A stretch of 64,000 nt of DNA from Micromonospora polyrhachis (lineage in GTDB: Bacteria; Actinomycetota; Actinomycetes; Mycobacteriales; Micromonosporaceae): NCBI RefSeq assembly GCF_014203835.1, contig NZ_JACHJW010000001.1:4352501-4416500 (forward strand). Direction: 5' to 3'. Under the pieces are notes generated by a model. That model was given only the letters and a program-made list of their open reading frames with translations, had not been told where the DNA came from and did not search any database. Positions 1 to 64,000 of this stretch are shown here, one piece after another (the first letter of the stretch is position 1; every line of letters starts with the position of its first letter). A program made the translations under genes and the position numbers.

Positions 1-410
1 ACGCTGGGCCGACGGGTGCGCAGCGAGATCGTCGCCCGCCCGTTGTCTACGGTGGCCGAGGCGGCGGCGGTCAGTGCGGTGAGCACCTTCCAGGCGAAGG
101 ACGACTCGGCGGGCAGTTGGGCACCCGGGGTGGTCGCCAAGGTGACCATGACGGTGAGCGCGTCGTCGGTCACGGCGAACCGGCAGTCGAGTTCCGTGTC
201 CGGGCGGGCGATGGCGAGGAGCATCGCGCACGCCTCGTCCACCGCGATCCGTAGATCCTCGATCTCGTCGAGAGCGAACTGTAGCCGGGCGGCCAGCCCA
301 GCGGTCGCGGTCCGTAACACGCTGAGATAGCCGCCGTCAGCGGGCACGGTTAGTAGCACGACGTCGTCATCGATCGCCTGCTGGGCCGTCAGGTAAGTCA
401 CCGGTGCCAT
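1..410 (-). CDS. Anti-sigma factor (RsbW-like ATPase family), partial
   Basis: The gene runs off the left edge, so only the N-terminal ~136 residues are visible. It starts at ATG 410-408, 2 nt after a G-rich run that may serve as ribosome binding site. The protein opens MAPVTYLTAQQ and contains VVLLTVPADGGYLSVLRT followed by the helix LRIAVDEACAMLL. This is the arrangement of actinobacterial RsbW/SpoIIAB-type anti-sigma factors with a GHKL ATPase fold, which bind and inhibit SigB/SigF-like sigma factors. The usual N-box asparagine is not obvious at the DEACAMLL helix, so kinase activity is uncertain. In related genomes the cognate sigma gene often follows directly, which here would lie beyond the left edge. 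The family call is from pattern recognition, not a search. Confidence 0.68.
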   Translation of the reverse strand, partial: MAPVTYLTAQQAIDDDVVLLTVPADGGYLSVLRTATAGLAARLQFALDEIEDLRIAVDEACAMLLAIARPDTELDCRFAVTDDALTVMVTLATTPGAQLPAESSFAWKVLTALTAAASATVDNGRATISLRTRRPS

Positions 411-426
411 CCCCCCGTTCCGGACT

Positions 427-945
427 CTACCGGTTGGCCGGTTCCGGCGCGGGGGCGCGGGCGGCGAGCGCCCGCAGCGCCGGCCCGGTCAGCCGGTAGG
501 GCAGCCATTCGTCCAGTTGTACGGCGTCGATGGCCCGGTAGAAGCCGGCCGCCGGATTCCAGTGGATCATCATCCAGTCCAACCGGGGGTAGCCGCGTTC
601 GACGCAGAGGGCGGCCAGGGTGGCGAGCAGCAGCCGGCCGGCACCGGTGCCCCGAGCCGCCGGTCGTACGTAGAGATCCTCCAGGTAGATGCCGTGCTGG
701 CCAGCCCAGGTGGAGAAGTTGAGGAACCACAGGGCGAAGCCGAGCGGCTCCCCGTCGCCCCCGAGCGCGACGTGACCGAAGAGCGCCGGCTGTGGCCCGA
801 ACAGGGCGACGGTGAGCTGTTCCTCGGTGAGGTGGCACTGCTCCGGTGCCTTCTCGTACTCGGCCAACCCGTGCACCATCGCGACGATGGCCGACACGTC
901 CTCGGGACGTGCCGGCCGGATCGTCGGTGCCGGGGGAAGGCTCAC
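427..945 (-). CDS. GNAT family N-acetyltransferase
   Basis: This 172-residue protein has the acetyl-CoA-dependent GNAT fold: TIRPARPEDVSAIVAMV at the N-terminus, a central LGFALWFLNFSTW strand, and the acetyl-CoA loop LYVRPAARGTGAGRLLL at about residues 90-106. The C-terminal motif MIHWNPAAGFYRAI resembles diamine and spermidine/spermine acetyltransferases, so a polyamine or small-amine substrate is plausible but unproven. The GTG start at 945 overlaps the sodN stop as GTGA, which indicates translational coupling to sodN. Longer readings upstream would only duplicate sodN sequence in another frame and were not used. Confidence 0.85.
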   Translation of the reverse strand: MSLPPAPTIRPARPEDVSAIVAMVHGLAEYEKAPEQCHLTEEQLTVALFGPQPALFGHVALGGDGEPLGFALWFLNFSTWAGQHGIYLEDLYVRPAARGTGAGRLLLATLAALCVERGYPRLDWMMIHWNPAAGFYRAIDAVQLDEWLPYRLTGPALRALAARAPAPEPANR

Positions 946-1346
946 GCCTGCTTGGTCTCCCAGAAGATCTTCGAGATCTCCTCGATCTTCTGGAGCAGTT
1001 CGTCGGCCTTCGCCGGGTCGGTCGAGCCCTTGGCCCCGGTGCCACCGGCCAGCTTGGTGGCCTCGTTGAAGAGCTGGTGCAGGTGCGGGTACTTCTCGAA
1101 GTGCTGGGGCTTGAAGTAGTCGGTCCAGAGCACCCACAGGTGGTGCTTGACCAGCTCAGCCCGCTGCTCCTTGATGATCAAAGCCCGGGTGCGGAACTCC
1201 GGGTCGGTGTTCGCCTGGTACTTCTCGGCGATCGCCTTGACCGATTCGGCCTCGATCCGGGCCTGCGCCGGGTCGTAGACGCCACACGGCAGGTCGCAGT
1301 GGGCGCTGACGGTGCGGTGCGGGGTGAAAATGCGCGGAAGTCGCAT
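942..1346 (-). CDS. sodN: Nickel superoxide dismutase precursor SodN
   Basis: The 134-residue precursor has a 15-residue leader (MRLPRIFTPHRTVSA) followed by the Ni-hook HCDLPCGVYDP. In the known family, the free amino group of the new N-terminal His together with Cys2 and Cys6 binds nickel after cleavage of the leader. The mature cytoplasmic enzyme dismutates superoxide to oxygen and peroxide, usually as a homohexamer of four-helix bundles. The start at 1346 was chosen because GGAGG lies 7-8 nt upstream (CCTTGGAGGGTCCTGATG) and the leader length then matches Streptomyces SodN. The maturation protease SodX is encoded divergently 83 bp away, and a GNAT gene is coupled downstream. Confidence 0.97.
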   Translation of the reverse strand: MRLPRIFTPHRTVSAHCDLPCGVYDPAQARIEAESVKAIAEKYQANTDPEFRTRALIIKEQRAELVKHHLWVLWTDYFKPQHFEKYPHLHQLFNEATKLAGGTGAKGSTDPAKADELLQKIEEISKIFWETKQA

Positions 1347-1429
1347 CAGGACCCTCCAAGGAAGTTTGCGATGATCCAAGCCGACACTACTCCTGTGGTA
1401 CGTCCCCTACCGAGCGGAGGTGAAACCTG

Positions 1430-1780
1430 GTGTCCACGGGTCGGACGGCACCAAATGCAGGGACTTTTGGCCCCCTGTTCGCCGTACTCGTGACGGGTCC
1501 CTCCATGGTGCCGACGCTGCGGCACGGTGACGCGCTGTTGGTGCGTCGGGGCGGTCGGGCCGTGCGTCCCGGCGATCTGGTGGTGGCCACCTTCCGGAGC
1601 CGTCCGGAGCTGCTGGTGGTCAAGCGCGCGGTCCGCCCGGCGGAGGGCGGTTGGTGGGTACGTGGGGACAACGATCTGGTGACCGACGATTCCCGTAGCT
1701 TCGGGGTGGCCGACGTGCGGGGCCGGGTGGTGCTGCGCTACTGGCCCCGGTTGCGATGGTTCGGTTACCGACCGGTATGA
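1430..1780 (+). CDS. sodX: Nickel-type superoxide dismutase maturation protease SodX
   Basis: This 116-residue protein belongs to the S26 (signal peptidase I/LexA-like) Ser-Lys protease family. The catalytic Ser lies in VTGPSMVPTL (about residues 21-30), the general-base Lys in LVVKRAV (about 63), and the family box WVRGDN(D)LVTDDSR follows. SodX removes the SodN leader so that the N-terminal His can bind nickel. There is no membrane anchor, which fits cytoplasmic SodN. The GTG start at 1430 has GGAGGTGA about 7 nt upstream. The divergent placement from sodN is the usual arrangement in actinobacteria. The 83-bp shared intergenic region must hold both promoters, but I could not identify a Nur box in it. 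Confidence 0.93.
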   Translation: MSTGRTAPNAGTFGPLFAVLVTGPSMVPTLRHGDALLVRRGGRAVRPGDLVVATFRSRPELLVVKRAVRPAEGGWWVRGDNDLVTDDSRSFGVADVRGRVVLRYWPRLRWFGYRPV

Positions 1781-1921
1781 CCCTGCCCACAGAAGATGGC
1801 GCTGGGCGACACTATGCTTTGGATGAAGTGCTCGGGCGATCCCCGCAACGCACCGCCGGTCATCGCTGACCTTGCGCCGAGCCGGCTCGGTCAATTCGCT
1901 CGAAGCCGTCTGGAGTCATCA

Positions 1922-3097
1922 ATGTCATCGTCTACCGTGGAGTTCACCGATCGCGTCTTCGGGTTGCATCGGGGCGGGAAGATGGCGGTCACCTCGACCG
2001 TCCCCCTGACCAGCCGCGACGACCTCTCCCTCGCCTACACCCCGGGAGTCGCCCAGGTGTGCGAGGCGATCGCCGCCGATCCTCGCCTGGCCGCTGACTA
2101 CACCTGGGCGTCGCGTGCCGTCGCCGTGGTCACCGACGGATCGGCCGTACTGGGACTGGGCAACATCGGGCCCCGCGCCGCCATGCCGGTGATGGAGGGC
2201 AAGGCGGTGCTGTTCAAGCAGTTCGGCGGGGTCGACGCCGTGCCGATCTGCCTCGACACCCAGGACGTCGACGAGATCGTCTCCGTGGTGACCGCGCTCG
2301 CGCCCTCGTTCGGTGGCATCAACCTGGAGGACATCAGCGCGCCCCGGTGCTTCGAGATCGAGCGGCGGCTGGACGAGGCGCTGCCCATCCCGATCTTCCA
2401 CGACGACCAGCACGGTACGGCCATCGTGGTGCTGGCCGCGTTGCGTAACGCCGCCACCCTGCTCAACCGGAAACTCGGTGACCTGCGGGTGGTGATCAGC
2501 GGGGCGGGTGCCGCCGGGGTGGCGGTGACCAAGATGCTGATCGCCGGCGGGGTCAACCCAGCCGAGCTGGTGCTCTGCGACTCCCGGGGGCTCATCCACT
2601 CCGACCGGCCGGACCTGACCCCGGTCAAGGCCGAGCTGGCGACGCTGACCAACGCGGCCGGTCGTACCGGGGGCATCGGCGACGGGCTGCGCGACGCCGA
2701 CGTGCTGATCGGCGTCTCGGGTGGGCAGATCCCCGAGTCGGCGATGGCGGGGATGGCCCCCGGCGGCATCGTCTTCGCGCTGGCCAACCCGACGCCCGAG
2801 GTGCATCCGGAGGTGGCCGCCCGGTACGCCTCGGTGGTAGCGACTGGCCGCAGCGACTACCCGAACCAGATCAACAACGTGCTCGCCTTCCCGGGGATCT
2901 TCCGGGGAGCACTCGACGCGCGGGCAACCCGGATCACCGAGGGCATGAAGGTCGCGGCGGCGGATGCCATCGCCAACGTGGTCGCCGAGTCGCTCCAGGC
3001 GGACGCGATCGTGCCGTCCCCGCTCGACCCCCGGGTGGCTCCAGCGGTGGCCGAGGCCGTGGCGGACGCGGCCCGCCGCGACGGCGTCACGCCTTGA
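1922..3097 (+). CDS. NAD(P)-dependent malic enzyme
   Basis: This 391-residue protein catalyses oxidative decarboxylation of malate to pyruvate at the anaplerotic node. Visible family motifs are the substrate region SLAYTPGVAQVCEAI, the metal and active-site stretch INLEDISAPRCFEIE and IPIFHDDQHGTAIV, the Rossmann motif VVISGAGAAGVAV, and FALANPTPEVHPE with YPNQINNVLAFPGIFRGAL near the end. Its length is that of the short bacterial form, without the C-terminal phosphotransacetylase-like domain of MaeB. The start at ATG 1922 was chosen over an upstream in-frame ATG (1796) because GGAG lies 7 nt before it and the homologous region begins shortly after. It is the last gene before an AGGAAGGG palindromic repeat. 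Confidence 0.93.
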   Translation: MSSSTVEFTDRVFGLHRGGKMAVTSTVPLTSRDDLSLAYTPGVAQVCEAIAADPRLAADYTWASRAVAVVTDGSAVLGLGNIGPRAAMPVMEGKAVLFKQFGGVDAVPICLDTQDVDEIVSVVTALAPSFGGINLEDISAPRCFEIERRLDEALPIPIFHDDQHGTAIVVLAALRNAATLLNRKLGDLRVVISGAGAAGVAVTKMLIAGGVNPAELVLCDSRGLIHSDRPDLTPVKAELATLTNAAGRTGGIGDGLRDADVLIGVSGGQIPESAMAGMAPGGIVFALANPTPEVHPEVAARYASVVATGRSDYPNQINNVLAFPGIFRGALDARATRITEGMKVAAADAIANVVAESLQADAIVPSPLDPRVAPAVAEAVADAARRDGVTP

Positions 3098-3100
3098 GGT

Positions 3101-3152
3101 CAGGAAGGGTCTCTTCTTATCGCTTTCTGCCCTTGAAGAGGGGCCCTTCCTA
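3101..3152. repeat. AGGAAGGG-type palindromic intergenic element, copy 1
   Basis: Imperfect inverted repeat with arms 3102-3116 (AGGAAGGGTCTCTTC) and 3135-3151 (GAAGAGGGGCCCTTCCT). The loop contains TATCGCTTTCTGCC. Arms and loop recur at 26265, 61285 and 63102. It sits 4 nt after the malic enzyme stop and could act as a transcription terminator. Confidence 0.8.
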
Positions 3153-3178
3153 ACCTCCCACCCAGCCGTGTGCGCTGT

Positions 3179-3184
3179 TAGCGT
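3179..3184 (+). promoter_or_regulatory. -10 box TAGCGT of a leaderless gene
   Basis: TAGCGT lies exactly 7 nt before ATG 3192, and there is no Shine-Dalgarno sequence. This is the spacing expected when transcription starts at the A of the start codon. Confidence 0.6.
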
Positions 3185-3191
3185 GCGGATC

Positions 3192-4145
3192 ATGCATGCC
3201 GCGTACGCCTCGATGTTCGATGCCGACAACCCGCTCGCCGCGCTCGCCGTCGGAGAGCGGCCGGAGCCCGTCCTGCCCGATCCGGGCTGGGTGACCGTGC
3301 AGGTCCGGGCCAGTTCCCTCAACCATCACGACCTGTGGTCGTTGCGGGGGGTGGGACTGTCGCCGGAGCGGCTGCCGATGATCCTTGGCTGTGACGCCGC
3401 CGGTATCGATCCGGACGGCAACGAGGTCGTCGTCTACCCGGTGGTCGCCGATCCGGCGGACCCGCGCGGCGTCTCGATCCTCTCCGAGCATCATCAGGGC
3501 ACGTTCGCCGAGCAGGTGGCGGTGCCCCGGGCGAACCTCGTGCCCAAGCCGGCCGGCATGTCCTTCACCGATGCGGCGTGCCTGCCGACGGCCTGGTTGA
3601 CCGCCTGGCGGATGCTCACCACCCGGGGACGGATGGCGGAGGCCGAGGCGGTCCTGGTGCAGGGGGCGGGTGGCGGTGTCGCCACGGCCGCGGTGGCGAT
3701 CGCCGTCGCCGCCGGCAAACGGGTGTACGCGACCAGCCGGAGCGCGGCCAAGCGGGAGCGGATCATCGCGCTCGGTGCGACCGCGGTGGAGCCGGGGGCA
3801 CGACTGCCGGAGCGAGTCGATGTGGTCATCGAGACGGTGGGCGCGGCGACGTTCGAGCATTCGATGAAGTCGGCGGCGACCGGTGCCCGCATCGTCGTGT
3901 CGGGTGCGACGGCTGGGCACGAGCCGAAGGTGAACCTGCGCCGCGTCTTCGCGATGCAGTTGGAGATCCTGGGCACCTCGATGGGTACGCGCGACGAGTT
4001 GGGCGACCTGCTGGCGTTCTGCCAGACCCACGACGTACGTCCGATGGTCGACACCGTCTACGGGTTTTCCCAGGTGACCGAGGCGTTCGCCCGGCTGCAC
4101 TCCGGTGATGTCTTCGGCAAGGTGGTGCTGGACCACACTCGGTGA
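3192..4145 (+). CDS. Quinone-oxidoreductase-like medium-chain dehydrogenase/reductase
   Basis: This 317-residue protein has the MDR two-domain fold. The N-terminal GroES-like part carries SSLNHHDLWSLRG and MILGCDAAG, the Rossmann part carries VLVQGAGGGVATAAVAIA at about residues 150-167, and the end is VFGKVVLDHTR. MDR enzymes of this type reduce quinones, enones or similar carbonyls with NAD(P)H. The cysteine-rich structural zinc loop of alcohol dehydrogenases is absent, which favours a zinc-independent quinone/enoyl reductase. ATG 3192 was chosen because a -10 box sits 7 nt upstream and the protein then begins MHAAYASMFD. The gene appears monocistronic, and the physiological substrate cannot be read from the sequence. 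Confidence 0.85.
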   Translation: MHAAYASMFDADNPLAALAVGERPEPVLPDPGWVTVQVRASSLNHHDLWSLRGVGLSPERLPMILGCDAAGIDPDGNEVVVYPVVADPADPRGVSILSEHHQGTFAEQVAVPRANLVPKPAGMSFTDAACLPTAWLTAWRMLTTRGRMAEAEAVLVQGAGGGVATAAVAIAVAAGKRVYATSRSAAKRERIIALGATAVEPGARLPERVDVVIETVGAATFEHSMKSAATGARIVVSGATAGHEPKVNLRRVFAMQLEILGTSMGTRDELGDLLAFCQTHDVRPMVDTVYGFSQVTEAFARLHSGDVFGKVVLDHTR

Positions 4146-4475
4146 TCCGGTCAGCTCTTCCTGACACTGTGGAGCGGTGGGGGCCTGCGGGAAACCGCTG
4201 GACCCCACCGTCGTTGCTGTGTGCGGTCGATCGAACACGCGCGGTTCGGATCCTGAAAATCCGGACCTTTTCTCGGTTCAAAACGGGCAGGACCGGGAAA
4301 TATGTGTCTCTGAAAACGCGGAGCTAAGTCTCGGTAAATACTTTCTTCAGGAAAACCAAAGGTTGCGGTTTCCGCCTCTTCTCGAAGCATCCTGATCGAA
4401 TTGGGCCGTTGGGTACAGTCAGGCCGTTCTGCTGCTGATCGCCCAAACGATATCCCGTTTCGAAAGGATCAGATC
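4146..4475. other. Intergenic region, unusually AT-rich in its second half
   Basis: No convincing gene in 330 bp. From about 4250 the base composition falls well below the window average (for example TAAATACTTTCTTCAGGAAA at 4336-4355). This may be the promoter and leader region of the secreted beta-helix gene. No specific operator was recognised. Confidence 0.5.
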
Positions 4476-5849
4476 TTGAAGTTCTCGGCGGCACGCAAGG
4501 GTATACGAAGAGCGCCACGCTTCTTTTCGGCTGGGCACGGGCGGCTGCGCCGCCCGACGCGCTCATTGGTGGTGGGGCTGGTGGCACTCGGCGTCGTGGT
4601 GACGGGGGTGGGTGTCGCGGTGGCTGATGACGAACACGGCTCGGTCACGGTGACCCGGGATGGCGCGGTCGTCGAGGGTCGAAATATCAAGGGGTACGTG
4701 CATATCAAGGCCGACAATGTCACCGTCCGGAATTCCACGATCAGGTACGACGGGAATCACGCAATCCGGATCTTCAGTGGCTCCGTCGGCACCGTCATCG
4801 AGGCGACCAGGGTCTACTGCGAGGCGGAGAAGACCAACGGAATCGTCTTCGGTGACTACACCGCCCGGAAGGTGACCGTCCACGGGTGTCGGAACGGCTT
4901 CATGTACTCGGACGAGTCCCCGGCCACGATCACCGACTCGACCTGGAACGGACGCGCGGTGGTGGCGGGAGCGGAGCCCGAGCCGCTTGCGTCCTCGGCC
5001 GCGACGTCCGCGCCGGTCAAGTCGGCTGCGCCAGCCGCCAGCCGGCCAGCGCGACCGGCCACGTCCGGAGATGCTCGGACCAAGCAGTCGGGTAGCGGGA
5101 CGCTGGCGATCCCCGAGGGCTTCCCGGGGCCGGACAACACCGGCGTGCCGGAGGGCACCACGCTGCGGCCATCCGGGTCGATCACCCTATCGAGGGACGG
5201 CCAGGTCGTCAGCGGCCTCAACATCAGCGGATGCGTCGTGGTGACCGCGAAGAACGTGGTCATCCGGAAGTCGCGGATCACCTGTGGTGGCCAGTACTCG
5301 ATCAAGACAACCGGGGCGAAGAACCTGCTGGTCGAGGATGTGGAGATCAACGGAATGGGGCGCAATTCGGCGGCGGTGTGCTGTAGCGACTACACCCTCC
5401 GCCGGGTAGACATAAGCAACGTCATCGACGGTCCCCGGCTGGCCGACAACACCGTCGTGGAAGACTCCTGGATCCATCACCTGACCCGGGTATCCGGTTC
5501 GCACAATGACACACTGCAAACCACCGGAGCGGCGAACATCGTCGTACGGGGCAATTCTCTGGATGCCTACAACCCGGTGACCAAGGACCCGCTCAACGCC
5601 TGTCTGATGATCGGTTCCACCACGGGTCCGCTGGTCTCGAATCTGGTGTTCGAGCAGAACTACTGCAACGGCGGAAACTACTCGATCGGGATCCGGGCAG
5701 ATCTTCGTGCGGCGAGCATAAAGATCCGGAGCAACGTGTACGGCCGGGACTGCCGGTTCGGAATCGTGGCGCGGCCGAAGCATCCTGGCATCAACTGGGA
5801 GACGGCGACCAACCTCTGGGCGGACAGTCGTAAGCCTGTCGTCAAATAA
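4476..5849 (+). CDS. Secreted right-handed beta-helix protein (pectate-lyase-like fold)
   Basis: This 457-residue protein probably starts at TTG 4476, because GAAAGGATC lies 5 nt upstream and the product then begins MKFSAARKG, a basic N-region. A hydrophobic segment RSLVVGLVALGVVVTGVGVA (about residues 32-51) is followed by VADD, a signal peptide or anchor. Two beta-helix blocks follow, each opening with a similar strand (SVTVTRDGAVVEGRNIKGYV and SITLSRDGQVVSGLNISGCV), joined by an Ala/Ser/Pro-rich linker at about 165-215. Motifs such as NVTVRNSTIRYDG and NIVVRGNSLDAYN are parallel-beta-helix rungs. Enzymatic function is unknown: pectate lyase, other polysaccharide lyase and non-catalytic wall protein are all possible. 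The two-block layout suggests an ancestral duplication. Confidence 0.8.
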   Translation: MKFSAARKGIRRAPRFFSAGHGRLRRPTRSLVVGLVALGVVVTGVGVAVADDEHGSVTVTRDGAVVEGRNIKGYVHIKADNVTVRNSTIRYDGNHAIRIFSGSVGTVIEATRVYCEAEKTNGIVFGDYTARKVTVHGCRNGFMYSDESPATITDSTWNGRAVVAGAEPEPLASSAATSAPVKSAAPAASRPARPATSGDARTKQSGSGTLAIPEGFPGPDNTGVPEGTTLRPSGSITLSRDGQVVSGLNISGCVVVTAKNVVIRKSRITCGGQYSIKTTGAKNLLVEDVEINGMGRNSAAVCCSDYTLRRVDISNVIDGPRLADNTVVEDSWIHHLTRVSGSHNDTLQTTGAANIVVRGNSLDAYNPVTKDPLNACLMIGSTTGPLVSNLVFEQNYCNGGNYSIGIRADLRAASIKIRSNVYGRDCRFGIVARPKHPGINWETATNLWADSRKPVVK

Positions 5850-5882
5850 CCCCCTCGGCGGCCCGGCCAGGCGGCCGCCCCA

Positions 5883-5916
5883 CCGTGGACCCGTGACCCT
5901 CGACACGGGTCCACGG
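5883..5916. terminator. Bidirectional terminator hairpin
   Basis: Perfect 13-bp arms CCGTGGACCCGTG (5883-5895) and CACGGGTCCACGG (5904-5916) enclose an 8-nt loop. It lies between the convergent genes ending at 5849 and 5990. There is no T-tract, as is common in actinobacteria. Confidence 0.75.
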
Positions 5917-5989
5917 CCGGTTGCGTCACCCCTACCGAAGCGGGTGGTCAGCCGAGGGAAACGGGATGGTCAGCCGAAGCGAGACCGGA

Positions 5990-6985
5990 TCAGAGCCGGT
6001 CGTCCAGGGTGGCGAGACCGTCCCGATTGGCCCCGGTGGCGAGTCGCCCCTTGGCGGCCGGATCGCCGTACAGGGTCCAGCGCAGGAAGTCCGCGGTCGT
6101 CCCGGTGACCACCCCGAAGGCCGGGTTGTTGGACTTCAGCAGAGACTGACCGTGGTCCCCCTGGGGCAGGCTGAGCATCGCCTTCGGCCAGGGCACCCGG
6201 TCGTAGGCGGCCTTGCCCGAGGCGTACGACACCACGTCGTCGAGCTGTCCGTGCACGAAGAGCAGCGGCGCGGTCGGGCCGGCGAACGCCGTACCGACGC
6301 CGAGCGCGCTGCCGGCGAGCACGATGCCGGCGTCCAGCCGTTCGTCCCGGCCGCCGGTGAACAGCCCGATGGTGGTGACCCCACCGGCTGAGTGCCCGGT
6401 GGCGGCGACCCGGTCGGTAGCCAGGCGACCTCGCAGCGGATCTCCCGCCCGGGTGTCCAGCTTCAGCACCTCGGTCAGCACGTAGGAGGCGTCAGCCGGT
6501 TGGTTGACCACGTCGAGTATGTCGAACCGGGCCGCGCCCCGGCTGGTGTGCGGATAGCGGGGTGCGACGACCACCAGTCCGGCCGCCGCCCACTCGGTGA
6601 GCAGCGACTGGTAGTCGGCGGGGCTGGCGGTCAGCCCGTGACTGAAGACGACGACCGGGAACTGACCGCGCGCCACCGGAGCGGAACGTTCCGCCGTACC
6701 GCCGGCCTGGCCAACCGCGGGGTACCAGACCGTGGTCGGCAGTGGCCGGTCGCTGCCCCGGGCGAGCTTCAACTCCCGTACCCCGACTGCGAAGGAGTCG
6801 GACGGCGCGATTCCGGCCGGCGGTGCGAAGGGCGCGGCGGTGGTGGCCGATACGGACGGGGCCGTTGCCGTCGGCGATGGCCCGCCAGCGGCGGGATCGC
6901 GATGGTCGGCAGGGGTCGAACAACCGGCGATGCCCGCCGCGAGAAGGACAGCGGCGAATAGGGGCCCGGTACGACGTCGGCGCAT
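5990..6985 (-). CDS. Alpha/beta-hydrolase lipoprotein (chlorophyllase / PAF-acetylhydrolase-like)
   Basis: This 331-residue protein starts MRRRRTGPLF and has a lipoprotein signal with lipobox AGIAGC, so the mature protein should be lipid-anchored outside the membrane. The alpha/beta-hydrolase core shows VVVFSHGLTASPADY (oxyanion-side HG), the nucleophile elbow ATGHSAGGVTT, and LLFVHGQLDDVV, which supplies the acid. A histidine in PQGDHGQSL probably completes the triad. Proteins of this group hydrolyse short esters, and a dienelactone-hydrolase-like or PAF-AH-like substrate cannot be separated here. The start has CAGAAT exactly 7 nt upstream and no clear ribosome binding site, so the transcript is probably leaderless. 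Confidence 0.85.
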   Translation of the reverse strand: MRRRRTGPLFAAVLLAAGIAGCSTPADHRDPAAGGPSPTATAPSVSATTAAPFAPPAGIAPSDSFAVGVRELKLARGSDRPLPTTVWYPAVGQAGGTAERSAPVARGQFPVVVFSHGLTASPADYQSLLTEWAAAGLVVVAPRYPHTSRGAARFDILDVVNQPADASYVLTEVLKLDTRAGDPLRGRLATDRVAATGHSAGGVTTIGLFTGGRDERLDAGIVLAGSALGVGTAFAGPTAPLLFVHGQLDDVVSYASGKAAYDRVPWPKAMLSLPQGDHGQSLLKSNNPAFGVVTGTTADFLRWTLYGDPAAKGRLATGANRDGLATLDDRL

Positions 6986-6992
6986 GGCTCCG

Positions 6993-6998
6993 ATTCTG
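6993..6998 (-). promoter_or_regulatory. -10 box CAGAAT of a leaderless gene
   Basis: On the minus strand CAGAAT is followed by CGGAGCC (7 nt) and then the ATG at 6985, the same geometry as at 3179. Confidence 0.5.
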
Positions 6999-7012
6999 CC
7001 CTGCCCCGTCGA

Positions 7013-7414
7013 TCAACTCGGCGATGCCGGGGAACCGTCCAGCACACTGCGCAGCCGGGCGACGTCGTCGCGGTCCTTGGGCCGTCGGGGCCGCTCCGGC
7101 ATCCAGACCGGGTACATCTCCTTGAGTTCGATCTGTGCCCTCGGGCTGATGATCGGGCAGGTCACCGCACCGAGGCGGCCAGTCGGCCCGGTCAGCATCC
7201 CGTCGGGGTACGCCGATCCCGCCCATGGGCCGGCACCGCCGACCACGACCCGTCCCTGTGCGTCTTGGGCGATCAGAGCGAAGCTCACCTCGACCCCGTC
7301 CCGGACCAGGTCACGCTGGATCTCCGGCGGTACCCGCAGGTCCGCGGAATAGCCCCGGGCATGCAGGGCAGCGGCGAACCGGCCCGCGTCGGCGGCCCAG
7401 CAGAACCAGTCCAC
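7013..7414 (-). CDS. Small protein resembling the C-terminal part of an aminoglycoside/lincosamide nucleotidyltransferase
   Basis: This 133-residue protein has a GTG start at 7414, 3 nt after the stop of the DUF6104 gene, so the two are probably cotranscribed. The sequence DGVEVSFALIAQDAQGRVVV, the stretch ending VTCPIISPRAQIELKEMYP and the end PKDRDDVARLRSVL look like the distal half of nucleotidyltransferase-fold proteins, where a helical Lys/Asp-rich tail follows the catalytic sheet. The N-terminal GS-X-D-X-D catalytic motif is not visible, so this is either a truncated, inactive relative or a distinct small family. There is no resistance phenotype evidence. The family assignment is tentative. 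Confidence 0.5.
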   Translation of the reverse strand: MDWFCWAADAGRFAAALHARGYSADLRVPPEIQRDLVRDGVEVSFALIAQDAQGRVVVGGAGPWAGSAYPDGMLTGPTGRLGAVTCPIISPRAQIELKEMYPVWMPERPRRPKDRDDVARLRSVLDGSPASPS

Positions 7415-7417
7415 GTC

Positions 7418-7603
7418 TCAGAAATCGTCCTCGTCGGCGTCGTCGAGCCGGGCCAGCCAGGTGGCGAACCGCTCGACCGGCGTCTCGAACTCGGGGTTGA
7501 GGTCGACGAAGTCCCGCAGCCGCTCGCCGAGCCACTCCAGGGTGACCGACTCGTCACCCCGCCGCTCGACCAGCTCCTCGATGCCCCGGTCGGTGAAGTA
7601 CAT
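7418..7603 (-). CDS. DUF6104 family small protein
   Basis: This 61-residue acidic protein begins MYFTDRGIEELVERRG and ends ATWLARLDDADEDDF. It matches my memory of a short conserved actinobacterial family (DUF6104) of unknown function, whose conserved core is DRGIEEL..RRG..VTLEWL..RL..FVDLNPEFE. It is predicted cytoplasmic and helical. It lies downstream of kgd on the same strand, separated by a hairpin, and is followed at 3 nt by the nucleotidyltransferase-like gene. Confidence 0.85.
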   Translation of the reverse strand: MYFTDRGIEELVERRGDESVTLEWLGERLRDFVDLNPEFETPVERFATWLARLDDADEDDF

Positions 7604-7640
7604 GGCCTTCTCGTCTCTCGATCGGAAACCGACCAGCGGC

Positions 7641-7666
7641 CGGGCGCCAGTGGTGACTGGTGCCCG
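7641..7666 (-). terminator. Hairpin downstream of kgd
   Basis: Arms CGGGCGCCAGT (7641-7651) and ACTGGTGCCCG (7656-7666) pair with a single G-T wobble around a GGTG loop. It lies 23 nt past the kgd stop and before the DUF6104 gene. Confidence 0.6.
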
Positions 7667-7688
7667 ACCGCCGGAACGGATGGGTGGG

Positions 7689-10600
7689 TCAGGGGCGGGG
7701 GAGTGCCGCCTCGATCAGCGCCGCGTGCTCGGCGTCGTGCGTCTTGACCGAGCCGGCCGCCGGGGCGGCGGCGGCCGGGCGGGAGATCCGCCGCAGCCGT
7801 ACGCCGTCCAGGTGCTCCAGCAGGTTCAGCGCCACGAACGACCAGGCACCCTGGTTGGCCGGCTCCTCCTGCACCCAGGCGAAGTCCTCCGCGTTGGGGT
7901 ACTCGGCGAGGACGGCCCGCAGCTCCGCCGCCGGCAGCGGGTAGAGCTGCTCCAGGCGGACCAGGGCGGTGTCGGTGATGCCCCGCTCGGTCCGGGCCTG
8001 CACCAGGTCGTAGTAGACCTTGCCCGAGCAGAGGAGCACCCGCTTGACCGCGTCCGGCCGGATGTCCCCGGTGTCGCGCAGTACCGGCTGGAAATTGTTC
8101 GACGTGAACTCCTCGACCGAGGAGACGCAGAGCTTGTGCCGCAGTAGCGACTTCGGCGTGAAGACGACCAGCGGCTTGCGCTTGGGCGACAGGGCCTGCC
8201 GGCGCAGCAGGTGGAAGTAGTTCGCCGGGGTGCTCGGGATGGCGACCCGCATGTTGTCCTCGGCGCACATCTGCAGGAACCGCTCGGGCCGGCCGGAGGT
8301 GTGGTCCGGGCCCTGGCCCTCGTGGCCGTGTGGCAGCAGCAGCGTCACCGACGACTGCTGTGCCCACTTCACCTCGCCGGAGGAGATGAACTCGTCCACC
8401 ACCGACTGTGCGCCGTTGGCGAAGTCACCGAACTGCGCCTCCCAGAGCACCAGCGCCTCGGTGTTCTCCACCGAGTAGCCGTACTCGAAGCCCATCGCCG
8501 CGTATTCGCTCAGCAGCGAGTCGTGTACGAAGAACCGGGCGGCGTCGCTGGTCAGCGCGGAGAGCGGGATGTGGTCCGCGCCGGTACGGGCGTCCACGAT
8601 CGCCGCGTGCCGCTGTACGAAGGTGCCCCGCCGGGAGTCCTGGCCGGCCAGCCGGACGGTGACTCCGTCGTGCAGCAGCGAGCCGATGGCGATGATCTCG
8701 CCGAAGCCCCAGTCGATGCCACCCTCGACGGCCATCTTGGCCCGCCGGTCGAGCAACTGCTGGATCCGCTTGTGCGGGGTGAAGTCCTCCGGCAGGGACG
8801 TGTGCGCCGCGCCGACCGCGTGCACCACGGAGACGTCCACCGCGGTGTCGACCTGGGGCTCGGGCTCGTCCTCGCGCCGTGGACGGCCGGCGGCCTTCGG
8901 TACGGAGGCGGCGTCCCTGGTGGCCTTGAAGACCCGTTCCAGTTGGGCCTGGAAGTCGCGCAGCAGCTCCTCGGCGTCCTCGACGGTGATGTCGCCCCGG
9001 CCGATCAGCTCCTCGGTGTAGAGCTTGCGTACGGACCGCTTGGCATCGATGATCGAGTACATCAGCGGGTTGGTCATGGCCGGGTCGTCGCCCTCGTTGT
9101 GGCCCCGCCGCCGGTAGCAGACCAGGTCGATCACGACGTCCTTGTTGAACGCCTGCCGGTACTGGAAGGCCAGCCTGGCGACCCGTACCACGGCCTCCGG
9201 GTCGTCCCCGTTGACGTGGAAGATCGGTGCCTCGATCATCCGGGCGATGTCGGTGCTGTAGAGGCTGGAACGCGAGTGTTCCGGTGCGGTGGTGAAGCCG
9301 ACCTGGTTGTTGACCACCACGTGCACCGAGCCGCCGGTCCGGTAGCCGCGAAGCTGGGAGAGGTTGAGCGTCTCGGCGACCACACCCTGACCGGCGAACG
9401 CGGCGTCACCGTGGACGAGTACCGGCAGTACCGTGTAGCCCTCCAGCTTGAGGTCTATCCGGTCCTGCTTGGCGCGGACGATGCCCTCCAGGACGGGGTT
9501 GACCGCCTCCAGGTGCGACGGGTTCGCGACCACCGAGACCTTGACCGAGTTGGCACCGTCCGGCGTGCTGAACTTGCCGTTCTGGCCCAGGTGGTACTTG
9601 ACGTCACCGGAGCCCTGGGTGCTTCGTGGGTCGAGGTGTCCCTCGAACTCGGAGAAGATCTTCTCGTACGGCTTGCCGACGATGTTGGCCAGCACGTTGA
9701 GCCGGCCCCGGTGGGCCATGCCGATGACCACCTCGTCGAGCTGGTCCTGGGCTGCCGCCTCCAGTACCTCGGCGAGCAGCGGAATCAGGGACTCGCCGCC
9801 CTCCAGGGAGAACCGCTTCTGGCCGACGTACTTGGTCTGTAGGAAGGTCTCGAACGCCTCGGCGGCGTTGAGCCGGTTGAGTACGTGCTTCTGCTCGTCC
9901 GTCGGGGGCTTCTCGTACTTGCGCTCGATCCGTTCCTGGATCCAGCGCCGCTCCTCCGGGTCCTGGATGTGCATGAACTCCACGCCGACCCGACGGCAGT
10001 AGGAGTCCCGCAGTACACCCAGGATCGAACGCAGCTTCATCCGCTGCTTGCCGGCGAAGCCGTTGACCGGGAACTCCCGGTCCAGGTCCCAGAGGGTCAG
10101 CCCGTGCTGGAGTACGTCCAGGTCCGGGTGCTTGCGGATCTTGAACTCAAGTGGGTCGGTGTCGGCCATCAGGTGCCCGCGCACCCGGTAGGCGTGGATC
10201 AGTTCGTGCACCCGCGCGGTCTTGTTGATCTGACCCTCGGAGTTGACCGCGACATCCCGCACCCAGCGCACCGGCTCGTAGGGGATACGCAGCGAGGTGA
10301 AGAGCTGGTCGTAGAAGTTGTGCTCGCCCAGCAGCAGCTCGTGCATGACCTTGAGGAACTCGCCGGACTGGGCGCCCTGGATGATCCGGTGGTCGTACGT
10401 GCTGGTCAGCGTGATGATCTTGCTGACCGCGAGGTCGGCGAGGGTCTCCTCGGACATGCCGGCGTAGGGGGCCGGGTACTCCATCGCGCCGACGCCGATG
10501 ATCGTGCCCTGGCCGACCATCAGCCGAGGCTGCGAGTGGACCGTGCCGATGCCGCCCGGGTTGGTCAGCGAGATCGTCGTACCGCCGTAGTCCTCCATGG

Positions 10601-11414
10601 TCAGCTCGTTACGCCGAGCGCGCCGGACCACGTCCTCGTACGCCTGCCAGAACTGGCGGAAGTCCATCTGCTCGCAGCCCTTGATGGAGGGCACGACCAG
10701 GTTGCGCGAGCCGTCCTTCTTGACCAGGTCGATGGCGATGCCCAGGTTGACGTGCTCGGGCTGCACCAGCACCGGCTTGCCGTCCACCTCGGCGAACGAG
10801 TTGTTCATCTCCGGGTGCAGGGCCAGTGCCCGGACCAGGGCGTAGCCGATCAGGTGGGTGAAGCTGACCTTGCCACCCCGACCGCGGGTCAGGTGGTTGT
10901 TGATCACGATCCGGTTGTCCACCAACAGCTTGGCGGGGACCGCCCGTACGCTGGTCGCGGTGGGCACCGACAGCGAGGCGTCCATGTTCTGGACGATCTT
11001 TGCCGCCACGCCGCGCAGCGGGCTGGTGGCGGCGCCGTTCGGTGCTCCCCCGGAGGCGGGCTTGGTCGCGGTCTTCACGGTCTTCTCGGCTACCTTCGGC
11101 GCGGCTTCGATCTTGGTGGTGGGCTGGGTGGGGGCCGGTGGTACGGCCTTCGGAGCCGGCTCGGTCTTGGCGGGGGCTGGTGCCGTTGCCGGGGAAACCT
11201 TCGCTGCCGCCTTGGTGTCGGCCGGAGCGCCAGCGGGTGCCGCTGCACCCGCCGTCGGCTCAGCCGCCGGACGGTAGTCAGCGAAGAACTCGTGCCAGGC
11301 CGGGTCGACGCTGGCGGGATCGGCGAGGTATCGCTGGTACATCTCCTCGACGATCCACTCGTTCGGGCCAAATCCCGCTAGTGGGTTGTCCTGAGAAGTC
11401 TGCTGGGTCGACAC
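7689..11414 (-). CDS. kgd: Multifunctional 2-oxoglutarate metabolism enzyme (Kgd/OdhA, fused E2-E1)
   Basis: This 1241-residue actinobacterial fusion enzyme belongs to the TCA cycle. Order: a short N-terminal segment ([20 protein letters not shown]), an Ala/Pro/Lys linker (about 45-115), an E2-like succinyltransferase core without a lipoyl domain (about 120-370, with [16 protein letters not shown] as the catalytic DHR motif), and the thiamine-diphosphate E1 part (about 400-1241, with [23 protein letters not shown] and [15 protein letters not shown]). In mycobacteria and corynebacteria this protein forms a mixed complex with AceE/AceF-type partners and is controlled by GarA/OdhI, an FHA protein. 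The GTG start ([10 protein letters not shown]) follows GAAAGAGGCG. Length and layout match the family fully. Confidence 0.97.
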
Positions 11415-11673
11415 GGCCGGTAATCGCCTCTTTCAAGCGGGTTGTGTAGCACGCGGGGTCTGCCGCCCACGTGGGCCTGGAAGACGGCTTCCAGGCTACG
11501 CCGTGCGGTTGCCGCAGGCATTTCCGCCTCCGTTGCGTGCTCCGTTTCACAGAAGATGCCAGAAGTCCGCCAGATACTGCGTGTTCCGACAGTTGCTGAT
11601 AAGGCGTGGCGCGTCGATGACGCCCGGGTTCCGCTGATCGGATGGGGTGATGGAGCCAGCAACCGGACATGGC
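11415..11673. other. Promoter/leader region of kgd
   Basis: No gene is supported in the stretch between kgd and the hairpin at 11674. It must hold the kgd promoter on the minus strand. No specific operator was recognised. Confidence 0.5.
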
Positions 11674-11704
11674 GCGACGGGGGTGCCGTCGGCACCCCCG
11701 TCGC
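11674..11704 (-). terminator. Terminator of the ABC-2 exporter operon
   Basis: Perfect 14-bp arms GCGACGGGGGTGCC (11674-11687) and GGCACCCCCGTCGC (11691-11704) flank a GTC loop. The hairpin ends 12 nt beyond the permease stop codon. Confidence 0.85.
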
Positions 11705-11716
11705 ATACCGCACGCG

Positions 11717-12547
11717 TCAGGAGATGTCGCGTTTGCGGACGAGTAGGGTGCCCGCCACTCCGGTCACCACCGCGTAGCCGATCAGAACTGCCGCGCCTAC
11801 CCACTGCGGCGGGCTGCCGGGCAGTTCGTCACCCGTGATCATCAGCTGGGAGGCAATGGACGGCACGATCACCTGGAGTTCGAGGATCCAGTCCGCTTCG
11901 AATATCTGCTGGAGGACGACGAAGAGGACGCTGGCCGCCACGGTACCGAGCAGGTAGAGCACCACCACCGTGATGGTGGCACCGATCTGACTGCGGATGA
12001 GCACGCCGAAGCCGACCCCGAAGATCCCCCAGAGCACATAGGCGAGCAGGTTGAGCAGGAGCGCCTCGATGATCACCGAATCACCGAGATGATGATCGAC
12101 CCCTTCGGCCGACAGGAAGATCATCGTTGCCGGGATGTTGATTGCTGTGGTGACCAACCAGAAGACGGCACCGAGCAGGGTGGCGGCGACCAGCTTGGCG
12201 AGTACCACGGCGGTGCGGCGCGGCGTGCTGAGGAAGGTGGTGGTCGCGGTCTGGTGGTAGAACTCGTTGGTCACCACGAGGATGCCCAGCAGCGTGACGA
12301 AGAGCAGGCCGAAGAACTGCCCCGAGGTGAACAGGTTCGTCGCCTGTACCACGACATCCTTCTGGGCCTGAAGCTGTTCGACCTGCTCCGGCGGCAGACC
12401 TTCGGGGATGTCGAGGTCGAATGTGACGTGGGCGCTGAAGGCGTTGAGCGCGAATGTCAGCGCCCACGCGAGCAGGGCACCGAGACCGAACAGCCACCAG
12501 GTGTTGGTCGTACGGATCTTGAGCAGTTCGGATCGGACGAGGTTCAT
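11717..12547 (-). CDS. ABC-2 type exporter permease
   Basis: This 276-residue membrane protein has about six transmembrane segments. The N-terminus MNLVRSELLKIRTTNTWWLF is typical of ABC-2 permeases, and TNEFYHQTATTTFLSTPRR marks the conserved coupling region after the first large loop. It should form the membrane part of an efflux pump with the ATPase encoded immediately upstream, whose stop overlaps this ATG (ATGA). A short extracellular charged loop (LDIPEGLPPEQVEQLQAQKD) separates the first two segments. The exported substrate is unknown. Related Streptomyces/Micromonospora pairs are often drug or lipid exporters under a divergent PadR regulator, as here. Confidence 0.88.
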   Translation of the reverse strand: MNLVRSELLKIRTTNTWWLFGLGALLAWALTFALNAFSAHVTFDLDIPEGLPPEQVEQLQAQKDVVVQATNLFTSGQFFGLLFVTLLGILVVTNEFYHQTATTTFLSTPRRTAVVLAKLVAATLLGAVFWLVTTAINIPATMIFLSAEGVDHHLGDSVIIEALLLNLLAYVLWGIFGVGFGVLIRSQIGATITVVVLYLLGTVAASVLFVVLQQIFEADWILELQVIVPSIASQLMITGDELPGSPPQWVGAAVLIGYAVVTGVAGTLLVRKRDIS

Positions 12548-13482
12548 CGGATTCCCGCCTTTCCGGACGTCAACTCCAGGAAGACGCCTTCTAGGTCGAG
12601 GCGTTCGGTGGTCAGCTCGTGCAGCTCGACCTGGGCGGCCAGCGCGGCCCGGCCGACCGCCGGGGCGTCCACCCCGTCGATCAGCAGCACCCCGTCCGCA
12701 TCCCGGGTCACCGTGGCGCTCTGCGCCGCCAGCGCGTTCGCGAGCGCGTCAGCCTGCGGCGTACGGACCCGAACGCGGCTGCTGTGCGCCATCGAGCCGA
12801 TCACCGTGTCGACCGGGCCCTGCCGGACGAGCTTGCCGGCCGCGATGATCACGACGTCGTCGGCGAGCAACTGCATCTCGGAGAGCAGGTGGCTGGAGAC
12901 CAGCACGGTGCGTCCCTCGGCGGCGAGCGCCCTGAGGAAGCCCCGCATCCAGCGGATGCCCTCCGGGTCCAGCCCGTTGGCCGGCTCGTCGAGGACCAGT
13001 ACCTGTGGGTCGCCCAGCATCGCCGCGGCGATGCCCAGCCGCTGCTTCATGCCGAGCGAGTAGCCCTTGAACTTGCGGTTGGCCGCCGGGGTCAGTCCGA
13101 CCATGGCCAGGGCCTCGTCGGCGCGCTGCCGGGGCAGCCCGGCTGCGGCGCAGATCACCCGGAGATGGTTGATGCCGGTCCGGCCCTTGTGGGCACTGGA
13201 CGCCTCCAGCACCGCGCCCACGTGCTGCAGCGGCTGCTGCAGGTCGGCGTAGCGCCGGCCGCCGAAGGTCGCGGTGCCGGCCGTCGGCGTGACCAGGTTG
13301 AGCAGCATCCGCAGGGTAGTGGTCTTGCCGGCACCGTTGGGGCCCAGGAAGCCGGTCACCCGGCCGGGCGCGATGGTGAACGACAGATTGTCGACCGCGC
13401 GTAGGTTGCGGTACTGCTTGGTCAGGCCGGAGACGACTATCTGACCGCTTCCGGATGTGGGCCTTGACTGCCCGTCGGACAT
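12544..13482 (-). CDS. ABC-2 type exporter ATP-binding protein
   Basis: This 312-residue ATPase of the DrrA/CcmA-like class has Walker A GPNGAGKTTT, signature YSLGMKQRLGIAAAML, Walker B VLVLDEPANGLDPEG and the H-loop VLVSSHLLSEMQ. The C-terminal ~90 residues form the accessory domain common to drug-export ATPases. The start at 13482 was chosen because GGAAGGAG lies 5 nt upstream, and the upstream in-frame extension has no family resemblance. The signature is SLGMKQR rather than LSGGQ, which is normal for this subgroup. The gene is translationally coupled to the permease and divergent from the PadR gene across a 258-bp region with a candidate operator. Confidence 0.92.
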   Translation of the reverse strand: MSDGQSRPTSGSGQIVVSGLTKQYRNLRAVDNLSFTIAPGRVTGFLGPNGAGKTTTLRMLLNLVTPTAGTATFGGRRYADLQQPLQHVGAVLEASSAHKGRTGINHLRVICAAAGLPRQRADEALAMVGLTPAANRKFKGYSLGMKQRLGIAAAMLGDPQVLVLDEPANGLDPEGIRWMRGFLRALAAEGRTVLVSSHLLSEMQLLADDVVIIAAGKLVRQGPVDTVIGSMAHSSRVRVRTPQADALANALAAQSATVTRDADGVLLIDGVDAPAVGRAALAAQVELHELTTERLDLEGVFLELTSGKAGIR

Positions 13483-13656
13483 CTCACTCCTTCCGTGGAC
13501 GGCGTGTTCGCTCCAGGCGGACGCGCCATTGCACAGCGTGACGTATCTGCTGGGCAAGACAATCATGAGTAATGCCGAATTTGGTCTCCTACCCAGGCAG
13601 GAGACGGTCCTACGCGAGCAGGACATCCCCACGGACGGTAGCGCACGATCTCCAGG

Positions 13657-13681
13657 CATCGCGATGTATCGCGTTATGATC
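13657..13681. promoter_or_regulatory. Candidate PadR operator (repeated ATCGCG half-sites)
   Basis: The palindrome CATCGCGATG (13657-13666) is followed 11 bp on by TATCGCGTTA (13668-13677), giving two one-turn-spaced half-sites. They lie in the divergent region between the exporter operon and the PadR gene, 60-85 bp before the PadR start. Assignment to PadR is inferred from location. Confidence 0.45.
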
Positions 13682-13740
13682 GGTGCCGTGGGCGAGAGTC
13701 ACGCTCCGAGCCGACGCGACCCTGTGGGAGGAGACCCGGT

Positions 13741-14412
13741 ATGACCGCCGTGTTCAGCCATGGCCGATTGCGGCTCTACCTGCTCAAACTCCTCGATGCC
13801 GGGCCGAAGCACGGCTACGAGCTGATCCGGCGGTTGGAGGAGCGGTTCCTGGGCTACTACGCGCCCAGTGCCGGCACCATCTATCCCCGTCTGCAGCGGA
13901 TGGAGGTCGAGGGACGGGTGACTCACACCGCCGCCGGTGGCCGGAAGGTCTACGAGATCACCGATGCCGGTCGGGCGGAGCTGCGCCAGCGGGCCAGAGA
14001 GGTGGCCGACCTCGAATCGGACATTCGGTCCGTGGTCGCGGAGCTGGCTGGCCTGACCGGGGAGACCCAGACCGAGGTGCCCGAACCCACCCGGGAATAC
14101 CCGGGCCAGTCGTCGGTCCGGGAACGCCCGGACGAGTTGTCGGTCCGGGAACGCCCGGGCGAGTCGCGCGGGGCGGCCCGGCGTTCCCGGCCGTCCCAGC
14201 CGATCCAGCCAACTCGGCTGACCCGGCTGACTCCCCGGGCGGCACCCGGCGCGACACCGACCGGCACCGAGGAACTCGATCACCGACTGGCCGCCTTCGT
14301 CGTGGAGGTTCGATCCCTCGTCGGGGAGCGTCAGCTCACCGAGGCCCAACTGGGTACCGCCATCCGGATGCTCGACGGCACCATCGACGGCCTGCGGCGC
14401 CTCCTGCGGTGA
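13741..14412 (+). CDS. PadR family transcriptional regulator
   Basis: This 223-residue regulator has an N-terminal winged helix (about 1-85) with the PadR signature: LLKLLDAGPKHGYELIRRLE, APSAGTIYPRLQRMEVEGRV and RKVYEITDAGRAEL. It probably represses the divergent ABC-2 exporter and itself, releasing DNA on ligand binding. The C-terminal part is unusual. A long low-complexity linker (about 105-178) contains a doubled VRERP(D/G)E segment and a PTRLTRLTPRA run before a final helix, LDHRLAAFVVEVRSLVGERQ. The start has GGGAGGAGACC 5 nt upstream. The specific inducer is unknown. Confidence 0.9.
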   Translation: MTAVFSHGRLRLYLLKLLDAGPKHGYELIRRLEERFLGYYAPSAGTIYPRLQRMEVEGRVTHTAAGGRKVYEITDAGRAELRQRAREVADLESDIRSVVAELAGLTGETQTEVPEPTREYPGQSSVRERPDELSVRERPGESRGAARRSRPSQPIQPTRLTRLTPRAAPGATPTGTEELDHRLAAFVVEVRSLVGERQLTEAQLGTAIRMLDGTIDGLRRLLR

Positions 14413-14495
14413 GATGATCGACCGGAGAGGTCGTTCTCAGCTTTTCCCCAGGAAACCATCAGCGGCCGTGCAGCGGCGCGACGGAGGATGAGGGC

Positions 14496-15197
14496 ATGGC
14501 CGCACCGCAGACCGAGGCACGACTGCTCGTCGTCGAGGACGATCCGAACATCCTCGAACTGCTCTCCGCCAGCCTGCGCTTCGCGGGCTTCGAGGTGGCC
14601 ACCGCGACCAGCGGCAGCGCGGCCGTCAGCGCCGCCAAGGAACGTCGACCCGACCTGGTCGTACTCGACGTCATGCTGCCGGACCTAGACGGTTTCGAAG
14701 TGATCCGGCTGATGCGCGAGGGCGGCACCCGTACCCCGGTGGTCTTCCTGACCGCCCGGGACGCGACCGACGACAAGATCCGTGGGCTGACCCTGGGCGG
14801 GGACGACTACGTCACCAAGCCGTTCAGCCTGGAGGAGCTGACCGCCCGGATCCGGGCGGTGCTGCGCCGTACCGCCACCGGGGAGCACGCGCCGTCCCGG
14901 TTGACCTTCGCCGACCTGGAGTTGGACGAGGAGACCCACGAGGTGACCCGGGCCGGGCAGCGGGTGCAGCTGTCGCCGACCGAGTTCAAGCTGCTGCGCT
15001 ATCTCATGCTCAACGCCAACCGGGTGCTGTCCAAGGCGCAGATCCTGGACCACGTCTGGAACTACGACTTCCGGGGTGACGACAACATCGTCGAGTCGTA
15101 CATCTCCTATCTGCGTCGCAAGATCGACAACACCCAGCCCCGGCTCATCCACACCCTGCGCGGGGTCGGCTACGTGCTGCGTAAGCCGCCGGCGTGA
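14496..15197 (+). CDS. OmpR-family response regulator
   Basis: This 233-residue protein has a receiver domain (about 1-120) with acidic pocket VVEDD, phospho-acceptor Asp in LVVLDVMLPD, Thr in VFLTARD and Lys in DDYVTKPF. The C-terminal winged helix (about 138-230) carries SPTEFKLLRYLMLNANRVLS and VESYISYLRRKID. Its stop overlaps the start of the histidine kinase gene as GTGA, so the two form a cognate pair. It resembles MprA/TcrX-type regulators. The HtrA-like protease encoded right after the kinase suggests an envelope-stress regulon, as in mycobacterial mprAB-pepD. That functional link is inferred from gene order. Confidence 0.93.
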   Translation: MAAPQTEARLLVVEDDPNILELLSASLRFAGFEVATATSGSAAVSAAKERRPDLVVLDVMLPDLDGFEVIRLMREGGTRTPVVFLTARDATDDKIRGLTLGGDDYVTKPFSLEELTARIRAVLRRTATGEHAPSRLTFADLELDEETHEVTRAGQRVQLSPTEFKLLRYLMLNANRVLSKAQILDHVWNYDFRGDDNIVESYISYLRRKIDNTQPRLIHTLRGVGYVLRKPPA

Positions 15198-16762
15198 CCG
15201 GCCCGGGGATCCTGAAGGGCGGACTGCGCGCCATTCCGTTACGGGTCAAGCTGGTCGCCGCGGTCCTGGCCCTGGTGGCCGCCGCCCTGGTGGTGATCAG
15301 TGTGATGACCGCCTTCTTCCTGCGCAGCTACCTGGTCGAGCAGGTCGACTCCGAGCTGCGCGACCAGGTGCACACCCTGGAGACGGCAACGTCCATCCCG
15401 GACGTGAGCCGGATCCAGGTCAACCTGGCCACCGACTACGTGCTGGTCGTGCCCGGTGCCGGCAATCAGGAGCGGGACCACGCGTACGACATGGTTCGGT
15501 TCCGCCCGACGGACCTGCCGCCGTGGCCGGACACCGTCCAGGGCTTCGCCGAACTCAAGGGCGATCCGTTCACGGTCCGGGCCCGGGGCAGCCAGATCCG
15601 GTGGCGGATGCTCTACACCGAACTGCCCACCGGGCAGATGATCGCCGTCGGGCAGAACCTCATCGACGTCGACAAGGCGGTGCACCGGCTGGTCTGGATC
15701 GATGTGCTGGTCGGCAGCTCGGTACTCATCGTGCTTGCCTCGCTCGGCGCGGCGATCGTCCGTACCAGTCTCAAGCCCCTGGTCGAGATCGAGCGGACCG
15801 CCGCCGCGATCGCCCGCGGCGACCTCAGCAAACGTGTCCCCGACCCGGAGGCCGGCGATCCGGAGCCCACCAGCGAGCTGGGCCGACTCTCCCGGGCCCT
15901 GAACGCGATGCTCACCCAGATCGAGGCGGCGTTCACCGCGCGGGCCGCGTCGGAGACCGCTGCCCGGTCGGCCGAGTCGGCGGCCCGGGACGCGGCGGTC
16001 GCCGCGCAGGCCTCGGAGGCGCGGGCCCGCCGGTCCGAGGAGCGGATGCGGCAGTTCGTGGCGGACGCGTCGCACGAGCTACGAACCCCGTTGACCACCA
16101 TCCGAGGCTTCGCCGAGCTCTACCGGCAGGGGGCGGCCGGCTCGCCGGAGGACACCGCCCGGCTGGTGCGTCGGATCGAGGACGAGGCGGCCCGAATGGG
16201 GCTGCTGGTGGAGGATCTGCTGCTGCTCGCCCGGTTGGACCGGGAACGGCCGCTGACCCTGGCCCCGGTCGAACTGCCGGTGCTGGCCGCTGACGCGGTA
16301 CAGGCCGCTCGGGCGGTCGCCCCCGACCGGGACATCCGCCTGGAGGTGGTACCGGGATCGGGGCCGCTGGTGGTGTACGGCGACGACGCCCGGCTGCGAC
16401 AGATCATCGGCAACCTGATGGCCAACGCGGTCAACCACACGCCAGCCGACGCACGGGTCACCCTGCGACTGCGTACCGAGCAGGGCAACCTGGCCGTCGT
16501 CGAGATCGCCGACACCGGCCCGGGGCTCACCCCGGAACAGATCGAGCGGGTCTTCGAGCGGTTCTACCGGGCCGACTCCGCACGTACCCGCCGGTCGGAC
16601 GGGGTTGCCGGGACCGGGCTCGGCCTGGCCATCGTCGCGGCCCTGGTGGCCGCGCACAACGGCTCGGTCGAGGCGAGCGAGACCCCGGGCGGGGGCGCGA
16701 CCTTCCGGGTACGACTACCGCTGGCCCCCGACAGCGGCGAATCGGCTGATTCTCACAGCTAA
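15194..16762 (+). CDS. Membrane sensor histidine kinase
   Basis: This 522-residue kinase has transmembrane helix 1 near residues 18-42, an extracytoplasmic sensor of ~120 residues, helix 2 near 170-192, HAMP (about 193-245), HisKA with phospho-His in DASHELRTPLTT, and HATPase motifs NLMANAVNHTP (N box), DTGPGLT (G1) and GTGLGLAIV (G2). An Ala/Glu/Arg-rich segment between HAMP and HisKA (about 252-290, for example AARSAESAARDAAVAAQAS) looks like an extended coiled coil and is longer than usual. The GTG start is coupled to the response regulator gene. It should phosphorylate that regulator in response to an envelope signal. Confidence 0.93.
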   Translation: MTGPGILKGGLRAIPLRVKLVAAVLALVAAALVVISVMTAFFLRSYLVEQVDSELRDQVHTLETATSIPDVSRIQVNLATDYVLVVPGAGNQERDHAYDMVRFRPTDLPPWPDTVQGFAELKGDPFTVRARGSQIRWRMLYTELPTGQMIAVGQNLIDVDKAVHRLVWIDVLVGSSVLIVLASLGAAIVRTSLKPLVEIERTAAAIARGDLSKRVPDPEAGDPEPTSELGRLSRALNAMLTQIEAAFTARAASETAARSAESAARDAAVAAQASEARARRSEERMRQFVADASHELRTPLTTIRGFAELYRQGAAGSPEDTARLVRRIEDEAARMGLLVEDLLLLARLDRERPLTLAPVELPVLAADAVQAARAVAPDRDIRLEVVPGSGPLVVYGDDARLRQIIGNLMANAVNHTPADARVTLRLRTEQGNLAVVEIADTGPGLTPEQIERVFERFYRADSARTRRSDGVAGTGLGLAIVAALVAAHNGSVEASETPGGGATFRVRLPLAPDSGESADSHS

Positions 16763-16814
16763 CCTCCAGGATGATCACAGGCGTGTTCCAGTACGGGAGG
16801 GGATGGTGGAAGGC

Positions 16815-18386
16815 ATGAACGAGTACGAGACCGATCCGCGACGGCCCTCGGCCAACGCCGAGCCGACGAACCCTATCGATGAGTCGACTCGCGCTGAGCG
16901 CGGTTCGGCCGACTCCTCCGGCTCGATGCCGCAGCCGACCGAGGCGGAGTCGATGCCTCGCCCGGCCGATCCCGGGCCGACGGCACCGCCGGCCGACGGT
17001 TCGCCGCTGGCAAGTGTCGAGCCACCGACGGGCACCGAGCCGCCGGCCAGTGCGCCGTCCGGTCCGGCGAGTGCGCCGCCGGCTGGTGTGTCCGGTCCGG
17101 CCAGTGCGCCGCCGGTTGTGCCCGGGGGATATCCGCCGAGCGCCTGGCAACCGGCCCACCACCGTCCAGTGACGCACCACAACCAGCCCGGCTGGGCCGG
17201 CAATCCCTCCGCCTACCAGGGGCACTACCCGGGTTCGCCTGGTCCCGTACCCTTCTCTGGGCCGGCGGACCCTCGCGGTGGCCCACCACCGATGTGGAGC
17301 CCGCACGGGCCGGTCGTCTCCGGTCGGGTCCCGGGGCCGAGCCGGCTGGGTCGGGTCCTGGCCGCCGCGGCGGCGGCCCTGGTGCTGATGGCCGGCTCCG
17401 GTATCGCCGGGGGTGTCGTCGCGCTCGCCATCGACGGCAATCTGGGATCGGGCGGACGTACCTACACCGCCGCGCCGATCATCGACAGCGCCGACCTGCC
17501 GAAGATCGCCGCCGCGGTGGAGAACAGCGTCGTGTCGATCAGCACGGGCAGTGGTGAGGGCTCCGGGGTGGTGCTGACCGCGGACGGCTACGTGCTGACC
17601 AACAACCATGTCGTGGCAAGCGGATCCGGCGACCGGGTGCGGGTGATCTTCGCGAACGGCAAGAACGCGACCGCGAAGATCGTGGGTACGGATGCGAAGA
17701 CCGACCTGGCGGTGCTGAAGGCCGACGGGGTGTCCGGGCTGTCCCCGGCCAAGTTCGGCGACAGTGACGCGATGCAGGTCGGCGACACGGTGCTCGCACT
17801 CGGTAGTCCGCTGGGTCTGCAGGGCTCGGTGACCGCCGGCATCATCAGCGCCCGGGAGCGGACCATCCGGGCCGGCGACCAGTCGGACGAGCTGGAGCAG
17901 CAGCGTGGGGCGACCTCGATCTCCGGCCTGTTGCAGACCGACGCGCCGATCAACCCGGGCAACTCTGGCGGAGCCCTGATCAACACCAGGGGCGAGGTGA
18001 TCGGCATCAACACCGCCATCGCCACCGCCGGGCAGGGGACCGGGAACATCGGCCTCGGCTTCGCGATTCCGAGCAACAAGGCCAAGGCGGTGGCCGAGAC
18101 CCTGCGGGGCGGCGGCAAGGTCAGTCACCCGTCCCTCGGGGTCAGCGTGGGTGACGCCGAACAGGGCGGAGCCCTGGTCAGCACGGTCGTCCCGAACAGC
18201 CCGGCGGCCCAGGTCGGCATGCAGCAGGGTGACGTCGTCGTCAGCTACGGCGGAAAGGCGATCAACGACGCCAACGACCTGGTGGCGGCGGTCCAGGCCG
18301 GCAAGGTCGGCGACCGGGTGGAGTTGAAGTTCCTCCGAAACGGGGCGGAAAAGACGGCAACCGTAACGCTCGCCGAAACGTCCTAA
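16815..18386 (+). CDS. HtrA/DegP-type serine protease with PDZ domain
   Basis: This 523-residue membrane-anchored protease has a cytoplasmic Pro/Ala/Ser-rich N-terminal region of ~180 residues, a transmembrane helix at about 190-215 (RVLAAAAAALVLMAGSGIAG), the trypsin-like domain with His in LTNNHVV, Asp in KTDLAV and Ser in NPGNSGGAL, and a C-terminal PDZ domain from about 430 (HPSLGVSVGDAEQ). Family members degrade misfolded proteins outside the membrane. ATG 16815 was preferred over ATG 16803 because GGAAGG lies 4 nt before it, whereas the earlier ATG sits directly on the GGAGGGG run. It is 52 nt downstream of the sensor kinase and probably in its regulon. Confidence 0.92.
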   Translation: MNEYETDPRRPSANAEPTNPIDESTRAERGSADSSGSMPQPTEAESMPRPADPGPTAPPADGSPLASVEPPTGTEPPASAPSGPASAPPAGVSGPASAPPVVPGGYPPSAWQPAHHRPVTHHNQPGWAGNPSAYQGHYPGSPGPVPFSGPADPRGGPPPMWSPHGPVVSGRVPGPSRLGRVLAAAAAALVLMAGSGIAGGVVALAIDGNLGSGGRTYTAAPIIDSADLPKIAAAVENSVVSISTGSGEGSGVVLTADGYVLTNNHVVASGSGDRVRVIFANGKNATAKIVGTDAKTDLAVLKADGVSGLSPAKFGDSDAMQVGDTVLALGSPLGLQGSVTAGIISARERTIRAGDQSDELEQQRGATSISGLLQTDAPINPGNSGGALINTRGEVIGINTAIATAGQGTGNIGLGFAIPSNKAKAVAETLRGGGKVSHPSLGVSVGDAEQGGALVSTVVPNSPAAQVGMQQGDVVVSYGGKAINDANDLVAAVQAGKVGDRVELKFLRNGAEKTATVTLAETS

Positions 18387-18467
18387 CAAGAAGTACGGCA
18401 ACATCGAGGGCGGATAGCCGGCAAAACCGGTTAAATCTGTCCCCGTCAGCAACCTGCCTCCTCCCCA

Positions 18468-18516
18468 CGGCGGCGGGCGGTGTGACCAAGGGGGTTGGTC
18501 ACGCTGCCCGCCGCCG
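18468..18516 (+). terminator. Strong terminator hairpin after htrA-like gene
   Basis: Outer arms CGGCGGCGGGC (18468-18478) and GCCCGCCGCCG (18506-18516) and inner arms GTGACCAA (18482-18489) and TTGGTCAC (18495-18502) form a two-part stem with a 3-nt internal bulge on each side and a GGGGG loop. Confidence 0.85.
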
Positions 18517-18656
18517 CCTCCATGCGTGGCCTTATCACCCTCCTCGGATGATGGCCTCTCACCCGAACCCGACAAAGGATCGGTAGTGGACGCGGTGCCT
18601 GTCTGTCGCGCGGCGCTGACCGGCGCCGAATCGGCTCACAACGCGCGGAGGCAGGC

Positions 18657-19364
18657 ATGATCACGGCAACCATGACCCGCAGCGACGAGGAGATCCAGCG
18701 GGATGTGCTGGAGGAGCTGAGCTGGGACGCCTGGGTGCAGCCCAACGAGGTCGGGGTGAGCGTGCACGACGGCATCGTCACCCTCACCGGAGCGGTGGAC
18801 AGCTACGCCAAGAAGTGGGCGGCCGAGCACTCCGCGCACCGGTTGCACGGGGTCCGTGCGGTGGCCAACGAGATCGAGGTACAGCTGCCCGGCTCGGCGG
18901 AACGCAGCGACACCGACATCGCGTTGGCGGCGAGCCGAGCGCTGGAATGGGATGCCTTCGTACCGTCCGAAAAGCTCGACGTGACCGTTGCCAACGGCTG
19001 GGTGATGCTGCGGGGCGAGGCCGAATGGGGCTACCAGCGGCGGGCTGCCGAACGGTCGGTTCGTCGGCTTTCCGGCGTACGCGGGGTCACGAACCTCATC
19101 GCCGTCCGGCCGCCCGGTGGCCCGCCGGCCCCGGAAGCGGTCAAGCGGGACATCCGTGATGCGCTGCTCCGTACCCTGCAGGGGAACGTCGACCAGATCA
19201 CCATCGACGTGCGGAACGACGTAGTCGTGATCGGTGGCACCGTACGGTCGTGGATGGAGAAGGAGGCGGCGGAACGGGCAGCCTGGTCCGCGCCCGGCGT
19301 GAGTTCCGTGGACGACAGACTCGTCCTCGCGCCCGGGGAGACCGCCCGGTTCCTGACCGAATAG
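18657..19364 (+). CDS. Triple BON-domain protein
   Basis: This 235-residue protein has three BON repeats at about 10-78, 84-150 and 158-225. Each contains the pattern of a VxDGxVTLxGxV strand followed by a helix and GV..V.N.I (HDGIVTLTGAVDS, ANGWVMLRGEAEW, RNDVVVIGGTVRS). BON domains bind phospholipid or envelope components and are often induced by osmotic or other stress. There is no signal peptide, so it is probably cytoplasmic or membrane-peripheral. GGAGGCAGGC gives a good ribosome binding site before ATG 18657. It lies 113 bp ahead of the glycosyltransferase gene on the same strand. Confidence 0.92.
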   Translation: MITATMTRSDEEIQRDVLEELSWDAWVQPNEVGVSVHDGIVTLTGAVDSYAKKWAAEHSAHRLHGVRAVANEIEVQLPGSAERSDTDIALAASRALEWDAFVPSEKLDVTVANGWVMLRGEAEWGYQRRAAERSVRRLSGVRGVTNLIAVRPPGGPPAPEAVKRDIRDALLRTLQGNVDQITIDVRNDVVVIGGTVRSWMEKEAAERAAWSAPGVSSVDDRLVLAPGETARFLTE

Positions 19365-19477
19365 GTTCCTGACCGAGCAGGGGAGTGGAGGCGTCGGACC
19401 GGGGAACCCGCGAGTGGCCGCCGGGGAGTCCCGGAAGGGCACGCAGGCCTGCTGGATCCATCCGGAGGGCTCGTTCC

Positions 19478-20593
19478 GTGAATCAGACCGCACTCGACCG
19501 CTCGCTCCGCCCGAAACCGTTGCGGGTCGCGATGGTGGTACCCCCGTGGTACGAGGTGCCGCCGCCCGGTTACGGGGGTCTGGAGCAGGTGTGTGCCGCG
19601 CTCGTCGATGGTCTGGTGGCCCTGGGACACGACGTGACGTTGTTCGGGGCCGGCACCTGGACCGGCACCAGCGGTCGCTATGTCGCGACCGATGCCGAGG
19701 TGCAGCACGACCGACTCGGCCAGGTACTGCCCGAGCTGGTACACCTGGCCCGGGTCGACCAGTTGCTCTCGACCGACTCGTACGACGTGGTGCACGACCA
19801 CACCACCATCGGGCCGCTCGTCGCGCCGCAACGGCCGGTCCCCACGGTAGCCACGGTGCACGGCGATCCCGCTGGCGAACTGGGTGACATCCTTCGAGGC
19901 GTACGCCCCTCGGTGGGGCTGGTGGCCATCTCCCACGCGCAGCGGCGACTGGTCCCGAAGCTGCCCTGGGCCGGTGTGGTCCACAACGGAATGCGCGCCG
20001 ACGGCATGCCGCGCAAGTCGGCGCCGGGCACCGGGCCGGTGCTGTGGCTGGCCCGGTTCAGCGCGGACAAGGGGCCGGACCTGGCGATCCGCTCCTGCCG
20101 GGCGGCCGGGCTGCCGTTGGTGTTGGCCGGCAAGTGCAACGAGGCCTCCGAGCAGGCATACTTCGCCGAGGTGATCGAGCCGATGCTCGGCCCGGACGTG
20201 ACCCTGGTCCGCGACCCGGACCGGGAGACCTGTCTCGAACTGCTGCTCGCCGCCCGTTGCATGATCATGCCGATCCGCTGGGAGGAACCGTTCGGCATGG
20301 TCATGATCGAGGCGATGGTCACCGGTACGCCGGTGGTGGCGCTCAACCGGGGGGCGGTGCCGGAGCTGATCCGCTCCGGTGAGACCGGGCTGATCTGCGA
20401 CGATCCGGCAGAGCTGCCCGCAGCACTACGAGCCGTCGAGGCGCTCGATCCGGCCAGATGTGTGGCGCACGCCCGTACGGCGTTCTCGGCCGAACGAATG
20501 GCGCGCGGCTACGAGCAGGTCTACCGGGAGTGGCTGGCGAACCCCCGACCGGTCACCGTGGCCCGGCAGGCAGCCAGCACCCTGTTTCGGTGA
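19478..20593 (+). CDS. Glycosyltransferase family 4 protein
   Basis: This 371-residue GT-B retaining glycosyltransferase has an N-terminal domain with VVPPWYEVPPPGYGGLEQV and DVVHDHTTIGPL, and a C-terminal nucleotide-sugar domain with VLWLARFSADKGPDLAIRS, the E-X7-E motif EEPFGMVMIEAM and GTPVVALNRGAVPELI. The opening PPPGYGGLE is typical of the sugar transferases of actinobacterial glycolipid or compatible-solute pathways, but acceptor and donor cannot be read from sequence. GTG 19478 has GGAGGG 8 nt upstream. The longer reading frame before it (from 19385) lacks family similarity. Confidence 0.9.
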   Translation: MNQTALDRSLRPKPLRVAMVVPPWYEVPPPGYGGLEQVCAALVDGLVALGHDVTLFGAGTWTGTSGRYVATDAEVQHDRLGQVLPELVHLARVDQLLSTDSYDVVHDHTTIGPLVAPQRPVPTVATVHGDPAGELGDILRGVRPSVGLVAISHAQRRLVPKLPWAGVVHNGMRADGMPRKSAPGTGPVLWLARFSADKGPDLAIRSCRAAGLPLVLAGKCNEASEQAYFAEVIEPMLGPDVTLVRDPDRETCLELLLAARCMIMPIRWEEPFGMVMIEAMVTGTPVVALNRGAVPELIRSGETGLICDDPAELPAALRAVEALDPARCVAHARTAFSAERMARGYEQVYREWLANPRPVTVARQAASTLFR

Positions 20594-20632
20594 TCGCGTT
20601 TCGATAGTCCCCGTGACCGCGTTTCGACGGTC
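20590..20632 (+). repeat. Two direct repeats before the MalK-like gene
   Basis: GTGATCGCGTTTCGATAGTC (20590-20609) and GTGACCGCGTTTCGACGGTC (20613-20632) are 85% identical with a 23-bp period. They lie 63-105 bp before the ATPase start and overlap the glycosyltransferase stop. This could be a regulator binding site or a local duplication. Confidence 0.5.
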
Positions 20633-20694
20633 ACCGATAAGGGGTAGCGCGACCGGTGCCCCCACCGAGACCATGGCGGCAGGAGGTGATCGCC

Positions 20695-21993
20695 ATGGTC
20701 GCCATCAGCATCGATCGGTTGACGAAGTCCTTCGGTGATGTCGTCGCCGTGGACGGGGTGAGCATCGAGGTACGACCGGGCGAGGTGCTGGCCCTGCTGG
20801 GGCCGACCGGCTGCGGCAAATCCACCCTTCTGCGCCTGGTGGCCGGGCTGGACCAGCCGAGTGGCGGGCAGGTACGCATCGACGGTCGACCGGTGGACCA
20901 GACCGTGGCCCGGGAGCGGCGGGTGGCGTTGGTCTTCCCGGAGCAGGGGCTCTATCCGCATCTCACGGTCGAGCAGAACATCGCCTTTCCGCTGCGTGCC
21001 GAGGCCGATCCGACGGTGGACGTACCGGCCCGGGTGGCCGAGGTCGCCGAGCAGTTGGGCGTCACCGATCTGCTGCGTCGTCGGCCCGACCACCTCTCCG
21101 GTGGCGAGCGCCAGCGAGTGGCGATCGCCCGGGCGATCATCCGTCGGCCGTACGTGCTGCTGCTCGACGAGCCGCTGTCCAATCTGGAGGCGGGGGTGCG
21201 GGCGGAACTGCGTACCGAGGTGGCCGCCCTGGCCCGCCGGCTGGCGGTGACCACCCTGTACGTCACCCACGACCAGGTCGAGGCGATGACGGTGGCGGAC
21301 CGGGTGGCGGTGCTGCGTCGGGGTGTGCTCCAGCAGGTCGGTCCGCCCGCGCAGATCTACGCCGATCCGGACACCCTCTTTGTTGCCGCCTTCGTCGGTA
21401 CGCCCCGGGCCAGCCTGGTGCAGGCCGCGATAGTGGTCGAGGGCGACCGGGTGGTGGTCGATTTCGGCACGCAGACGCTCGAATTTGCCCGGGACGATCC
21501 GAGGTTCGCCTCCCTTGTGACGCGGCACACCGAGCGGGTGACGGTCGCGCTCCGGCCCGAGGCGCTGACCCCGGTCGCCGCAGACACGGAACCCGAAGGT
21601 AGGCCGGTGCTGCGCGGCCGGGTACGCCTGGTGGAGAACCTGGGGCACGAGGCGGTGGTGCACGTGGCCACCGGTGCGGTGCCGACCTCGGTGGCCGAGT
21701 CCAGGTTGGAGCTTCCCGACGTCGGCCGACACCTGGCCGACCTGCTCACGGACAGCTCGTCGTCGGCCGCCTCACACCGACCAGACGGCTTGCCGGCGAC
21801 CGCCCGTACCGAGTACGGCTTCTATCCGGTCTACGACCCGGAACTGCCCGGCGACCCACCGCCGGCCGGCGATGTCGTGATCCGGGTACCCGCTCCGGTT
21901 CTGCCCCGCGTCGGCGAGGCGCTGACGCTGGCCGTCGACCCGGACCGGTTGCTCTTCTTCGACCGGGCCGGTGATCGCATCCGACTGGGCTGA
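20695..21993 (+). CDS. Orphan MalK/UgpC-like ABC transporter ATPase
   Basis: This 432-residue ATPase of the carbohydrate-importer type has Walker A GPTGCGKST, signature LSGGERQRVAIARA, Walker B VLLLDEPLSN, D-loop and H-loop YVTHDQVEAM, then a TOBE/MalK regulatory extension from about residue 240. Two things stand out. At the Q-loop the protein reads VFPEQGLYPHL where relatives read VFQ(N/S)YALYPHM, so the Mg-sensing Gln is replaced by Pro. The C-terminal domain is also longer than usual, with an insertion around 350-390. GGAGGTGAT 4 nt before ATG 20695 is a near-perfect ribosome binding site. No permease is nearby, so it may energise importers encoded elsewhere. Confidence 0.88.
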   Translation: MVAISIDRLTKSFGDVVAVDGVSIEVRPGEVLALLGPTGCGKSTLLRLVAGLDQPSGGQVRIDGRPVDQTVARERRVALVFPEQGLYPHLTVEQNIAFPLRAEADPTVDVPARVAEVAEQLGVTDLLRRRPDHLSGGERQRVAIARAIIRRPYVLLLDEPLSNLEAGVRAELRTEVAALARRLAVTTLYVTHDQVEAMTVADRVAVLRRGVLQQVGPPAQIYADPDTLFVAAFVGTPRASLVQAAIVVEGDRVVVDFGTQTLEFARDDPRFASLVTRHTERVTVALRPEALTPVAADTEPEGRPVLRGRVRLVENLGHEAVVHVATGAVPTSVAESRLELPDVGRHLADLLTDSSSSAASHRPDGLPATARTEYGFYPVYDPELPGDPPPAGDVVIRVPAPVLPRVGEALTLAVDPDRLLFFDRAGDRIRLG

Positions 21994-22008
21994 GCAGCGG
22001 TTGGGGCT

Positions 22009-22072
22009 GCCCGTCGCCGTGGCCGGCTCGCACGATTGGTGCCCGTCGCCGTGGCCGGCTCGCACGGTTGGT
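22009..22072. repeat. Tandem duplication, 32 bp x 2
   Basis: 22009-22040 and 22041-22072 are two adjacent copies of a 32-bp unit starting GCCCGTCGCCGTGGCCGGCT, differing at one position (ATTGGT versus GTTGGT). It lies 16 nt after the ATPase stop, with no coding role. Confidence 0.85.
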
Positions 22073-22083
22073 ACCCAACGACG

Positions 22084-22121
22084 TGAGTGGGCCCGCTCAC
22101 CTAGGCAAGCGAGCCCACTCA
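22084..22121. terminator. Bidirectional terminator hairpin
   Basis: Arms TGAGTGGGCCCGCT (22084-22097) and AGCGAGCCCACTCA (22108-22121), with one mismatch, surround a 10-nt loop containing CCTAGG. It separates the convergent ATPase and carboxylesterase genes and is followed by TGTATTTG. Confidence 0.8.
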
Positions 22122-22161
22122 TGTATTTGTCGGTACGGTCACCGGCCGGTGACCGTCCGGG

Positions 22162-23802
22162 TCACGCCGCCAGCGACTTCCAGAACGAATAGCCGTGGTC
22201 CTGTGCGAACGCCGTCGACTGCCAGGGGCCCGCGGTCAGGCTCTGGACGTACCAGCCGGACGGGGTCTCGCCCCGGAACTGCGGCCAGGCCCTCTCGCCC
22301 CCACCGTTCGGGTTGCCGACGGCGGCGAACCGCACCCAGGTCGAGATCATCCGGGTCCTGAGCTTCGCCTGCTCATCCGTCAGGTCCTGGAAGAGGTCCA
22401 GGTCGAACAGGTAGGCCAACTCCGCCATGTGCTGGGCGTTCATCGGGAAGCTGGGGTAGTCCATTCCCTCGAACCAGGGGGTGTCCTTCTCGGCGAACTC
22501 GTACATCCGGGTGGTCGTCCACCGGGACAACAGTCGTGCGGTGTCCAGGGTCGGCGTCGACCATTTCGCGTCGGTCTTGACGGCCGCCAGTGCTTCCCCG
22601 GCCGACCCGAACCTGTGCAACGGGTACTGCCGCAACACCGCGTCCGCATCGGTGCCGAACTGTGCGCGGATGGCTGGCTCGTATGCCTCTGGCGCCATGG
22701 GCGCGCCGTCCGGCGCCAGTTCCTGGGCGCCGACCATCCCGTTCTCCTCGTCGTGGTTCACCCCGACGAGAACCGGCACCCGGTTGAACCGCCCGGTACG
22801 TATTGCCTCCGCCGGGGACAGGGGGAGCAGTTTGGTGCCGGTCACCGGGCGGGGCTCCTTCAATTCCCCGTCCTCCCACTGCCCGTACTTCGCCAGTAGT
22901 ACCTCCACGTCGACCGTCCGCAGGCAGGCCGGCAGATCGGACGCGTCAGCGCATTCGTCCAACTTGATCACGTCATCGCTGTCGGCCTCGGCCTCCGCCC
23001 GGGTACGGGAGCTGGAGCCATCCGTGGCGCACGCCGCGCTCTGGATGATCGCCCGGTTGAACAGCCCGGCCGATACCGGCGACGCGAGGTGGTCGCAGAC
23101 GGCGTATCCACCACCGGACTGACCCATGATCGTTACGTTTCGAGGGTCACCGCCGAAGGCGGCGATGTTCTCGCGTACCCACCGCAGCGCGGCCTGCTGG
23201 TCCTCCAGGCCGAAACTCCCGGAGCCGTAGGTGGCCTTCGGGCCGTCGAGGACGCGGTCGGTCAGGAAGCTGAACACGCCCAGCCGGTAGTTCATCGACA
23301 CGACGACGGCACCCTCGGCGGCGAGCCGATCCGGACCGTACATGTCGCCGGTGCCGTACATCATGCTGCCGCCGTGGATCCAGACGATCACCGGCTGCTT
23401 GGCCTTGGCCTTGGCCTTGGTCTTGGTTGGCGCGGTGACATTGAGGTACAGGCAGTCCTCGTTGTTGCTGGGCACCCCGATCGCCAGACCGACGGGTTGT
23501 GCGCAGGCCGGACCAGGTGCCGTGGCATCGCGTACGCCGGTCCAGGCCGTTGCGGGTTGGGGTGAGGTCCAGCGCAGTTCGTCGACGGGCGGCGCGGCGT
23601 ACGGGATGCCCTCGAACGTGCGGAGGCCGGGGCTGACCGTGCCGCGCACCTTGCCGTGTGTGGTGTTGACCACCGAGGGGTCGGTTGCGGTCCGGGCGGC
23701 CGTTGCCGGGGCGGCTGTGGCGAGCAGCCCGGTGAACGCGAGTCCGAGGCCCAGAGCCGCGGCGACCCGCCTCGGACGCCAGCCGGTGGAGGTGGTCCTC
23801 AT
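22162..23802 (-). CDS. Secreted type-B carboxylesterase
   Basis: This 546-residue protein has a Sec signal peptide (RRVAAALGLGLAFTGLLATAAPATAA) and the carboxylesterase type-B fold. It shows TFEGIPYAAPP, EDCLYLNV, the oxyanion loop IWIHGGS (as VIVWIHGGSMM), the nucleophile elbow IMGQSGGGYAV and the late histidine in MNAQHMAELAYLF. The elbow is GQSGG rather than the usual GESAGG. A Lys/Ala run (TKTKAKAKAK) near residue 130 comes from a GGCCTT-type hexanucleotide repeat at 23399-23428. It should hydrolyse esters outside the cell. It is divergent from a TetR gene 164 bp away, which probably regulates it. Confidence 0.9.
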   Translation of the reverse strand: MRTTSTGWRPRRVAAALGLGLAFTGLLATAAPATAARTATDPSVVNTTHGKVRGTVSPGLRTFEGIPYAAPPVDELRWTSPQPATAWTGVRDATAPGPACAQPVGLAIGVPSNNEDCLYLNVTAPTKTKAKAKAKQPVIVWIHGGSMMYGTGDMYGPDRLAAEGAVVVSMNYRLGVFSFLTDRVLDGPKATYGSGSFGLEDQQAALRWVRENIAAFGGDPRNVTIMGQSGGGYAVCDHLASPVSAGLFNRAIIQSAACATDGSSSRTRAEAEADSDDVIKLDECADASDLPACLRTVDVEVLLAKYGQWEDGELKEPRPVTGTKLLPLSPAEAIRTGRFNRVPVLVGVNHDEENGMVGAQELAPDGAPMAPEAYEPAIRAQFGTDADAVLRQYPLHRFGSAGEALAAVKTDAKWSTPTLDTARLLSRWTTTRMYEFAEKDTPWFEGMDYPSFPMNAQHMAELAYLFDLDLFQDLTDEQAKLRTRMISTWVRFAAVGNPNGGGERAWPQFRGETPSGWYVQSLTAGPWQSTAFAQDHGYSFWKSLAA

Positions 23803-23940
23803 GTCTGTCTCCCATCGTTTCGGTGCGACGGATGGAACTGTAGACGCTGTTAGCGCGAACGCGCAAGTCGATCGCGCAAGGCGGTCGCATCAGGCATCTG
23901 CATGAGGCAAACGAGTCAGGCGATCGTCTTAGTCGGATGT

Positions 23941-23959
23941 GCAAACGGATTGCTAGACT
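23941..23959 (+). promoter_or_regulatory. TetR promoter with candidate operator
   Basis: GCAAACGGATTGC (23941-23953) is a short inverted repeat (GCAA/TTGC) directly abutting the -10 box TAGACT (23954-23959), which lies 7 nt before ATG 23967. A repressor bound there would block this promoter. The link to the TetR protein is inferred. Confidence 0.5.
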
Positions 23960-23966
23960 GAGGGAC

Positions 23967-24545
23967 ATGGGTAACCGTGAAGATCTGCTGGCCGGCGCGA
24001 AGCAATGCCTCCGTGAGAAGGGCTACGACCGGACCAGCGTGCGAGACATCGCCTCCGCCGCCGGGGTGAGCATGGCGGCCATTGGCTACCACTACGGGTC
24101 GCGGGAAGCGCTGCTCAACCAAGCCTTGTTCGACATCCTCGACGAACATGGCGACGCGATGGGGCGGGTGCTCGTGCCCGAGGGGGGTGACCAGGAGGAG
24201 GCGGCACAGCACTTCGAACGCATGTGGAACGGCCTGATCGATCAGTTCCGGGAGCAGCCCAGCCTTTGGCTCGCTTCCGTTGAGTTGTTCATGCAGGCGC
24301 AGCGGCAGCCGGAGCTGCGTGCGCAACTCGCCGAGGGCACCCGGCAGGGCCGGCGGGGTATGGCCGCCATCCTGGAGAGCGTGCCGGAGGGTGACGTGTC
24401 GGAGGAGTCGGCCCGCACCCTCGGCAGGGTTCAGGTCGCGTTGATGAGCGGCATGATGATCCAGTGTCTCAGCGACCCGGACAATCCACCCACCGCCGCC
24501 GAGGTGTTGGCCGGGTTGCGGGCGCTGGCAAAGCTCCTGAACTGA
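23967..24545 (+). CDS. TetR family transcriptional regulator
   Basis: This 192-residue regulator has an N-terminal helix-turn-helix (about 1-48): EDLLAGAKQCLREKGYDRTSVRDIASAAGVSMAAIGYHYGS, with recognition helix AIGYHYGSREAL. The C-terminal ligand domain has the TetR_C form seen in regulators with ELRAQLAEGTRQGRRG. It starts at ATG 23967 on an apparently leaderless transcript. It is divergent from the secreted carboxylesterase gene, so it likely represses that gene and itself until a hydrophobic ligand binds. The ligand is unknown. Confidence 0.9.
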   Translation: MGNREDLLAGAKQCLREKGYDRTSVRDIASAAGVSMAAIGYHYGSREALLNQALFDILDEHGDAMGRVLVPEGGDQEEAAQHFERMWNGLIDQFREQPSLWLASVELFMQAQRQPELRAQLAEGTRQGRRGMAAILESVPEGDVSEESARTLGRVQVALMSGMMIQCLSDPDNPPTAAEVLAGLRALAKLLN

Positions 24546-24568
24546 CAGCCACGCCGCACTGGGCGGTC

Positions 24569-24611
24569 AAGAGGGGTCCCTTCGGTGTGCGCCTGCGGAG
24601 GGGCCCCTCTT
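24569..24611. repeat. Hairpin related to the AGGAAGGG palindromic family
   Basis: Arms AAGAGGGGTCCC (24569-24580) and GGGCCCCTCTT (24601-24611) enclose a 20-nt loop. The arms resemble the GAAGAGGGGCCCTTCC arm of copy 1 but the loop does not match. It lies 24 nt after the TetR stop and probably terminates it. Confidence 0.6.
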
Positions 24612-24637
24612 TGTGGCGGGGCCGGGGTCTGGACAGA

Positions 24638-24663
24638 AACAGTTAACAGTCCTAATAATTAGG
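24638..24663 (+). promoter_or_regulatory. AT-rich candidate promoter/operator of the chitinase gene
   Basis: The stretch containing AACAGTTAAC and CCTAATAATTAGG (palindromic, 24651-24663) is markedly AT-rich in a GC-rich setting. Similar AT-rich palindromes occur before secreted polysaccharidase genes of actinobacteria. The binding protein is unknown. Confidence 0.35.
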
Positions 24664-24712
24664 GCCATCTTGTTGATGGCTGTGGATGTCTGGGTTGGTG
24701 GGAGGGGTTGGG

Positions 24713-26257
24713 GTGTGGCGTCGGTCGAGGTCGTTGGTGGTGGCGGTGGTGGCGGGGTTGGTGGCGGCGTTGGGGGTGGTGTGGGGGCAGTTGCCGGCGT
24801 TCGCGGCGGGTGTGACGGCGTCGTTTGTGAGGGTGTCGGATTGGGGTTCGGGTTGGGAGGGTCGGTACACGATCACGAATGGTGGGTCTACGGCGGTGTC
24901 GTCGTGGTCGTTGGTGTTTGATCTTCCGGCGGGTACGTCGGTGGGTTCGTATTGGGATGCGTTGTTGTCGTCGTCGGGGCAGCGGTTCACGTTTTCGAAT
25001 CGGTCGTGGAATGGGTTGATCGCGCCGGGTGGGTCGGTGTCGTTCGGGTTTCTGGCGTCGGGGTCGGGTTCGCCGGTGGGTTGTTTGTTGAACGGGCAGG
25101 CGTGTGGTGGTGGTACGGGCCCGACGGGATCTCCGACGGCGACGCCGACGGCTTCGGCCTCACCGACGGTGTCCCCGACCACGCCACCGCCCACGACCCC
25201 TCCACCCACCACCCCGCCGCCGGTTGGCGGCCTGCCGAAGCACGCGCTGATCGGTTACCTGCACGCCAGCTTCGCCAACGGGTCGGGCTATCTGCGGATG
25301 GCCGACGTGCCGGCCGAGTGGGACATCATCAACCTCGCCTTCGGCGAGCCGACCTCGGTGACCTCCGGTGACATCCGGTTCCAGCTCTGCCCGGTCAGCG
25401 AGTGTCCGAGCGTGGAGACAGAAGCCGAGTTCATCGCCGCGATCCGGGCCAAACAGCAGCAGGGCAAGAAGGTGCTCATCTCGATCGGCGGGCAGAACGG
25501 CCAGGTCCAACTGACCACCACCGCCGCCCGGGACGCTTTCGTCCGGTCGGTCGGCGCCATCATCGACCGCTACGGACTGGACGGCCTCGACATCGACTTC
25601 GAGGGCCACTCGCTGTCGCTGAACACCGGCGACACCGACTTCAAGAACCCCACCACTCCGGTGATCGTCAACCTGATCTCCGCAGTCCGCACGCTCAAGC
25701 AGCGGTACGGCGCGGACTTCGTACTCACCATGGCACCGGAGACCTTCTTCGTGCAGCTCGGCTACCAGTACTACGGCTCCGGCCCGTGGGGCGGACAGGA
25801 CCCGCGCGCCGGGTCGTACCTGCCGGTCATCCATGCGCTGCGCAACGACATCACCGTGCTGCACGTGCAGGACTACAACTCCGGCCCGATCATGGGGCTG
25901 GACAACCAGTACCACACGATGGGCGGGGCCGACTTCCACATCGCGATGACCGACATGCTGCTCGCCGGCTTCCCGGTCGCCGGTAACACCGCCAACGTGT
26001 TCCCGCCGCTGCGCCCCGACCAGGTCGCCTTCGGCACGCCTGCGTCGACCAGCGCGGGCAACGGGTACGTCGCACCCCCGGGTGTGCAGGCGGCGGTCAA
26101 CTGCCTGGTCCGGGGTGCGAGTTGCGGCGGCTACGCGCCGCGCAGCGGCACCAGCCCCGGCTTCCGAGGACTGATGACCTGGTCGATCAACTGGGACCGG
26201 TACTACGGCTGGGAGTTCAAGAACAACCACGAACCGTTCCTCAACGCGCTGCCGTGA
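24713..26257 (+). CDS. Secreted GH18 chitinase with N-terminal CBM2
   Basis: This 514-residue protein has a signal peptide (RSRSLVVAVVAGLVAALG to AFA), a CBM2-type carbohydrate-binding domain (about 32-132, with SDWGSGWEGRYTITN and the Cys pair ending CLLNGQACGG), a Thr/Pro linker (TPPPTTPPPTTPPP), then a GH18 TIM barrel from about 175. The barrel carries KKVLISIGG and the catalytic D-X-D-X-E in GLDIDFEGHS. It should hydrolyse chitin with substrate-assisted retention. GTG 24713 is favoured over ATG 24686 because GGGAGGGG lies 5 nt before it. Codons change sharply at the linker: the CBM part is rich in NNG/NNT and TTG/GTG, while the catalytic part prefers NNC. This suggests the CBM module was acquired from elsewhere. 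Confidence 0.92.
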   Translation: MWRRSRSLVVAVVAGLVAALGVVWGQLPAFAAGVTASFVRVSDWGSGWEGRYTITNGGSTAVSSWSLVFDLPAGTSVGSYWDALLSSSGQRFTFSNRSWNGLIAPGGSVSFGFLASGSGSPVGCLLNGQACGGGTGPTGSPTATPTASASPTVSPTTPPPTTPPPTTPPPVGGLPKHALIGYLHASFANGSGYLRMADVPAEWDIINLAFGEPTSVTSGDIRFQLCPVSECPSVETEAEFIAAIRAKQQQGKKVLISIGGQNGQVQLTTTAARDAFVRSVGAIIDRYGLDGLDIDFEGHSLSLNTGDTDFKNPTTPVIVNLISAVRTLKQRYGADFVLTMAPETFFVQLGYQYYGSGPWGGQDPRAGSYLPVIHALRNDITVLHVQDYNSGPIMGLDNQYHTMGGADFHIAMTDMLLAGFPVAGNTANVFPPLRPDQVAFGTPASTSAGNGYVAPPGVQAAVNCLVRGASCGGYAPRSGTSPGFRGLMTWSINWDRYYGWEFKNNHEPFLNALP

Positions 26258-26259
26258 GG

Positions 26260-26316
26260 GTGTCAGGAAGGGCCCTGCCCAGGGCAGAAAGCGATACGAA
26301 GGGGTCCTTCCTTACA
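26260..26316. repeat. AGGAAGGG-type palindromic intergenic element, copy 2
   Basis: Arms AGGAAGGGCCCT (26265-26276) and AAGGGGTCCTTCCTT (near 26298-26312). The loop holds GGGCAGAAAGCGATA, which is the reverse complement of the loop sequence in copy 1. Its right edge supplies the TAA stop of the kinase gene (26314-26312, minus strand). It lies between convergent genes. Confidence 0.8.
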
Positions 26317-27739
26317 TCGAGGCGAGGTGGGCGAGGGTGGTGTCGAGCTGTCGGGCGTGAGCGGTGGTGATCGTGCCCTCGGCCACCCGTACCGCGATCT
26401 TGTCCCGGATCTCCGCGACCGGGCGGGTCAGGTCGGCTGGCTCGGTGGGCGAGATCGGCAACAGGTGTCGTACGTGGTTGCGCAGGTCGATGCCGACGTC
26501 GTCCCGGATCGCCCCGGCGGAGACCCCGTCGTCGATGATCCGATGCAACTGGGCCACCAGTTCGGCCGCCGCCACCTGTGGTGGTGCGGCTCCGGTCGGC
26601 GACACATCGGGTACGACGGTGGCGGGCTGCGCCGGCTGGTTGCCGGCGGAGGACGACGCGACCGGTGCGGTGGTCGGGGCTGTCACCGGTGACGGAGGTG
26701 GCAGTGCCTGTTCGGTGTGTTCCCGGGGCGGCGATGTCGTGACGAGCACGCCGACCGTCACCGCGACGAGGCCCAGTACGGCGGCGGCGACGACGCCGAC
26801 GGCCCTCTTCGGTGCCAGCCGACGATGGGGGATGCCGGGTTGGTGCCGCTGTCGAAGTCCCTCCCGGATCTGGTCGCTCGGGTCCTCCCGGATCTGGTCG
26901 CGCGGGCCCTCCCTGGCCTGGTCGCGCAGGATGTCCCGGGTCTGCCGGGCGCTCGGCCGGTCGGCCGTTGACCGGGCCAGGCAGCGCCGACAGAGGTCGG
27001 CTACCGCGGCGGGCAGGTCCGGTACGCCGGTCAGCGGCGGCATCGTGGCCGTGGTCGGTACACCGGTCAGGTCGTCCCAGGTGGTGGCCGGGAACGGTAC
27101 CCGACCGGTCAGCGTCTCGTAGAGCAGCACCCCCAGGGCGTAGACGTCGGTGGCCGGTTGGGCGGGGAGGCCGTCGAGGCGTTCCGGTGCGACGTAGGCC
27201 GGGGTGCCGAAGGTCGTGCCGTCCTCGTCGTCGTCCGGGGTGCCCGCCCAGGTGGCGATGCCGAAGTCGAGGACCTTTGCGCCGGTTGACGTCAACATGA
27301 CGTTGGCCGGGGTGACGTCCCGGTGCACGATGCCCAGCCGGTGGGCGGCGGCGAGTGCGTCCGCCACCTCGGCGCAGATCCGTACCGCCTCCGGCCAGGG
27401 CAGTGGCCCGGCGACCAGCCTGGCAGCCAGCTCCTCCCCGACGAGCAGTTCCATCACCACGAAGGCGGTGACCGTGCCGTCGGGGGCGACCACCTCACCG
27501 TAGTCGTGCACCGCGGTCACCCCCGGGTGTACGAGCTGCGCGGCGGCGCGGGCCTCCTCCCGTACCAGGTCACGGAAGCGGGCGTCGGCGGCGAGGGCGG
27601 CAGTGAGGATCTTCACGGCCACCAACCGGTCGAGCACCTCGTCACGGGCCCGCCAGACCACCGACATGCCGCCGGCACCAATTCGATCGATGAGGCGGTA
27701 TCTGCGGGTCAGCAGCTCACCCGCGTGCAGCGCTGTCAT
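26312..27739 (-). CDS. Membrane Ser/Thr protein kinase (PknB-like)
   Basis: This 475-residue protein has a Hanks-type kinase domain at about 10-265: RIGAGGMSVVWRA (P-loop), VAVKIL (Lys), GIVHRDVTPANVML (catalytic loop), VLDFGIA (DFG) and FGTPAYVAPERLDG. The juxtamembrane part carries a short tandem repeat (RDQ.REGP / RDQIREDPS / DQIREGL). A transmembrane helix follows at about 318-338 (VGVVAAAVLGLVAVTVGVLV), then a Pro/Ser/Thr linker and an extracellular helical domain. There are no PASTA repeats, so the sensed signal is unknown. In catalysis the catalytic-loop HRD is followed by VTPAN rather than the more common LKPAN. The start at 27739 is the first Met of the kinase fold. Confidence 0.9.
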   Translation of the reverse strand: MTALHAGELLTRRYRLIDRIGAGGMSVVWRARDEVLDRLVAVKILTAALAADARFRDLVREEARAAAQLVHPGVTAVHDYGEVVAPDGTVTAFVVMELLVGEELAARLVAGPLPWPEAVRICAEVADALAAAHRLGIVHRDVTPANVMLTSTGAKVLDFGIATWAGTPDDDEDGTTFGTPAYVAPERLDGLPAQPATDVYALGVLLYETLTGRVPFPATTWDDLTGVPTTATMPPLTGVPDLPAAVADLCRRCLARSTADRPSARQTRDILRDQAREGPRDQIREDPSDQIREGLRQRHQPGIPHRRLAPKRAVGVVAAAVLGLVAVTVGVLVTTSPPREHTEQALPPPSPVTAPTTAPVASSSAGNQPAQPATVVPDVSPTGAAPPQVAAAELVAQLHRIIDDGVSAGAIRDDVGIDLRNHVRHLLPISPTEPADLTRPVAEIRDKIAVRVAEGTITTAHARQLDTTLAHLASM

Positions 27740-27773
27740 GATGCGTCGCACCTGCCTGTGGGGAGGGGACGGG

Positions 27774-27779
27774 ATCGTA
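27774..27779 (-). promoter_or_regulatory. Candidate -10 box TACGAT of the kinase gene
   Basis: On the minus strand CTGATACGATCCC precedes the kinase ATG by about 35 nt, giving a short leader. No clear -35 box was recognised. Confidence 0.35.
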
Positions 27780-27905
27780 TCAGGGTCCGTGGATGGCTGC
27801 TCGCTGTCAACGATCGCCCACGGATCGTCGGCCGTGCCGGCCGGCGGTTGCCGTCGGCGTCGACCGCCGGGCGGTGGCCGACTGGCACGTGTCAGGATGA
27901 ATGTC

Positions 27906-28742
27906 ATGGTCAACGGCCCGGTGGCGTTCGTGCTCGGTGGTGGCGGCGTACTCGGCGCGGTCGAGGTCGGCATGCTGCGGGCACTGTTCCGCGCCGGGAT
28001 CCAGCCCGATCTTGTCCTCGGTACGTCGATCGGTGCGGTGAACGGGGCACTGGTCGCCGCCGACCCGACCGAGGGGGTCACCGACCGGCTGGTCCGGCTC
28101 TGGGCCTCGCCGGAGGCGAGCGAGGTGTACGGCGATTCGGTCGCCCGGCAACTGCGCCGGTTCGCCGCCCGTACCCACCTGCACTCGCCGCGTCCACTGC
28201 GCCGGTTGCTGGAACGCGAACTCGGCGAGGAGACCACCTTCGCCGACCTGCGGGTGCCGTTCCACTGCTGCGCGGCCAGCATCGAGCGGGCCGCCGAACA
28301 CTGGTTCACCTCCGGCCCGGTGGTGGACGCGGTGCTCGCCTCGGCGTCGGTGCCGGGCCTGCTGCCACCGACAGAGATCGACGGCGAGCACTTCATCGAC
28401 GGTGGGGTGGTCAACTCGATCCCGATCGGGGAGGCGGTGAGCAACGGTGCCAAGCAGATCTTCGTACTCCAGGTGGGCCGGATCGAGCGGCCGTTGAGCC
28501 CGCCCCGGCGGCCCTGGGAGATCGCTCAGGTGGCGTTCGAGATCGCCCGCCGGCATCGGTTCGCCCGGGAGATGGCGGCGCTACCCGATGATGTGGATGT
28601 GCATGTACTTCCGACCGGCGGACTGAATCCTCGCGACGACAGCCCGTGGGCGTACCGGGACATGGCGGCCGTGGGACGGCGGATCAGCCGCGCCTACACC
28701 GCGTCCCGGCGCTACCTGGCGTCTCATGTGGACGATTCCTGA
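27906..28742 (+). CDS. Patatin-like phospholipase
   Basis: This 278-residue protein has the patatin fold with oxyanion glycines in FVLGGGGVLGAVEVG (about 8-22), nucleophile Ser in LGTSIGAVNG (about 40-49) and catalytic Asp in FIDGGVVN. It should hydrolyse acyl esters of phospholipids or other lipids in the cytoplasm or at the membrane. The start at ATG 27906 was chosen because CAGGAT ends 7 nt upstream, implying a leaderless transcript; an in-frame ATG 9 nt earlier is the alternative. Its stop overlaps the start of a PlsC-like acyltransferase gene (TGATG), so hydrolysis and re-acylation of phospholipids are probably linked. Confidence 0.9.
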   Translation: MVNGPVAFVLGGGGVLGAVEVGMLRALFRAGIQPDLVLGTSIGAVNGALVAADPTEGVTDRLVRLWASPEASEVYGDSVARQLRRFAARTHLHSPRPLRRLLERELGEETTFADLRVPFHCCAASIERAAEHWFTSGPVVDAVLASASVPGLLPPTEIDGEHFIDGGVVNSIPIGEAVSNGAKQIFVLQVGRIERPLSPPRRPWEIAQVAFEIARRHRFAREMAALPDDVDVHVLPTGGLNPRDDSPWAYRDMAAVGRRISRAYTASRRYLASHVDDS

Positions 28743-29764
28743 TGCCGCTGCCGCCGAGGTGGTTGCGCCGGATACTGATCGCACCCGGCGTGGTGTTGCT
28801 CGCGTTCCTGCTCGTCACGACCCTGCCGGTGTGGCTGTTCATCGCCGCGGCGGCTTCCCCACTGGTGCCCGGTTACCTACGCCCGCTGCGGGTGCTCTGG
28901 ATGGCCTGCGTCTATCTGGTCTGGGACGCTGCCGCGCTGATGGCGCTCTTCGGGCTCTGGGTCGCCTCGGGCTTCGGCTGGAAGATCCAGTCGCCCCGAT
29001 TCCAGCGGGCCCACTACGTGCTGACCGGCTGGTTCCTCAAGATTCTCTTCTGGCAGGCCCGCTGGACGTTGCGGTTGCGGATCGACATCGTCGGCACCGA
29101 TCCCGACACCGCGCTACCCGGCCGCCCCGAGCTGGTGCTCTGCCGGCACGCCGGACCGGGTGATTCGTTCATCCTGATCCACGCCCTGGTCAACTGGTTC
29201 GACCGCGAGCCGCGCATCGTCCTCAAGGACACCCTGCAGTGGGACCCGGCCGTCGACGTGCTGCTCAACCGGCTACCCAACCGGTTCGTCGCGCCCGGCC
29301 GCGAGCCGGGGGAGACGATGACCGAGCAGATCCGCCACCTGGCTACCGGCCTGGACGACGACGACGTCTTCGTGATCTTTCCCGAGGGTGGCAACTTCAC
29401 GCCGCGTCGCCGGCTGCGGGCCATCGAACGGCTGCGGTCCCGAGGGCTGGAGCAGATGGCGGTACGCGCCGAGGCGATGCGGCACGTACTCGCCCCGCAG
29501 CCCGGCGGGCTGCTGGCGGCGCTGGAGGCCGCCCCCGAGGCGGGGATCATTTTCGTCGCGCACACCGGATTGGACCGGATGCTCACCGTCACCGACGTGT
29601 GGCGGGAACTCCCGATGGACAAGCGGATCGTGATGCGCTTCTGGTCGGTGCCAGCCGAGGAGGTGCCGACCGAGCGACAGGAACGCATCGACTGGCTCTA
29701 CGACTGGTGGGCGCGCATCGACGAGTGGATCGAGGCCAACCGGGTGTCCGACGACCGAGGCTGA
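28742..29764 (+). CDS. PlsC-like 1-acylglycerol-phosphate acyltransferase family membrane protein
   Basis: This 340-residue protein has two hydrophobic N-terminal segments (about 10-40 and 50-75) followed by an acyltransferase domain. The H-X4-D motif is in LCRHAGPGDSF, and the later FPEGGNF (as VIFPEGGNFTP) matches the substrate-binding block, which is FPEGT in standard PlsC. The Gly-Asn replacing Thr and the long distance between blocks mark it as a divergent member. It probably transfers an acyl chain to a lysophospholipid or similar acceptor at the membrane. It is cotranscribed with the patatin gene by a 1-nt overlap. Confidence 0.88.
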   Translation: MPLPPRWLRRILIAPGVVLLAFLLVTTLPVWLFIAAAASPLVPGYLRPLRVLWMACVYLVWDAAALMALFGLWVASGFGWKIQSPRFQRAHYVLTGWFLKILFWQARWTLRLRIDIVGTDPDTALPGRPELVLCRHAGPGDSFILIHALVNWFDREPRIVLKDTLQWDPAVDVLLNRLPNRFVAPGREPGETMTEQIRHLATGLDDDDVFVIFPEGGNFTPRRRLRAIERLRSRGLEQMAVRAEAMRHVLAPQPGGLLAALEAAPEAGIIFVAHTGLDRMLTVTDVWRELPMDKRIVMRFWSVPAEEVPTERQERIDWLYDWWARIDEWIEANRVSDDRG

Positions 29765-29806
29765 GTACCCGCACTCTGGCCGGCGGTCGGTGCCGCCCCA
29801 GAACAT

Positions 29807-32800
29807 GTGAGGGTGCAGCCTCCCCACCCCAGCGGCCCGCCCCCGACCGGCAGCCGGTCCGTGACCGGCGGCCCGCCCCCGACCGGCGGCCCGCCCCCGA
29901 CCGGCGGCCCGCCCCCGACCGGCGGCCCGCCCCCGACCGGCGGCCCGCCCCCGACCGGCGGCCTACCCGCTTCGTCCGGCAGCCGGGTCGTCCCGACCAG
30001 CGGCCTACCCGCTTCGTCTGGCAGCTATCCGTGTCCGGTGTGTGGTGCCACCGCCAACCTGACCGCCGGCTGTCCGGGCTGCGGTCGGACCCCGGATCCC
30101 GTCGCCGCCGAGGTCATCCGGATCAATGGCGAGATCGCCGGGCTCGTCGGTCGGGTCGAGCAGGCCCGACAGGCGTACCTGACGCTGGCGGCGACGTTGC
30201 GGGACCACCAGCGGCGACGAAACGAACTGGCCGCTCGGGTGCGGGTCGCCAGCTACGTCGACCGCTCGGCCCGTACCTCGCCACCCACCTCGGCCCGTAC
30301 CCCGATCCCTTCGGCTGCCCCGACCCCAGTCGCCTCGGTGACCGGGGCGACCGGGGAGACGGGCGGCGTACGACCGGAGACGTCCACCCGCACCGTGCAG
30401 AACCTGCTGTTCATTCTCGGTGGGCTGCTGCTCGGTACGGCCGCGATCGTCTTCACCGCCGTCGCCTGGGCCACCGTCGGGGTCACCGGCCGGGCAGTGA
30501 TCCTGGCCGCCGTCACACTGCTGGTGCTGGCCGCCCCGCCGTTGGCGAAGCACCGGGGTCTGACCGCTACCGGGGAGACGTTCGCGGCGGTGGGGCTACT
30601 CCTGGTGCTGCTCGACGGATACGCGGCCTGGTCGGTCGACCTGTTCGGGGTGGCCGGCTGGCCGGGGCTGCGCTATCCGACGCTGGTGGCGACGCTCGGC
30701 ACGGTGATCGCCGCCGGCTACGGCGCGTCCACCCGACTCGCCGCGCCCTGGTTCGCCGCGCTGCTCATGGTCCAGCCGGTGCCGGTGCTGCTGGCGGTCG
30801 ACGCGCACCTGGGGGCCGCCGGGTGGTCGTTGACGCTCGCCGGGTTGGCCGCGCTGAACCTTGCCGTGGTGCGGCTGGTACGTGGCGACGCGGTGGCGCT
30901 GGCCGGACGGGTCACCGCCTGGGTCGCGTACGGCAGTGCTCTGCTCGGGGCGGCCGGCTGCGGCCTGGTCGCCCTGTTCGTCAGCGATCCGCCGATCCTG
31001 GCCGGCGGCCCGTTGCTGCTGGCGGCACTGCTGCTGGTGACCGGCGCGTTGGTCGGTCGGGGCGTTGTCTTCCCGGCGGTGGCGGTCGGCCTGCTGGTGG
31101 TCGTGCTGGCCGCAGCGGCGGTCCGCCCGGTGGTCGAGCTGCCCGGGTCGCCGTTGCTGCCGGCTGCGCTGGTCGTCATGGCGATCGCCCTGCTCGTGGC
31201 GGGCGCGGTCAGTGCCGTGCCGGCAGCAGGCGTGGCCAGTGCCGTGCCGGCAGCAGGCGTGGTCAGTGCCGTGCCGGCAGCAGGCGTGGTCAGCGCGGTG
31301 CCGGCAGCAGGCGGATCGTTGCCGGTCGGACCCGTGCCGTCAGCGAACGGATCGATGCTGGTCCGGATGGGCCTCGGGGCCCGGATCGGTGGGCTGGTCA
31401 CCGTCGGGGCGCTGTGGATTCCGGTCGGGATCACGGTGCTCGTGGTGATGGCGGCCACGGTGCTGCGGTCGATGCCAATGTGGCGGGGGGACCTCGACGC
31501 TGCCGTGCCGCTCGACTGGCGGGCACCGGTGTCGGTGGGATTGGCCGTCGGGGCGTTGGCGTTGCTGCTGCCCCGGACGGCCCGGACCGCTCGGATCGGC
31601 ACCGCGATCGGTGGTACGGGGCTGGTGGTGCTGGCCGTGCCGGCGGCCGGACCGGTCTGGTGGCTGGTGCCGGTCATGGACCTCACGGTCACCGTTGGCC
31701 TGCTGATGGCCACCGGCGGTGGCCGGTTCCTGCCGCGCTGCCCGGTCGCGGTGCGGGTGACGGCCGCCCTGACCGGTGCGTTGCTGACCGGACACGCGCT
31801 CCTGGTGGGCCTGGCCCGCCCGGCGAGCGCCACCGCCGTACTCGCCGGGATCCTGGTCATCGGGATCGCGGTCGCGGTCACCGCATCGGTCGACTCCGCG
31901 GTGGAGCGGGCGATCGGGGGAACCGCACTCGCGATCGGGTTGCTCGCCGGGCCAGCCGCGTTGACCGTGGGGCTCTTCGCCGCCGGAGTCGGTCCCGCAG
32001 GGCAGGCGCGGGGCGGCACCGTCGCTGTCGCACTGCTGGTGGGTGCGCTGGTCGCGGTTCGCCGGTGGCGGCCCGGCCAACTGCCGTACGCCACCGTCGC
32101 GCTCGCACTCGCCGTCCTGGTGCCGGGCCTGTCGCCGGCCGTCGAGCGGGCCGGGGAGCCACGAGCGGTGTACGTCTCGATCCTCGTCGGACTGGTGGCC
32201 GTCGGACTGGTGCTGGTCCAGCCGATCCAGCGGGCGGTGCCGTTGTTGCTCTCCGCTGGGCTGCTGTTACTGACCGGCGCCATTCTGCTGGCGCCGGCCG
32301 TCGGGGCGGTGCTCGTCGGCCCGTACGCCTGGCTGGGCGGGATCTGGTCCGGGGTGCCCAGTGGAGTGGGGCTGATGCCGATCGGTGGCCCATCCGAGGA
32401 ACTGGTCCGCCGGGCGGACGCCCCGGCCGGGATCGCCCTGGCCATTCTCACCATCGCCGTGCTGATCCGCCCCGGGGTCCGCCGGCCGACCCGACCGGGT
32501 CACTGGGCGGGCACACTCGTCGCGGCGGCACCGCTCGGGGCGACGGCACTTCTGGTCGGGCTGGCGGCGTCGGGGGCCCGATGGCCGGTCGTACCGGCGG
32601 TGGCATTGCTCAGCGGCCTCGCCGGCCTGCTCTTCGCCGCGTTGACGCCGTGGCGGCCCCGGTTCGGCGCGGTGACCGTACCGCTGGGGGTGGTCCTGGC
32701 CGGGCCGGGACTGGTCGGACTGCTCCCGACGAAGGTCAGCACGCTCGTGGCGGTGGGCCTGGTCGTCACGGTCGCTGCCGTGGCCGGGGTCGCAGGCCGG

Positions 32801-33631
32801 ACCCGCAATGCCCGGCTGACCGGCTGGCTGACCGCGATCGGTGCGGGGGTGACCTTCGCGATGGCCGCGTCCCGGGCGGCCGAACTGCCGCTGCGGTTCG
32901 CCGCCTTCACGGTGCTCGGGGTGGCCGGGGCGGCCCTCGCCGTCGGTGCCGCGTTGCGCGGCCGACGACCGGTGGAGTCGATCGCGGTCGAAGCCGCCGG
33001 TCACGCCGGTGCGCTGGTCGCCCTGTTGCTCGCCGTGACCGACCTGCGGTACGCGGCTGCGGTCTGCACCCTGTGGGGGGTCGCGACGGGGGTTCGGGCC
33101 CTGCGTCCGGGGGAGTCGGCCGGTCGTCGCTGGAGTCTCGCGGCGGTCGCGGGCGGCAGTGAACTGCTCGCCACGTGGCTGCTGCTGGCCGCCGAACGGG
33201 TGGCGGTGCTGGAGGCGTACACCCTGCCGGCGGCGGCCCTGGCGCTGATCGCCGGCTGGCTGGCCAACCGGACCCGGCCGGGGCGGAACAGTTGGTTGAC
33301 GTACGGGCCGGGACTGGCCGCGGCACTGCTGCCCGGTCTGGTCTCGATCCTGGTCGCCGACGGGCAGCCCTGGCGGCGGCTACTGGTCGGTGCGGGGGCG
33401 CTCGTCGCCGTGCTGGTCGGTGCCAACTGGCGTCGGCAGGCTGCGGTGCTGCTCGGCGGCGGGACGCTCGCCCTGGTCGCCCTGCACGAGGTGGTCGGGG
33501 TCTGGGACCGGCTGCCCCGGTGGATCTTCCTGGCGCTCGGTGGTCTCGTGCTGATCGGACTGGCCATGACCTACGAGCGCCGACGGCGGGACCTGGCCCG
33601 GCTGCGCGCCGCGGTACGCCGGATGACCTGA
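29807..33631 (+). CDS. Very large polytopic membrane protein with zinc ribbon (SCO7613-like)
   Basis: This 1274-residue protein has a PPPTGG repeat at the N-terminus, a zinc-ribbon with two CxxC pairs (YPCPVCGATANLTAGCPGCGR, where the Cys spacing is 2, 10 and 2), a coiled helix (VEQARQAYLTLAATLRDHQ) and then at least 25 hydrophobic segments from about residue 195 to the end. It resembles the actinobacterial SCO7613 C-terminal-domain membrane proteins, whose function is unknown. GTG 29807 was chosen as the only start upstream of the repeat. A second in-frame minisatellite (SAVPAAGVV) lies at about residues 467-502, in a loop between helices. No transporter motif was recognised. Confidence 0.82.
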   Translation: MRVQPPHPSGPPPTGSRSVTGGPPPTGGPPPTGGPPPTGGPPPTGGPPPTGGLPASSGSRVVPTSGLPASSGSYPCPVCGATANLTAGCPGCGRTPDPVAAEVIRINGEIAGLVGRVEQARQAYLTLAATLRDHQRRRNELAARVRVASYVDRSARTSPPTSARTPIPSAAPTPVASVTGATGETGGVRPETSTRTVQNLLFILGGLLLGTAAIVFTAVAWATVGVTGRAVILAAVTLLVLAAPPLAKHRGLTATGETFAAVGLLLVLLDGYAAWSVDLFGVAGWPGLRYPTLVATLGTVIAAGYGASTRLAAPWFAALLMVQPVPVLLAVDAHLGAAGWSLTLAGLAALNLAVVRLVRGDAVALAGRVTAWVAYGSALLGAAGCGLVALFVSDPPILAGGPLLLAALLLVTGALVGRGVVFPAVAVGLLVVVLAAAAVRPVVELPGSPLLPAALVVMAIALLVAGAVSAVPAAGVASAVPAAGVVSAVPAAGVVSAVPAAGGSLPVGPVPSANGSMLVRMGLGARIGGLVTVGALWIPVGITVLVVMAATVLRSMPMWRGDLDAAVPLDWRAPVSVGLAVGALALLLPRTARTARIGTAIGGTGLVVLAVPAAGPVWWLVPVMDLTVTVGLLMATGGGRFLPRCPVAVRVTAALTGALLTGHALLVGLARPASATAVLAGILVIGIAVAVTASVDSAVERAIGGTALAIGLLAGPAALTVGLFAAGVGPAGQARGGTVAVALLVGALVAVRRWRPGQLPYATVALALAVLVPGLSPAVERAGEPRAVYVSILVGLVAVGLVLVQPIQRAVPLLLSAGLLLLTGAILLAPAVGAVLVGPYAWLGGIWSGVPSGVGLMPIGGPSEELVRRADAPAGIALAILTIAVLIRPGVRRPTRPGHWAGTLVAAAPLGATALLVGLAASGARWPVVPAVALLSGLAGLLFAALTPWRPRFGAVTVPLGVVLAGPGLVGLLPTKVSTLVAVGLVVTVAAVAGVAGRTRNARLTGWLTAIGAGVTFAMAASRAAELPLRFAAFTVLGVAGAALAVGAALRGRRPVESIAVEAAGHAGALVALLLAVTDLRYAAAVCTLWGVATGVRALRPGESAGRRWSLAAVAGGSELLATWLLLAAERVAVLEAYTLPAAALALIAGWLANRTRPGRNSWLTYGPGLAAALLPGLVSILVADGQPWRRLLVGAGALVAVLVGANWRRQAAVLLGGGTLALVALHEVVGVWDRLPRWIFLALGGLVLIGLAMTYERRRRDLARLRAAVRRMT
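29867..29956 (+). repeat. In-frame 18-bp minisatellite (GGPPPT), 5 copies
   Basis: Five exact copies of GGCGGCCCGCCCCCGACC in direct tandem encode a GGPPPT repeat at the N-terminus of the giant membrane protein. Exact identity suggests recent expansion. Confidence 0.9.
31208..31312 (+). repeat. In-frame 27-bp minisatellite (SAVPAAGVV), 4 copies
   Basis: Four near-identical units with a 27-bp period (AGTGCCGTGCCGGCAGCAGG at 31211, 31238 and 31265, and a variant at 31292) encode S-A-V-P-A-A-G-V repeats between predicted membrane helices. Confidence 0.9.
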
Positions 33632-33762
33632 GCGCTATCCGTCGATCCTGGCGCTACGCATCGAAGTCGGTCTAGCGGGGGGTGTCTATGTCTGGTAAGA
33701 ATTCCTTCAATCTTTGGCGGTGATGCTAAAGAAATCTTCACTCCTGATCCGGAGGCCATCCA

Positions 33763-34845
33763 ATGACCGGTCACCTGTCCCGCCGGGACGTCATGCGTGG
33801 TGCGGTACTCCTCGGCGTCGGCACCGCCACCGGCGGACTGTCGCTCGCCGGTGCCGCGCCGGCCCTCGCCGTCGAATCACCCACCATCGCCAGCTGCGCC
33901 ACCTGGGGTGCCCGCAACCCCTCCAGCCCGCTCAACGTCATCTCGTCCTCGCCGGACAAGATCCTCATCCACCACACGGCCAGCGCGAACGTCAGCGACA
34001 CCTCGCTGTCGTACGCCTACTCGTTCGCCCGTACCGTCCAGGGCTGGCACATGGACGGCAACGGCTGGGCCGACAGTGGCCAACACTTCACCATCAGCCG
34101 GGGTGGGCACGTGATGGAGGGCCGGCACAACAGCCTCAGCCGACTGCGGGCCGGCAGCGGGATGGTCGTCGGGGCGCACTGCCCCGGCCAGAACGACAAG
34201 GCCATCGGGATCGAGAACGAGGGGACCTACACCTCCGCCACCCCGCCGGCCGTGCTCTACAACAAGCTGGTGCAGTTCTGCGCGTACATCTGCGAGCAGT
34301 ACAACATCGCCCCGACCCGGATCTACGGTCACCGCGACTACGTGGCCACCGCCTGCCCGGGTGACGTGCTCTACGCCAAGCTGCCGCAACTGCGCTCCGA
34401 CGTCGCCGCCGCGCTCGGCGGCACCACCCCGCCGGCGTTCAGCGTCGTCGTCGACAACATCACCGCCGGTCGGTTCACCGCCAGTGCCAACTGGCTCACC
34501 TCCAGCTACTCCGCCGAGCGGTACGGCGCGGACTACCGGTACGCCAACCCGCAGGCGATCAGCGACGCCGCCTACTACAAGGCGAACATCCCGGCCGAGG
34601 GCAACTACCGGATCGAGGCCTGGTACCCGGGCATTGCCGGCTACAACACGGCCACGCCGTACGTCGTCCTCGCCAAGGGCGGCAACCAGACCGTCATCGT
34701 CGACCAGAGCACCGGAGGCGGGGCGTGGAAGACGCTCGGCACCTTCACCCTCACCGCCGGTGACAAGGACGTGGTCGGGGTGAGCCGGTGGTCCAGCGCC
34801 ACCGGATACGTCATCGCCGACGCCGTACGGATCACCCGCGTCTGA
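33763..34845 (+). CDS. Tat-exported N-acetylmuramoyl-L-alanine amidase with golvesin-like C-terminal domain
   Basis: This 360-residue protein has a Tat signal (HLSRRDVMRGAVLLG to AALA), an amidase_2/PGRP zinc domain (about 40-220) and a C-terminal beta domain (about 225-360) of the golvesin/xanthan-lyase-associated type ending GYVIADAVRITRV. Zinc ligands are His in ILIHHTAS, His in IYGHRDYVA and Cys in TACPGD. It should cut the amide between MurNAc and L-Ala in peptidoglycan outside the membrane. The ATG has GGAGG 7 nt upstream, and the upstream region 33690-33745 is AT-rich. The C-terminal domain probably binds carbohydrate. Confidence 0.92.
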   Translation: MTGHLSRRDVMRGAVLLGVGTATGGLSLAGAAPALAVESPTIASCATWGARNPSSPLNVISSSPDKILIHHTASANVSDTSLSYAYSFARTVQGWHMDGNGWADSGQHFTISRGGHVMEGRHNSLSRLRAGSGMVVGAHCPGQNDKAIGIENEGTYTSATPPAVLYNKLVQFCAYICEQYNIAPTRIYGHRDYVATACPGDVLYAKLPQLRSDVAAALGGTTPPAFSVVVDNITAGRFTASANWLTSSYSAERYGADYRYANPQAISDAAYYKANIPAEGNYRIEAWYPGIAGYNTATPYVVLAKGGNQTVIVDQSTGGGAWKTLGTFTLTAGDKDVVGVSRWSSATGYVIADAVRITRV

Positions 34846-34918
34846 CCAGGTCGGCAACGCCCACAGCGGAAAGGTGGGCAAGCTTCACGACGGCTCCTGA
34901 GCCGGACCGGGCAGACGG

Positions 34919-34924
34919 TAAGGT
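34919..34924 (+). promoter_or_regulatory. -10 box TAAGGT of a leaderless operon
   Basis: TAAGGT ends exactly 7 nt before ATG 34932, and no Shine-Dalgarno sequence is present. Confidence 0.6.
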
Positions 34925-34931
34925 CAGCCGC

Positions 34932-35225
34932 ATGGCAGAGGTGCTCGACGCTGAGGCGGTGCGCAGTGAGCTGGACGGGTTGACCGGCTGGACCGGCAAC
35001 CCGGCCGGCATCTCCCGTACCGTGGAGTTGGCGGGATTTCCCGACGCGATTTCCCTGGTCGACCGGGTCGCGGTGGTCGCCGAGGAGATGGCCCATCATC
35101 CGGACATCGACATACGCTGGCGCACCGTCACCTTCCGGTGCGCGACCCATTCCGTCGGCGGAGTGACCCGACGGGACATCGAGCTGGCCCGTCGTATCGA
35201 CGAGATCGCCCAGGGAGCAGCGTGA
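34932..35225 (+). CDS. 4a-hydroxytetrahydrobiopterin dehydratase (PCD/DCoH family)
   Basis: This 97-residue protein is of the usual PCD length. The active-site motif appears as MAHHPDIDIRWRTVTFRCATHSVGGVT (given here only for its key residues His-His-Pro and the later His-Ser), equivalent to the family E-X-X-[HN]-H-P...W...V.....TH. It dehydrates 4a-hydroxytetrahydropterin, recycling the cofactor of aromatic amino-acid hydroxylases or acting on related pterins. It starts on a leaderless transcript and its stop overlaps the next GTG (GTGA), so it is coupled to an FHA-domain protein. Confidence 0.9.
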   Translation: MAEVLDAEAVRSELDGLTGWTGNPAGISRTVELAGFPDAISLVDRVAVVAEEMAHHPDIDIRWRTVTFRCATHSVGGVTRRDIELARRIDEIAQGAA

Positions 35226-36361
35226 GATTCGAGATCAGCAAGGTCCTGGACGCGATCGAGGGCCGGGTCTGCACCGATCCCGCGCTGGCTCGGGCGGTGC
35301 TCGACCTGGCCGACGTGGTCCGGTACGTCGACCTCGACGGGGGCCGACCGGCCAGCCTGTTGCGGCTCGGCATCACCATCGACGCGCTGGGCCGGCAACT
35401 CCAGGAGGACGGCGCACCGGTCTACGCGGTGGTGCACCGGGGGTTGCTCTCCGACGCCGACCTGACCTCCAACGAGCGGATGGTGATCCGCCGCTGGGCC
35501 GACGACGGCCTGGTCGAGGTCCTGGACCACCACCCCGCCGACCGGATGCTTGAGGTGGCCGACCTGCTCGGCCTGCCGGTACTCAGCCGGCAACGTTTCG
35601 ACGGGCTCGCCGGGCGCTTCCCGTGGGTGACCGAACCGGGGCGGGTGCTTGCCCCGATCTCCAGCGCGAATGGTCCCACCCTGAAGGCCCGAGTGGGCGT
35701 CAGCGTGCCCACCGCGGTCGGCCCGTCACCGACCGGTGCCAAGCTGCTCGCCCGCATGTGGCGCTGCCCCGAGCTGGGATGTGCCCTGTTCGGCGGGGGT
35801 GGGGGCGGTGCCTTCGCCGATCTGCGGGCCGAGCGAGCGCCGTACGGCCAGCCCCCGCCGAGCCTGCGTACCGGGGTGCCGACCTGTCCCCGGCACGAGC
35901 GTCGGCTCTCCGACGTCGGTCCGCGCCCCAGGATCGAGGTGCTCGCCGTACGGATCGGTGGGCAGATCCGGCGGCGGTTCGTGGTCGCGCCCGACGAGCA
36001 GGTGGTGGTGGGCCGGGCACCGGAGCAGTCCGACGGCATCCGGCTCGGCCAGTGGCTCAACGACGAGGCCCGGCGCTGGATCAGCCGCAACCACGTCAGC
36101 TTCGAACTGCGGGGCGGCGACCTGGTCGCCCGGGACGTGAGCACCAATGGTTCGGGCATCCGGCCGGGTGGCTCGATGGACGAGGCGCAGCGGGTGGCCC
36201 TGACCAATCAGCAGGCTCGGGCGCTGGGCACCGGCGACATCGTGGAGTTGTACCCGGGCGTGCAGATCGGACGGGCGGCGAAGATGACCTCCGGCGGCGA
36301 CTTCAACCCGACCTCGGTCATGGCCGAGGCTCCCACCATGGCGATCCGCCTCAACCGGTAA
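35222..36361 (+). CDS. FHA-domain protein with novel N-terminal region
   Basis: This 379-residue protein has a C-terminal FHA domain (about 245-360) with phosphothreonine-binding signature VVVGRAPEQSDG, SRNHVSFEL and DVSTNGSGI. The N-terminal ~230 residues (VLDAIEGRVCTDPALARAVL, then DADLTSNERMVIRRWADDGL) are not recognised. They may include a metal site, as two Cys-containing motifs occur (CPELGC at about 181 and CPRHERR at about 222). FHA domains bind pThr peptides, so it probably receives a signal from a Ser/Thr kinase such as the one at 26312. The GTG start is coupled to the pterin dehydratase gene. Confidence 0.85.
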   Translation: MRFEISKVLDAIEGRVCTDPALARAVLDLADVVRYVDLDGGRPASLLRLGITIDALGRQLQEDGAPVYAVVHRGLLSDADLTSNERMVIRRWADDGLVEVLDHHPADRMLEVADLLGLPVLSRQRFDGLAGRFPWVTEPGRVLAPISSANGPTLKARVGVSVPTAVGPSPTGAKLLARMWRCPELGCALFGGGGGGAFADLRAERAPYGQPPPSLRTGVPTCPRHERRLSDVGPRPRIEVLAVRIGGQIRRRFVVAPDEQVVVGRAPEQSDGIRLGQWLNDEARRWISRNHVSFELRGGDLVARDVSTNGSGIRPGGSMDEAQRVALTNQQARALGTGDIVELYPGVQIGRAAKMTSGGDFNPTSVMAEAPTMAIRLNR

Positions 36362-36383
36362 CGGCCTCCCCAGGATCCGCGCA

Positions 36384-36437
36384 CTTGCACGGAAAGTGTG
36401 GCTACTCGCGCGCGAACAGCCACACTTTCCGTGCAAG
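36384..36437. terminator. Perfect 20-bp-arm hairpin between convergent genes
   Basis: Arms CTTGCACGGAAAGTGTGGCT (36384-36403) and AGCCACACTTTCCGTGCAAG (36418-36437) are perfectly complementary, with a 14-nt loop containing CGCGCGCG. It lies between the FHA gene and rocD. It is less GC-rich than its surroundings and could be a dispersed repeat as well as a bidirectional terminator. Confidence 0.85.
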
Positions 36438-36468
36438 AGTGCCCGGGGTGGGGACGAGTGTCCGGGCG

Positions 36469-37713
36469 TCAGCCGCGCAGTACGGCGGCCAACTGTTCGA
36501 CCGCGTGGTCCAACTCCTCGACGGTGACGACCAGCGGCGGAGCCAACCGGATGGTCGAACCGTGGGTGTCCTTGGCCAGGATGCCGCGCTCGGCCAACCG
36601 CTCACACGCCTGCCGGCCGGTCATCAGCGCCGGGTCGATGTCGATCCCGGCCCACAGGCCCCGGCCGCGTACCGCCAGCAGGCCCTGGCCGACCAGCTTC
36701 TGCAACGCGGTGTGCAGGTGTACGCCCAGCTCGGCGGAGCGCCGCTGGAACTCCCCGGTGGCCAGCAGCCGGACCACCTCGGTCGCCACCGCACAGGCCA
36801 GCGGGTTTCCGCCGAAGGTGGAGCCGTGCTCGCCGGGGCGCAGCACCCCGAGCACCGACCGGTCGGCGGCCACCGCCGACACCGGCACGATGCCCCCGCC
36901 CAGCGCCTTGCCGAGCAGGTACATGTCCGGTACGACGTCCTCGTGGTCACAGGCGAACGTCGTACCGGTCCGGCCCAGCCCGGACTGGATCTCGTCGGCG
37001 AGGAAGAGCACGTTCCGCTCGGTGCACACCCGACGTACGCCGGAGAGGTAACCGGCCGGCGGGACGACCACGCCCTGCTCGCCCTGGATCGGCTCCAGCA
37101 GTACGGCCACCGTGGTGTCGTCGATCGCCTCGGTCAACGCGGCCAGGTCGCCGTACGGGACGATCCGGAACCCGGGGGTGTACGGCCCGAAGTCGTCGCG
37201 GGCGTCCGGGTCGGTGGAGAAGCTGACGATGGTGGTCGTACGCCCGTGGAAGTTGCCGTCGGCGACCACGATGGTGGCCTGGCCGGATGGCACGCCCTTG
37301 ACCTGGTAGCCCCACTTGCGGGCCACCTTGATGGCGGTCTCCACCGCCTCCGCCCCGGTGTTCATCGGCAACACCAGTTCCTTGCCGCACAGCTGCGACA
37401 GCTCTTGGCAGAAGGCGGCGAACTGGTCGTGGATGAACGCGCGGCTGGTCAGGGTGAGCCGGTCGAGCTGGGCATGGGCGGCGGCGATCAGCGCCGGATG
37501 CCGGTGCCCGAAGTTGAGTGCCGAGTAGCCGGCCAGGCAGTCCAGGTAGCGCCGGCCGTCGACATCGGTCAGCCAGGCGCCCTCGGCTGATTCGATGACC
37601 ACCGGTAACGGGTGGTAGTTGTGCGCGGTCCAGCGTTCCGCGTCGCGCACCGCTGACGGGGTACGCAGGGTGTCGTCCGCCGTCGGGGTACGCAGGGCGT
37701 CATCCACGATCAT
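36469..37713 (-). CDS. rocD: Ornithine--oxo-acid transaminase
   Basis: This 414-residue class-III PLP aminotransferase converts ornithine and 2-oxoglutarate to glutamate-5-semialdehyde and glutamate. Motifs include LPMNTGAEAVETAIK, VLFLADEIQSGLGRTG (Asp contacting the PLP ring) and the PLP-lysine in MYLLGKALGGGIVP. The N-terminus has a short internal repeat (DDALRTPTADDTLRTP). Its ATG overlaps the stop of ddaH (ATGA), so both enzymes are made together. The pair suggests breakdown of methylarginine or arginine through citrulline/ornithine to glutamate. Confidence 0.94.
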   Translation of the reverse strand: MIVDDALRTPTADDTLRTPSAVRDAERWTAHNYHPLPVVIESAEGAWLTDVDGRRYLDCLAGYSALNFGHRHPALIAAAHAQLDRLTLTSRAFIHDQFAAFCQELSQLCGKELVLPMNTGAEAVETAIKVARKWGYQVKGVPSGQATIVVADGNFHGRTTTIVSFSTDPDARDDFGPYTPGFRIVPYGDLAALTEAIDDTTVAVLLEPIQGEQGVVVPPAGYLSGVRRVCTERNVLFLADEIQSGLGRTGTTFACDHEDVVPDMYLLGKALGGGIVPVSAVAADRSVLGVLRPGEHGSTFGGNPLACAVATEVVRLLATGEFQRRSAELGVHLHTALQKLVGQGLLAVRGRGLWAGIDIDPALMTGRQACERLAERGILAKDTHGSTIRLAPPLVVTVEELDHAVEQLAAVLRG

Positions 37714-38531
37714 TTGCTTGCCTCTCCTTTACGCAACGTCAACGTGCAGCACTTCGGGCCGCCGCCGGCTTTGTGCAGCTCGGACAGGTCGACGCCGATC
37801 GTCTCGTAGCCCCGGTCGCGCAGCGCGCCGGCCAGCGCGGTGGCCTGGCGGGGCAGCACCACGTGCCGTCCGTCGCTGACCGCGTTGAGGCCGAACACCG
37901 CCGCGTCGGCGGCGGTGGCCAACACCGCGTCCGGGAAGAGCCGCCGCAGCACCGCCTGGCTGCCGGGGGAGAAGGCTTCCGGCAGGTATGCGACGTTCCG
38001 TTCGTCGAGAACGCAGAGCGCGGTGTCCAGGTGGTAGTAGCGCGGGTCGACCAGTTGCAGCGTGATCACCGGCCGCCCGAAGACCTCCTGGAGGTGGGCG
38101 TGCTCGGCGTGGGCGGTGCGGAAACCGGTGCCGGCGAGTAGCAGGTCACCGGCGAGCAGCAGGTCGCCCTCGCCCTCGTTGACGTGCTTGGGGTCGTACA
38201 TCTCGAAGCCGGCACGCTCGAACCAGGCCCGGTAGGCCGGTGCCTCGTCCGCGCGCTGCGGGTCGCGGAACTGCACCGCCAGCGCCCGACCGTCGATGAC
38301 GATCCCACCGTTGGCGGCGAAGACCATGTCCGGCAGGCCGGGCAGCGGTTCGATCTCCTCGACGTGGTGCCCCAGATCGAGGTACGTCTGACGCAGCGTC
38401 TCCCACTGCCGGACGGCGAGCGCGGTGTCGACCGGGGCGGTGGGATCCATCCACGGGTTGATCGCGTATTCGACAGCGAAGTACGTCGGCCGGCACATCA
38501 GATAGCGCCGACCGGTGGCGTCCAACGTCAT
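37710..38531 (-). CDS. ddaH: Dimethylargininase (N(G),N(G)-dimethylarginine dimethylaminohydrolase)
   Basis: This 273-residue enzyme of the guanidino-group-modifying superfamily hydrolyses methylated arginines to citrulline. Typical features are MCRPTYFAVEYAINPWM, DMVFAANGG, the catalytic His region around LQLVDPRYYHLDTALC and the C-terminal nucleophile Cys in AGGGPKCCTLTLR. The start at 38531 was chosen for the AGGA ribosome binding site 5 nt upstream; in-frame ATGs at 38546 and 38573 are alternatives. It is coupled to rocD. Arginine deiminase or an amidinotransferase would be the main alternatives in the superfamily. Confidence 0.87.
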   Translation of the reverse strand: MTLDATGRRYLMCRPTYFAVEYAINPWMDPTAPVDTALAVRQWETLRQTYLDLGHHVEEIEPLPGLPDMVFAANGGIVIDGRALAVQFRDPQRADEAPAYRAWFERAGFEMYDPKHVNEGEGDLLLAGDLLLAGTGFRTAHAEHAHLQEVFGRPVITLQLVDPRYYHLDTALCVLDERNVAYLPEAFSPGSQAVLRRLFPDAVLATAADAAVFGLNAVSDGRHVVLPRQATALAGALRDRGYETIGVDLSELHKAGGGPKCCTLTLRKGEASK

Positions 38532-38897
38532 TGGTCCTGCCCCCATGGGATCGGACGCGCCCGGCCACGGCATGGCTGCGGGCTGGCGTCCCGATCCACG
38601 CTATTCCGGGGCGGGCGGCGGGAACCACTGGTGAGACTTGCGTGATGACGCGGAACGTTGCGTCTGGATGCGGTCTCACCGTCGGTTCGTTGCGTCCAGC
38701 GGAAGCCGAACCCGCTTCGAGGGACATCGCGGACTCGTTTTCGAGGAACATCGCGGACTCGCTTCGAGGGGCGGCCCGGACATGTTTCGAGGGGCGGCTG
38801 CGCTGCCGCCCCTCGAAGATGTGCGCTCGGTCGGTGAACCACCTGTACCTAGTCGCTGGAGCCGGTGAACCACCGTTCCGAGATCAGTAGTTGCCCG
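38532..38897. other. Intergenic region with imperfect tandem repeats
   Basis: No gene is supported in these 366 bp. Positions 38713-38805 hold about four imperfect 23-24 bp units starting CGCTTCGAGGG(A/G)(C)ATC (38713, 38736, 38760, 38783), which end in a strong hairpin. Confidence 0.6.
38786..38817 (-). terminator. Terminator hairpin
   Basis: Perfect 13-bp arms TTCGAGGGGCGGC (38786-38798) and GCCGCCCCTCGAA (38805-38817) with loop TGCGCT lie 81 nt past the stop of the minus-strand gene at 38898. The left arm is part of the tandem repeat described at 38532. Confidence 0.7.
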
Positions 38898-39626
38898 TCA
38901 GAACCGGTTCACAAACTGTGAGTCAAGCCACTCCCGGAACCGCAGCACGGTGTCACCGTCCATCGTCGGCCAGCCGAACTCGCCGCTGACCGCGAGTACG
39001 CCGATGAGTAGCGCGCCGAGGCCGAGCATGAGGCCGATCAGGGCATCGGTCTTGCCGGCCACGTGGCGGCGGCCGGTGGCCGAGACCCCGCCGATGCTGA
39101 ACAGCAGGGCGAGGACACCCAGGCCGATGCCGTACCCGGCGAGGGTGCCGGTGAGCACGAAGAGCGCCGCCGCCACGCCGAAGATCAGGCCGAGAGTGGC
39201 GAGCATGCTGGCCCGGGGGCGAGGGCCAGCGGGTACGACCCGTTCGGTGCTCGGGTCGACCTGCGGCCCCCGGTCGACGTCCGGCTTCCGGGGAACGTCC
39301 GTCGTCCGGTCGGTAGCCGGCCGGCGGTCGGTCTCTGGCCGGCGGTCGTCCACGTCGACCGGTCGCGCCCGACCGGCCGTACGTGTATCGGTGGTGCGTG
39401 TCTCCGTGGTGCGGGCGGGGGCGGTCGTCGTACGCGATTCGGGGGTTCGGGTCTTGGTCGTCGGTGTGGGATCGGGGCGGTCGGTGACCGCTACCCGCCC
39501 ACCGTCGCGGGTCTCGTCGGTGCGAGTGACGGTCTCGGTGGTCGACCGCTCATCGCTGGCGACCTGGCTGCCGGCCCGGGTGGGCGCCGTCTCCTGGTTG
39601 CGCGAGAACGAGGGAATTCTGACCAT
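38898..39626 (-). CDS. Membrane protein with Thr/Arg/Asp-rich N-terminal tail
   Basis: This 242-residue protein starts from ATG 39626 after AGGAGGTGAACC. The first ~138 residues are a disordered Thr/Arg/Asp/Pro-rich tail (for example TRTPESRTTTAPARTTETRT). Three hydrophobic segments follow, about 143-168, 172-190 and 200-222 (LATLGLIFGVAAALFVLTGT and relatives), then a short C-terminal WLDSQFVNRF. The membrane part resembles DUF4190-like small membrane domains common in actinobacteria. No function is known. Confidence 0.75.
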   Translation of the reverse strand: MVRIPSFSRNQETAPTRAGSQVASDERSTTETVTRTDETRDGGRVAVTDRPDPTPTTKTRTPESRTTTAPARTTETRTTDTRTAGRARPVDVDDRRPETDRRPATDRTTDVPRKPDVDRGPQVDPSTERVVPAGPRPRASMLATLGLIFGVAAALFVLTGTLAGYGIGLGVLALLFSIGGVSATGRRHVAGKTDALIGLMLGLGALLIGVLAVSGEFGWPTMDGDTVLRFREWLDSQFVNRF

Positions 39627-39809
39627 GGTTCACCTCCTGAGCCGAGCGTGGGTGCCGTGTCCGGTGGCGCCTACGCGGGGGACCACATCGCTGTACCCCG
39701 ATGCGATGGGGGTCACACCTGTCCGTGGAGGGTGCAGCTCGGTACAGCCCGGTTCGGGAACCAGGTGCAGCGGCAACGGCCACGCCGGGTCGGCTGTCAC
39801 GATCGGACC

Positions 39810-40147
39810 ATGACTGCCAACGTTGAGGCCGCGACTTGGTCGTTGCACGGAGTGGCGCTGGGCGGCGCGTTTGGCGAGACGTGGTTCTTCCGGCCCGCCG
39901 AGCAGATGCGGCGGCTTGTCGATGACCGCTCGTACCACCGGGACCTTGGCTGTGGACCGATGACACCGCGATGGCCATCTCGCTTTACCGGACGCTGCGC
40001 GATCACGGACAGGTGGTCCAGGATGAGCTGGCCGACGGGTTCGCCAGCGAATACGCCGCCGATCCGTATCGCAACTACGGCCTGGCCATGCCCCGACGAG
40101 GTGATCACGACCCTATGGACGTTAAAACCGACTGGTTAGGTCCATAG
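39810..40147 (+). pseudogene. ADP-ribosylglycohydrolase (DraG-like) remnant, frameshifted and truncated
   Basis: The first frame from ATG 39810 reads WSLHGVALGGAFGETWFF and AEQMRRLVDD, the opening of an ADP-ribosylglycohydrolase. From about 39925 the similarity continues in the +1-shifted frame as PPGPWLWTDDTAMAISLYRT and then FASEYAADPYRNYGLAM, which is the Mg-binding TDDTAM motif and the following helix. That frame ends at TAG 40145. A single-nucleotide indel near 39915-39928 explains the break. The remaining two thirds of the family length (about 300 residues) is missing. CACGAT lies 6 nt before the ATG, so the promoter may survive. The parent enzyme would remove ADP-ribose from proteins. 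Confidence 0.8.
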
Positions 40148-40209
40148 CATCATGATCACCAAGGTCGAAGGGGCAAGGCGGGCTGCCCAATCCCGCGAGC
40201 CGGACACGG

Positions 40210-40677
40210 TCACGACGTTGCCGGAGCCCCGTCCGCGCGATGGGTGGTTGACGTCGACCTGGGTAGCGGTACGGCGATCGCCGGTCCGGCTGGGTTGATG
40301 CGTACCCAGCAGGTGTCCGGGTCGCCGCAGGTCGGGCAGCACCCCTGGTGGTCGATCGTGTGCTCGGTGACCAGGTCGTAGGTGCTGACCAGCACGTCGG
40401 TGGCGCTGTGCGGCAGCGGCTCTGCGGGGTGGCGGATCCAGCCGAGGAATCGGTTGTGTAGCCAGCCGGCCGGAATGTAGTCGAGTTCGGGGGCGGCCTC
40501 CACGAGTTGACTGGCCAGGTAGATCGACAAACTGATCATTGCCCCCTGGTATTCGGCGAACAATTCTCGTCGTTTCGTCGGGCAGGGCCAGTCGGCATCG
40601 CAGCCGGTGCAGGTCCAGTAGGGGCGTAGCGGGTTGTGCCAGCTCATTCCTGCTCCTCTGGGTTGGGCCCAACTCAT
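40210..40677 (-). CDS. Cysteine-rich protein of the XRE/DUF397 neighbourhood (often labelled flavin reductase)
   Basis: This ~155-residue protein contains WTCTGCDADWPCPTKRREL near the N-terminus and CCPTCGDPDTCWVRI near the C-terminus, two Cys clusters that look metal-binding. Between them is a helical region (MISLSIYLASQLVEAAPELD). Relatives beside XRE genes in Micromonospora are sometimes labelled flavin reductase, but I see no flavin-reductase motif. The ATG at 40677 overlaps the previous stop (ATGA). A second ATG at 40647 has an equally good AGGAG site, because the initiation region is duplicated. Function unknown. Confidence 0.7.
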   Translation of the reverse strand: MSWAQPRGAGMSWHNPLRPYWTCTGCDADWPCPTKRRELFAEYQGAMISLSIYLASQLVEAAPELDYIPAGWLHNRFLGWIRHPAEPLPHSATDVLVSTYDLVTEHTIDHQGCCPTCGDPDTCWVRINPAGPAIAVPLPRSTSTTHRADGAPATS

Positions 40678-40853
40678 TTCTGCTCCTCCGGGGTGGGCCA
40701 GTGTTCGCGGCTGATCGGTATCCGGTGCCGGGCCTGGCAGGGCAGGTCTGCGCCGCACGTACACCTGTGTGCCAGCGGGAGCGGACGGTGCCGGCGGGCG
40801 AAGGTCATCGCCGCTGCGGAGAGGTATTCCTCGTAGGAGACGCGCCGTTTCAT
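40674..40853 (-). CDS. Small Cys-containing hypothetical protein
   Basis: This 59-residue protein begins MKRRVSYEEYLSAAAMTFA and contains HRCTCGADLPCQARH, again a possible metal-binding Cys group. ATG 40853 was chosen because GGGAGGGCGGA precedes it; an in-frame ATG at 40877 is the alternative. Its stop overlaps the next gene, with which it forms an operon divergent from the XRE regulator 185 bp away. Function unknown. Confidence 0.6.
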   Translation of the reverse strand: MKRRVSYEEYLSAAAMTFARRHRPLPLAHRCTCGADLPCQARHRIPISREHWPTPEEQK

Positions 40854-41038
40854 TCCGCCCTCCCGGGAATCGTCCACCGCTGACTTCTTTTGTTTATCGA
40901 GTTTCTGTCCGTGCCGCTGTCTTGCGCAATGGATTCCGGCTTCATAACCTCAATTGCCGGTGTTAACCGAAGCCCGCGGAAAGGCTGGTGAGGGGATGAT
41001 TCCTATTTGTTGCACGAGGGAATGGGAGATGTTGCATC

Positions 41039-41923
41039 GTGGATGAAACATCGGGTTCCACCGTCCCGAGGCGACAGCTCGGGCGGCTGCTCACCCAGCT
41101 CCGCGAGGAGGCGGCGGTCACGCTCGACGCGGCGGCCGAGGAGTTGGACTGCTCCCGGCAGAAGATCTGGCGCATTGAGAAGGGCCTCGTTCCGGCCCGG
41201 GTCATCGACGTACGGGCGCTCTGCACGCGCTATGGCGTGGCCGAGGAGGTGACCGAACTCGTACTCGGGTTGGCGCGGGAGACCCGGGCCACCGGCTGGT
41301 GGCACTCCTACGGCAGCGCCGTGCCCACCTGGTTCTCGCTCTACGTAGGCCTGGAGGAGCGGGCCCGGCAAGTGCGGATGTACAACGGCGAGCTGATTCC
41401 CGGCCTGTTACAGACCCGGGCCTACGCCACCGAGCTGTTCCGCCGTAAGTCACCGACGATGCCGCCGGAGGAGCGGGAGAAACTGGTGACCGTTCGGTTG
41501 CAGCGGCAAAACGTGTTGACTCGCCGACTGCCACCGGCCCCCACCCTCCGGGTGGTGCTGAGCGAGGCGGTGTTGCTCCGCTCGCCACTGGACCGGGCCG
41601 GGATGGGAGACCAGTTGCGGCATCTGTTGGAGGCGGGCGACCGCGACAACATCTCCATCCGGGTGCTGCCGCTCGCCGCCGGGCCGTCCCTGGCCAGTGA
41701 GACCGGTGCCTTCGTCATCCTCGACTTTCCGGCCGCCTTCGGCCGGGTCGCCACCGAGCCGACCACCATCTACGTCGAGGGCATCACCGGCGCGCTCTAT
41801 CTGGACAAGCCGGCCGAGGTGGCCGCCTATGCGTACGTCTGGTCGGACCTGGATTCCCGCGCCCTGGACGAGAGACAATCAGCCAGGCTGATTGGCGAGA
41901 CCATAGGAGAGCGCTATGCCTGA
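41039..41923 (+). CDS. XRE-family regulator, Scr1/DUF5753 type
   Basis: This 294-residue protein has an N-terminal helix-turn-helix (about 10-70: LGRLLTQLREEAAVTLDAAA, then CSRQKIWRIEKGL) and a C-terminal DUF5753 domain (about 95-285: YNGELIPGLLQTRAYATELF, RVVLSEAVLL, ISIRVLPL, DFPAAFGRVATEP and VWSDLDSRALDERQSARLI). This is the most common regulator type of Streptomyces-like actinobacteria, usually paired with a DUF397 protein as here. The pairs have been proposed to act as toxin-antitoxin-like or developmental regulators (for example WhiJ/BldB-type). GTG 41039 has GGGAG upstream. The 3' end overlaps the DUF397 gene by 8 nt. Confidence 0.92.
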   Translation: MDETSGSTVPRRQLGRLLTQLREEAAVTLDAAAEELDCSRQKIWRIEKGLVPARVIDVRALCTRYGVAEEVTELVLGLARETRATGWWHSYGSAVPTWFSLYVGLEERARQVRMYNGELIPGLLQTRAYATELFRRKSPTMPPEEREKLVTVRLQRQNVLTRRLPPAPTLRVVLSEAVLLRSPLDRAGMGDQLRHLLEAGDRDNISIRVLPLAAGPSLASETGAFVILDFPAAFGRVATEPTTIYVEGITGALYLDKPAEVAAYAYVWSDLDSRALDERQSARLIGETIGERYA

Positions 41924-42119
41924 CCTGAGCGGTGCCCGGTGGCGCAAGTCCACCCGCAGTGGCGGTAGCGGCGGAGAGTGTGTCGAGGTGGCCGGCAACC
42001 TCGTCGGGGTCGTCGGTATTCGGGACAGCAAGGACGTTGCCGGTCCGGTGCTGGCGGTCGAGCCGAGCGCCTGGACGGCGTTCCTGAGCGGCGTGAAGTC
42101 CGGCCGTCTGGCCCGGTGA
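41916..42119 (+). CDS. DUF397 protein, copy 1
   Basis: This 67-residue protein reads MPDLSGARWRKSTRSGGSGG, then CVEVAGNLVGVVGIRDSKD and WTAFLSGVKSG, the complete DUF397 pattern (W.KS..S...CVEVA...G.V.VRDSKDP.G..L......W..F). It starts inside the last codons of the XRE gene (ATGCCTGA overlap) after AGGAGAGCGCT. DUF397 proteins are thought to be the small partner of the adjacent XRE/DUF5753 regulator. A near-identical copy follows 147 bp downstream. Confidence 0.95.
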   Translation: MPDLSGARWRKSTRSGGSGGECVEVAGNLVGVVGIRDSKDVAGPVLAVEPSAWTAFLSGVKSGRLAR

Positions 42120-42265
42120 CGATTGTCGGGGCCGCCGGACGGGTTGCCGGCGGCTCCGACCATATTGACGACAATGAAAGACCGGGGCACGCTGAGCAGC
42201 AGAGCTTCTCGTTCCGGGCGCGAGACCATCAGCAAGGCCGATCGGCGAGATCGTAGGAGGGCACT

Positions 42266-42469
42266 ATGCCTGACCTGAGTGGTGCGAAGTGGCGCAAGGC
42301 CACCCGCAGTGGTGGCAGCGGCGGAGACTGTGTCGAGGTGGCCGGCAACCTCGTTGGTGTGGTGGGCATTCGGGACAGCAAGGACGTTGCCGGTCCGGTG
42401 CTGGCGGTCGAGCCGAGCGCGTGGACGGCGTTCCTGGCCGGGGTGAAGACGGGCCACCTGATCCACTGA
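42266..42469 (+). CDS. DUF397 protein, copy 2 (tandem duplicate)
   Basis: This 67-residue paralogue differs from copy 1 mainly at a few positions (AKWRKATRS, GGDCVEV, FLAGVKTGHLIH). The ribosome-binding region is also duplicated: GATCGGCGAGATCGTAGGAG here against GATTGGCGAGACCATAGGAG in the 3' end of the XRE gene. The duplication therefore included about 30 bp of XRE coding sequence. The 146-bp spacer 42120-42265 shows no further gene. Both copies look intact. Confidence 0.93.
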   Translation: MPDLSGAKWRKATRSGGSGGDCVEVAGNLVGVVGIRDSKDVAGPVLAVEPSAWTAFLAGVKTGHLIH

Positions 42470-42485
42470 TCCGGGGTTGGCGTTG

Positions 42486-42956
42486 TCAGTCGATCATATG
42501 GACGGTGATCGTCTGGGCCACGGGCGTCAAGCAGAAGACGGCATAGGCCGCCGAGAAGGCGATAGCCGCCAGGCACCAACGGATCATTCGAGCGGTGAGC
42601 ACCCGGCGGTACCTGGCCAACGTAACGAGTCCGGTGAGCGCCAAGGGAATCGCGAGCGCCGGTCCGAGTAGCGTGATGACAAATCCCGGTACGCCCAGCA
42701 GCCAGCCCGGCACGATCCACAGCCAGGTCGGGGGGTAGGGACGTGGGCTCCAGAGGTACGGGACTACGGCGGCGGCGAGGTAGGCCGCCACCACGTAGAG
42801 CTGGACGCCGGTGAGGGCCCGAAGCAGCCTGACCGGCGTCCAGCCGCGCTTCTGGCCGGTCTCGACGGGGAGCATCTGTGCCGTGGTCGACTTCCGGCTG
42901 CGGCCCGCTGCCCAGAACAGATACTGCCGGCGTGCGGTTGTTACCTCCTGAGCCAT
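42486..42956 (-). CDS. Hypothetical four-helix membrane protein
   Basis: This 156-residue protein has a cytoplasmic basic N-terminus (MAQEVTTARRQYLFWAAGRS) and about four transmembrane segments (VQLYVVAAYLAAAVVPYLW, WLWIVPGWLLGVPGFVITLL, ALAIPLALTGLVTLA and WCLAAIAFSAAYAVFCL). The start at 42956 is uncertain, with an in-frame ATG at 42974 as the alternative. It is divergent from the Nei-like glycosylase gene. No family was recognised. Confidence 0.65.
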   Translation of the reverse strand: MAQEVTTARRQYLFWAAGRSRKSTTAQMLPVETGQKRGWTPVRLLRALTGVQLYVVAAYLAAAVVPYLWSPRPYPPTWLWIVPGWLLGVPGFVITLLGPALAIPLALTGLVTLARYRRVLTARMIRWCLAAIAFSAAYAVFCLTPVAQTITVHMID

Positions 42957-42998
42957 GGTGACCAGGTCTCCCATCCACTCGTTCTGTTGCCGCTCACG

Positions 42999-43004
42999 TA
43001 CCCT
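42999..43004 (+). promoter_or_regulatory. -10 box TACCCT of a leaderless gene
   Basis: TACCCT ends 8 nt before GTG 43013, and no ribosome binding site is visible. Confidence 0.5.
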
Positions 43005-43012
43005 TGATTGTC

Positions 43013-43837
43013 GTGCCTGAAGGACATGTGATCCACCGCCTGGCGACGCGACACCGTACGTTGTTCGCTGGCGACAAGGTGCTGGCCGCCAGCCCGCAGG
43101 GCCGGTTCGCCGAGGGCGCGGCGCTACTCTCCGGATCGATCCTGGACGACACCGAGGCATGCGGCAAGCACCTGCTGCACCACTACGACAACGGGCTGAG
43201 CCTGCACATCCACCTCGGGCTCTACGGCAAGTTCGCCGACGGCGACGGCGAGCCACCGGAGCCGGTCGGCCAGGTACGTCTCCAGTTGGCCAGTGACCGG
43301 CACTGGCTGGAGTTGCGCGGCCCCACCGTCTGCGAACTGCTCTCCCCGCCCGAGGTCGACGCCTTGCGCAACCGGCTCGGCGTCGACCCGCTGCGCGCCG
43401 ACGCCGACCCGACCGCCGCCTACGCCCGGATCGGGCGCAGCAACGTCGCCCTGGCGGGGCTGCTGATGGACCAGTCGATCGTGGCCGGCACCGGTCTGAT
43501 CTTCGTGACCGAGGTGCTGTTCCGGGCCGGTCTGTCGCCGACCCTGCCCGGCCGGCAGCTCACCCCGACGGCGTGGGCGACGATCTGGGCGGATCTGGTC
43601 GAGCTGATGGGCGCGGCGGTGGATGTCGGGCACATCGACACGGTCCGCCCCGAGCACCTGCCGGAGGCGATGGGTCGCCCACCGCGCGTCGATCCGCACG
43701 GTGGCGAGGTGTACGTCTACCGTCGCGCTGGCCTGCCCTGCCACGTCTGCGGCACGGAGATCCGTCAGGGCGAACTCGCCGGGCGCAACTCGTACTGGTG
43801 CCCCACCTGCCAACCACCCTTCGACGATGAACGCTAG
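43013..43837 (+). CDS. Fpg/Nei-family DNA glycosylase (endonuclease VIII-like)
   Basis: This 274-residue base-excision-repair enzyme removes oxidised pyrimidines and nicks at the abasic site. GTG 43013 was chosen because it puts the catalytic Pro and Glu directly after the initiator (V-P-E-G-H-V-I-H-R), as the family requires. Other landmarks are ACGKHLLHHYDNGLSLHIHL (Lys), RIGRSNVALAGLLMDQSIVAG with the helix-two-turn-helix, and the C-terminal zinc finger CHVCG...NSYWCPTCQ. PEGHVIHR rather than PELPEV indicates the Nei group. The gene appears leaderless. Confidence 0.95.
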   Translation: MPEGHVIHRLATRHRTLFAGDKVLAASPQGRFAEGAALLSGSILDDTEACGKHLLHHYDNGLSLHIHLGLYGKFADGDGEPPEPVGQVRLQLASDRHWLELRGPTVCELLSPPEVDALRNRLGVDPLRADADPTAAYARIGRSNVALAGLLMDQSIVAGTGLIFVTEVLFRAGLSPTLPGRQLTPTAWATIWADLVELMGAAVDVGHIDTVRPEHLPEAMGRPPRVDPHGGEVYVYRRAGLPCHVCGTEIRQGELAGRNSYWCPTCQPPFDDER

Positions 43838-43900
43838 ATGCGGCGCTTTCGCGCCCCGCGGCGTCCCCGCGTCGGGTGACGACCACCGGGAAACACACGG

Positions 43901-44248
43901 TCAACTGGCCTTGTATGTGAGGTATTGACCCTTCGGCCAGCTGTGGAAGTGGTTGAGCTCGGACGCCTGACCGCTGCAGTCGGGGGTCCGGTAGCCGGAG
44001 ACGCTACCGAAGCCGCCGCTCCAGGCGAGCAGCCAGGTCGCGTCGGCCGGGACCTGACGGCAGACATCGTCAGGTGTGGCCTGCCTGCCGACCACTTCGG
44101 TGGGGTAGCTCGAGTAGAAGACCAGGCCATTGTCGGGGCTTTGGACCGGCTCTCCAGCGGCTGCGGGCGACGCCGGTAGCGTCGCGGTCAGCGTGGTGAT
44201 CAGGGCGGCGGCGAGACCTGCGGCGATCCGGCTGACGGGTTTGCGCAT
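43901..44248 (-). CDS. Small secreted protein of unknown function
   Basis: This 115-residue protein has a Sec signal peptide (MRKPVSRIAAGLAAALITTL to ASPAAA). The mature part is ~85 residues with two Cys (DDVCRQVP and TPDCSGQ) that could form a disulfide, and many aromatic residues (WLLAWSGGFGS, HFHSWPKGQYLTY). ATG 44248 has GGAAGGAC upstream. The size and pattern fit a small exported protein or proteinase-inhibitor-like fold, but no family was recognised. Confidence 0.65.
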   Translation of the reverse strand: MRKPVSRIAAGLAAALITTLTATLPASPAAAGEPVQSPDNGLVFYSSYPTEVVGRQATPDDVCRQVPADATWLLAWSGGFGSVSGYRTPDCSGQASELNHFHSWPKGQYLTYKAS

Positions 44249-44488
44249 GAGTGTCCTTCCGGGACGGCGTTCGGGGACGAGACCGAAGCTCGGTTCAACC
44301 CGGGGGTAGAGGCCGAAAGCTCGGCTCTCAGCCCAGGTGAAGGATGATCTGCATCGATGCACAATCTACTCGGAAAGTGCCGGTGTCAACCAAACGAAGG
44401 CTGCGGTCGACGTCGGGGGATTGCGATGAACGCCGGGCTGGCCGGAGTGGCATGAGTCCGCATCCCGCGATCGTCACGCGGTCACGCT
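44249..44488. other. Intergenic region, no feature recognised
   Basis: About 240 bp between two minus-strand genes, likely holding the promoter of the secreted protein. No hairpin or operator was recognised. Confidence 0.4.
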
Positions 44489-44806
44489 CTACGGTTCGCG
44501 GGCTTCCGCCAGGTACTTGATGTGGGCTGCCCGCTGCCTTAACAGTCGGCGCAGATACGGAACGATCAGTGCCCGGGTCACCACCGTGCCCAGCAGCCCT
44601 AGGGTCATGCGCCAACGCAGCCCGAAGTGGCGGGCGCGGAAGGTGACCTCGTCCCCGAGCGCGAGCTGGCGTCGACCGCTGCTGGTCGTGGCCGTCTCCT
44701 GGCTGGTGCGCACGGATGCGGTGTGAACGTCCACATCAAGTTCCAGGTCGAAGACCACGCTCGGGGCAGCGTCGATGACGGACACGACCTCGATCAGCGC
44801 CGGCAC
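44489..44806 (-). CDS. SRPBCC (polyketide cyclase-like) protein with probable internal deletion
   Basis: This 105-residue product begins MPALIEVVSVIDAAPSVVFD and continues ATTSSGRRQLALGDEVTF, RARHFGLRWRMT, all standard for actinobacterial SRPBCC proteins of about 150 residues. It then jumps directly to LGLLGTVVTRALIVPYLRRL and the C-terminal helix. The central strands that normally follow RWRMT (the conserved region with a phenylalanine-rich core and the beginning of the long helix) are absent. An in-frame loss of roughly 45 codons explains this. The leaderless promoter TAGGCT, 6 nt before GTG 44806, is intact. The product is probably non-functional, or a shortened binding pocket. Confidence 0.7.
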   Translation of the reverse strand: MPALIEVVSVIDAAPSVVFDLELDVDVHTASVRTSQETATTSSGRRQLALGDEVTFRARHFGLRWRMTLGLLGTVVTRALIVPYLRRLLRQRAAHIKYLAEAREP

Positions 44807-44812
44807 ATCGGG

Positions 44813-44818
44813 AGCCTA
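44813..44818 (-). promoter_or_regulatory. -10 box TAGGCT of a leaderless gene
   Basis: On the minus strand TAGGCT is followed by CCCGAT (6 nt) and GTG 44806. Confidence 0.5.
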
Positions 44819-44913
44819 GCGTTACGCAAAGCCCCGACGGGCATTCGTGATACGACCGGGCACAGTTCGAGCGCCTGTTCGCTGTCCAGGCGGCATGGGG
44901 AACCCACGTCGAG

Positions 44914-44932
44914 GTTAGTTAGGCTCCCCTAA
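44914..44932 (+). promoter_or_regulatory. IdeR/DmdR-type iron box
   Basis: GTTAGTTAGGCTCCCCTAA resembles the actinobacterial DtxR/IdeR/DmdR consensus TTAGGTTAGGCTAACCTAA, with the core TTAGGCT and the right arm CCTAA conserved. It lies 30 bp before the ATG of a siderophore-esterase-like gene, so the gene should be repressed when iron is sufficient. The match is by eye. Confidence 0.75.
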
Positions 44933-44961
44933 GACTGACTCTCTGGCTGGAGCACGAACCT

Positions 44962-46377
44962 ATGGGCAGTACCGCACCGCGCACCGAGGGCACCTTCGAA
45001 GGGCTGAGCCGCCCGACCGGGCCAAACGATGTCTTCGACGTGCCACGCAGTCCGGTCGTGCCGCCGCACCGGCCCCGGCCGTACCCGTTGCCGGTCTGTA
45101 CCAGCCCGCGCATCACCGCGTTGGCCGCCGCCGTTGTCGACTTGGACGAGTCGGCGACGGCAGCGGCGGTCGCCTCGTTCTGGGCGCAGGTCGCGGTGGA
45201 AGGTACGCCACTGGTCGAGTCGGACGGCACCGATCACGTGGTCACGTTCCTGTGGCGGGATGATGCGGCACAGTCGGTCGTACTGCACCTGAACAAGTTG
45301 ACCGACTTCCACGACCTGCGGCAGAGCACCATGCGCCGGCTGCCCGGTACGGACGTGTGGCACCTCAGCTACCGGATGCCGGGCACCTGGCGGGGGAGCT
45401 ACACGATCGGCCCGCTGGACGTACCGGTGTCGGAGTTCGACCCGACCGGCGCGCCCGACCGTACCCTCTGGCAGCGGCTACGGTCGGCGACGGTGACCGA
45501 CCCACTCAACCGGTTTCCACTGGCGGACGGACCCGACGGGCCGGTGCTGTCGACGGTGAGTTTGCCCGACGCGCCCGCCCAGCCGTGGCTGGCCCCGCGA
45601 CCAGGCACACCGAGCGGCACCATCACGGTGCACCGGTTCGAGAGCGTCGCGCTCGGCGGTACACGTACCGTCCGGCTCTGGGCACCGCCCGGCGACGGGC
45701 AGGCTGACCTGGGCGGGTACGGCGACGGGCAGGCTGACCTGGGCCAGCGCGGTGACAGGCAGGCTGACCTGGGCCAGTGCGGCGACCTGGCGGTGGTGGT
45801 CCTGCTCGACGGCGACCTCTGGGGCGACCAGGGTGCCCTCGGCTCCACTCTGGACAATCTCGTTGCGGCGGGCCGCATCCCGCCGACGGCGGTGCTCATG
45901 GTCGATCCGGTCGACATGCCCACCCGTACGCGGGATCTCGCCTGCAACCCGTACTTCGTGGACTTCCTCGTCGACGAGTTGCTGCCCTGGGCAGGTCGGC
46001 GGGTGCCGATCACCGTCGACCCGGCCCGTAGCGTCATCGCCGGTCAGAGCCTGGGTGGGCTCACCGCCGCCTACGCGGCACTGCGCGCACCGCACCGGTT
46101 CGGGGCCGTACTGTCGCAGTCCGGCTCGTTCTGGTATCCCCGCGACGACTGGTTCGCCACCCGGGTCGCCGGGACGGCAGCGGTCCGCGACATCCGCTGG
46201 TACCTCGAAGTCGGCACCCGGGAGTGGGACCTGCTCGACCGGACCCGGCAGCTCCGCGACATCCTGCGGGCCGCCGACGCCCCCGTCGACTACCACGAGT
46301 ACGACGGCGGCCACGACCCGGTCTGCTGGCGAGGCGGCCTGGCCGACGGCCTGATCGCGCTGGTGGGTCGCGCCTGA
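44962..46377 (+). CDS. Enterochelin/siderophore esterase (Fes-like)
   Basis: This 471-residue protein has an N-terminal Fes-N (DUF3327-like) domain (about 45-190: VTFLWRDDAAQSVVLHL, then LSYRMPGTWRGSYT) and a C-terminal esterase alpha/beta-hydrolase domain with VVVLLDGDLWG, nucleophile Ser in VIAGQSLGGLTAAY and catalytic His in GGHDPVCWRGG. Fes-type enzymes hydrolyse ferric catecholate siderophores in the cytoplasm to release iron. An iron box stands 30 bp upstream, which supports this role. Odd feature: three 30-bp in-frame repeats at 45691-45780 between the domains (GDGQADLGGY/GDGQADLGQR/GDRQADLGQC). There is no signal peptide. Confidence 0.9.
   Translation: MGSTAPRTEGTFEGLSRPTGPNDVFDVPRSPVVPPHRPRPYPLPVCTSPRITALAAAVVDLDESATAAAVASFWAQVAVEGTPLVESDGTDHVVTFLWRDDAAQSVVLHLNKLTDFHDLRQSTMRRLPGTDVWHLSYRMPGTWRGSYTIGPLDVPVSEFDPTGAPDRTLWQRLRSATVTDPLNRFPLADGPDGPVLSTVSLPDAPAQPWLAPRPGTPSGTITVHRFESVALGGTRTVRLWAPPGDGQADLGGYGDGQADLGQRGDRQADLGQCGDLAVVVLLDGDLWGDQGALGSTLDNLVAAGRIPPTAVLMVDPVDMPTRTRDLACNPYFVDFLVDELLPWAGRRVPITVDPARSVIAGQSLGGLTAAYAALRAPHRFGAVLSQSGSFWYPRDDWFATRVAGTAAVRDIRWYLEVGTREWDLLDRTRQLRDILRAADAPVDYHEYDGGHDPVCWRGGLADGLIALVGRA
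45691..45780 (+). repeat. In-frame 30-bp tandem repeat, 3 copies
   Basis: Units 45691-45720, 45721-45750 and 45751-45780 share GGYGACRGGCAGGCTGACCT and encode GDGQADLG-type decapeptides in the interdomain linker of the esterase. Confidence 0.9.
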
Positions 46378-46383
46378 CCGGCG

Positions 46384-46435
46384 AGGTTTGGGTGCATCCG
46401 TTGTCGTCGGGGCAGCAACGGGTGTTCACAAACCT
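46384..46435. repeat. Palindromic intergenic element, intact copy
   Basis: Arms AGGTTTGGGTGCATCCGTTG (46384-46403) and CAACGGGTGTTCACAAACCT (46416-46435) pair at 16 of 20 positions, with a 12-nt loop. The same outer sequences (AGGTTTGGGTGCATC and ATGTTCACAAACC) flank the insertion sequence at 47969 and 49937. Located just after the esterase stop, it probably terminates transcription. Confidence 0.75.
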
Positions 46436-46458
46436 GGTGACCTGCCCGCGCCGCTGGA

Positions 46459-46485
46459 CTCTCCCACGATGGGAGAGCCGACGAT
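46459..46485 (+). promoter_or_regulatory. MerR-type promoter/operator
   Basis: The perfect palindrome CTCTCCCA-CGA-TGGGAGAG (46459-46477) is followed by a -10 like GACGAT (46480-46485), 6 nt before ATG 46492. A dyad between -35 and -10 is the classic MerR site, so the regulator gene is probably autoregulated and leaderless. Confidence 0.65.
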
Positions 46486-46491
46486 AAGGGC

Positions 46492-47292
46492 ATGCCCGAG
46501 GAGTTACTGCCCATCGGCCGCTTCGCCCGGATGTGCCGGCTGAGCGTCAAGCAGCTACGGCACTACGACGATGTGGGACTGCTGCCGCCGGCACACGTCG
46601 ACCCGGTCACCGGCTACCGCTACTACCGCCGTGACCAGGTACGCGACGCGCTGGCGGTCGCCCTGCTCCGTACGCTCGACGTGCCACTGGCGGCGATCAC
46701 ACAGACGCTACGGGGTGACGGGAGCGCCCAGACCGCCGCCCTGCGCGCCGAGCGGGACCGGTTGGAGGCGCGGCTGGTTCGGCAGCGGAACACCCTTCAG
46801 GCACTGGAACGGCTGCTCCGCGACGGGCTACTGCGGCAGGAAGTCGGCCTGACCCGGGAACCGCCCCGACGGCTGCTGGTCGTCCAGACCGTATGCGCAG
46901 TGGACGAGATCGGTACGGCGGTCGCCGGATGCATGACGCAGTTGTCGAGCGTGCTGCCCGGCCTGCCGTGGACACCGCCGATGTGGGGGCTGTTTCCGGT
47001 CGACGTCGACGGGCGGTTGCGGATCGCCGTCGGCGTGGAGAGCGCCGCCGACCCGGTGGGCGGGATGACGGTGGAGCACCTGTCCGGGGGACTGGCCGCC
47101 GTCGCCACCCACGTTGGCCCGTACGAGCACCTGACCCTGACGTACCAGGCGATCTTTGCCTGGATCCATGAGCGGGGGCTGCGCCCCCATGGCCCGGTAC
47201 GCGAGGCGTACCTGGCCGATCCGACAACGAGCGATCCGGCGCAGTTGGCGACCCGGATCGTGATCCCTATCGAGGATGAGGACGAATGCTGA
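46492..47292 (+). CDS. MerR-family regulator with GyrI-like ligand domain
   Basis: This 266-residue protein has an N-terminal MerR winged helix (about 1-75: LLPIGRFARMCRLSVKQLRHY, then GLLPPAHVDPVTGYRYYRRDQV), a dimerisation coiled coil (about 80-120) and a C-terminal GyrI/BmrR-type effector domain (about 130-262) that binds small hydrophobic or cationic ligands. It starts on a MerR-style promoter and overlaps the next gene (ATGCTGA), another GyrI-like protein. Ligand binding probably activates the operon. The ligand is unknown. Confidence 0.9.
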   Translation: MPEELLPIGRFARMCRLSVKQLRHYDDVGLLPPAHVDPVTGYRYYRRDQVRDALAVALLRTLDVPLAAITQTLRGDGSAQTAALRAERDRLEARLVRQRNTLQALERLLRDGLLRQEVGLTREPPRRLLVVQTVCAVDEIGTAVAGCMTQLSSVLPGLPWTPPMWGLFPVDVDGRLRIAVGVESAADPVGGMTVEHLSGGLAAVATHVGPYEHLTLTYQAIFAWIHERGLRPHGPVREAYLADPTTSDPAQLATRIVIPIEDEDEC

Positions 47293-47969
47293 ACACGGAC
47301 TTCAAGAAGGTGCACAAGGATCTGTACGGCGCGACGACCGAGCCGGCCGTGGTGGACGTACCCCCGTTGCCGTTCCTGGCGGTCAGCGGTGCTGGCGATC
47401 CGGACGGGCCGGTCTGCCAGGCGGCGGTCGAGGCGCTGTACGGCGTCTCCTACTCGGTCCGGTTTGCCCTGAAGAATGCGGGCATCGTGGAATATCCGGT
47501 GATGCCGTTGCAGGGGCTGTGGTGGGTCGACGGCGGGTGGGACATTACCGAGCGGGATCGGGATGACTGGCGGTGGACCATGATGATCATGCAGCCGCCG
47601 CAGGTCACGGCGGAGCTGGTGGCGCAGGGCATCGCCGCGACGGCGAAGAAGAAGCCGTCGGCAGCCGTGGATCAGCTTGAGCTGCGCGAGTACGCCGAGG
47701 GGTCGGCCGCGCAGATCCTGCACATCGGACCGTACGCGGACGAGCGGCCCACGATCGAACGGCTGCTCGCCTTCGTGGCGGAACAGGGTCGGCAGGTCTC
47801 CGGCCTGCACCACGAGATCTACCTGTCGAATCCCGCCCGCACCGCAGCCGAAAAACTGAAGACGATCATCCGCTATCCGGTGATGGCGGTGACCTCGTCG
47901 GTGTCGGGATCGGCATCGGCGTCACCGGTGGCATCGTCTGTGTCTGCGTCTACGTCTGTGTCGGCCTGA
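47286..47969 (+). CDS. GyrI-like small-molecule-binding protein
   Basis: This 227-residue protein is of the stand-alone GyrI-like/SMU type: MLNTDFKKVHKDLYGA, PPLPFLAVSGAGDPDG, a central WWVDGGW and a second half with LHIGPYADERPTIERLLAFV and HHEIYLSNP. Such proteins bind or sometimes hydrolyse small aromatic or cationic compounds. The C-terminal tail of ~24 residues (SSVSGSASASPVASSVSAST) is low complexity and probably a late extension. The gene overlaps the MerR gene by 7 nt. Its stop is part of the palindromic element into which the insertion sequence jumped. Confidence 0.85.
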   Translation: MLNTDFKKVHKDLYGATTEPAVVDVPPLPFLAVSGAGDPDGPVCQAAVEALYGVSYSVRFALKNAGIVEYPVMPLQGLWWVDGGWDITERDRDDWRWTMMIMQPPQVTAELVAQGIAATAKKKPSAAVDQLELREYAEGSAAQILHIGPYADERPTIERLLAFVAEQGRQVSGLHHEIYLSNPARTAAEKLKTIIRYPVMAVTSSVSGSASASPVASSVSASTSVSA

Positions 47970-47979
47970 GGTTTGGGTG

Positions 47980-48023
47980 CATCTGTTGCTGCTGGGCGGG
48001 CTGTTGCGAAATGAAGTTGGGGG
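47980..48023. repeat. Left part of 44-bp inverted repeat (palindrome arm plus IS terminal repeat)
   Basis: Identical in reverse complement to 49896-49939 over 44 bp. The outer 19 bp (47980-47998) belong to the target palindrome, and the inner ~25 bp (GGCTGTTGCGAAATGAAGTT onwards, 47999-48023) are the IS terminal inverted repeat. Confidence 0.85.
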
Positions 48024-49920
48024 GTGTTAGCGGGTGCTGGTGGTATTCGGGGTTTGATGTTGTTGGGGCCTGTGGGGTGTGGCCGGCGGGTTGGGGTGGT
48101 TCGTGGACTGGCTGCGCTATGCCTTGCCGGGTAGGAGATGGCCGGTGGTGCGGAGGGTGTGTACCAGCCGGTTGATGTTGTAGGTGGCGCAGATGAACTT
48201 CCATTCGGCGGTAGCACGGTCCAGACCGCGGCGGGTGAGGGTGCGGATGCCTGTGTTGTGTTTGATGTGGCCGTGGGGGGTCTCGGCGATGTGTCCGCGT
48301 TGGCGGTAGGTGGCGATGCCTTCGGGGGTGCGTAACCGCTGGGCCATCTGCTGGACCGGATCGGTGTGGTGGGGCTGGTCGGGATCCGGTGGCGGGTCGG
48401 CGGGTTGGGTACGGGCCGATTTCTCCACGTCGTGGCTTTTGCCGGTGGCGATGAGCCGGTCGGGTCCGGCGGCGGTGAGATTCTCCTCGGACAGGTAGCC
48501 GGCGTCCATGACCATTGTGCCGATCCCGTTCGGGTGGCGCGGACAGGATCGGCGGGTCGCACCGGTGGCCGGCGAGGCGGTTGGTGTTGGCGGTGAGTCC
48601 TGGCTGTCTTTTGGTGGGCAGGTGCAGGTCAGTTGCGCTGCTTCGGCCTGGTCGCGATGGGCACCGGTGATGAGGTTGGCGGCGTCTTCGGCGGCGGCCA
48701 TCATCGGCTTTGCCTGTTCAACATCACCGGTGTCCTGGGTCAGTTCGGTGGCGATGATCAGATGGTCGGCCGAGACCACGTTTTGCGGGTTGTAGCCCTG
48801 GATGAACCCGGACTTGGTCGGCATGAGCCGACTGTCCGGGTCGGTGACGTTACGCACCCGCGGCCGTTGATCGGCCACCTGGCGTTCCCGCTCGGCCGCC
48901 CGCGCCAGCGCCTTGTCCAACCACGTACGCGCCCGCACGACCGCGAAGTGTTCATCGACCGGGCGGGGCCGCGCACCGACCAGCCCGCTACCCGTCGCGG
49001 CGATCTTGTCGGCGTTGCGCTGCTCCCACTCGGCGATCGTGGCTTGCCGAGCGGCGATGGCCTGTTCCAGCCGTAGCCTGGCCGAGGCAACCTCCGCGTT
49101 GACCGGCACGTTACCGCGGATACGCTCACCGCGACGTTGACGCTGCAGATACTGATCCGCCTTAGCCCCAGCCTCGGCCTGTCCGGCGGTCCGCTCGGCC
49201 TCCAGCTCGGCCAATGCCCGCCGCAGCCGCGGCCCACGACAGCGCTCATCGGCCAACTCCTCGGGCAGCTGGTCACCGCCGCAGGCGCCGCCGAACAGCG
49301 CATCCTCGGCCGTGTCCGTGGCCCGGTGCTCGGCCACCGCCTCGGCGGCCACCTCGGCCAACTCGGCGCGAATCCGTTCCTCGCTGCGGTTGGCCTTCAT
49401 CGACGCGTTCGCGCCGATCTTCATCCCATCCAGCGTGATCGTCTCCAGCCGCCCCATCCCCGCCTTCGCGCACAGCAGCAGCACCTCGGCGAACAAGTTC
49501 TCCACCAACTGCGGGGCCATGTCAGCGAACCGCCAGATCGTCGTGTGATCCGGCACGTCCTGCGCGCAGATCACCCGGAACCCCACGTCCTCCCAGCACA
49601 GCCGCTCAATCCGCCGTGACGAGCGGATCCCCCGCGCGTAGGCATAGAACAACAATGTCAGCATCATGTCCGGGTCGAAGCCCGCCCGACCCACCCCACC
49701 CGTGCGACACCGGGCATGTATCTGCGTGGTGTCCAACAGCCGCACCGCCTCGATCAGCACCCACACCGGATGATCAGCCCGCAGCCACTGCCGCATATCC
49801 GGCGGCATCAGAAACTGTTGATCACGATCAACGGGTCGGTACCCCTTTGCCATACCACCATTCTATCTAAATATGCACAAAAAGGAGATCAACCGCCCCC
49901 AACTTCATTTCGCAACAGCC
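47999..49920 (-). mobile_element. IS1182-family insertion sequence
   Basis: The element is about 1922 bp with ~25-bp terminal inverted repeats starting GGCTGTTGCGAAATGAAGTT at both ends (47999-48023 and, inverted, 49896-49920). It carries a single transposase gene. Flanking sequences GCTGCTGGGCG and CGCCCAGCAGC are themselves complementary, so the element sits at the centre of a palindrome. Because of that symmetry, a target duplication cannot be recognised and the ends are uncertain by a few bases. The element looks complete. Confidence 0.88.
48117..49853 (-). CDS. IS1182-family transposase
   Basis: This 578-residue DDE transposase has the N-terminal DUF772-like domain (MAKGYRPVDRDQQFLMPPDM, then RCRTGGVGRAGFDPDMMLTL), RVICAQDVPDHTTIWRFAD, the first catalytic Asp near LETITLDGMKIGANAS, a long helical insertion (about 175-330), GYNPQNVVSADHLI, VMDAGYLSEEN and the C-terminal HNTGIRTLTRRGLDRATAEW with the Glu region. 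Length and order match the family with no frameshift, so it is probably active. The codon use has the same high GC as the host. Confidence 0.93.
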   Translation of the reverse strand: MAKGYRPVDRDQQFLMPPDMRQWLRADHPVWVLIEAVRLLDTTQIHARCRTGGVGRAGFDPDMMLTLLFYAYARGIRSSRRIERLCWEDVGFRVICAQDVPDHTTIWRFADMAPQLVENLFAEVLLLCAKAGMGRLETITLDGMKIGANASMKANRSEERIRAELAEVAAEAVAEHRATDTAEDALFGGACGGDQLPEELADERCRGPRLRRALAELEAERTAGQAEAGAKADQYLQRQRRGERIRGNVPVNAEVASARLRLEQAIAARQATIAEWEQRNADKIAATGSGLVGARPRPVDEHFAVVRARTWLDKALARAAERERQVADQRPRVRNVTDPDSRLMPTKSGFIQGYNPQNVVSADHLIIATELTQDTGDVEQAKPMMAAAEDAANLITGAHRDQAEAAQLTCTCPPKDSQDSPPTPTASPATGATRRSCPRHPNGIGTMVMDAGYLSEENLTAAGPDRLIATGKSHDVEKSARTQPADPPPDPDQPHHTDPVQQMAQRLRTPEGIATYRQRGHIAETPHGHIKHNTGIRTLTRRGLDRATAEWKFICATYNINRLVHTLRTTGHLLPGKA

Positions 49921-49939
49921 CGCCCAGCAGCAACAGATG
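49896..49939. repeat. Right part of 44-bp inverted repeat (IS terminal repeat plus palindrome arm)
   Basis: Exact inverted copy of 47980-48023. The inner 25 bp are the IS right end. The outer 19 bp and the following TTCACAAACC match the right arm of the intact palindrome at 46416-46435. Confidence 0.85.
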
Positions 49940-49940
49940 T

Positions 49941-50894
49941 TCACAAACCCGGTCGCCAGCCGGCTGCTTCGAGGGCCGCGCGGACCTGTGCGACGACCTG
50001 CGCCGCCCGCCGCCGTACGTCGAAGGCGGCAAACCGGAGAATCCGGTCACCGGCTATCCAGATCTCGTTCTGTCGGCGTAGGTCCGCAGCCCAGTGCCGG
50101 GCGTCCAGGTGGTGTGCCCCGTCCACCTCCACGTGCAGCCGCCACCGCCTCCAGTAGACGTCGAGATAACGTGTACGGCCGCCGGCGTCGACTCGTCGTT
50201 CCTGCTGGTCAGGAACAGGTAGCCGATGCCGGCGGCAGAGCCGGATGAAATCGATCTCGGACAGCGCCTCCGCGCCGCCCGCGATGTCGGCCACCGTTAG
50301 CCGCAACAACCCGCGTCGCCGGGTCTTGGGCATCCGCTCGATCACCGCCCCGATCTCGGCCGGGGTCGCGCGGCGTTGCTGGCAACCGGCGGCGACGATC
50401 GTCTGTGCCTCGTCGTCGGTACCCGCCCACTGCGCCGCGTCGACCAGCGACCGGGCCATCGTGGTGCGATCCGGGCGGCCCCGCTGCCGGTCGTCCGCCG
50501 ACAGTTGCCGGGTACGTCGTACCCGGACCGCAGGCAGCTCCACCGGCATCCGGCTCAGCAGGTCGGGGGCGCGTCGGTCGTACGGGATGAGCACGTCGAT
50601 CCGGTCGGACCGCCAGTTGCCGCGCAGCCCGCCAGCCCGTGCGGCGGCCAGACCGGCCAGGATCGCCCCCTCCCCGCTGGCCAGTACGGCGACCCACCAC
50701 TGCTGCTCGCGGGTGAGCGGGCCATCGTGCGTCAGCAGTACGCCCCGGCACACCCGACGCCAGCGTCCCGTGGCCAACAGATGGCGCACCTTGCCGGGGC
50801 TCAGCTCGGTCATAGCCTGTCGCCAGGTCAGCGTGCCGGCCTGCTCGAACAGCAACCAGTCCAGCGAGGACGCGTCATCGTGGGGAAGCCGCAT
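49941..50894 (-). CDS. DUF559/AbiEi-like protein with very-short-patch-repair-type nuclease fold
   Basis: This protein of about 317 residues has an N-terminal winged-helix-like segment (LLFEQAGTLTWRQAMTELSP, then VRHLLATGRWRRVCRGVLL), typical of AbiEi-like regulators, and a C-terminal DUF559 domain (RTRYLDVYWRRWRLHVEVDG, then AHHLDARHWAADLRRQNEIW) with an endonuclease-like E-x-D core. Such proteins are common in actinobacteria and of unknown role. The start is uncertain: 50894 gives the domain-sized product, but the frame stays open to 51170 through a low-complexity region. The stop TGA lies inside the palindromic element split by the IS. Confidence 0.7.
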   Translation of the reverse strand: MRLPHDDASSLDWLLFEQAGTLTWRQAMTELSPGKVRHLLATGRWRRVCRGVLLTHDGPLTREQQWWVAVLASGEGAILAGLAAARAGGLRGNWRSDRIDVLIPYDRRAPDLLSRMPVELPAVRVRRTRQLSADDRQRGRPDRTTMARSLVDAAQWAGTDDEAQTIVAAGCQQRRATPAEIGAVIERMPKTRRRGLLRLTVADIAGGAEALSEIDFIRLCRRHRLPVPDQQERRVDAGGRTRYLDVYWRRWRLHVEVDGAHHLDARHWAADLRRQNEIWIAGDRILRFAAFDVRRRAAQVVAQVRAALEAAGWRPGL

Positions 50895-51015
50895 CCGGCG
50901 ATGCAACACCGCTTCGTGCGCGATCAGTGTCGTCCCAGCGACATGGACGAGCACATCACCCGACACTTGCGCCACGCGGGAGTCATCGCTCGCCTGATCG
51001 CGGGCGGTGAGATCC

Positions 51016-51112
51016 GGTGGTGATGCCGGTGGTGATGCCCGGTGGTGACGGTGCCCTGCGGTGGTGATGCCGGCGGTGATGTCCGGTGGTGATGGTGGCC
51101 GGTGGTGGTGTC
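51016..51112. repeat. Low-complexity GGTGGTGATG tandem array
   Basis: About 100 bp of degenerate tandem units (GGTGGTGATGCC, GGTGGTGATGTCC and similar) lie between the DUF559 gene and the divergent PEP-mutase-family gene. No coding pattern is supported. The promoter of one or both genes must lie in or next to it. Confidence 0.7.
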
Positions 51113-51159
51113 CGAAAACCGCCAGACGACCTCTGGTGCGGGCAGCCAGACTGGCTGTC

Positions 51160-51987
51160 ATGACCAACAACCAGTCGGAGCAGGCACTGCTCTTGCGTCA
51201 ACTGCACGACGGCCGCCAGATCCTGGCGCTGCCCAACGCGTGGGACGTGGCCAGCGCGTGTCTGATCGAGGCCGCCGGGGCGAAGGCGATCGCCACCACC
51301 AGCGCGGGTGTCGCGTGGAGCCTCGGTGCCGCCGACGGGGACCAGCTCGACCGGGACCGGGCGCTGGACCTCATCGCCCGGGTCGTCGCCGCTGTCGACG
51401 TACCGGTCACCGCCGACATCGAGAGCGGCTACGCGACGGATCCGGCCGGGGTGGCCGAGACGATCCGTGGCGTACTGGCTGCCGGGGCGGTCGGCGTCAA
51501 CCTCGAAGACGGGCCGTTCCTGTCCCGTCCGGTCGAGGAGCAGACCCAGCGGATCGCTGCCGCCCGACAGGCAGCCGATACGGTGGGCGTGCCGATGTTC
51601 CTCAACGCTCGCATCGACACCTACCTGCGCCAGTACGGTGACCCGGCCGACCGGTTCGCCGCCACTGTGGAGCGGGCGGCGGCCTACCTCGCAGCCGGCG
51701 CGGACGGGATCTTCCTACCCGGGGTGGTCGACCAGGAGACCATCTCGGTGCTGGTCAAGGCGATACCGGCCCCGGTGAACGTGTTGGCCGGTCCCGGTGC
51801 CCCCACCGTCGACGTGCTGGCCGAGTTGGGGGTGGCCCGGGTCAGTCTCGGTGCCGGGATTGCGAGCGCGGCGTACGCGTTGGCCCGGCGCAGCGCAGAG
51901 GAACTGCTTGCCACCGGGAGCTACTCGACGCTCGCCGACACCGTGGACTACGGCGATCTCAACGCGCTGGTGGGCGGTCGCCCCTGA
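51160..51987 (+). CDS. Isocitrate lyase/PEP mutase-superfamily enzyme
   Basis: This 275-residue TIM-barrel enzyme has ILALPNAWDVASACLIEAAG, ATTSAGVAWSLGA, the metal-binding VPVTADIESGYA, VNLEDGPF and FLNARIDTYL. This matches PEP mutase/oxaloacetate decarboxylase/2-methylisocitrate lyase relatives that cleave or form C-C or P-C bonds next to an alpha-oxo acid. The catalytic KKCG loop of isocitrate lyase is absent, so it is in the PEP-mutase-like subgroup with unknown substrate. CAGACT 7 nt before ATG 51160 indicates a leaderless transcript. Confidence 0.88.
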   Translation: MTNNQSEQALLLRQLHDGRQILALPNAWDVASACLIEAAGAKAIATTSAGVAWSLGAADGDQLDRDRALDLIARVVAAVDVPVTADIESGYATDPAGVAETIRGVLAAGAVGVNLEDGPFLSRPVEEQTQRIAAARQAADTVGVPMFLNARIDTYLRQYGDPADRFAATVERAAAYLAAGADGIFLPGVVDQETISVLVKAIPAPVNVLAGPGAPTVDVLAELGVARVSLGAGIASAAYALARRSAEELLATGSYSTLADTVDYGDLNALVGGRP

Positions 51988-52012
51988 CGGTTGGCGGTTA
52001 GGGGGTGGCGGC

Positions 52013-52031
52013 TAGGAAGGGGCCCTTCCTT
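52013..52031. repeat. AGGAAGGG-type palindrome, short copy
   Basis: AGGAAGGGGCCCTTCCT (52014-52030) is the bare core palindrome of the repeat family without the second arm and loop. It lies 26 nt after the PEP-mutase-like stop and 8 nt from the convergent flavoprotein stop. Confidence 0.75.
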
Positions 52032-52037
52032 ACCACC

Positions 52038-53444
52038 TCAGCCGGTGGCTTCCACCGCCTCCATGGCCTTGCGGGCGGCGATCAGCACCGGATCCCAGAC
52101 CGGGGCGTACGGCGGTGCGTAGCCGAGGTCGAGCCCGGTCATCTCGTCCACCGTCATCCGGTTCCACAGCGCCACGGCCAGCGCGTCGATTCGCTTGGCC
52201 GCCTCGGACCGGCCGACGATCTGCGCCCCGAGCAGCCGTCCGCTGCGCCGCTCGGCGATGAGTTTGACCGTCATCGGGGCGGCCCCCGGGTAGTAGCCGG
52301 CCCGGCTGGTCGACTCGACCCGTGTGGTGACGAACTCGAAGCCGGCGGCGGTGGCTTCGCGCTCCAGCAGGCCGGTACGCGCCACCTCCAGGTCGCACAC
52401 CTTGGTGATGGCGGTGCCGAGGACCCCGGGGAAGGTGGCGTAGCCGCCGCCGATGTTGATGCCGGCCACCCGGCCCTGCTTGTTGGCGTGCGTGCCGAGC
52501 GGGATGTGCACCGATTGGCCGGTGACCCGGTGCAGCGACTCGACACAGTCGCCGGCCGCCCAGACCCGTTCGACGTCGGGCACCCGCATCCGCTGGTCGA
52601 CCCGGACCCCGCCGGAGAGGCCGAGCGGTAGGCCGGCTTCGGCGGCGAGTGCGGTATTGGGTCGTACGCCGAGGCCGAGGACCACCACGTCGGCCGGGAT
52701 CTCCCCGGCGTCGGTCAGTACCCCGGTGACCTGCCCGTCCTTCGCGGAGAGACCGGTGACCGCACATCCGGTACGCACGTCGACGCCCAGCCCGACCAGC
52801 GCGTCCCGGACCAGCACGCCCATGTCCGGGTCCATCGTGGACATCGGCTGCTCGCCCCGGTCGACCAGGGTGACCGACAGACCGTGGTGGAGCAGGGCCT
52901 CGGCCATCTCCACCCCGATGTAGCCGCCGCCGACCACCACCGCCTGCCGGCACCGCAGCCGGTCCGACGAGGGTGACCGTCGAGCGGTCCCGTCCAGCCA
53001 GTCGATTAGGGCCGCGCCGTCGTCCAGGGTCTGTACGCCGAAGACGCCCTGCGTGTCCGCCGTACGGGCCCAGTCCGGATGGGTGGGGGTCGCGCCGGTG
53101 GCGTACATCAGCAGGTCGAAGCGTTCGCGCACCTCGCCGCCACTGGTCAGGTCCCGGGCGACGACCTCCCGCCGGTCCAGGTCGATCGCGGTGACCTCGT
53201 GTCGCAGCCGTACGTCGATCTGGTGCTTGTCCCGGAACGTCGCCGGGTCACGGGCGATCAGGTCGTCGCGTTCGGGGACCTGCCCCCCGACCCAGTACGG
53301 GATGCCGCAGGCGGAGTACGACGTGAAGTGACCACGCTCGAACGCGACGATCTCCAGGCCGTCCACTTTGCGGCGTCGCCGCGCCTGCGAGGCGGCGGCC
53401 ATCCCGGCCGCGTCTCCGCCGATCACGATCAGCCGTTCCGTCAC
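52038..53444 (-). CDS. CoA-disulfide reductase / NADH oxidase-like flavoprotein
   Basis: This 468-residue pyridine-nucleotide-disulfide oxidoreductase has VIGGDAAGMAAASQARRR (FAD), a single redox Cys in YSACGIPYWVGG, VVVGGGYIGVEMAEALLHHG (NAD(P)), VWAAGDCVES and the C-terminal tail with GYAPPYAPVWDPV. The single Cys in SxCGIPY places it with CoA-disulfide reductases, NADH oxidases and peroxidases rather than with glutathione reductase. It starts at GTG 53444 after GGGAG. A palindromic operator lies 35 bp upstream, the same sequence as one before the divergent LacI gene, so the LacI regulator probably controls it. Confidence 0.88.
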   Translation of the reverse strand: MTERLIVIGGDAAGMAAASQARRRRKVDGLEIVAFERGHFTSYSACGIPYWVGGQVPERDDLIARDPATFRDKHQIDVRLRHEVTAIDLDRREVVARDLTSGGEVRERFDLLMYATGATPTHPDWARTADTQGVFGVQTLDDGAALIDWLDGTARRSPSSDRLRCRQAVVVGGGYIGVEMAEALLHHGLSVTLVDRGEQPMSTMDPDMGVLVRDALVGLGVDVRTGCAVTGLSAKDGQVTGVLTDAGEIPADVVVLGLGVRPNTALAAEAGLPLGLSGGVRVDQRMRVPDVERVWAAGDCVESLHRVTGQSVHIPLGTHANKQGRVAGINIGGGYATFPGVLGTAITKVCDLEVARTGLLEREATAAGFEFVTTRVESTSRAGYYPGAAPMTVKLIAERRSGRLLGAQIVGRSEAAKRIDALAVALWNRMTVDEMTGLDLGYAPPYAPVWDPVLIAARKAMEAVEATG

Positions 53445-53478
53445 GGTGACATTCTCCCTCAGGGAGCGGTCAGGTCTT

Positions 53479-53494
53479 GCTAATGCGCATTAGC
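53479..53494. promoter_or_regulatory. LacI-type operator O1
   Basis: GCTAATGCGCATTAGC is a perfect 16-bp palindrome with central CG, as typical for LacI-family sites. It lies 35 bp before the flavoprotein start (minus strand). Confidence 0.8.
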
Positions 53495-53531
53495 CAGGGA
53501 ACTTACCCGCGAACGAAGTTCTCGTCCAGCT

Positions 53532-53561
53532 CTTGACAGCTACCCGGAGCGCGCAGCAGTA
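53532..53561 (+). promoter_or_regulatory. Promoter of the LacI-family regulator gene
   Basis: TTGACA (53532-53537) and CAGTAT (53556-53561) are spaced 18 bp apart. Transcription would begin near 53568, just upstream of operator O2. Confidence 0.5.
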
Positions 53562-53579
53562 TCCCTGGATACCGATCCG

Positions 53580-53595
53580 GTTATACGTATTAGCG
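53580..53595. promoter_or_regulatory. LacI-type operator O2
   Basis: GTTATACGTATTAGCG is the imperfect reverse-complement relative of O1 (GCTAATACGTATAAC against GCTAATGCGCATTAGC). Its centre (53586/53587) is exactly 100 bp from that of O1 (53486/53487), and it lies in the leader of the regulator gene. Confidence 0.75.
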
Positions 53596-53620
53596 CTGTT
53601 GATCGAAAGGCCTGACCACT

Positions 53621-54748
53621 GTGACTCCTGCCTCCCGGCGCGTTACCCAGCGTGACATCGCCCGGCTTGCCGGTGTCAGTCAGGCGACGGTGTCCCTGGT
53701 GCTCAACAACCGGGCCGACACCGAGGTGCGGATCGCCCCCGAGACCCGGGAGCGCGTGCTGCGCGCCATCCAGGAGACCGGCTACGTGGCCGACCCGGTC
53801 GCCCGCCGCCTGGTCTCCCGGTTCAACCGCATCATCGGCGTCTTCACCTACGAGCCCGCCTTCCCCAGCGGCAGTCGGGACTTCTTCCACCCGTTCCTGG
53901 TCGGCATCGAGGAATGTGCCGAACGGGTCGGCTGCGACCTGCTGCTCTTCACCAGCGCGCCGGTGGTCGACGGACGACGTCGGATCTTCCACCAGGACAA
54001 CCGGCTCCGGCTGGCCGACGGCTGCCTCCTGCTCGGGCGGGAACTCGACGCGACGGAGCTGCGCCGGCTCAACGACGACGGCTTCCCGTTCGTGGCGGTC
54101 GGTCGACGCGACGACGCCGGTGGGCCGGTGCCCTACGTCGGCGCGGACTACGCCGACGCCGTACGGCAACTCGTCCGACGGGCCCACGGGTACGGGCACC
54201 GCCGGATGGCGTACCTGCGGATGGGAATGGCCGCCGAGTCGGCCGCCGACCGCCGCCAGGGCTTCGCCGACGAGATCGGGTCAGCGGGCAGCGGCATCGA
54301 AGTCGGCACCGACGGCCGTACCGTCGACGAACTGCTCGACCAGGTGCTCGCCGCCGACGCCACCGTGGTCTTCGTCGAGGACTTCGCCGTCATGGTGGAG
54401 CTTGAGCGCGCCGCCCGCCGGCGTGGCCTGGCCGTACCGGGGGACCTGTCGATCCTGGCGCTCGGCGACCCCACGGTCCCGGTGCCCAGCGACGTCGCCT
54501 TCACCGGCTTCCTCATCCCGCGCGAGGAGATGGGCCGCCAGGCGGTGGAGGTACTGGTGGCGATGGTCAACGGCGGCCCGGCCGGTGGCGGCACCGGCGT
54601 AGGCGGCCCGGCCGGTGGCAGTACCGGCGTGGGCGGCCCGGCCGGTGGCAGCCCTGACGGCAGTGGGGTGCAGCAACGGCTCCTGCCCTGCGAACTGGTC
54701 GAGGGCAGCACCCTCGGCGCACCTGATCGGACGGTCGGCCGCAGCTGA
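53621..54748 (+). CDS. LacI-family transcriptional regulator
   Basis: This 375-residue regulator has helix-turn-helix RVTQRDIARLAGVSQATVSL, hinge LNNRADTEVRIAPETRERVL and the periplasmic-binding-like ligand domain (about 66-330: RIIGVFTYEPAFPSGSRDFF, GCLLLGRELD, FVAVGRRDDAGGPVPYVGAD). Odd feature: a glycine-rich insertion in the C-terminal part (54573-54655) made of three GGPAGG(G/S)TGV-type repeats. It starts at GTG 53621 after GAAAGG. Together with operators O1 and O2 it probably represses both the divergent flavoprotein and the downstream sugar operon. The inducing sugar is unknown but may be ManNAc-related. Confidence 0.92.
   Translation: MTPASRRVTQRDIARLAGVSQATVSLVLNNRADTEVRIAPETRERVLRAIQETGYVADPVARRLVSRFNRIIGVFTYEPAFPSGSRDFFHPFLVGIEECAERVGCDLLLFTSAPVVDGRRRIFHQDNRLRLADGCLLLGRELDATELRRLNDDGFPFVAVGRRDDAGGPVPYVGADYADAVRQLVRRAHGYGHRRMAYLRMGMAAESAADRRQGFADEIGSAGSGIEVGTDGRTVDELLDQVLAADATVVFVEDFAVMVELERAARRRGLAVPGDLSILALGDPTVPVPSDVAFTGFLIPREEMGRQAVEVLVAMVNGGPAGGGTGVGGPAGGSTGVGGPAGGSPDGSGVQQRLLPCELVEGSTLGAPDRTVGRS
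54573..54655 (+). repeat. In-frame ~30-bp repeat in the LacI gene, 3 copies
   Basis: Three units starting GGCGGCCCGGCCGGTGGC at 54573, 54603 and 54633 encode GGPAGG(G/S)TGV repeats in the surface region of the regulator. Confidence 0.85.
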
Positions 54749-54777
54749 GCGGCGACCGGACTACTGGAAGGAAGCAA

Positions 54778-56382
54778 GTGGCACAGATGCGTGCGGACGT
54801 CCTCGTCGTCGGCGGCGGACTCGGCGGGGTCGCGGCGGCCCTGGCGGCGGCGCGGGCCGGTCGGTCGGTCGTACTCACCGAGGAGTTCGACTGGCTCGGT
54901 GGGCAGCTCACCAGCCAGGCCGTCCCACCGGACGAGCACTCCTGGATCGAGCAGTTCGGCGCCACCGCCAGCTACCGGGAGCTACGCAACGGGATCCGCG
55001 ACTACTACCGGCGGCACTACCCGCTGACCGCCCGGTCCCGTGGCTGGACCGACCTCAACCCGGGTGCCGGCTGGGTCAGCCGGCTCTGCCACGAGCCCCG
55101 GGTCGCGGTCGCGGTGCTGGAGGAGATGCTGGCCCCGTACCGGGGGTCGGGGCGGTTGACCGTGCTCCAGCCGTACCGTCCGGTGGCGGCCGAGACCGAC
55201 GGCGACCGGGTCGTCGGCGTCACCGTCGCCCACCGCGACCGGGACGAGCGGATCGACATCACCGCCCCCTACATCCTGGACGCCACCGAGACCGGTGACC
55301 TGCTGCCGCTGACCGGCACCGAGTACGTGACCGGCTTCGAGGCGCAGTCCGAGACCGGCGAGCCCAGCGCCCCGGCGCAGGCGCAGCCGATGAACATGCA
55401 GGCGGTCTCGGTCTGCTTCGCGCTCGACCACGTCGACGGCGACCACACCATCGACCGGCCGGCCAACTACGACTTCTGGCGGGACTACAAGCCGGACTTC
55501 TGGGGCGACCGGCTGCTCTCCTGGCGCTCGCCGCACCCGCGCACGTTGGAGATCGTCGAGCGGAGCTTCACCCCGAACCCGGACGACGACCCACTGAGCG
55601 TCAACGCCGACCAGCGGCTCAACCCCGGGGACGGCAACCTGTGGACGTTCCGGCGGATCGCCGCCCGGCGCAACTTCGTCGACGGCGCGTACGCCAGTGA
55701 CATCACCCTGGTCAACTGGCCGATGATCGACTACTTCGAGGGTCCGGTCATCGACGTGCCGAACGCGTCCTGGCACCTCGCCCAGGCCCGGGAGCTGTCG
55801 TACTCGGTCCTCTACTGGATGCAGACCGAGGCACCGCGTCCCGACGGTGGCACCGGGTTCCCCGGACTGCGGCTCCGGGGCGACGTCACCGGCAGCGCCG
55901 ACGGGCTGGCCCAGGCACCGTACATCCGCGAGTCGCGGCGGATCCGCGCCGAGTACACCGTCGCGGAGCAGGACCTGTCCCTGGCCGTACGCGGTGACCG
56001 GGGCGCGGTGAACTACCCCGACTCGGTCGGCGTCGGCATGTACCGCATCGACCTGCACCCCTCCACCGGCGGCGACAACTACATCGACGTCGGCTCGTGC
56101 CCGTTCGAGATTCCGCTCGGCGCGCTGATCCCGAACCGGGTGGAGAACCTGCTGCCGGCCGGCAAGAACATCGGCACCACGCACATCACCAACGGCAGCT
56201 ATCGGCTGCACCCGGTCGAGTGGAACGTCGGCGAGGTCGCCGGCCTGCTCGCCGACTTCTGCCTGGCGCGGGGCGAGTCGCCGCGCGCGGTCCGCAACAC
56301 CCCCACCCTGCTGGCCGAATTCCAGGACCGCATCACCGCCGCCGGCGTGGAACTGCGCTGGCCGCAGATCGCCGGCTACTGA
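54778..56382 (+). CDS. FAD-dependent oxidoreductase (PF12831 type)
   Basis: This 534-residue flavoprotein has the N-terminal dinucleotide motif VLVVGGGLGGVAAALAAAR and the conserved FDWLGGQLTSQAVPPDEH that follows FAD binding in this family, then ILDATETGDLLPLTG, WPMIDYFEGP and the C-terminal LLPAGKNIGTTHITNGSYRL. Homologues occur in sugar-utilisation clusters, and their substrate is generally unknown. Here it is the first gene after the LacI regulator and before the ABC importer. GTG 54778 follows GGAAGGAAG. It could oxidise a sugar residue or a glycoside. It is cytoplasmic (no signal peptide), so it acts after uptake. Confidence 0.85.
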   Translation: MAQMRADVLVVGGGLGGVAAALAAARAGRSVVLTEEFDWLGGQLTSQAVPPDEHSWIEQFGATASYRELRNGIRDYYRRHYPLTARSRGWTDLNPGAGWVSRLCHEPRVAVAVLEEMLAPYRGSGRLTVLQPYRPVAAETDGDRVVGVTVAHRDRDERIDITAPYILDATETGDLLPLTGTEYVTGFEAQSETGEPSAPAQAQPMNMQAVSVCFALDHVDGDHTIDRPANYDFWRDYKPDFWGDRLLSWRSPHPRTLEIVERSFTPNPDDDPLSVNADQRLNPGDGNLWTFRRIAARRNFVDGAYASDITLVNWPMIDYFEGPVIDVPNASWHLAQARELSYSVLYWMQTEAPRPDGGTGFPGLRLRGDVTGSADGLAQAPYIRESRRIRAEYTVAEQDLSLAVRGDRGAVNYPDSVGVGMYRIDLHPSTGGDNYIDVGSCPFEIPLGALIPNRVENLLPAGKNIGTTHITNGSYRLHPVEWNVGEVAGLLADFCLARGESPRAVRNTPTLLAEFQDRITAAGVELRWPQIAGY

Positions 56383-56432
56383 ACCACCGTCGAACTGCGC
56401 TGGCCGCAGATCGCCGGCTACTGAACCACCGG
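56350..56432 (+). repeat. 42-bp tandem duplication spanning the end of the oxidoreductase gene
   Basis: 56350-56391 and 56392-56432 repeat a unit beginning GAACTGCGCTGGCCGCAGAT that includes the stop codon. The second copy lies after the stop and is not translated. Confidence 0.85.
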
Positions 56433-56492
56433 TCGGCTACTGCACCAACTGCGGGCAACTGAATTGCACACCCCCGAACGAGGAGACATACC

Positions 56493-57776
56493 GTGAAGAC
56501 AGGAAAGGGCCTGCGCGTCACCGCTGCCGCGCTGGCCGGGATGGTCGCCCTCGCTGCCTGTGGCGGCGGGGACGATGCCGCCGACAGCGGCCCGGCCACC
56601 CTGCGGATGACGGTCTGGACCGCCAACGAGGCGCACCTCAAGCTGTTCAACGAGATCGCCGACGAATACAAGAAGACCCACTCGAACATCGCCGAGATCA
56701 AGTTCGATCCGCTGCCGTTCGACAACTACACCACCACGCTGACCACGCAGATCGCCGGCGGCAACGCCCCCGACCTGGCGTGGATCTTCGAGAACTCGGC
56801 CCCCGACTTCGTCTCCTCCGGCGCGCTCCTGCCGCTGGACGAGACCCTGAAGAAGACCGAGGGCTACGGGTACGACGACCTGTCGCCGGCCACCCTCAAG
56901 CTGTGGCAGGACGGTGGGAAGCTGTACGCGTACCCGTTCTCCACCTCGCCCTTCGGTGTCTTCGTCAACACCGACCTGCTCAAGAAGGCCGGTCAGAAGA
57001 CGCCGGCCGAGCTGATCGCCGCAGGCCAGTGGAACTGGACCAACGCGTTGGCCGCCGCCTCGGCCGCCAACGCCGCCACCGGCAAGGCCGGCATCGTGAT
57101 CCGGGACTTCGACTACAAGGGCTGGGACAACCTCTCCACCTACTTCACCGGTTGGGGTGCCCAGGCGTGGAGCGCGGACGGCAAGACCTGCGGCTTCACC
57201 TCCCCGGAGATGGTCGACGCGATGACCACGCTGCACAAGGCGATCTTCGTCGACAAGGCGATGCCCGGCCCGGGTACGACCGCCGACTTCTTCGCCGGTG
57301 AGGCGGCCATGACGGTCACCCAGATCTCCCGTGCCTCGCTGCTCAAGAAGGACGGCTTCGGCTGGGACCTGGTGCCGCTGCCGGCCGGTCCGAAGGGCAA
57401 CTACTCGGTGGTCGGCCAGGCCGGCCTCGGGGTGCTGAAGAAGAGCAAGCACGCCCAGGCGGCGGCCGACTTCCTGGCGTACTTCACCAACGCCACCAAC
57501 TCGGCGAAGCTCGCCCAGTTCTTCCCGCCGCCGCGCCAGTCGCAGCTGACCGCCGAGACGCTGGCCAAGACCAACCCGACGCTCACTCCGGAGCAGCTCC
57601 AGAAGGTCGTCATCGACGGCATCACCAACGGGGTCGTCAAGCCCAACCACGCCGGCCAGGCCGAGTTGAGCCAGCAGGTCCGGGCCAGCCTCGACCCGCT
57701 GTGGAAGGCGGACGCCGACGTCAAGGCGGTACTGGACGGCGTCTGCACCAAGATCCAGCCGTTGCTGGCGAAGTAG
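56493..57776 (+). CDS. Sugar ABC transporter substrate-binding lipoprotein
   Basis: This 427-residue family-1 extracellular solute-binding protein has a lipoprotein signal (MVALAAC, lipobox LAAC at about residues 19-22), LRMTVWTANEAHLKLFNEIA, IAGGNAPDLAWIF and the conserved YAYPFSTSPFGVFVNTDLLK. It should bind a sugar or oligosaccharide outside the membrane and hand it to the two permeases encoded next. The gene lies in the LacI-controlled operon. No ATPase is encoded here, so a shared MsiK/MalK-like ATPase from elsewhere, perhaps that at 20695, is needed. Confidence 0.93.
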   Translation: MKTGKGLRVTAAALAGMVALAACGGGDDAADSGPATLRMTVWTANEAHLKLFNEIADEYKKTHSNIAEIKFDPLPFDNYTTTLTTQIAGGNAPDLAWIFENSAPDFVSSGALLPLDETLKKTEGYGYDDLSPATLKLWQDGGKLYAYPFSTSPFGVFVNTDLLKKAGQKTPAELIAAGQWNWTNALAAASAANAATGKAGIVIRDFDYKGWDNLSTYFTGWGAQAWSADGKTCGFTSPEMVDAMTTLHKAIFVDKAMPGPGTTADFFAGEAAMTVTQISRASLLKKDGFGWDLVPLPAGPKGNYSVVGQAGLGVLKKSKHAQAAADFLAYFTNATNSAKLAQFFPPPRQSQLTAETLAKTNPTLTPEQLQKVVIDGITNGVVKPNHAGQAELSQQVRASLDPLWKADADVKAVLDGVCTKIQPLLAK

Positions 57777-57788
57777 GGACTCCCAGAC

Positions 57789-58775
57789 ATGTCCGAGACG
57801 GACACCGTGGCGGGCCGGGAATCGGCCCGGCCCGCCACCGGGGGGCGTACCGCCGAACCGGCCGGTCCGCGGCGGGCGGGTGACCGCCGGCCGTACTGGA
57901 CCGCCCGACGACGGGACCAGCTCACCGGTTACCTGTTCATCACCCCGCAACTGCTGGGCAGCGCGGTCTTCGTGATCCTGCCGCTGATCCTGGTGGTCTG
58001 GTACAGCCTGCACGAATGGAACGTGCTCGCCGGCACCTTCGACTACGTCGGGGCCGAGAACTACCAGGCGCTGGCCGACGACACCAACCTGCCGGGCGTA
58101 CTGAAGGCCACCGGGCTCTTCTCGATCGGGCTGGTGATCTTCAACCTCGCCCTGGCGCTGCTGCTCGCGGTCCTGCTCAACCAGCGGCTACGCGGCAGCA
58201 TCGTGTTCCGTACCCTCTTCTTCTCGCCGGTGGTCGTGTCGCTGGTGGCCTGGACCATCGTCTGGGGCTTCCTGCTCCAGGACAACGGCGGGATCAACGG
58301 GCTGCTCGACACCATCGGCGTCGACGGGCCGAACTGGCTGCGCGGCGAAACCACCGCCATGCTCTCGGTCATCGTCGTACAGGTCTTCAAGAACGTCGGC
58401 CTCAACATGGTGCTCTTCCTGGCCGCGCTCCAGGGCGTGCCGGGCGAACTGTACGAGGCTGCCGAGGTCGACGGGGCCAGCCGGATGCGCCAGTTCTGGC
58501 GGATCACCGTGCCGTTGATCAGCCCGACGATCCTGCTCACCTCGATCATCACGGTGGTCGGCTCGTTGCAGGTCTTCGCGCAGATCGCCGTGCTGACCCA
58601 GGGCGGGCCGGGCACCTCCACCACCGTGCTCGTCTACTACCTCTACCAGCAGGCGTTCCAGTTCCACCACTTCGGCTACGGCGCCACCCTGTCGATCGTG
58701 CTTTTCGCCATCGTCCTCGCGCTGACCGTGCTCCAGTGGCAGATGCGCAAGAGGTGGGTCTTCCATGAATCGTGA
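57789..58775 (+). CDS. Sugar ABC transporter permease (MalF/UgpA-like)
   Basis: This 328-residue protein has a cytoplasmic N-terminus of ~55 residues rich in Arg/Ala/Pro, and six transmembrane helices (first VFVILPLILVVWYSLHEWNV). The EAA loop that contacts the ATPase is YEAAEVDGASRMRQFWRITV, with P-L-I-S-P after it. The C-terminus is QMRKRWVFHES. It starts 12 nt after the binding protein and overlaps the next permease by 11 nt, so both are made together. Confidence 0.92.
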   Translation: MSETDTVAGRESARPATGGRTAEPAGPRRAGDRRPYWTARRRDQLTGYLFITPQLLGSAVFVILPLILVVWYSLHEWNVLAGTFDYVGAENYQALADDTNLPGVLKATGLFSIGLVIFNLALALLLAVLLNQRLRGSIVFRTLFFSPVVVSLVAWTIVWGFLLQDNGGINGLLDTIGVDGPNWLRGETTAMLSVIVVQVFKNVGLNMVLFLAALQGVPGELYEAAEVDGASRMRQFWRITVPLISPTILLTSIITVVGSLQVFAQIAVLTQGGPGTSTTVLVYYLYQQAFQFHHFGYGATLSIVLFAIVLALTVLQWQMRKRWVFHES

Positions 58776-59607
58776 CATCTCGCGTCGGACCAAGCTCGTG
58801 CTCTACGGCGTACTGATGGTCCTGTGCATTCCGTTCGTCTTCCCGACCTGGTGGATGGTCACCTCGTCGCTGAAGCCGATCGCCGACATCTTCGCCTTCC
58901 CGCCGCAGCTCTGGCCGACCGACGTCCAGTTCGACGCGTACCAGCGGGTGTTCGAGTTGCAGCCGTTCGAACGGCAGTACTTCAACAGCCTCTACATCGC
59001 GCTGATCGTCACCGTCGGCACGCTGGCGGTCTCGGCCCTCTCCGGGTACGCCTTCGCGCGGATCCGGTTCCGGGGACAGAACGTGCTGTTCCTGGTGGTG
59101 CTCGCCGGCCTGCTCATCCCGAGCGAGGTGACGATCGTCCCGCTGTTCCAGATGTTCTTCAAGCTCGGGCTGGTCGACACCCACTGGCCGCTGATCCTGG
59201 TGCCGATCCTCGGTGCGCCCAGCGTGCTGGCGACGTTCATCATGCGGCAGTTCTTCATCAGCCTCCCCGGTGAACTGGAGGAGGCGGCCAGGGTGGACGG
59301 GCTGGGCCGGTTCGCGACCTTCTGGAAGATCGCCCTGCCGCTGTCCCGCCCGGCGCTGGGTGCGGTGGCCATCTTCACCTTCCTGCACAGCTGGAACCTC
59401 TATCTCGAACCGATCGTGTTCCTCTCCTCGCCGGAGAACTTCACCCTGCCGCAGGCGTTGACCCAGTTCGTCGACGCGTACGGCGGCCCGATGTGGAACG
59501 TTCAACTGGCTGCCGCCTCGATGACCGCACTGCCCGTACTGGCGGTGTTCGTGGTAGCGCAGAAGCAGTTCGTCGAGGGTCTGGCGCACACCGGTCTGAA
59601 GGGATGA
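58765..59607 (+). CDS. Sugar ABC transporter permease (MalG/UgpE-like)
   Basis: This 280-residue protein is the second half of the importer, with six membrane segments, CIPFVFPTWWMVTSSLKPIA at the N-terminus and the EAA loop LEEAARVDGLGRFATFWKIA. Its start overlaps the first permease by 11 nt, and its stop overlaps the ROK gene (ATGA), indicating a tight operon. The C-terminus VVAQKQFVEGLAHTGLKG is the standard MalG-type end. Confidence 0.93.
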   Translation: MNRDISRRTKLVLYGVLMVLCIPFVFPTWWMVTSSLKPIADIFAFPPQLWPTDVQFDAYQRVFELQPFERQYFNSLYIALIVTVGTLAVSALSGYAFARIRFRGQNVLFLVVLAGLLIPSEVTIVPLFQMFFKLGLVDTHWPLILVPILGAPSVLATFIMRQFFISLPGELEEAARVDGLGRFATFWKIALPLSRPALGAVAIFTFLHSWNLYLEPIVFLSSPENFTLPQALTQFVDAYGGPMWNVQLAAASMTALPVLAVFVVAQKQFVEGLAHTGLKG

Positions 59608-60593
59608 GCAACCCGCAGCACCATCATGTCGGCATCGACACACTGCACGTCGGGGTCGGCATCGACACACTGCACATCGGCATCGACATCGGCGGCACGA
59701 AGACCCTCGCCGTGCTGGTGACCCCAGCCGGCGAGGTCGTGGCCCGGAGCACGGCCGGCACCCCGGCCCGGCAGGGTCCGGCAGCGGTCCTGGAAACCGC
59801 CGCCGGGCTCGTCCGGCGGTTGCTCCCCGACAACGCTGGCGACGCGCTGGTCACCGTCGGGGTCGGCGCGGCCGGCACCATCGACCCGGACACCGGCACC
59901 GTCCGGTACGCCACCGACAGCCTGCCCGGCTGGGCCGGCACCCCGATCGCCGACGAACTCACCGCCCGACTGGCCGGCAACCTGGGGGAGCGGGTACGTC
60001 TCGCCCCGGTACGCGTCGACAACGACGTGAACGCCGCCGCACTCGGCGAGACCTGGGCCGGTGCCGGCCGAGGCCGACGACACCTGCTCCTGGTCGCCGC
60101 CGGCACCGGGCTCGGCGGCGGACTGATCCGGGACGGCCGGGTCGACCACGGTGCCCGGGGCGGGGCCGGTGAAGTGGCCCATCTGCCGGTGCCCGGAGCC
60201 GAGCGCCTGCGCTGCGGCTGCGGTCGGTACGGTCACCTGGAGGCGATCGCCTCCGGCACCGGGCTCGCGGCCGCGTACGAGTTGGCCACCGGGGAACGGA
60301 TCGCCGGGCAGTTGGTGGCAGAGCGGGCCACGGTCGGGGACACCACCGCGCAGGCGGTGCTCGACCGGGCCGGCACGGCGCTGGGCCGGACCCTCGCGGG
60401 GCTGGTCACCCTGCTCGACCCGCAGGCCGTACTGGTGGCTGGCGGGGCGGGGGACGCGCTGCTCCCGGCCGCCGCTATCGCGTACCCGGCAGAACTTCCC
60501 CCGGCCTGGGCCGACGTGCCGTTGCTACCCGCCGCGCTCGGCGCCGACTCGGTCGCCGTCGGCGCGGCCCGACTAGCCATGGAGGACCTGTGA
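59604..60593 (+). CDS. ROK-family sugar kinase (putative ManNAc kinase)
   Basis: This 329-residue protein has the ROK ATP motif IGIDIGGTKTLAVLV, GVGAAGTIDPDTG, VRVDNDVNAAALGETWAG and the metal-site loop LRCGCGRYGHLEAIASG. In the usual ROK zinc motif (C-x-C-G-x-x-G-C-x-E) the third Cys is His here (CGCGRYGHLE). The N-terminus has a direct repeat (GIDTLHVGVGIDTLHIGIDI). It precedes nanE by a GTGA overlap, so it probably phosphorylates N-acetylmannosamine to the 6-phosphate. A glucokinase or transcription role is less likely, as no DNA-binding domain is present. Confidence 0.87.
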   Translation: MSNPQHHHVGIDTLHVGVGIDTLHIGIDIGGTKTLAVLVTPAGEVVARSTAGTPARQGPAAVLETAAGLVRRLLPDNAGDALVTVGVGAAGTIDPDTGTVRYATDSLPGWAGTPIADELTARLAGNLGERVRLAPVRVDNDVNAAALGETWAGAGRGRRHLLLVAAGTGLGGGLIRDGRVDHGARGGAGEVAHLPVPGAERLRCGCGRYGHLEAIASGTGLAAAYELATGERIAGQLVAERATVGDTTAQAVLDRAGTALGRTLAGLVTLLDPQAVLVAGGAGDALLPAAAIAYPAELPPAWADVPLLPAALGADSVAVGAARLAMEDL

Positions 60594-61279
60594 CGATTCT
60601 GGACGACCTGCGTGGTGGCCTGGTCATCTCCTGCCAGCCGCTGCCCGACGAGCCGGACGACCCGATGCGTGACCCGTACGTGCAGGCGCGGGTGGCCGCT
60701 GCCGCGGTACGGGGTGGCGCGGTGGCGATTCGGGCGAACGGGCTGGCCGACATCGCGGCGATCAGGGCCACTGTGGACGTACCGGTGATCGGGTTGGTGA
60801 AGGCGGGCAGCGACGGGGTCTTCATCACCCCCACCGCGACGCACGCCGTCGACGCGGCGTTGGCCGGGGCGCACATCGTCGCGGTCGACGCCACCGACCG
60901 GCCCCGGCCGGACGGGCGCAGCTTCGCCGACACCGTCCAGGCGGTACGCGAGTGCAGCCGCGCCCTGGTGCTCGCCGACATCTCCACCGAACAGGAGGCG
61001 GTGGCGGCGGTCGAGGCGGGAGCCGACGCGGTGGCCACCACCCTGTCCGGCTACACCCCGGACAGCCCGGCGACCGACGGACCCGACCTGGATCTGCTGG
61101 CCCGGCTGACCAAGCTGCTGTCGGTGCCGGTGATCGCCGAGGGGCGCTACCGGGACACCGAGCAGATCGGCGAGGCCTTCGCCGCCGGGGCACACGCCGT
61201 GGTGATGGGCAATGCCGTCACCTCACCGCTGTGGATCACCCGCCGGCTCGTCCCGGCCACCCCCCGGGCCACCGGCTGA
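60590..61279 (+). CDS. nanE: N-acetylmannosamine-6-phosphate 2-epimerase
   Basis: This 229-residue TIM-barrel enzyme converts ManNAc-6-phosphate to GlcNAc-6-phosphate. Features are LVISCQPLPDEPDDPMRD, VAIRANGLADIAAIR, VPVIGLVKAGSDGVFITP, IVAVDATDRPRP, ATTLSGYTPDSPA and VIAEGRYRDTEQIGEAFAAG. All match the NanE consensus (including the catalytic Lys and Glu). It is the last enzyme of the sugar operon before the palindromic repeat. No NanA, NagA or NagB is encoded here, so the remaining steps must lie elsewhere. Confidence 0.93.
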   Translation: MTILDDLRGGLVISCQPLPDEPDDPMRDPYVQARVAAAAVRGGAVAIRANGLADIAAIRATVDVPVIGLVKAGSDGVFITPTATHAVDAALAGAHIVAVDATDRPRPDGRSFADTVQAVRECSRALVLADISTEQEAVAAVEAGADAVATTLSGYTPDSPATDGPDLDLLARLTKLLSVPVIAEGRYRDTEQIGEAFAAGAHAVVMGNAVTSPLWITRRLVPATPRATG

Positions 61280-61282
61280 GTG

Positions 61283-61334
61283 CAAGGAAGGGTCCCTTCC
61301 TATCGCTTTTTGCATAGGAAGGGGCCCTTCCTAA
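61283..61334. repeat. AGGAAGGG-type palindromic intergenic element, copy 3 (double)
   Basis: Two core palindromes, AGGAAGGGTCCCTTCCT (61285-61301) and AGGAAGGGGCCCTTCCT (61316-61332), flank the loop ATCGCTTTTTGCAT. The element can pair in each half or across both. It lies 5 nt after the nanE stop. Confidence 0.85.
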
Positions 61335-61434
61335 CCCCTCGGCGGGCCGGACGGGTGCGGCGGAGGACTCCCGTCCGGAGGGCGTACGACTGGATGAGCC
61401 CGACGCGACGGGGGTGGTTGAGGATGGAGAGACG

Positions 61435-63096
61435 ATGAGAAGACGTAACGTCCTGGCTGCGGGACTGGGCGGTCTGGCCGCCGGCAGCCTGGCGGCCGTG
61501 ACCCTCGGCGGCGGCTCGGCGCTCGCCGCACCGGCAAAGGGTAGGAACCGGACGATCGCCCTGGTACCGCTCGACGACCGTCCGGTCAACGTGTACTGCT
61601 CGGAGATGACCGCCGCCAGCGCCGGGGTACGCCTGGAACTGCCGCCACGGGAGCTGCTCGGCCGGTTCTTCACCCCCGGCGACGGGGCGGGGATCGGCCG
61701 CTGGCTGGGCTCGGTCGGCAACGTCGACGGGTACGTCATCTCGGTGAGCATGCTCGCGTACGGCGGCCTGATCGCCTCGCGTACCGCCACCGCGACGATG
61801 GCCGAGGCGCTGGCCAACGTCGAGGCGATCCGTACGCTGCGTAGGGCTCGTCCGGACGCCACGATCGAGGTGCACGACACGATCCAGCGGCTCGCCCTGA
61901 CCAGCACCGGTACGCCGCTGGACGCGTACATCTCGTTGTTGGTCAGTTGGGCGAAGCTCTACGACCAGGTGGTGAACCTCGGCCAGGAGGAGCTGCGCGG
62001 GCAGCTCGACGCGACCCGGGCGCAGATCCCCGACGAGATCGTCGACGACTACCTCGCGGCGCGGGCCCGCAACCACCAGGTCAACAAGCTGATGGTGGAG
62101 TGGGTCGCCGACGGGACCATCAGCCACCTGGTGCTCTCCGAGGACGACACCGCGCCGGTCGGGCTGGCTCGGGCCGAGCGGGTCGAGCTGGAGGCGCTGG
62201 CCGCCCAGCTCGGCGTCACCGACCGGGTGGAGATCTTCCCGGGCGCGGACGAGGTGAACGCGCTGCTGGTGGCCCGGCTCATCGCCGCCGGAGACAACCC
62301 CACCTACCGGCTGGAGTACGCGGGCGTATCCGGCGAGAACTGGACGGCCCAACTGGAGGGCATCCCGTTCGCCGAGAACATCCGCCGGCACGTCAAGTCG
62401 GTCGGTGGCCGGGTGGTCGACGGCCCCGCCGACATTGTGCTCGCCGTGAACACCCCGTCGGCGGTGGCCGCCAACCGGGGCACCGACCTGGACACCTTCG
62501 TGGCCCGGATCGGGGCGCTGCTCGCCGCCGGCACCCCGGTCATCGTGGTGGACCCGTTGATCGTCAACAAGGGGGACCACGACCTGGTCTCCCGGATGGA
62601 GGCGGGGCTCGACCTGGCGGCGCTGCTGTCGTACTCCGGCTGGAACACCGGGGGCAACGCGCTGGGGCTGGCCCTCGGGCACGGCACCGCGCGCTGGTCG
62701 TACCTGCGTAACTCCGGCAGCGGCTTCGGGGTGCCGCAGATGTCGGCTCCGGGACAGGCACACGCCGAGTACCTGCTCTACCGGTTCGTCAAGGACGACC
62801 CGTGGAAGAACGTGGTGCAGACCGAGGCGTACGCCCACGCCCGTGCCCAGGGCTGGGACCCGTTGCGCCTCACCGACGAGCAGAAGGTCTACTTCGACGG
62901 TTGGCTACGTGACCGGCTCGCCCCGGTGACCTCGCGGTACTTCGCGGACCACTTCGCCGGGCACCGGATCGTGCTCGGTCGGCGGGGTGCGAAGACGTTC
63001 ACCGCGAAGTTGGCCCGGCTCGATTCGGTGCACGTCGAGCTGCCCTGGGACCGCCTCTTCGAGGTGACCCTGGAACCACACCTGCGCCTGTCCTGA
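61435..63096 (+). CDS. DUF4127 family protein, exported
   Basis: This 553-residue protein has an N-terminal signal of Tat-like form (MRRRNVLAAGLGGLAAGSLA to ALA, with RRRN instead of RR-x-F) and the DUF4127 domain over nearly the whole length: RTIALVPLDDRPVNVYCSEM, YGGLIASRT, LVLSEDDTAPVGLA, IFPGADEVNALLVARLIAA, GWNTGGNALGLALGHG and DRLFEVTLEPHLRLS. DUF4127 proteins occur near glycoside catabolism genes, and their chemistry is not established. The position after nanE suggests an extracytoplasmic role in the same sugar pathway. ATG 61435 has GGAGAG 4 nt upstream. Confidence 0.85.
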   Translation: MRRRNVLAAGLGGLAAGSLAAVTLGGGSALAAPAKGRNRTIALVPLDDRPVNVYCSEMTAASAGVRLELPPRELLGRFFTPGDGAGIGRWLGSVGNVDGYVISVSMLAYGGLIASRTATATMAEALANVEAIRTLRRARPDATIEVHDTIQRLALTSTGTPLDAYISLLVSWAKLYDQVVNLGQEELRGQLDATRAQIPDEIVDDYLAARARNHQVNKLMVEWVADGTISHLVLSEDDTAPVGLARAERVELEALAAQLGVTDRVEIFPGADEVNALLVARLIAAGDNPTYRLEYAGVSGENWTAQLEGIPFAENIRRHVKSVGGRVVDGPADIVLAVNTPSAVAANRGTDLDTFVARIGALLAAGTPVIVVDPLIVNKGDHDLVSRMEAGLDLAALLSYSGWNTGGNALGLALGHGTARWSYLRNSGSGFGVPQMSAPGQAHAEYLLYRFVKDDPWKNVVQTEAYAHARAQGWDPLRLTDEQKVYFDGWLRDRLAPVTSRYFADHFAGHRIVLGRRGAKTFTAKLARLDSVHVELPWDRLFEVTLEPHLRLS

Positions 63097-63101
63097 GGTG
63101 T

Positions 63102-63151
63102 GGGAAGGGCCCCTTCCGAGGCAGGAAGCGATAAGAAGGGGCCCTTCCTTA
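63102..63151. repeat. AGGAAGGG-type palindromic intergenic element, copy 4
   Basis: Arms GGAAGGGCCCCTTCC (63103-63117) and AAGGGGCCCTTCCTT (63136-63150). The loop contains GGCAGGAAGCGATA, matching the loop of copy 2. It supplies the TAA stop of the convergent GNAT gene (63151-63149). Confidence 0.8.
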
Positions 63152-63706
63152 CCGCCGGGCGCGGACGTGGCGGTGGCCGTCCTGCGGAAAGGCGGGCGGC
63201 TGGGCGGGCAGGGTATGTGCGAACCGGTAGCCGGTCTTCTCCGCCACCCGGCACGATGCTGGGTTGTCCACCTGATGGAGCAGGTCGAGGTGGTCCAACC
63301 CGTCGGCGGCGAAGGTGTCGAAGGCCCAGTCGGTGAGCGTTTCCAGAGCACGCGGGGCAATTCCGCGACCCCGAGCATGCGCCGCCGTCCAGTAGCCGAC
63401 CTCGGCGGTCCGGCCGGTGGGGTCGGCTCGCTTGAGGACGACGTTGGCGACCAGTTGGTCCTTACCGCTGTCCGGCCGCTCCTCCAGCACCGCGAAGCTG
63501 AGCCGCTGCCGGCTCTTCCAGCCCTGCCGCTGCACGTCCAGCCACCGTACGGCGTCCTCAGCGTTCTCCACGTGCAGCCGGGTCCACTGCCGCAGGATGG
63601 GGTCGCGGTAGATCTCGATCAACGCGGTGACGTCCCGATCACTCCAGGGGCGCAGGCGCAGTGCGGGAGCGGCTGGCGTCGCCTCTGTCCGTAGGACGGT
63701 CGTCAT
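63149..63706 (-). CDS. GNAT-family N-acetyltransferase (RimJ/RimL-like)
   Basis: This 185-residue protein has the RimJ/RimL form: LRLRPWSDRDVTALIEIYRD, QWTRLHVENAEDAVRWLDVQ, DQLVANVVLKRADPTGRTAEVGY, the acetyl-CoA loop HARGRGIAPRALETL and the end HQVDNPASCRVAEKTGYRFA. It should acetylate an amino group, perhaps a ribosomal protein N-terminus or a small amine. The second ATG at 63706 was chosen because AGGAGC is then 6 nt upstream. It is convergent with the DUF4127 gene across a palindromic repeat. Confidence 0.9.
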   Translation of the reverse strand: MTTVLRTEATPAAPALRLRPWSDRDVTALIEIYRDPILRQWTRLHVENAEDAVRWLDVQRQGWKSRQRLSFAVLEERPDSGKDQLVANVVLKRADPTGRTAEVGYWTAAHARGRGIAPRALETLTDWAFDTFAADGLDHLDLLHQVDNPASCRVAEKTGYRFAHTLPAQPPAFPQDGHRHVRARR

Positions 63707-63807
63707 CGGCATGCTCCTGTGGCTTCCGTCGGTGGATCGTCATTCGATCATGGTGCCGTCAGTGCCGCCGAATGACGGGCCTCAGCCGGGGACTGGACGC
63801 GATCTTC

Positions 63808-63813
63808 TAGGCT
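63808..63813 (+). promoter_or_regulatory. -10 box TAGGCT of a leaderless gene
   Basis: TAGGCT ends 6 nt before GTG 63820, and there is no ribosome binding site. Confidence 0.5.
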
Positions 63814-63819
63814 GACCCC

Positions 63820-64000
63820 GTGCCTGCGTTTCCGTTGATCGTGACGAGCCTCTGGGCGTACGTCGTCACACAGTTCGCGGAACTCACGACCCACCCGGCC
63901 GAGCTGGTCGCCGGGGCGGCGCTCGCCGCCGCGACGTTGATCGCGGTCGCCGTCACGGTTTACTTCGTCGGCTGGCCGGGTCGCCCGACTGATCCGGCAC
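63820..64000 (+). CDS. Hypothetical membrane protein, partial
   Basis: The gene runs off the right edge after 60 residues: VPAFPLIVTSLWAYVVTQFA, then a predicted membrane helix around LVAGAALAAATLIAVAVTVY. GTG 63820 was chosen because of the leaderless promoter TAGGCT 6 nt upstream. Too little is visible to name a family. Confidence 0.6.
   Translation, partial: MPAFPLIVTSLWAYVVTQFAELTTHPAELVAGAALAAATLIAVAVTVYFVGWPGRPTDPA

Follow-up and report, generated by a model that had tools for sequence, protein, structure and literature searches.

What could make the 5' part of a single bacterial chitinase gene differ so sharply in codon style from the catalytic part that follows it? The question is raised by a type B chitinase gene of Micromonospora polyrhachis, located on the + strand of the 64,000-nucleotide stretch of DNA analysed here (the window). 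Its coding sequence (24713..26257) begins with GTG. The list of open reading frames placed the start at an ATG at 24686, but the GTG aligns with the ATG of orthologues and was therefore chosen over the longer frame, which supports the start used in the original prediction. A likely ribosome-binding site, GGGAGG (24700..24705), aligns with GGGAGG or TGGAGG in the orthologues. The gene encodes a signal peptide assigned by eye (24713..24808), a CBM2 module (24815..25105; Pfam PF00553, E 2e-24, 86.3 bits against a curated cut-off of 24), a Thr/Pro/Ser-rich linker (25115..25231), and a GH18 catalytic part (25232..26254; PF00704, E 4e-12, 46.8 bits against 29.6). The translation contains DGLDIDFEG, which we take to fit the GH18 catalytic motif DxxDxDxE, and chitinase activity is predicted. 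An antisense frame of 186 aa (24652-25212, minus strand) had no match in a Pfam profile search and is probably a by-product, kept open by the G/T-rich, C-poor coding strand.

Codon counts gave a fraction of C at third positions (C3) of 0.02 in the signal peptide (0.02-0.03 in the feature assignment), 0.06 in CBM2, 0.23 in the linker, and 0.57 in the GH18 part, so that C-ending codons make up about 5% across signal peptide and CBM2 and 57% in the catalytic part with its host-style codons. TTG accounts for 11 of the 13 leucine codons before the linker and for none of the 27 after it. In 150-nt windows starting at 24618-25008, GC skew was 0.34-0.62 and TA skew 0.34-0.78, and both dropped to about 0 or below past 25100. 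These values confirm the G/T-rich, TTG-heavy 5' region followed by host-style GH18 codons that had been described from the letters of the DNA. The shift is thus real, but its onset is not at 24713 as stated there: the skew is already present from near 24618, about 95 bp earlier, and thus includes the 5' UTR. The density of TGG on the coding strand of the tract, 66 per kb, exceeds that of all 12,877 background windows of 513 nt (maximum 64.3).

The original prediction had suggested a search for the same CBM2 DNA elsewhere in the genome. By blastn, the skewed tract (24618..25189), which comprises the promoter, 5' UTR, signal peptide, CBM2, and first half of the linker, recurs 42 kb downstream at G000:C1:4419125-4419695, and a base-by-base comparison revealed three substitutions in 571 bp (99.5% identity). 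The copy heads a second GH18 chitinase, of type A (L020, ORF 5194-6618); at the protein level, its catalytic part matches that of type B at about 37% identity. Upstream flanks of the two copies are unrelated up to 24617, and divergence resumes inside the linker at about 25189. The module boundary proposed as a recombination boundary therefore holds, since the copies match through CBM2, part in the linker, and continue into diverged catalytic parts. A third CBM2-GH18 gene directly follows type A; its CBM2 is 56% identical and unskewed (C3 0.63-0.65). In two Asanoa loci (L098 and L058), a second CBM2 gene follows type A at a distance of about 1.9 kb, and part of the CBM2, around DADMTRSGQRFTFTNKSWNGTL, is apparently common to it and the third chitinase next door, a hint of exchange with this neighbour as well.

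The tract also carries a conserved 25-bp motif with palindromic parts, AACAGTTAACAGTCCTAATAATTAG (24638..24662, + strand). With up to three mismatches, it was found in this genome at the two chitinases only, and a reversed-pattern control gave 0 matches. It occurs 137-168 bp upstream of CBM2, with 0-5 substitutions, in 46 of 46 genes when both types are counted across 23 genomes, a count that carries no shuffled control. It probably serves as an operator or promoter common to the two types. The motif here equals the one upstream of type B in both G010 and G047, which hints weakly at B as the donor; taken as a whole, the upstream alignment does not settle the direction between A and B.

Among 300 genomes of the family, 272 contained some match to the tract DNA, the best of them outside this genome at 74%, and type B GH18 matches were present in 152 at E<=1e-130. 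For the comparison of gene pairs, the 30 genomes with the best type B matches, among them this one, were taken along with G020, 31 in all. Type A was detected in 27 of them at E<=1e-100, and four of these were left out for having no CBM2 beside the catalytic part, leaving 23. DNA identity between the A and B CBM2s was 0.851-0.997 in the nine genomes with the genes less than 50 kb apart, 0.764-0.828 in the six with the genes 0.8-5 Mb apart, and 0.761-0.851 in the eight with the genes on different contigs. Identity fell with distance (rho -0.64, p 0.011, n=15) and rose with GC3 skew (rho 0.55, p 0.006, n=23), where the 23 genomes were chosen among those nearest this gene and are not independent, and the p-values ignore shared ancestry. 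The relation with GC3 skew gave rho 0.79 on genus means (p 0.02, n=8) and, centred within genera, a Spearman coefficient of 0.37 (p 0.11) and a Pearson coefficient of 0.72 (n=20). When signal-peptide and CBM2 segments were pooled, identity and C3 were not correlated (rho -0.06, p 0.62, n=69), a correlation that the generally lower C3 of signal peptides may hide.

In a tree of the catalytic parts, each of the two types forms one clade with 100/100 support and a single label change suffices, whereas the CBM2 tree needs 12 changes between A and B, at least nine of them forced by well-supported branches. The CBM2 modules of the two chitinases have been repeatedly homogenised, in several genera. 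Two control pairs (L146/L147 and L148/L149), each with a different kind of enzyme as the second match, have CBM2s that are 75-76% alike and show no skew.

Among the 23 genomes, extreme G/T skew is confined to the near-identical copies of this genome and of G010. In G010, the CBM2s are 99% identical, with a C3 of 0.12-0.15 and 55-58 TGG per kb, and the signal peptides are 77% identical with a C3 of 0.33-0.37; the border of the skew thus tracks the border of identity, while here the signal peptide lies within the repeat and is skewed. The skew of G010 apparently arose independently of that in this genome. In G047 (0.919) and G067 (0.851), the genes are linked and the CBM2s homogenised without skew, which indicates that skew is not required for exchange and that exchange can come first. 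In G020 the genes are 5 Mb apart, yet the type B copy has a C3 of 0.38. A scan of species genomes, in which 80 of 104 loci were kept, placed the CBM2 relatives mostly at a C3 of 0.5-0.7 among the matches listed, with the lowest, 0.29, in Phytohabitans suffuscus (L054). In Phytohabitans species, about 20 kb separates the two chitinases, and their CBM2s are mildly C3-depleted.

The CBM2 branches are long in the two skewed genomes, 0.30 here and 0.19 in G010, compared with catalytic branches of 0.14/0.08 and 0.025/0.043, respectively. At codon positions 1 and 2, the G/T fraction is 0.655 in this genome, 0.636 in G010, and 0.49-0.61 elsewhere. Taken together, the long branches and the raised G/T at these positions suggest that the pressure alters amino acids too, an effect that selection of codons for translation would not explain.

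The rarity of such tracts was assessed in a genome sample made up of the window and 79 systematically chosen 20-kb stretches (1.64 Mb, 23% of the genome), scanned in six frames with 100-codon windows for C3<=10 and A3<=8. Beside the chitinase tract, a single other C3-depleted tract was judged truly coding (L249, 13354-14464); it belongs to a giant ORF with no Pfam match in the part scanned and has a 98% identical copy 9 kb off. A near-identical copy is thus present for both C3-depleted coding tracts of the sample. The giant-ORF pair was located at L298 3325-4403 and 12569-13647 (G000:C1 about 3023325-3033647), on the minus strand and in a frame of more than 3000 aa, with further 87% repeats nearby. 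The remaining low-C3 window groups (L223, two in L248, and L255) were rejected by eye as non-coding or as antisense to normal or repetitive genes. Skew alone by a looser criterion, GC and TA skew above 0.25 in 390 nt, is common, with 23 tracts in the 1.64 Mb, among them the chitinase tract and an insertion sequence, and for most of these no repeat was found inside the sample. The second skewed place of the window (47731-48811) overlaps a transposase-like gene (ORF 48117-49853, minus strand) that looks presumably IS1182-like; about 840 bp of it have four further genomic copies at 99-100%, and strong skew marks its C-terminal end.

Several explanations may be considered for these observations. 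That CBM2 sequences, or 5' ends in this genome, ordinarily have such a composition is scarcely credible. Amino-acid composition has some effect, as this CBM2 has a high content of Gly, Ser, Trp, and Val; however, of the 13 CBM2s in the genome, only those of the type A and B chitinases are skewed, the other 11 having a C3 of 0.43-0.66 and a GC skew of -0.20 to 0.11, and even the lowest value among the listed relatives lies far above that found here. Horizontal gain, in which a foreign cassette of signal peptide and CBM2 was placed before two resident chitinases, would agree with the break in composition at the module border and with the low identity of the closest DNA match among the 300 family genomes searched. 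It is nevertheless very unlikely, because CBM2 already stands at that place in type B orthologues, the likeness of A and B within genomes recurs across several genera, and the motif carried by the cassette is the one conserved at these very genes; in addition, a one-strand C3 of 0.05 together with a G3 of 0.73 would fit no normal genome style. The foreign origin first proposed for the binding module is thus contradicted by the same tract within the genome itself and by orthologues that carry CBM2-GH18 in host-style codons. Its recent fusion fares no better, as orthologues in other genera already combine the two domains, mostly in host-style codons. The check that had been set for this reading, namely whether orthologues of the two-domain gene show the same codon shift, came out divided: most lack it, which indicates that the shift is recent, and G010 has it (C3 0.13-0.15 in that comparison). 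What is recent is the recoding and the copying within the genome, not the fusion; the CBM2-GH18 fusion is old. A break in composition at a domain border need not signal horizontal transfer.

A one-off duplication, in which the cassette passed from one gene to the other in a single event and the skew predates that copying and has nothing to do with it, arising for instance from selection on mRNA structure or on codons at the 5' end, is somewhat less improbable but still unlikely. One event would suffice for this genome, and low C3 is a general tendency of signal peptides here. It would leave unexplained the homogenised CBM2s of several genera with their forced label changes, the extension of the skew into the untranslated region and into codon positions 1 and 2, the coincidence of the skew and identity borders in G010, and the fact that the other C3-depleted coding tract is likewise a repeat.

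The very probable explanation is that two old chitinases have had their CBM2 overwritten by repeated homologous exchange, most simply by gene conversion, and that the tract was recoded toward G/T in two lineages. Repeated exchange between two nearby genes, with gene conversion as its simplest form, is well supported; in a sample with one genome per species, we infer that the exchange was non-reciprocal. Type B here and type A 42 kb downstream are two old genes whose leaders and CBM2s are homologous; exchange between them would repeatedly replace the CBM2 of one by that of the other, and closer genes are homogenised more tightly. In this genome and in G010, the coding strand of the common tract has also become extremely rich in G and T, at codon positions 1 and 2 as well as 3 and, in this genome, in the 5' UTR. 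For the cell, the outcome is two chitinases that differ in their catalytic parts but have promoter, signal peptide, and binding module in common, a route by which two enzymes can retain one common binding module and promoter.

The combination of repeat and skew resembles GRINS. The founding paper on these elements, by Nivina et al. in PNAS in 2021, reportedly mentions other gene families in its abstract, and the mechanism is said there to be not known. The descriptions in two later papers concern polyketide synthases (PMC10394414, PMC9899208) and define the elements by a repeat of >=500 bp with >80% mean identity in 150-nt windows (step 30, five-window mean; PMC9899208) and by mean absolute GC and TA skews >0.15 (PMC9899208) or >0.25 (PMC10394414). 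In the chitinase gene, the five-window mean delimits a repeat at 24528-25277; the 17 windows with identity >0.8 span 24588-25217 and have mean absolute skews of 0.43 (GC) and 0.51 (TA), against 0.39 and 0.44 over the whole of 24528-25277. Gene conversion, a further element of the definition, is indicated by the label changes of the CBM2 tree against the one of the catalytic tree and by the linkage effect. GRINS partners lie within the same assembly-line polyketide synthase; the partner here sits in a second chitinase gene, 42 kb off. Having the repeat and the skew but no common polyketide synthase, the tract works like GRINS and is counted as a variant. The giant-ORF tract pair is a second GRINS-like case.

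RecA filaments are most stable on TGG repeats (PMC3763553). With less certainty than the exchange itself, we infer that skew and exchange may reinforce each other through RecA on TGG-rich single strands. A full self-reinforcing loop, in which ectopic exchange drives the strand-asymmetric recoding or is driven by it, TGG-rich sense strands stabilise RecA filaments and thereby increase exchange between linked paralogues, and exchange-linked repair goes on removing C, so that the chitinases represent a graded GRINS series, is a tentative idea that we consider rather unlikely. If true, the series would lead from G047 and G067 (no skew) through Phytohabitans, G102, and G056 (mild) to G010 and this genome (extreme).

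A search of the literature for gene conversion together with chitinases or carbohydrate-binding modules returned no such case, and the GRINS literature found concerned polyketide synthases or unrelated subjects, the other gene families of the founding paper being outside this search. The pair can also be set beside the concerted evolution that ectopic gene conversion brings about among paralogues in general. As in that process, the paralogous chitinase segments are more alike within than between species; unlike it, only one module is affected, the catalytic domains stay apart, and strand-asymmetric recoding is strong. The genes resemble other CBM2-GH18 chitinases of the Micromonosporaceae in domain order, conserved upstream motif, and orthologues in many genera, and differ from them in that leader and CBM2 are C3-depleted here, and CBM2 alone in G010. 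With GRINS, the tract shares a repeat above 500 bp with identity far above 80-90%, GC and TA skew above 0.25, a recoded homologous domain, apparent gene conversion, and an actinobacterial host. It differs in joining two separate genes for secreted enzymes 42 kb apart instead of lying in one polyketide synthase, in including the promoter, and in having orthologues that grade from no skew to extreme skew. The chitinase pair consists of two simple genes that can be assayed and have 0.5 kb in common; as its orthologues range from no skew to full skew, the order of linkage, homogenisation, and skew becomes testable.
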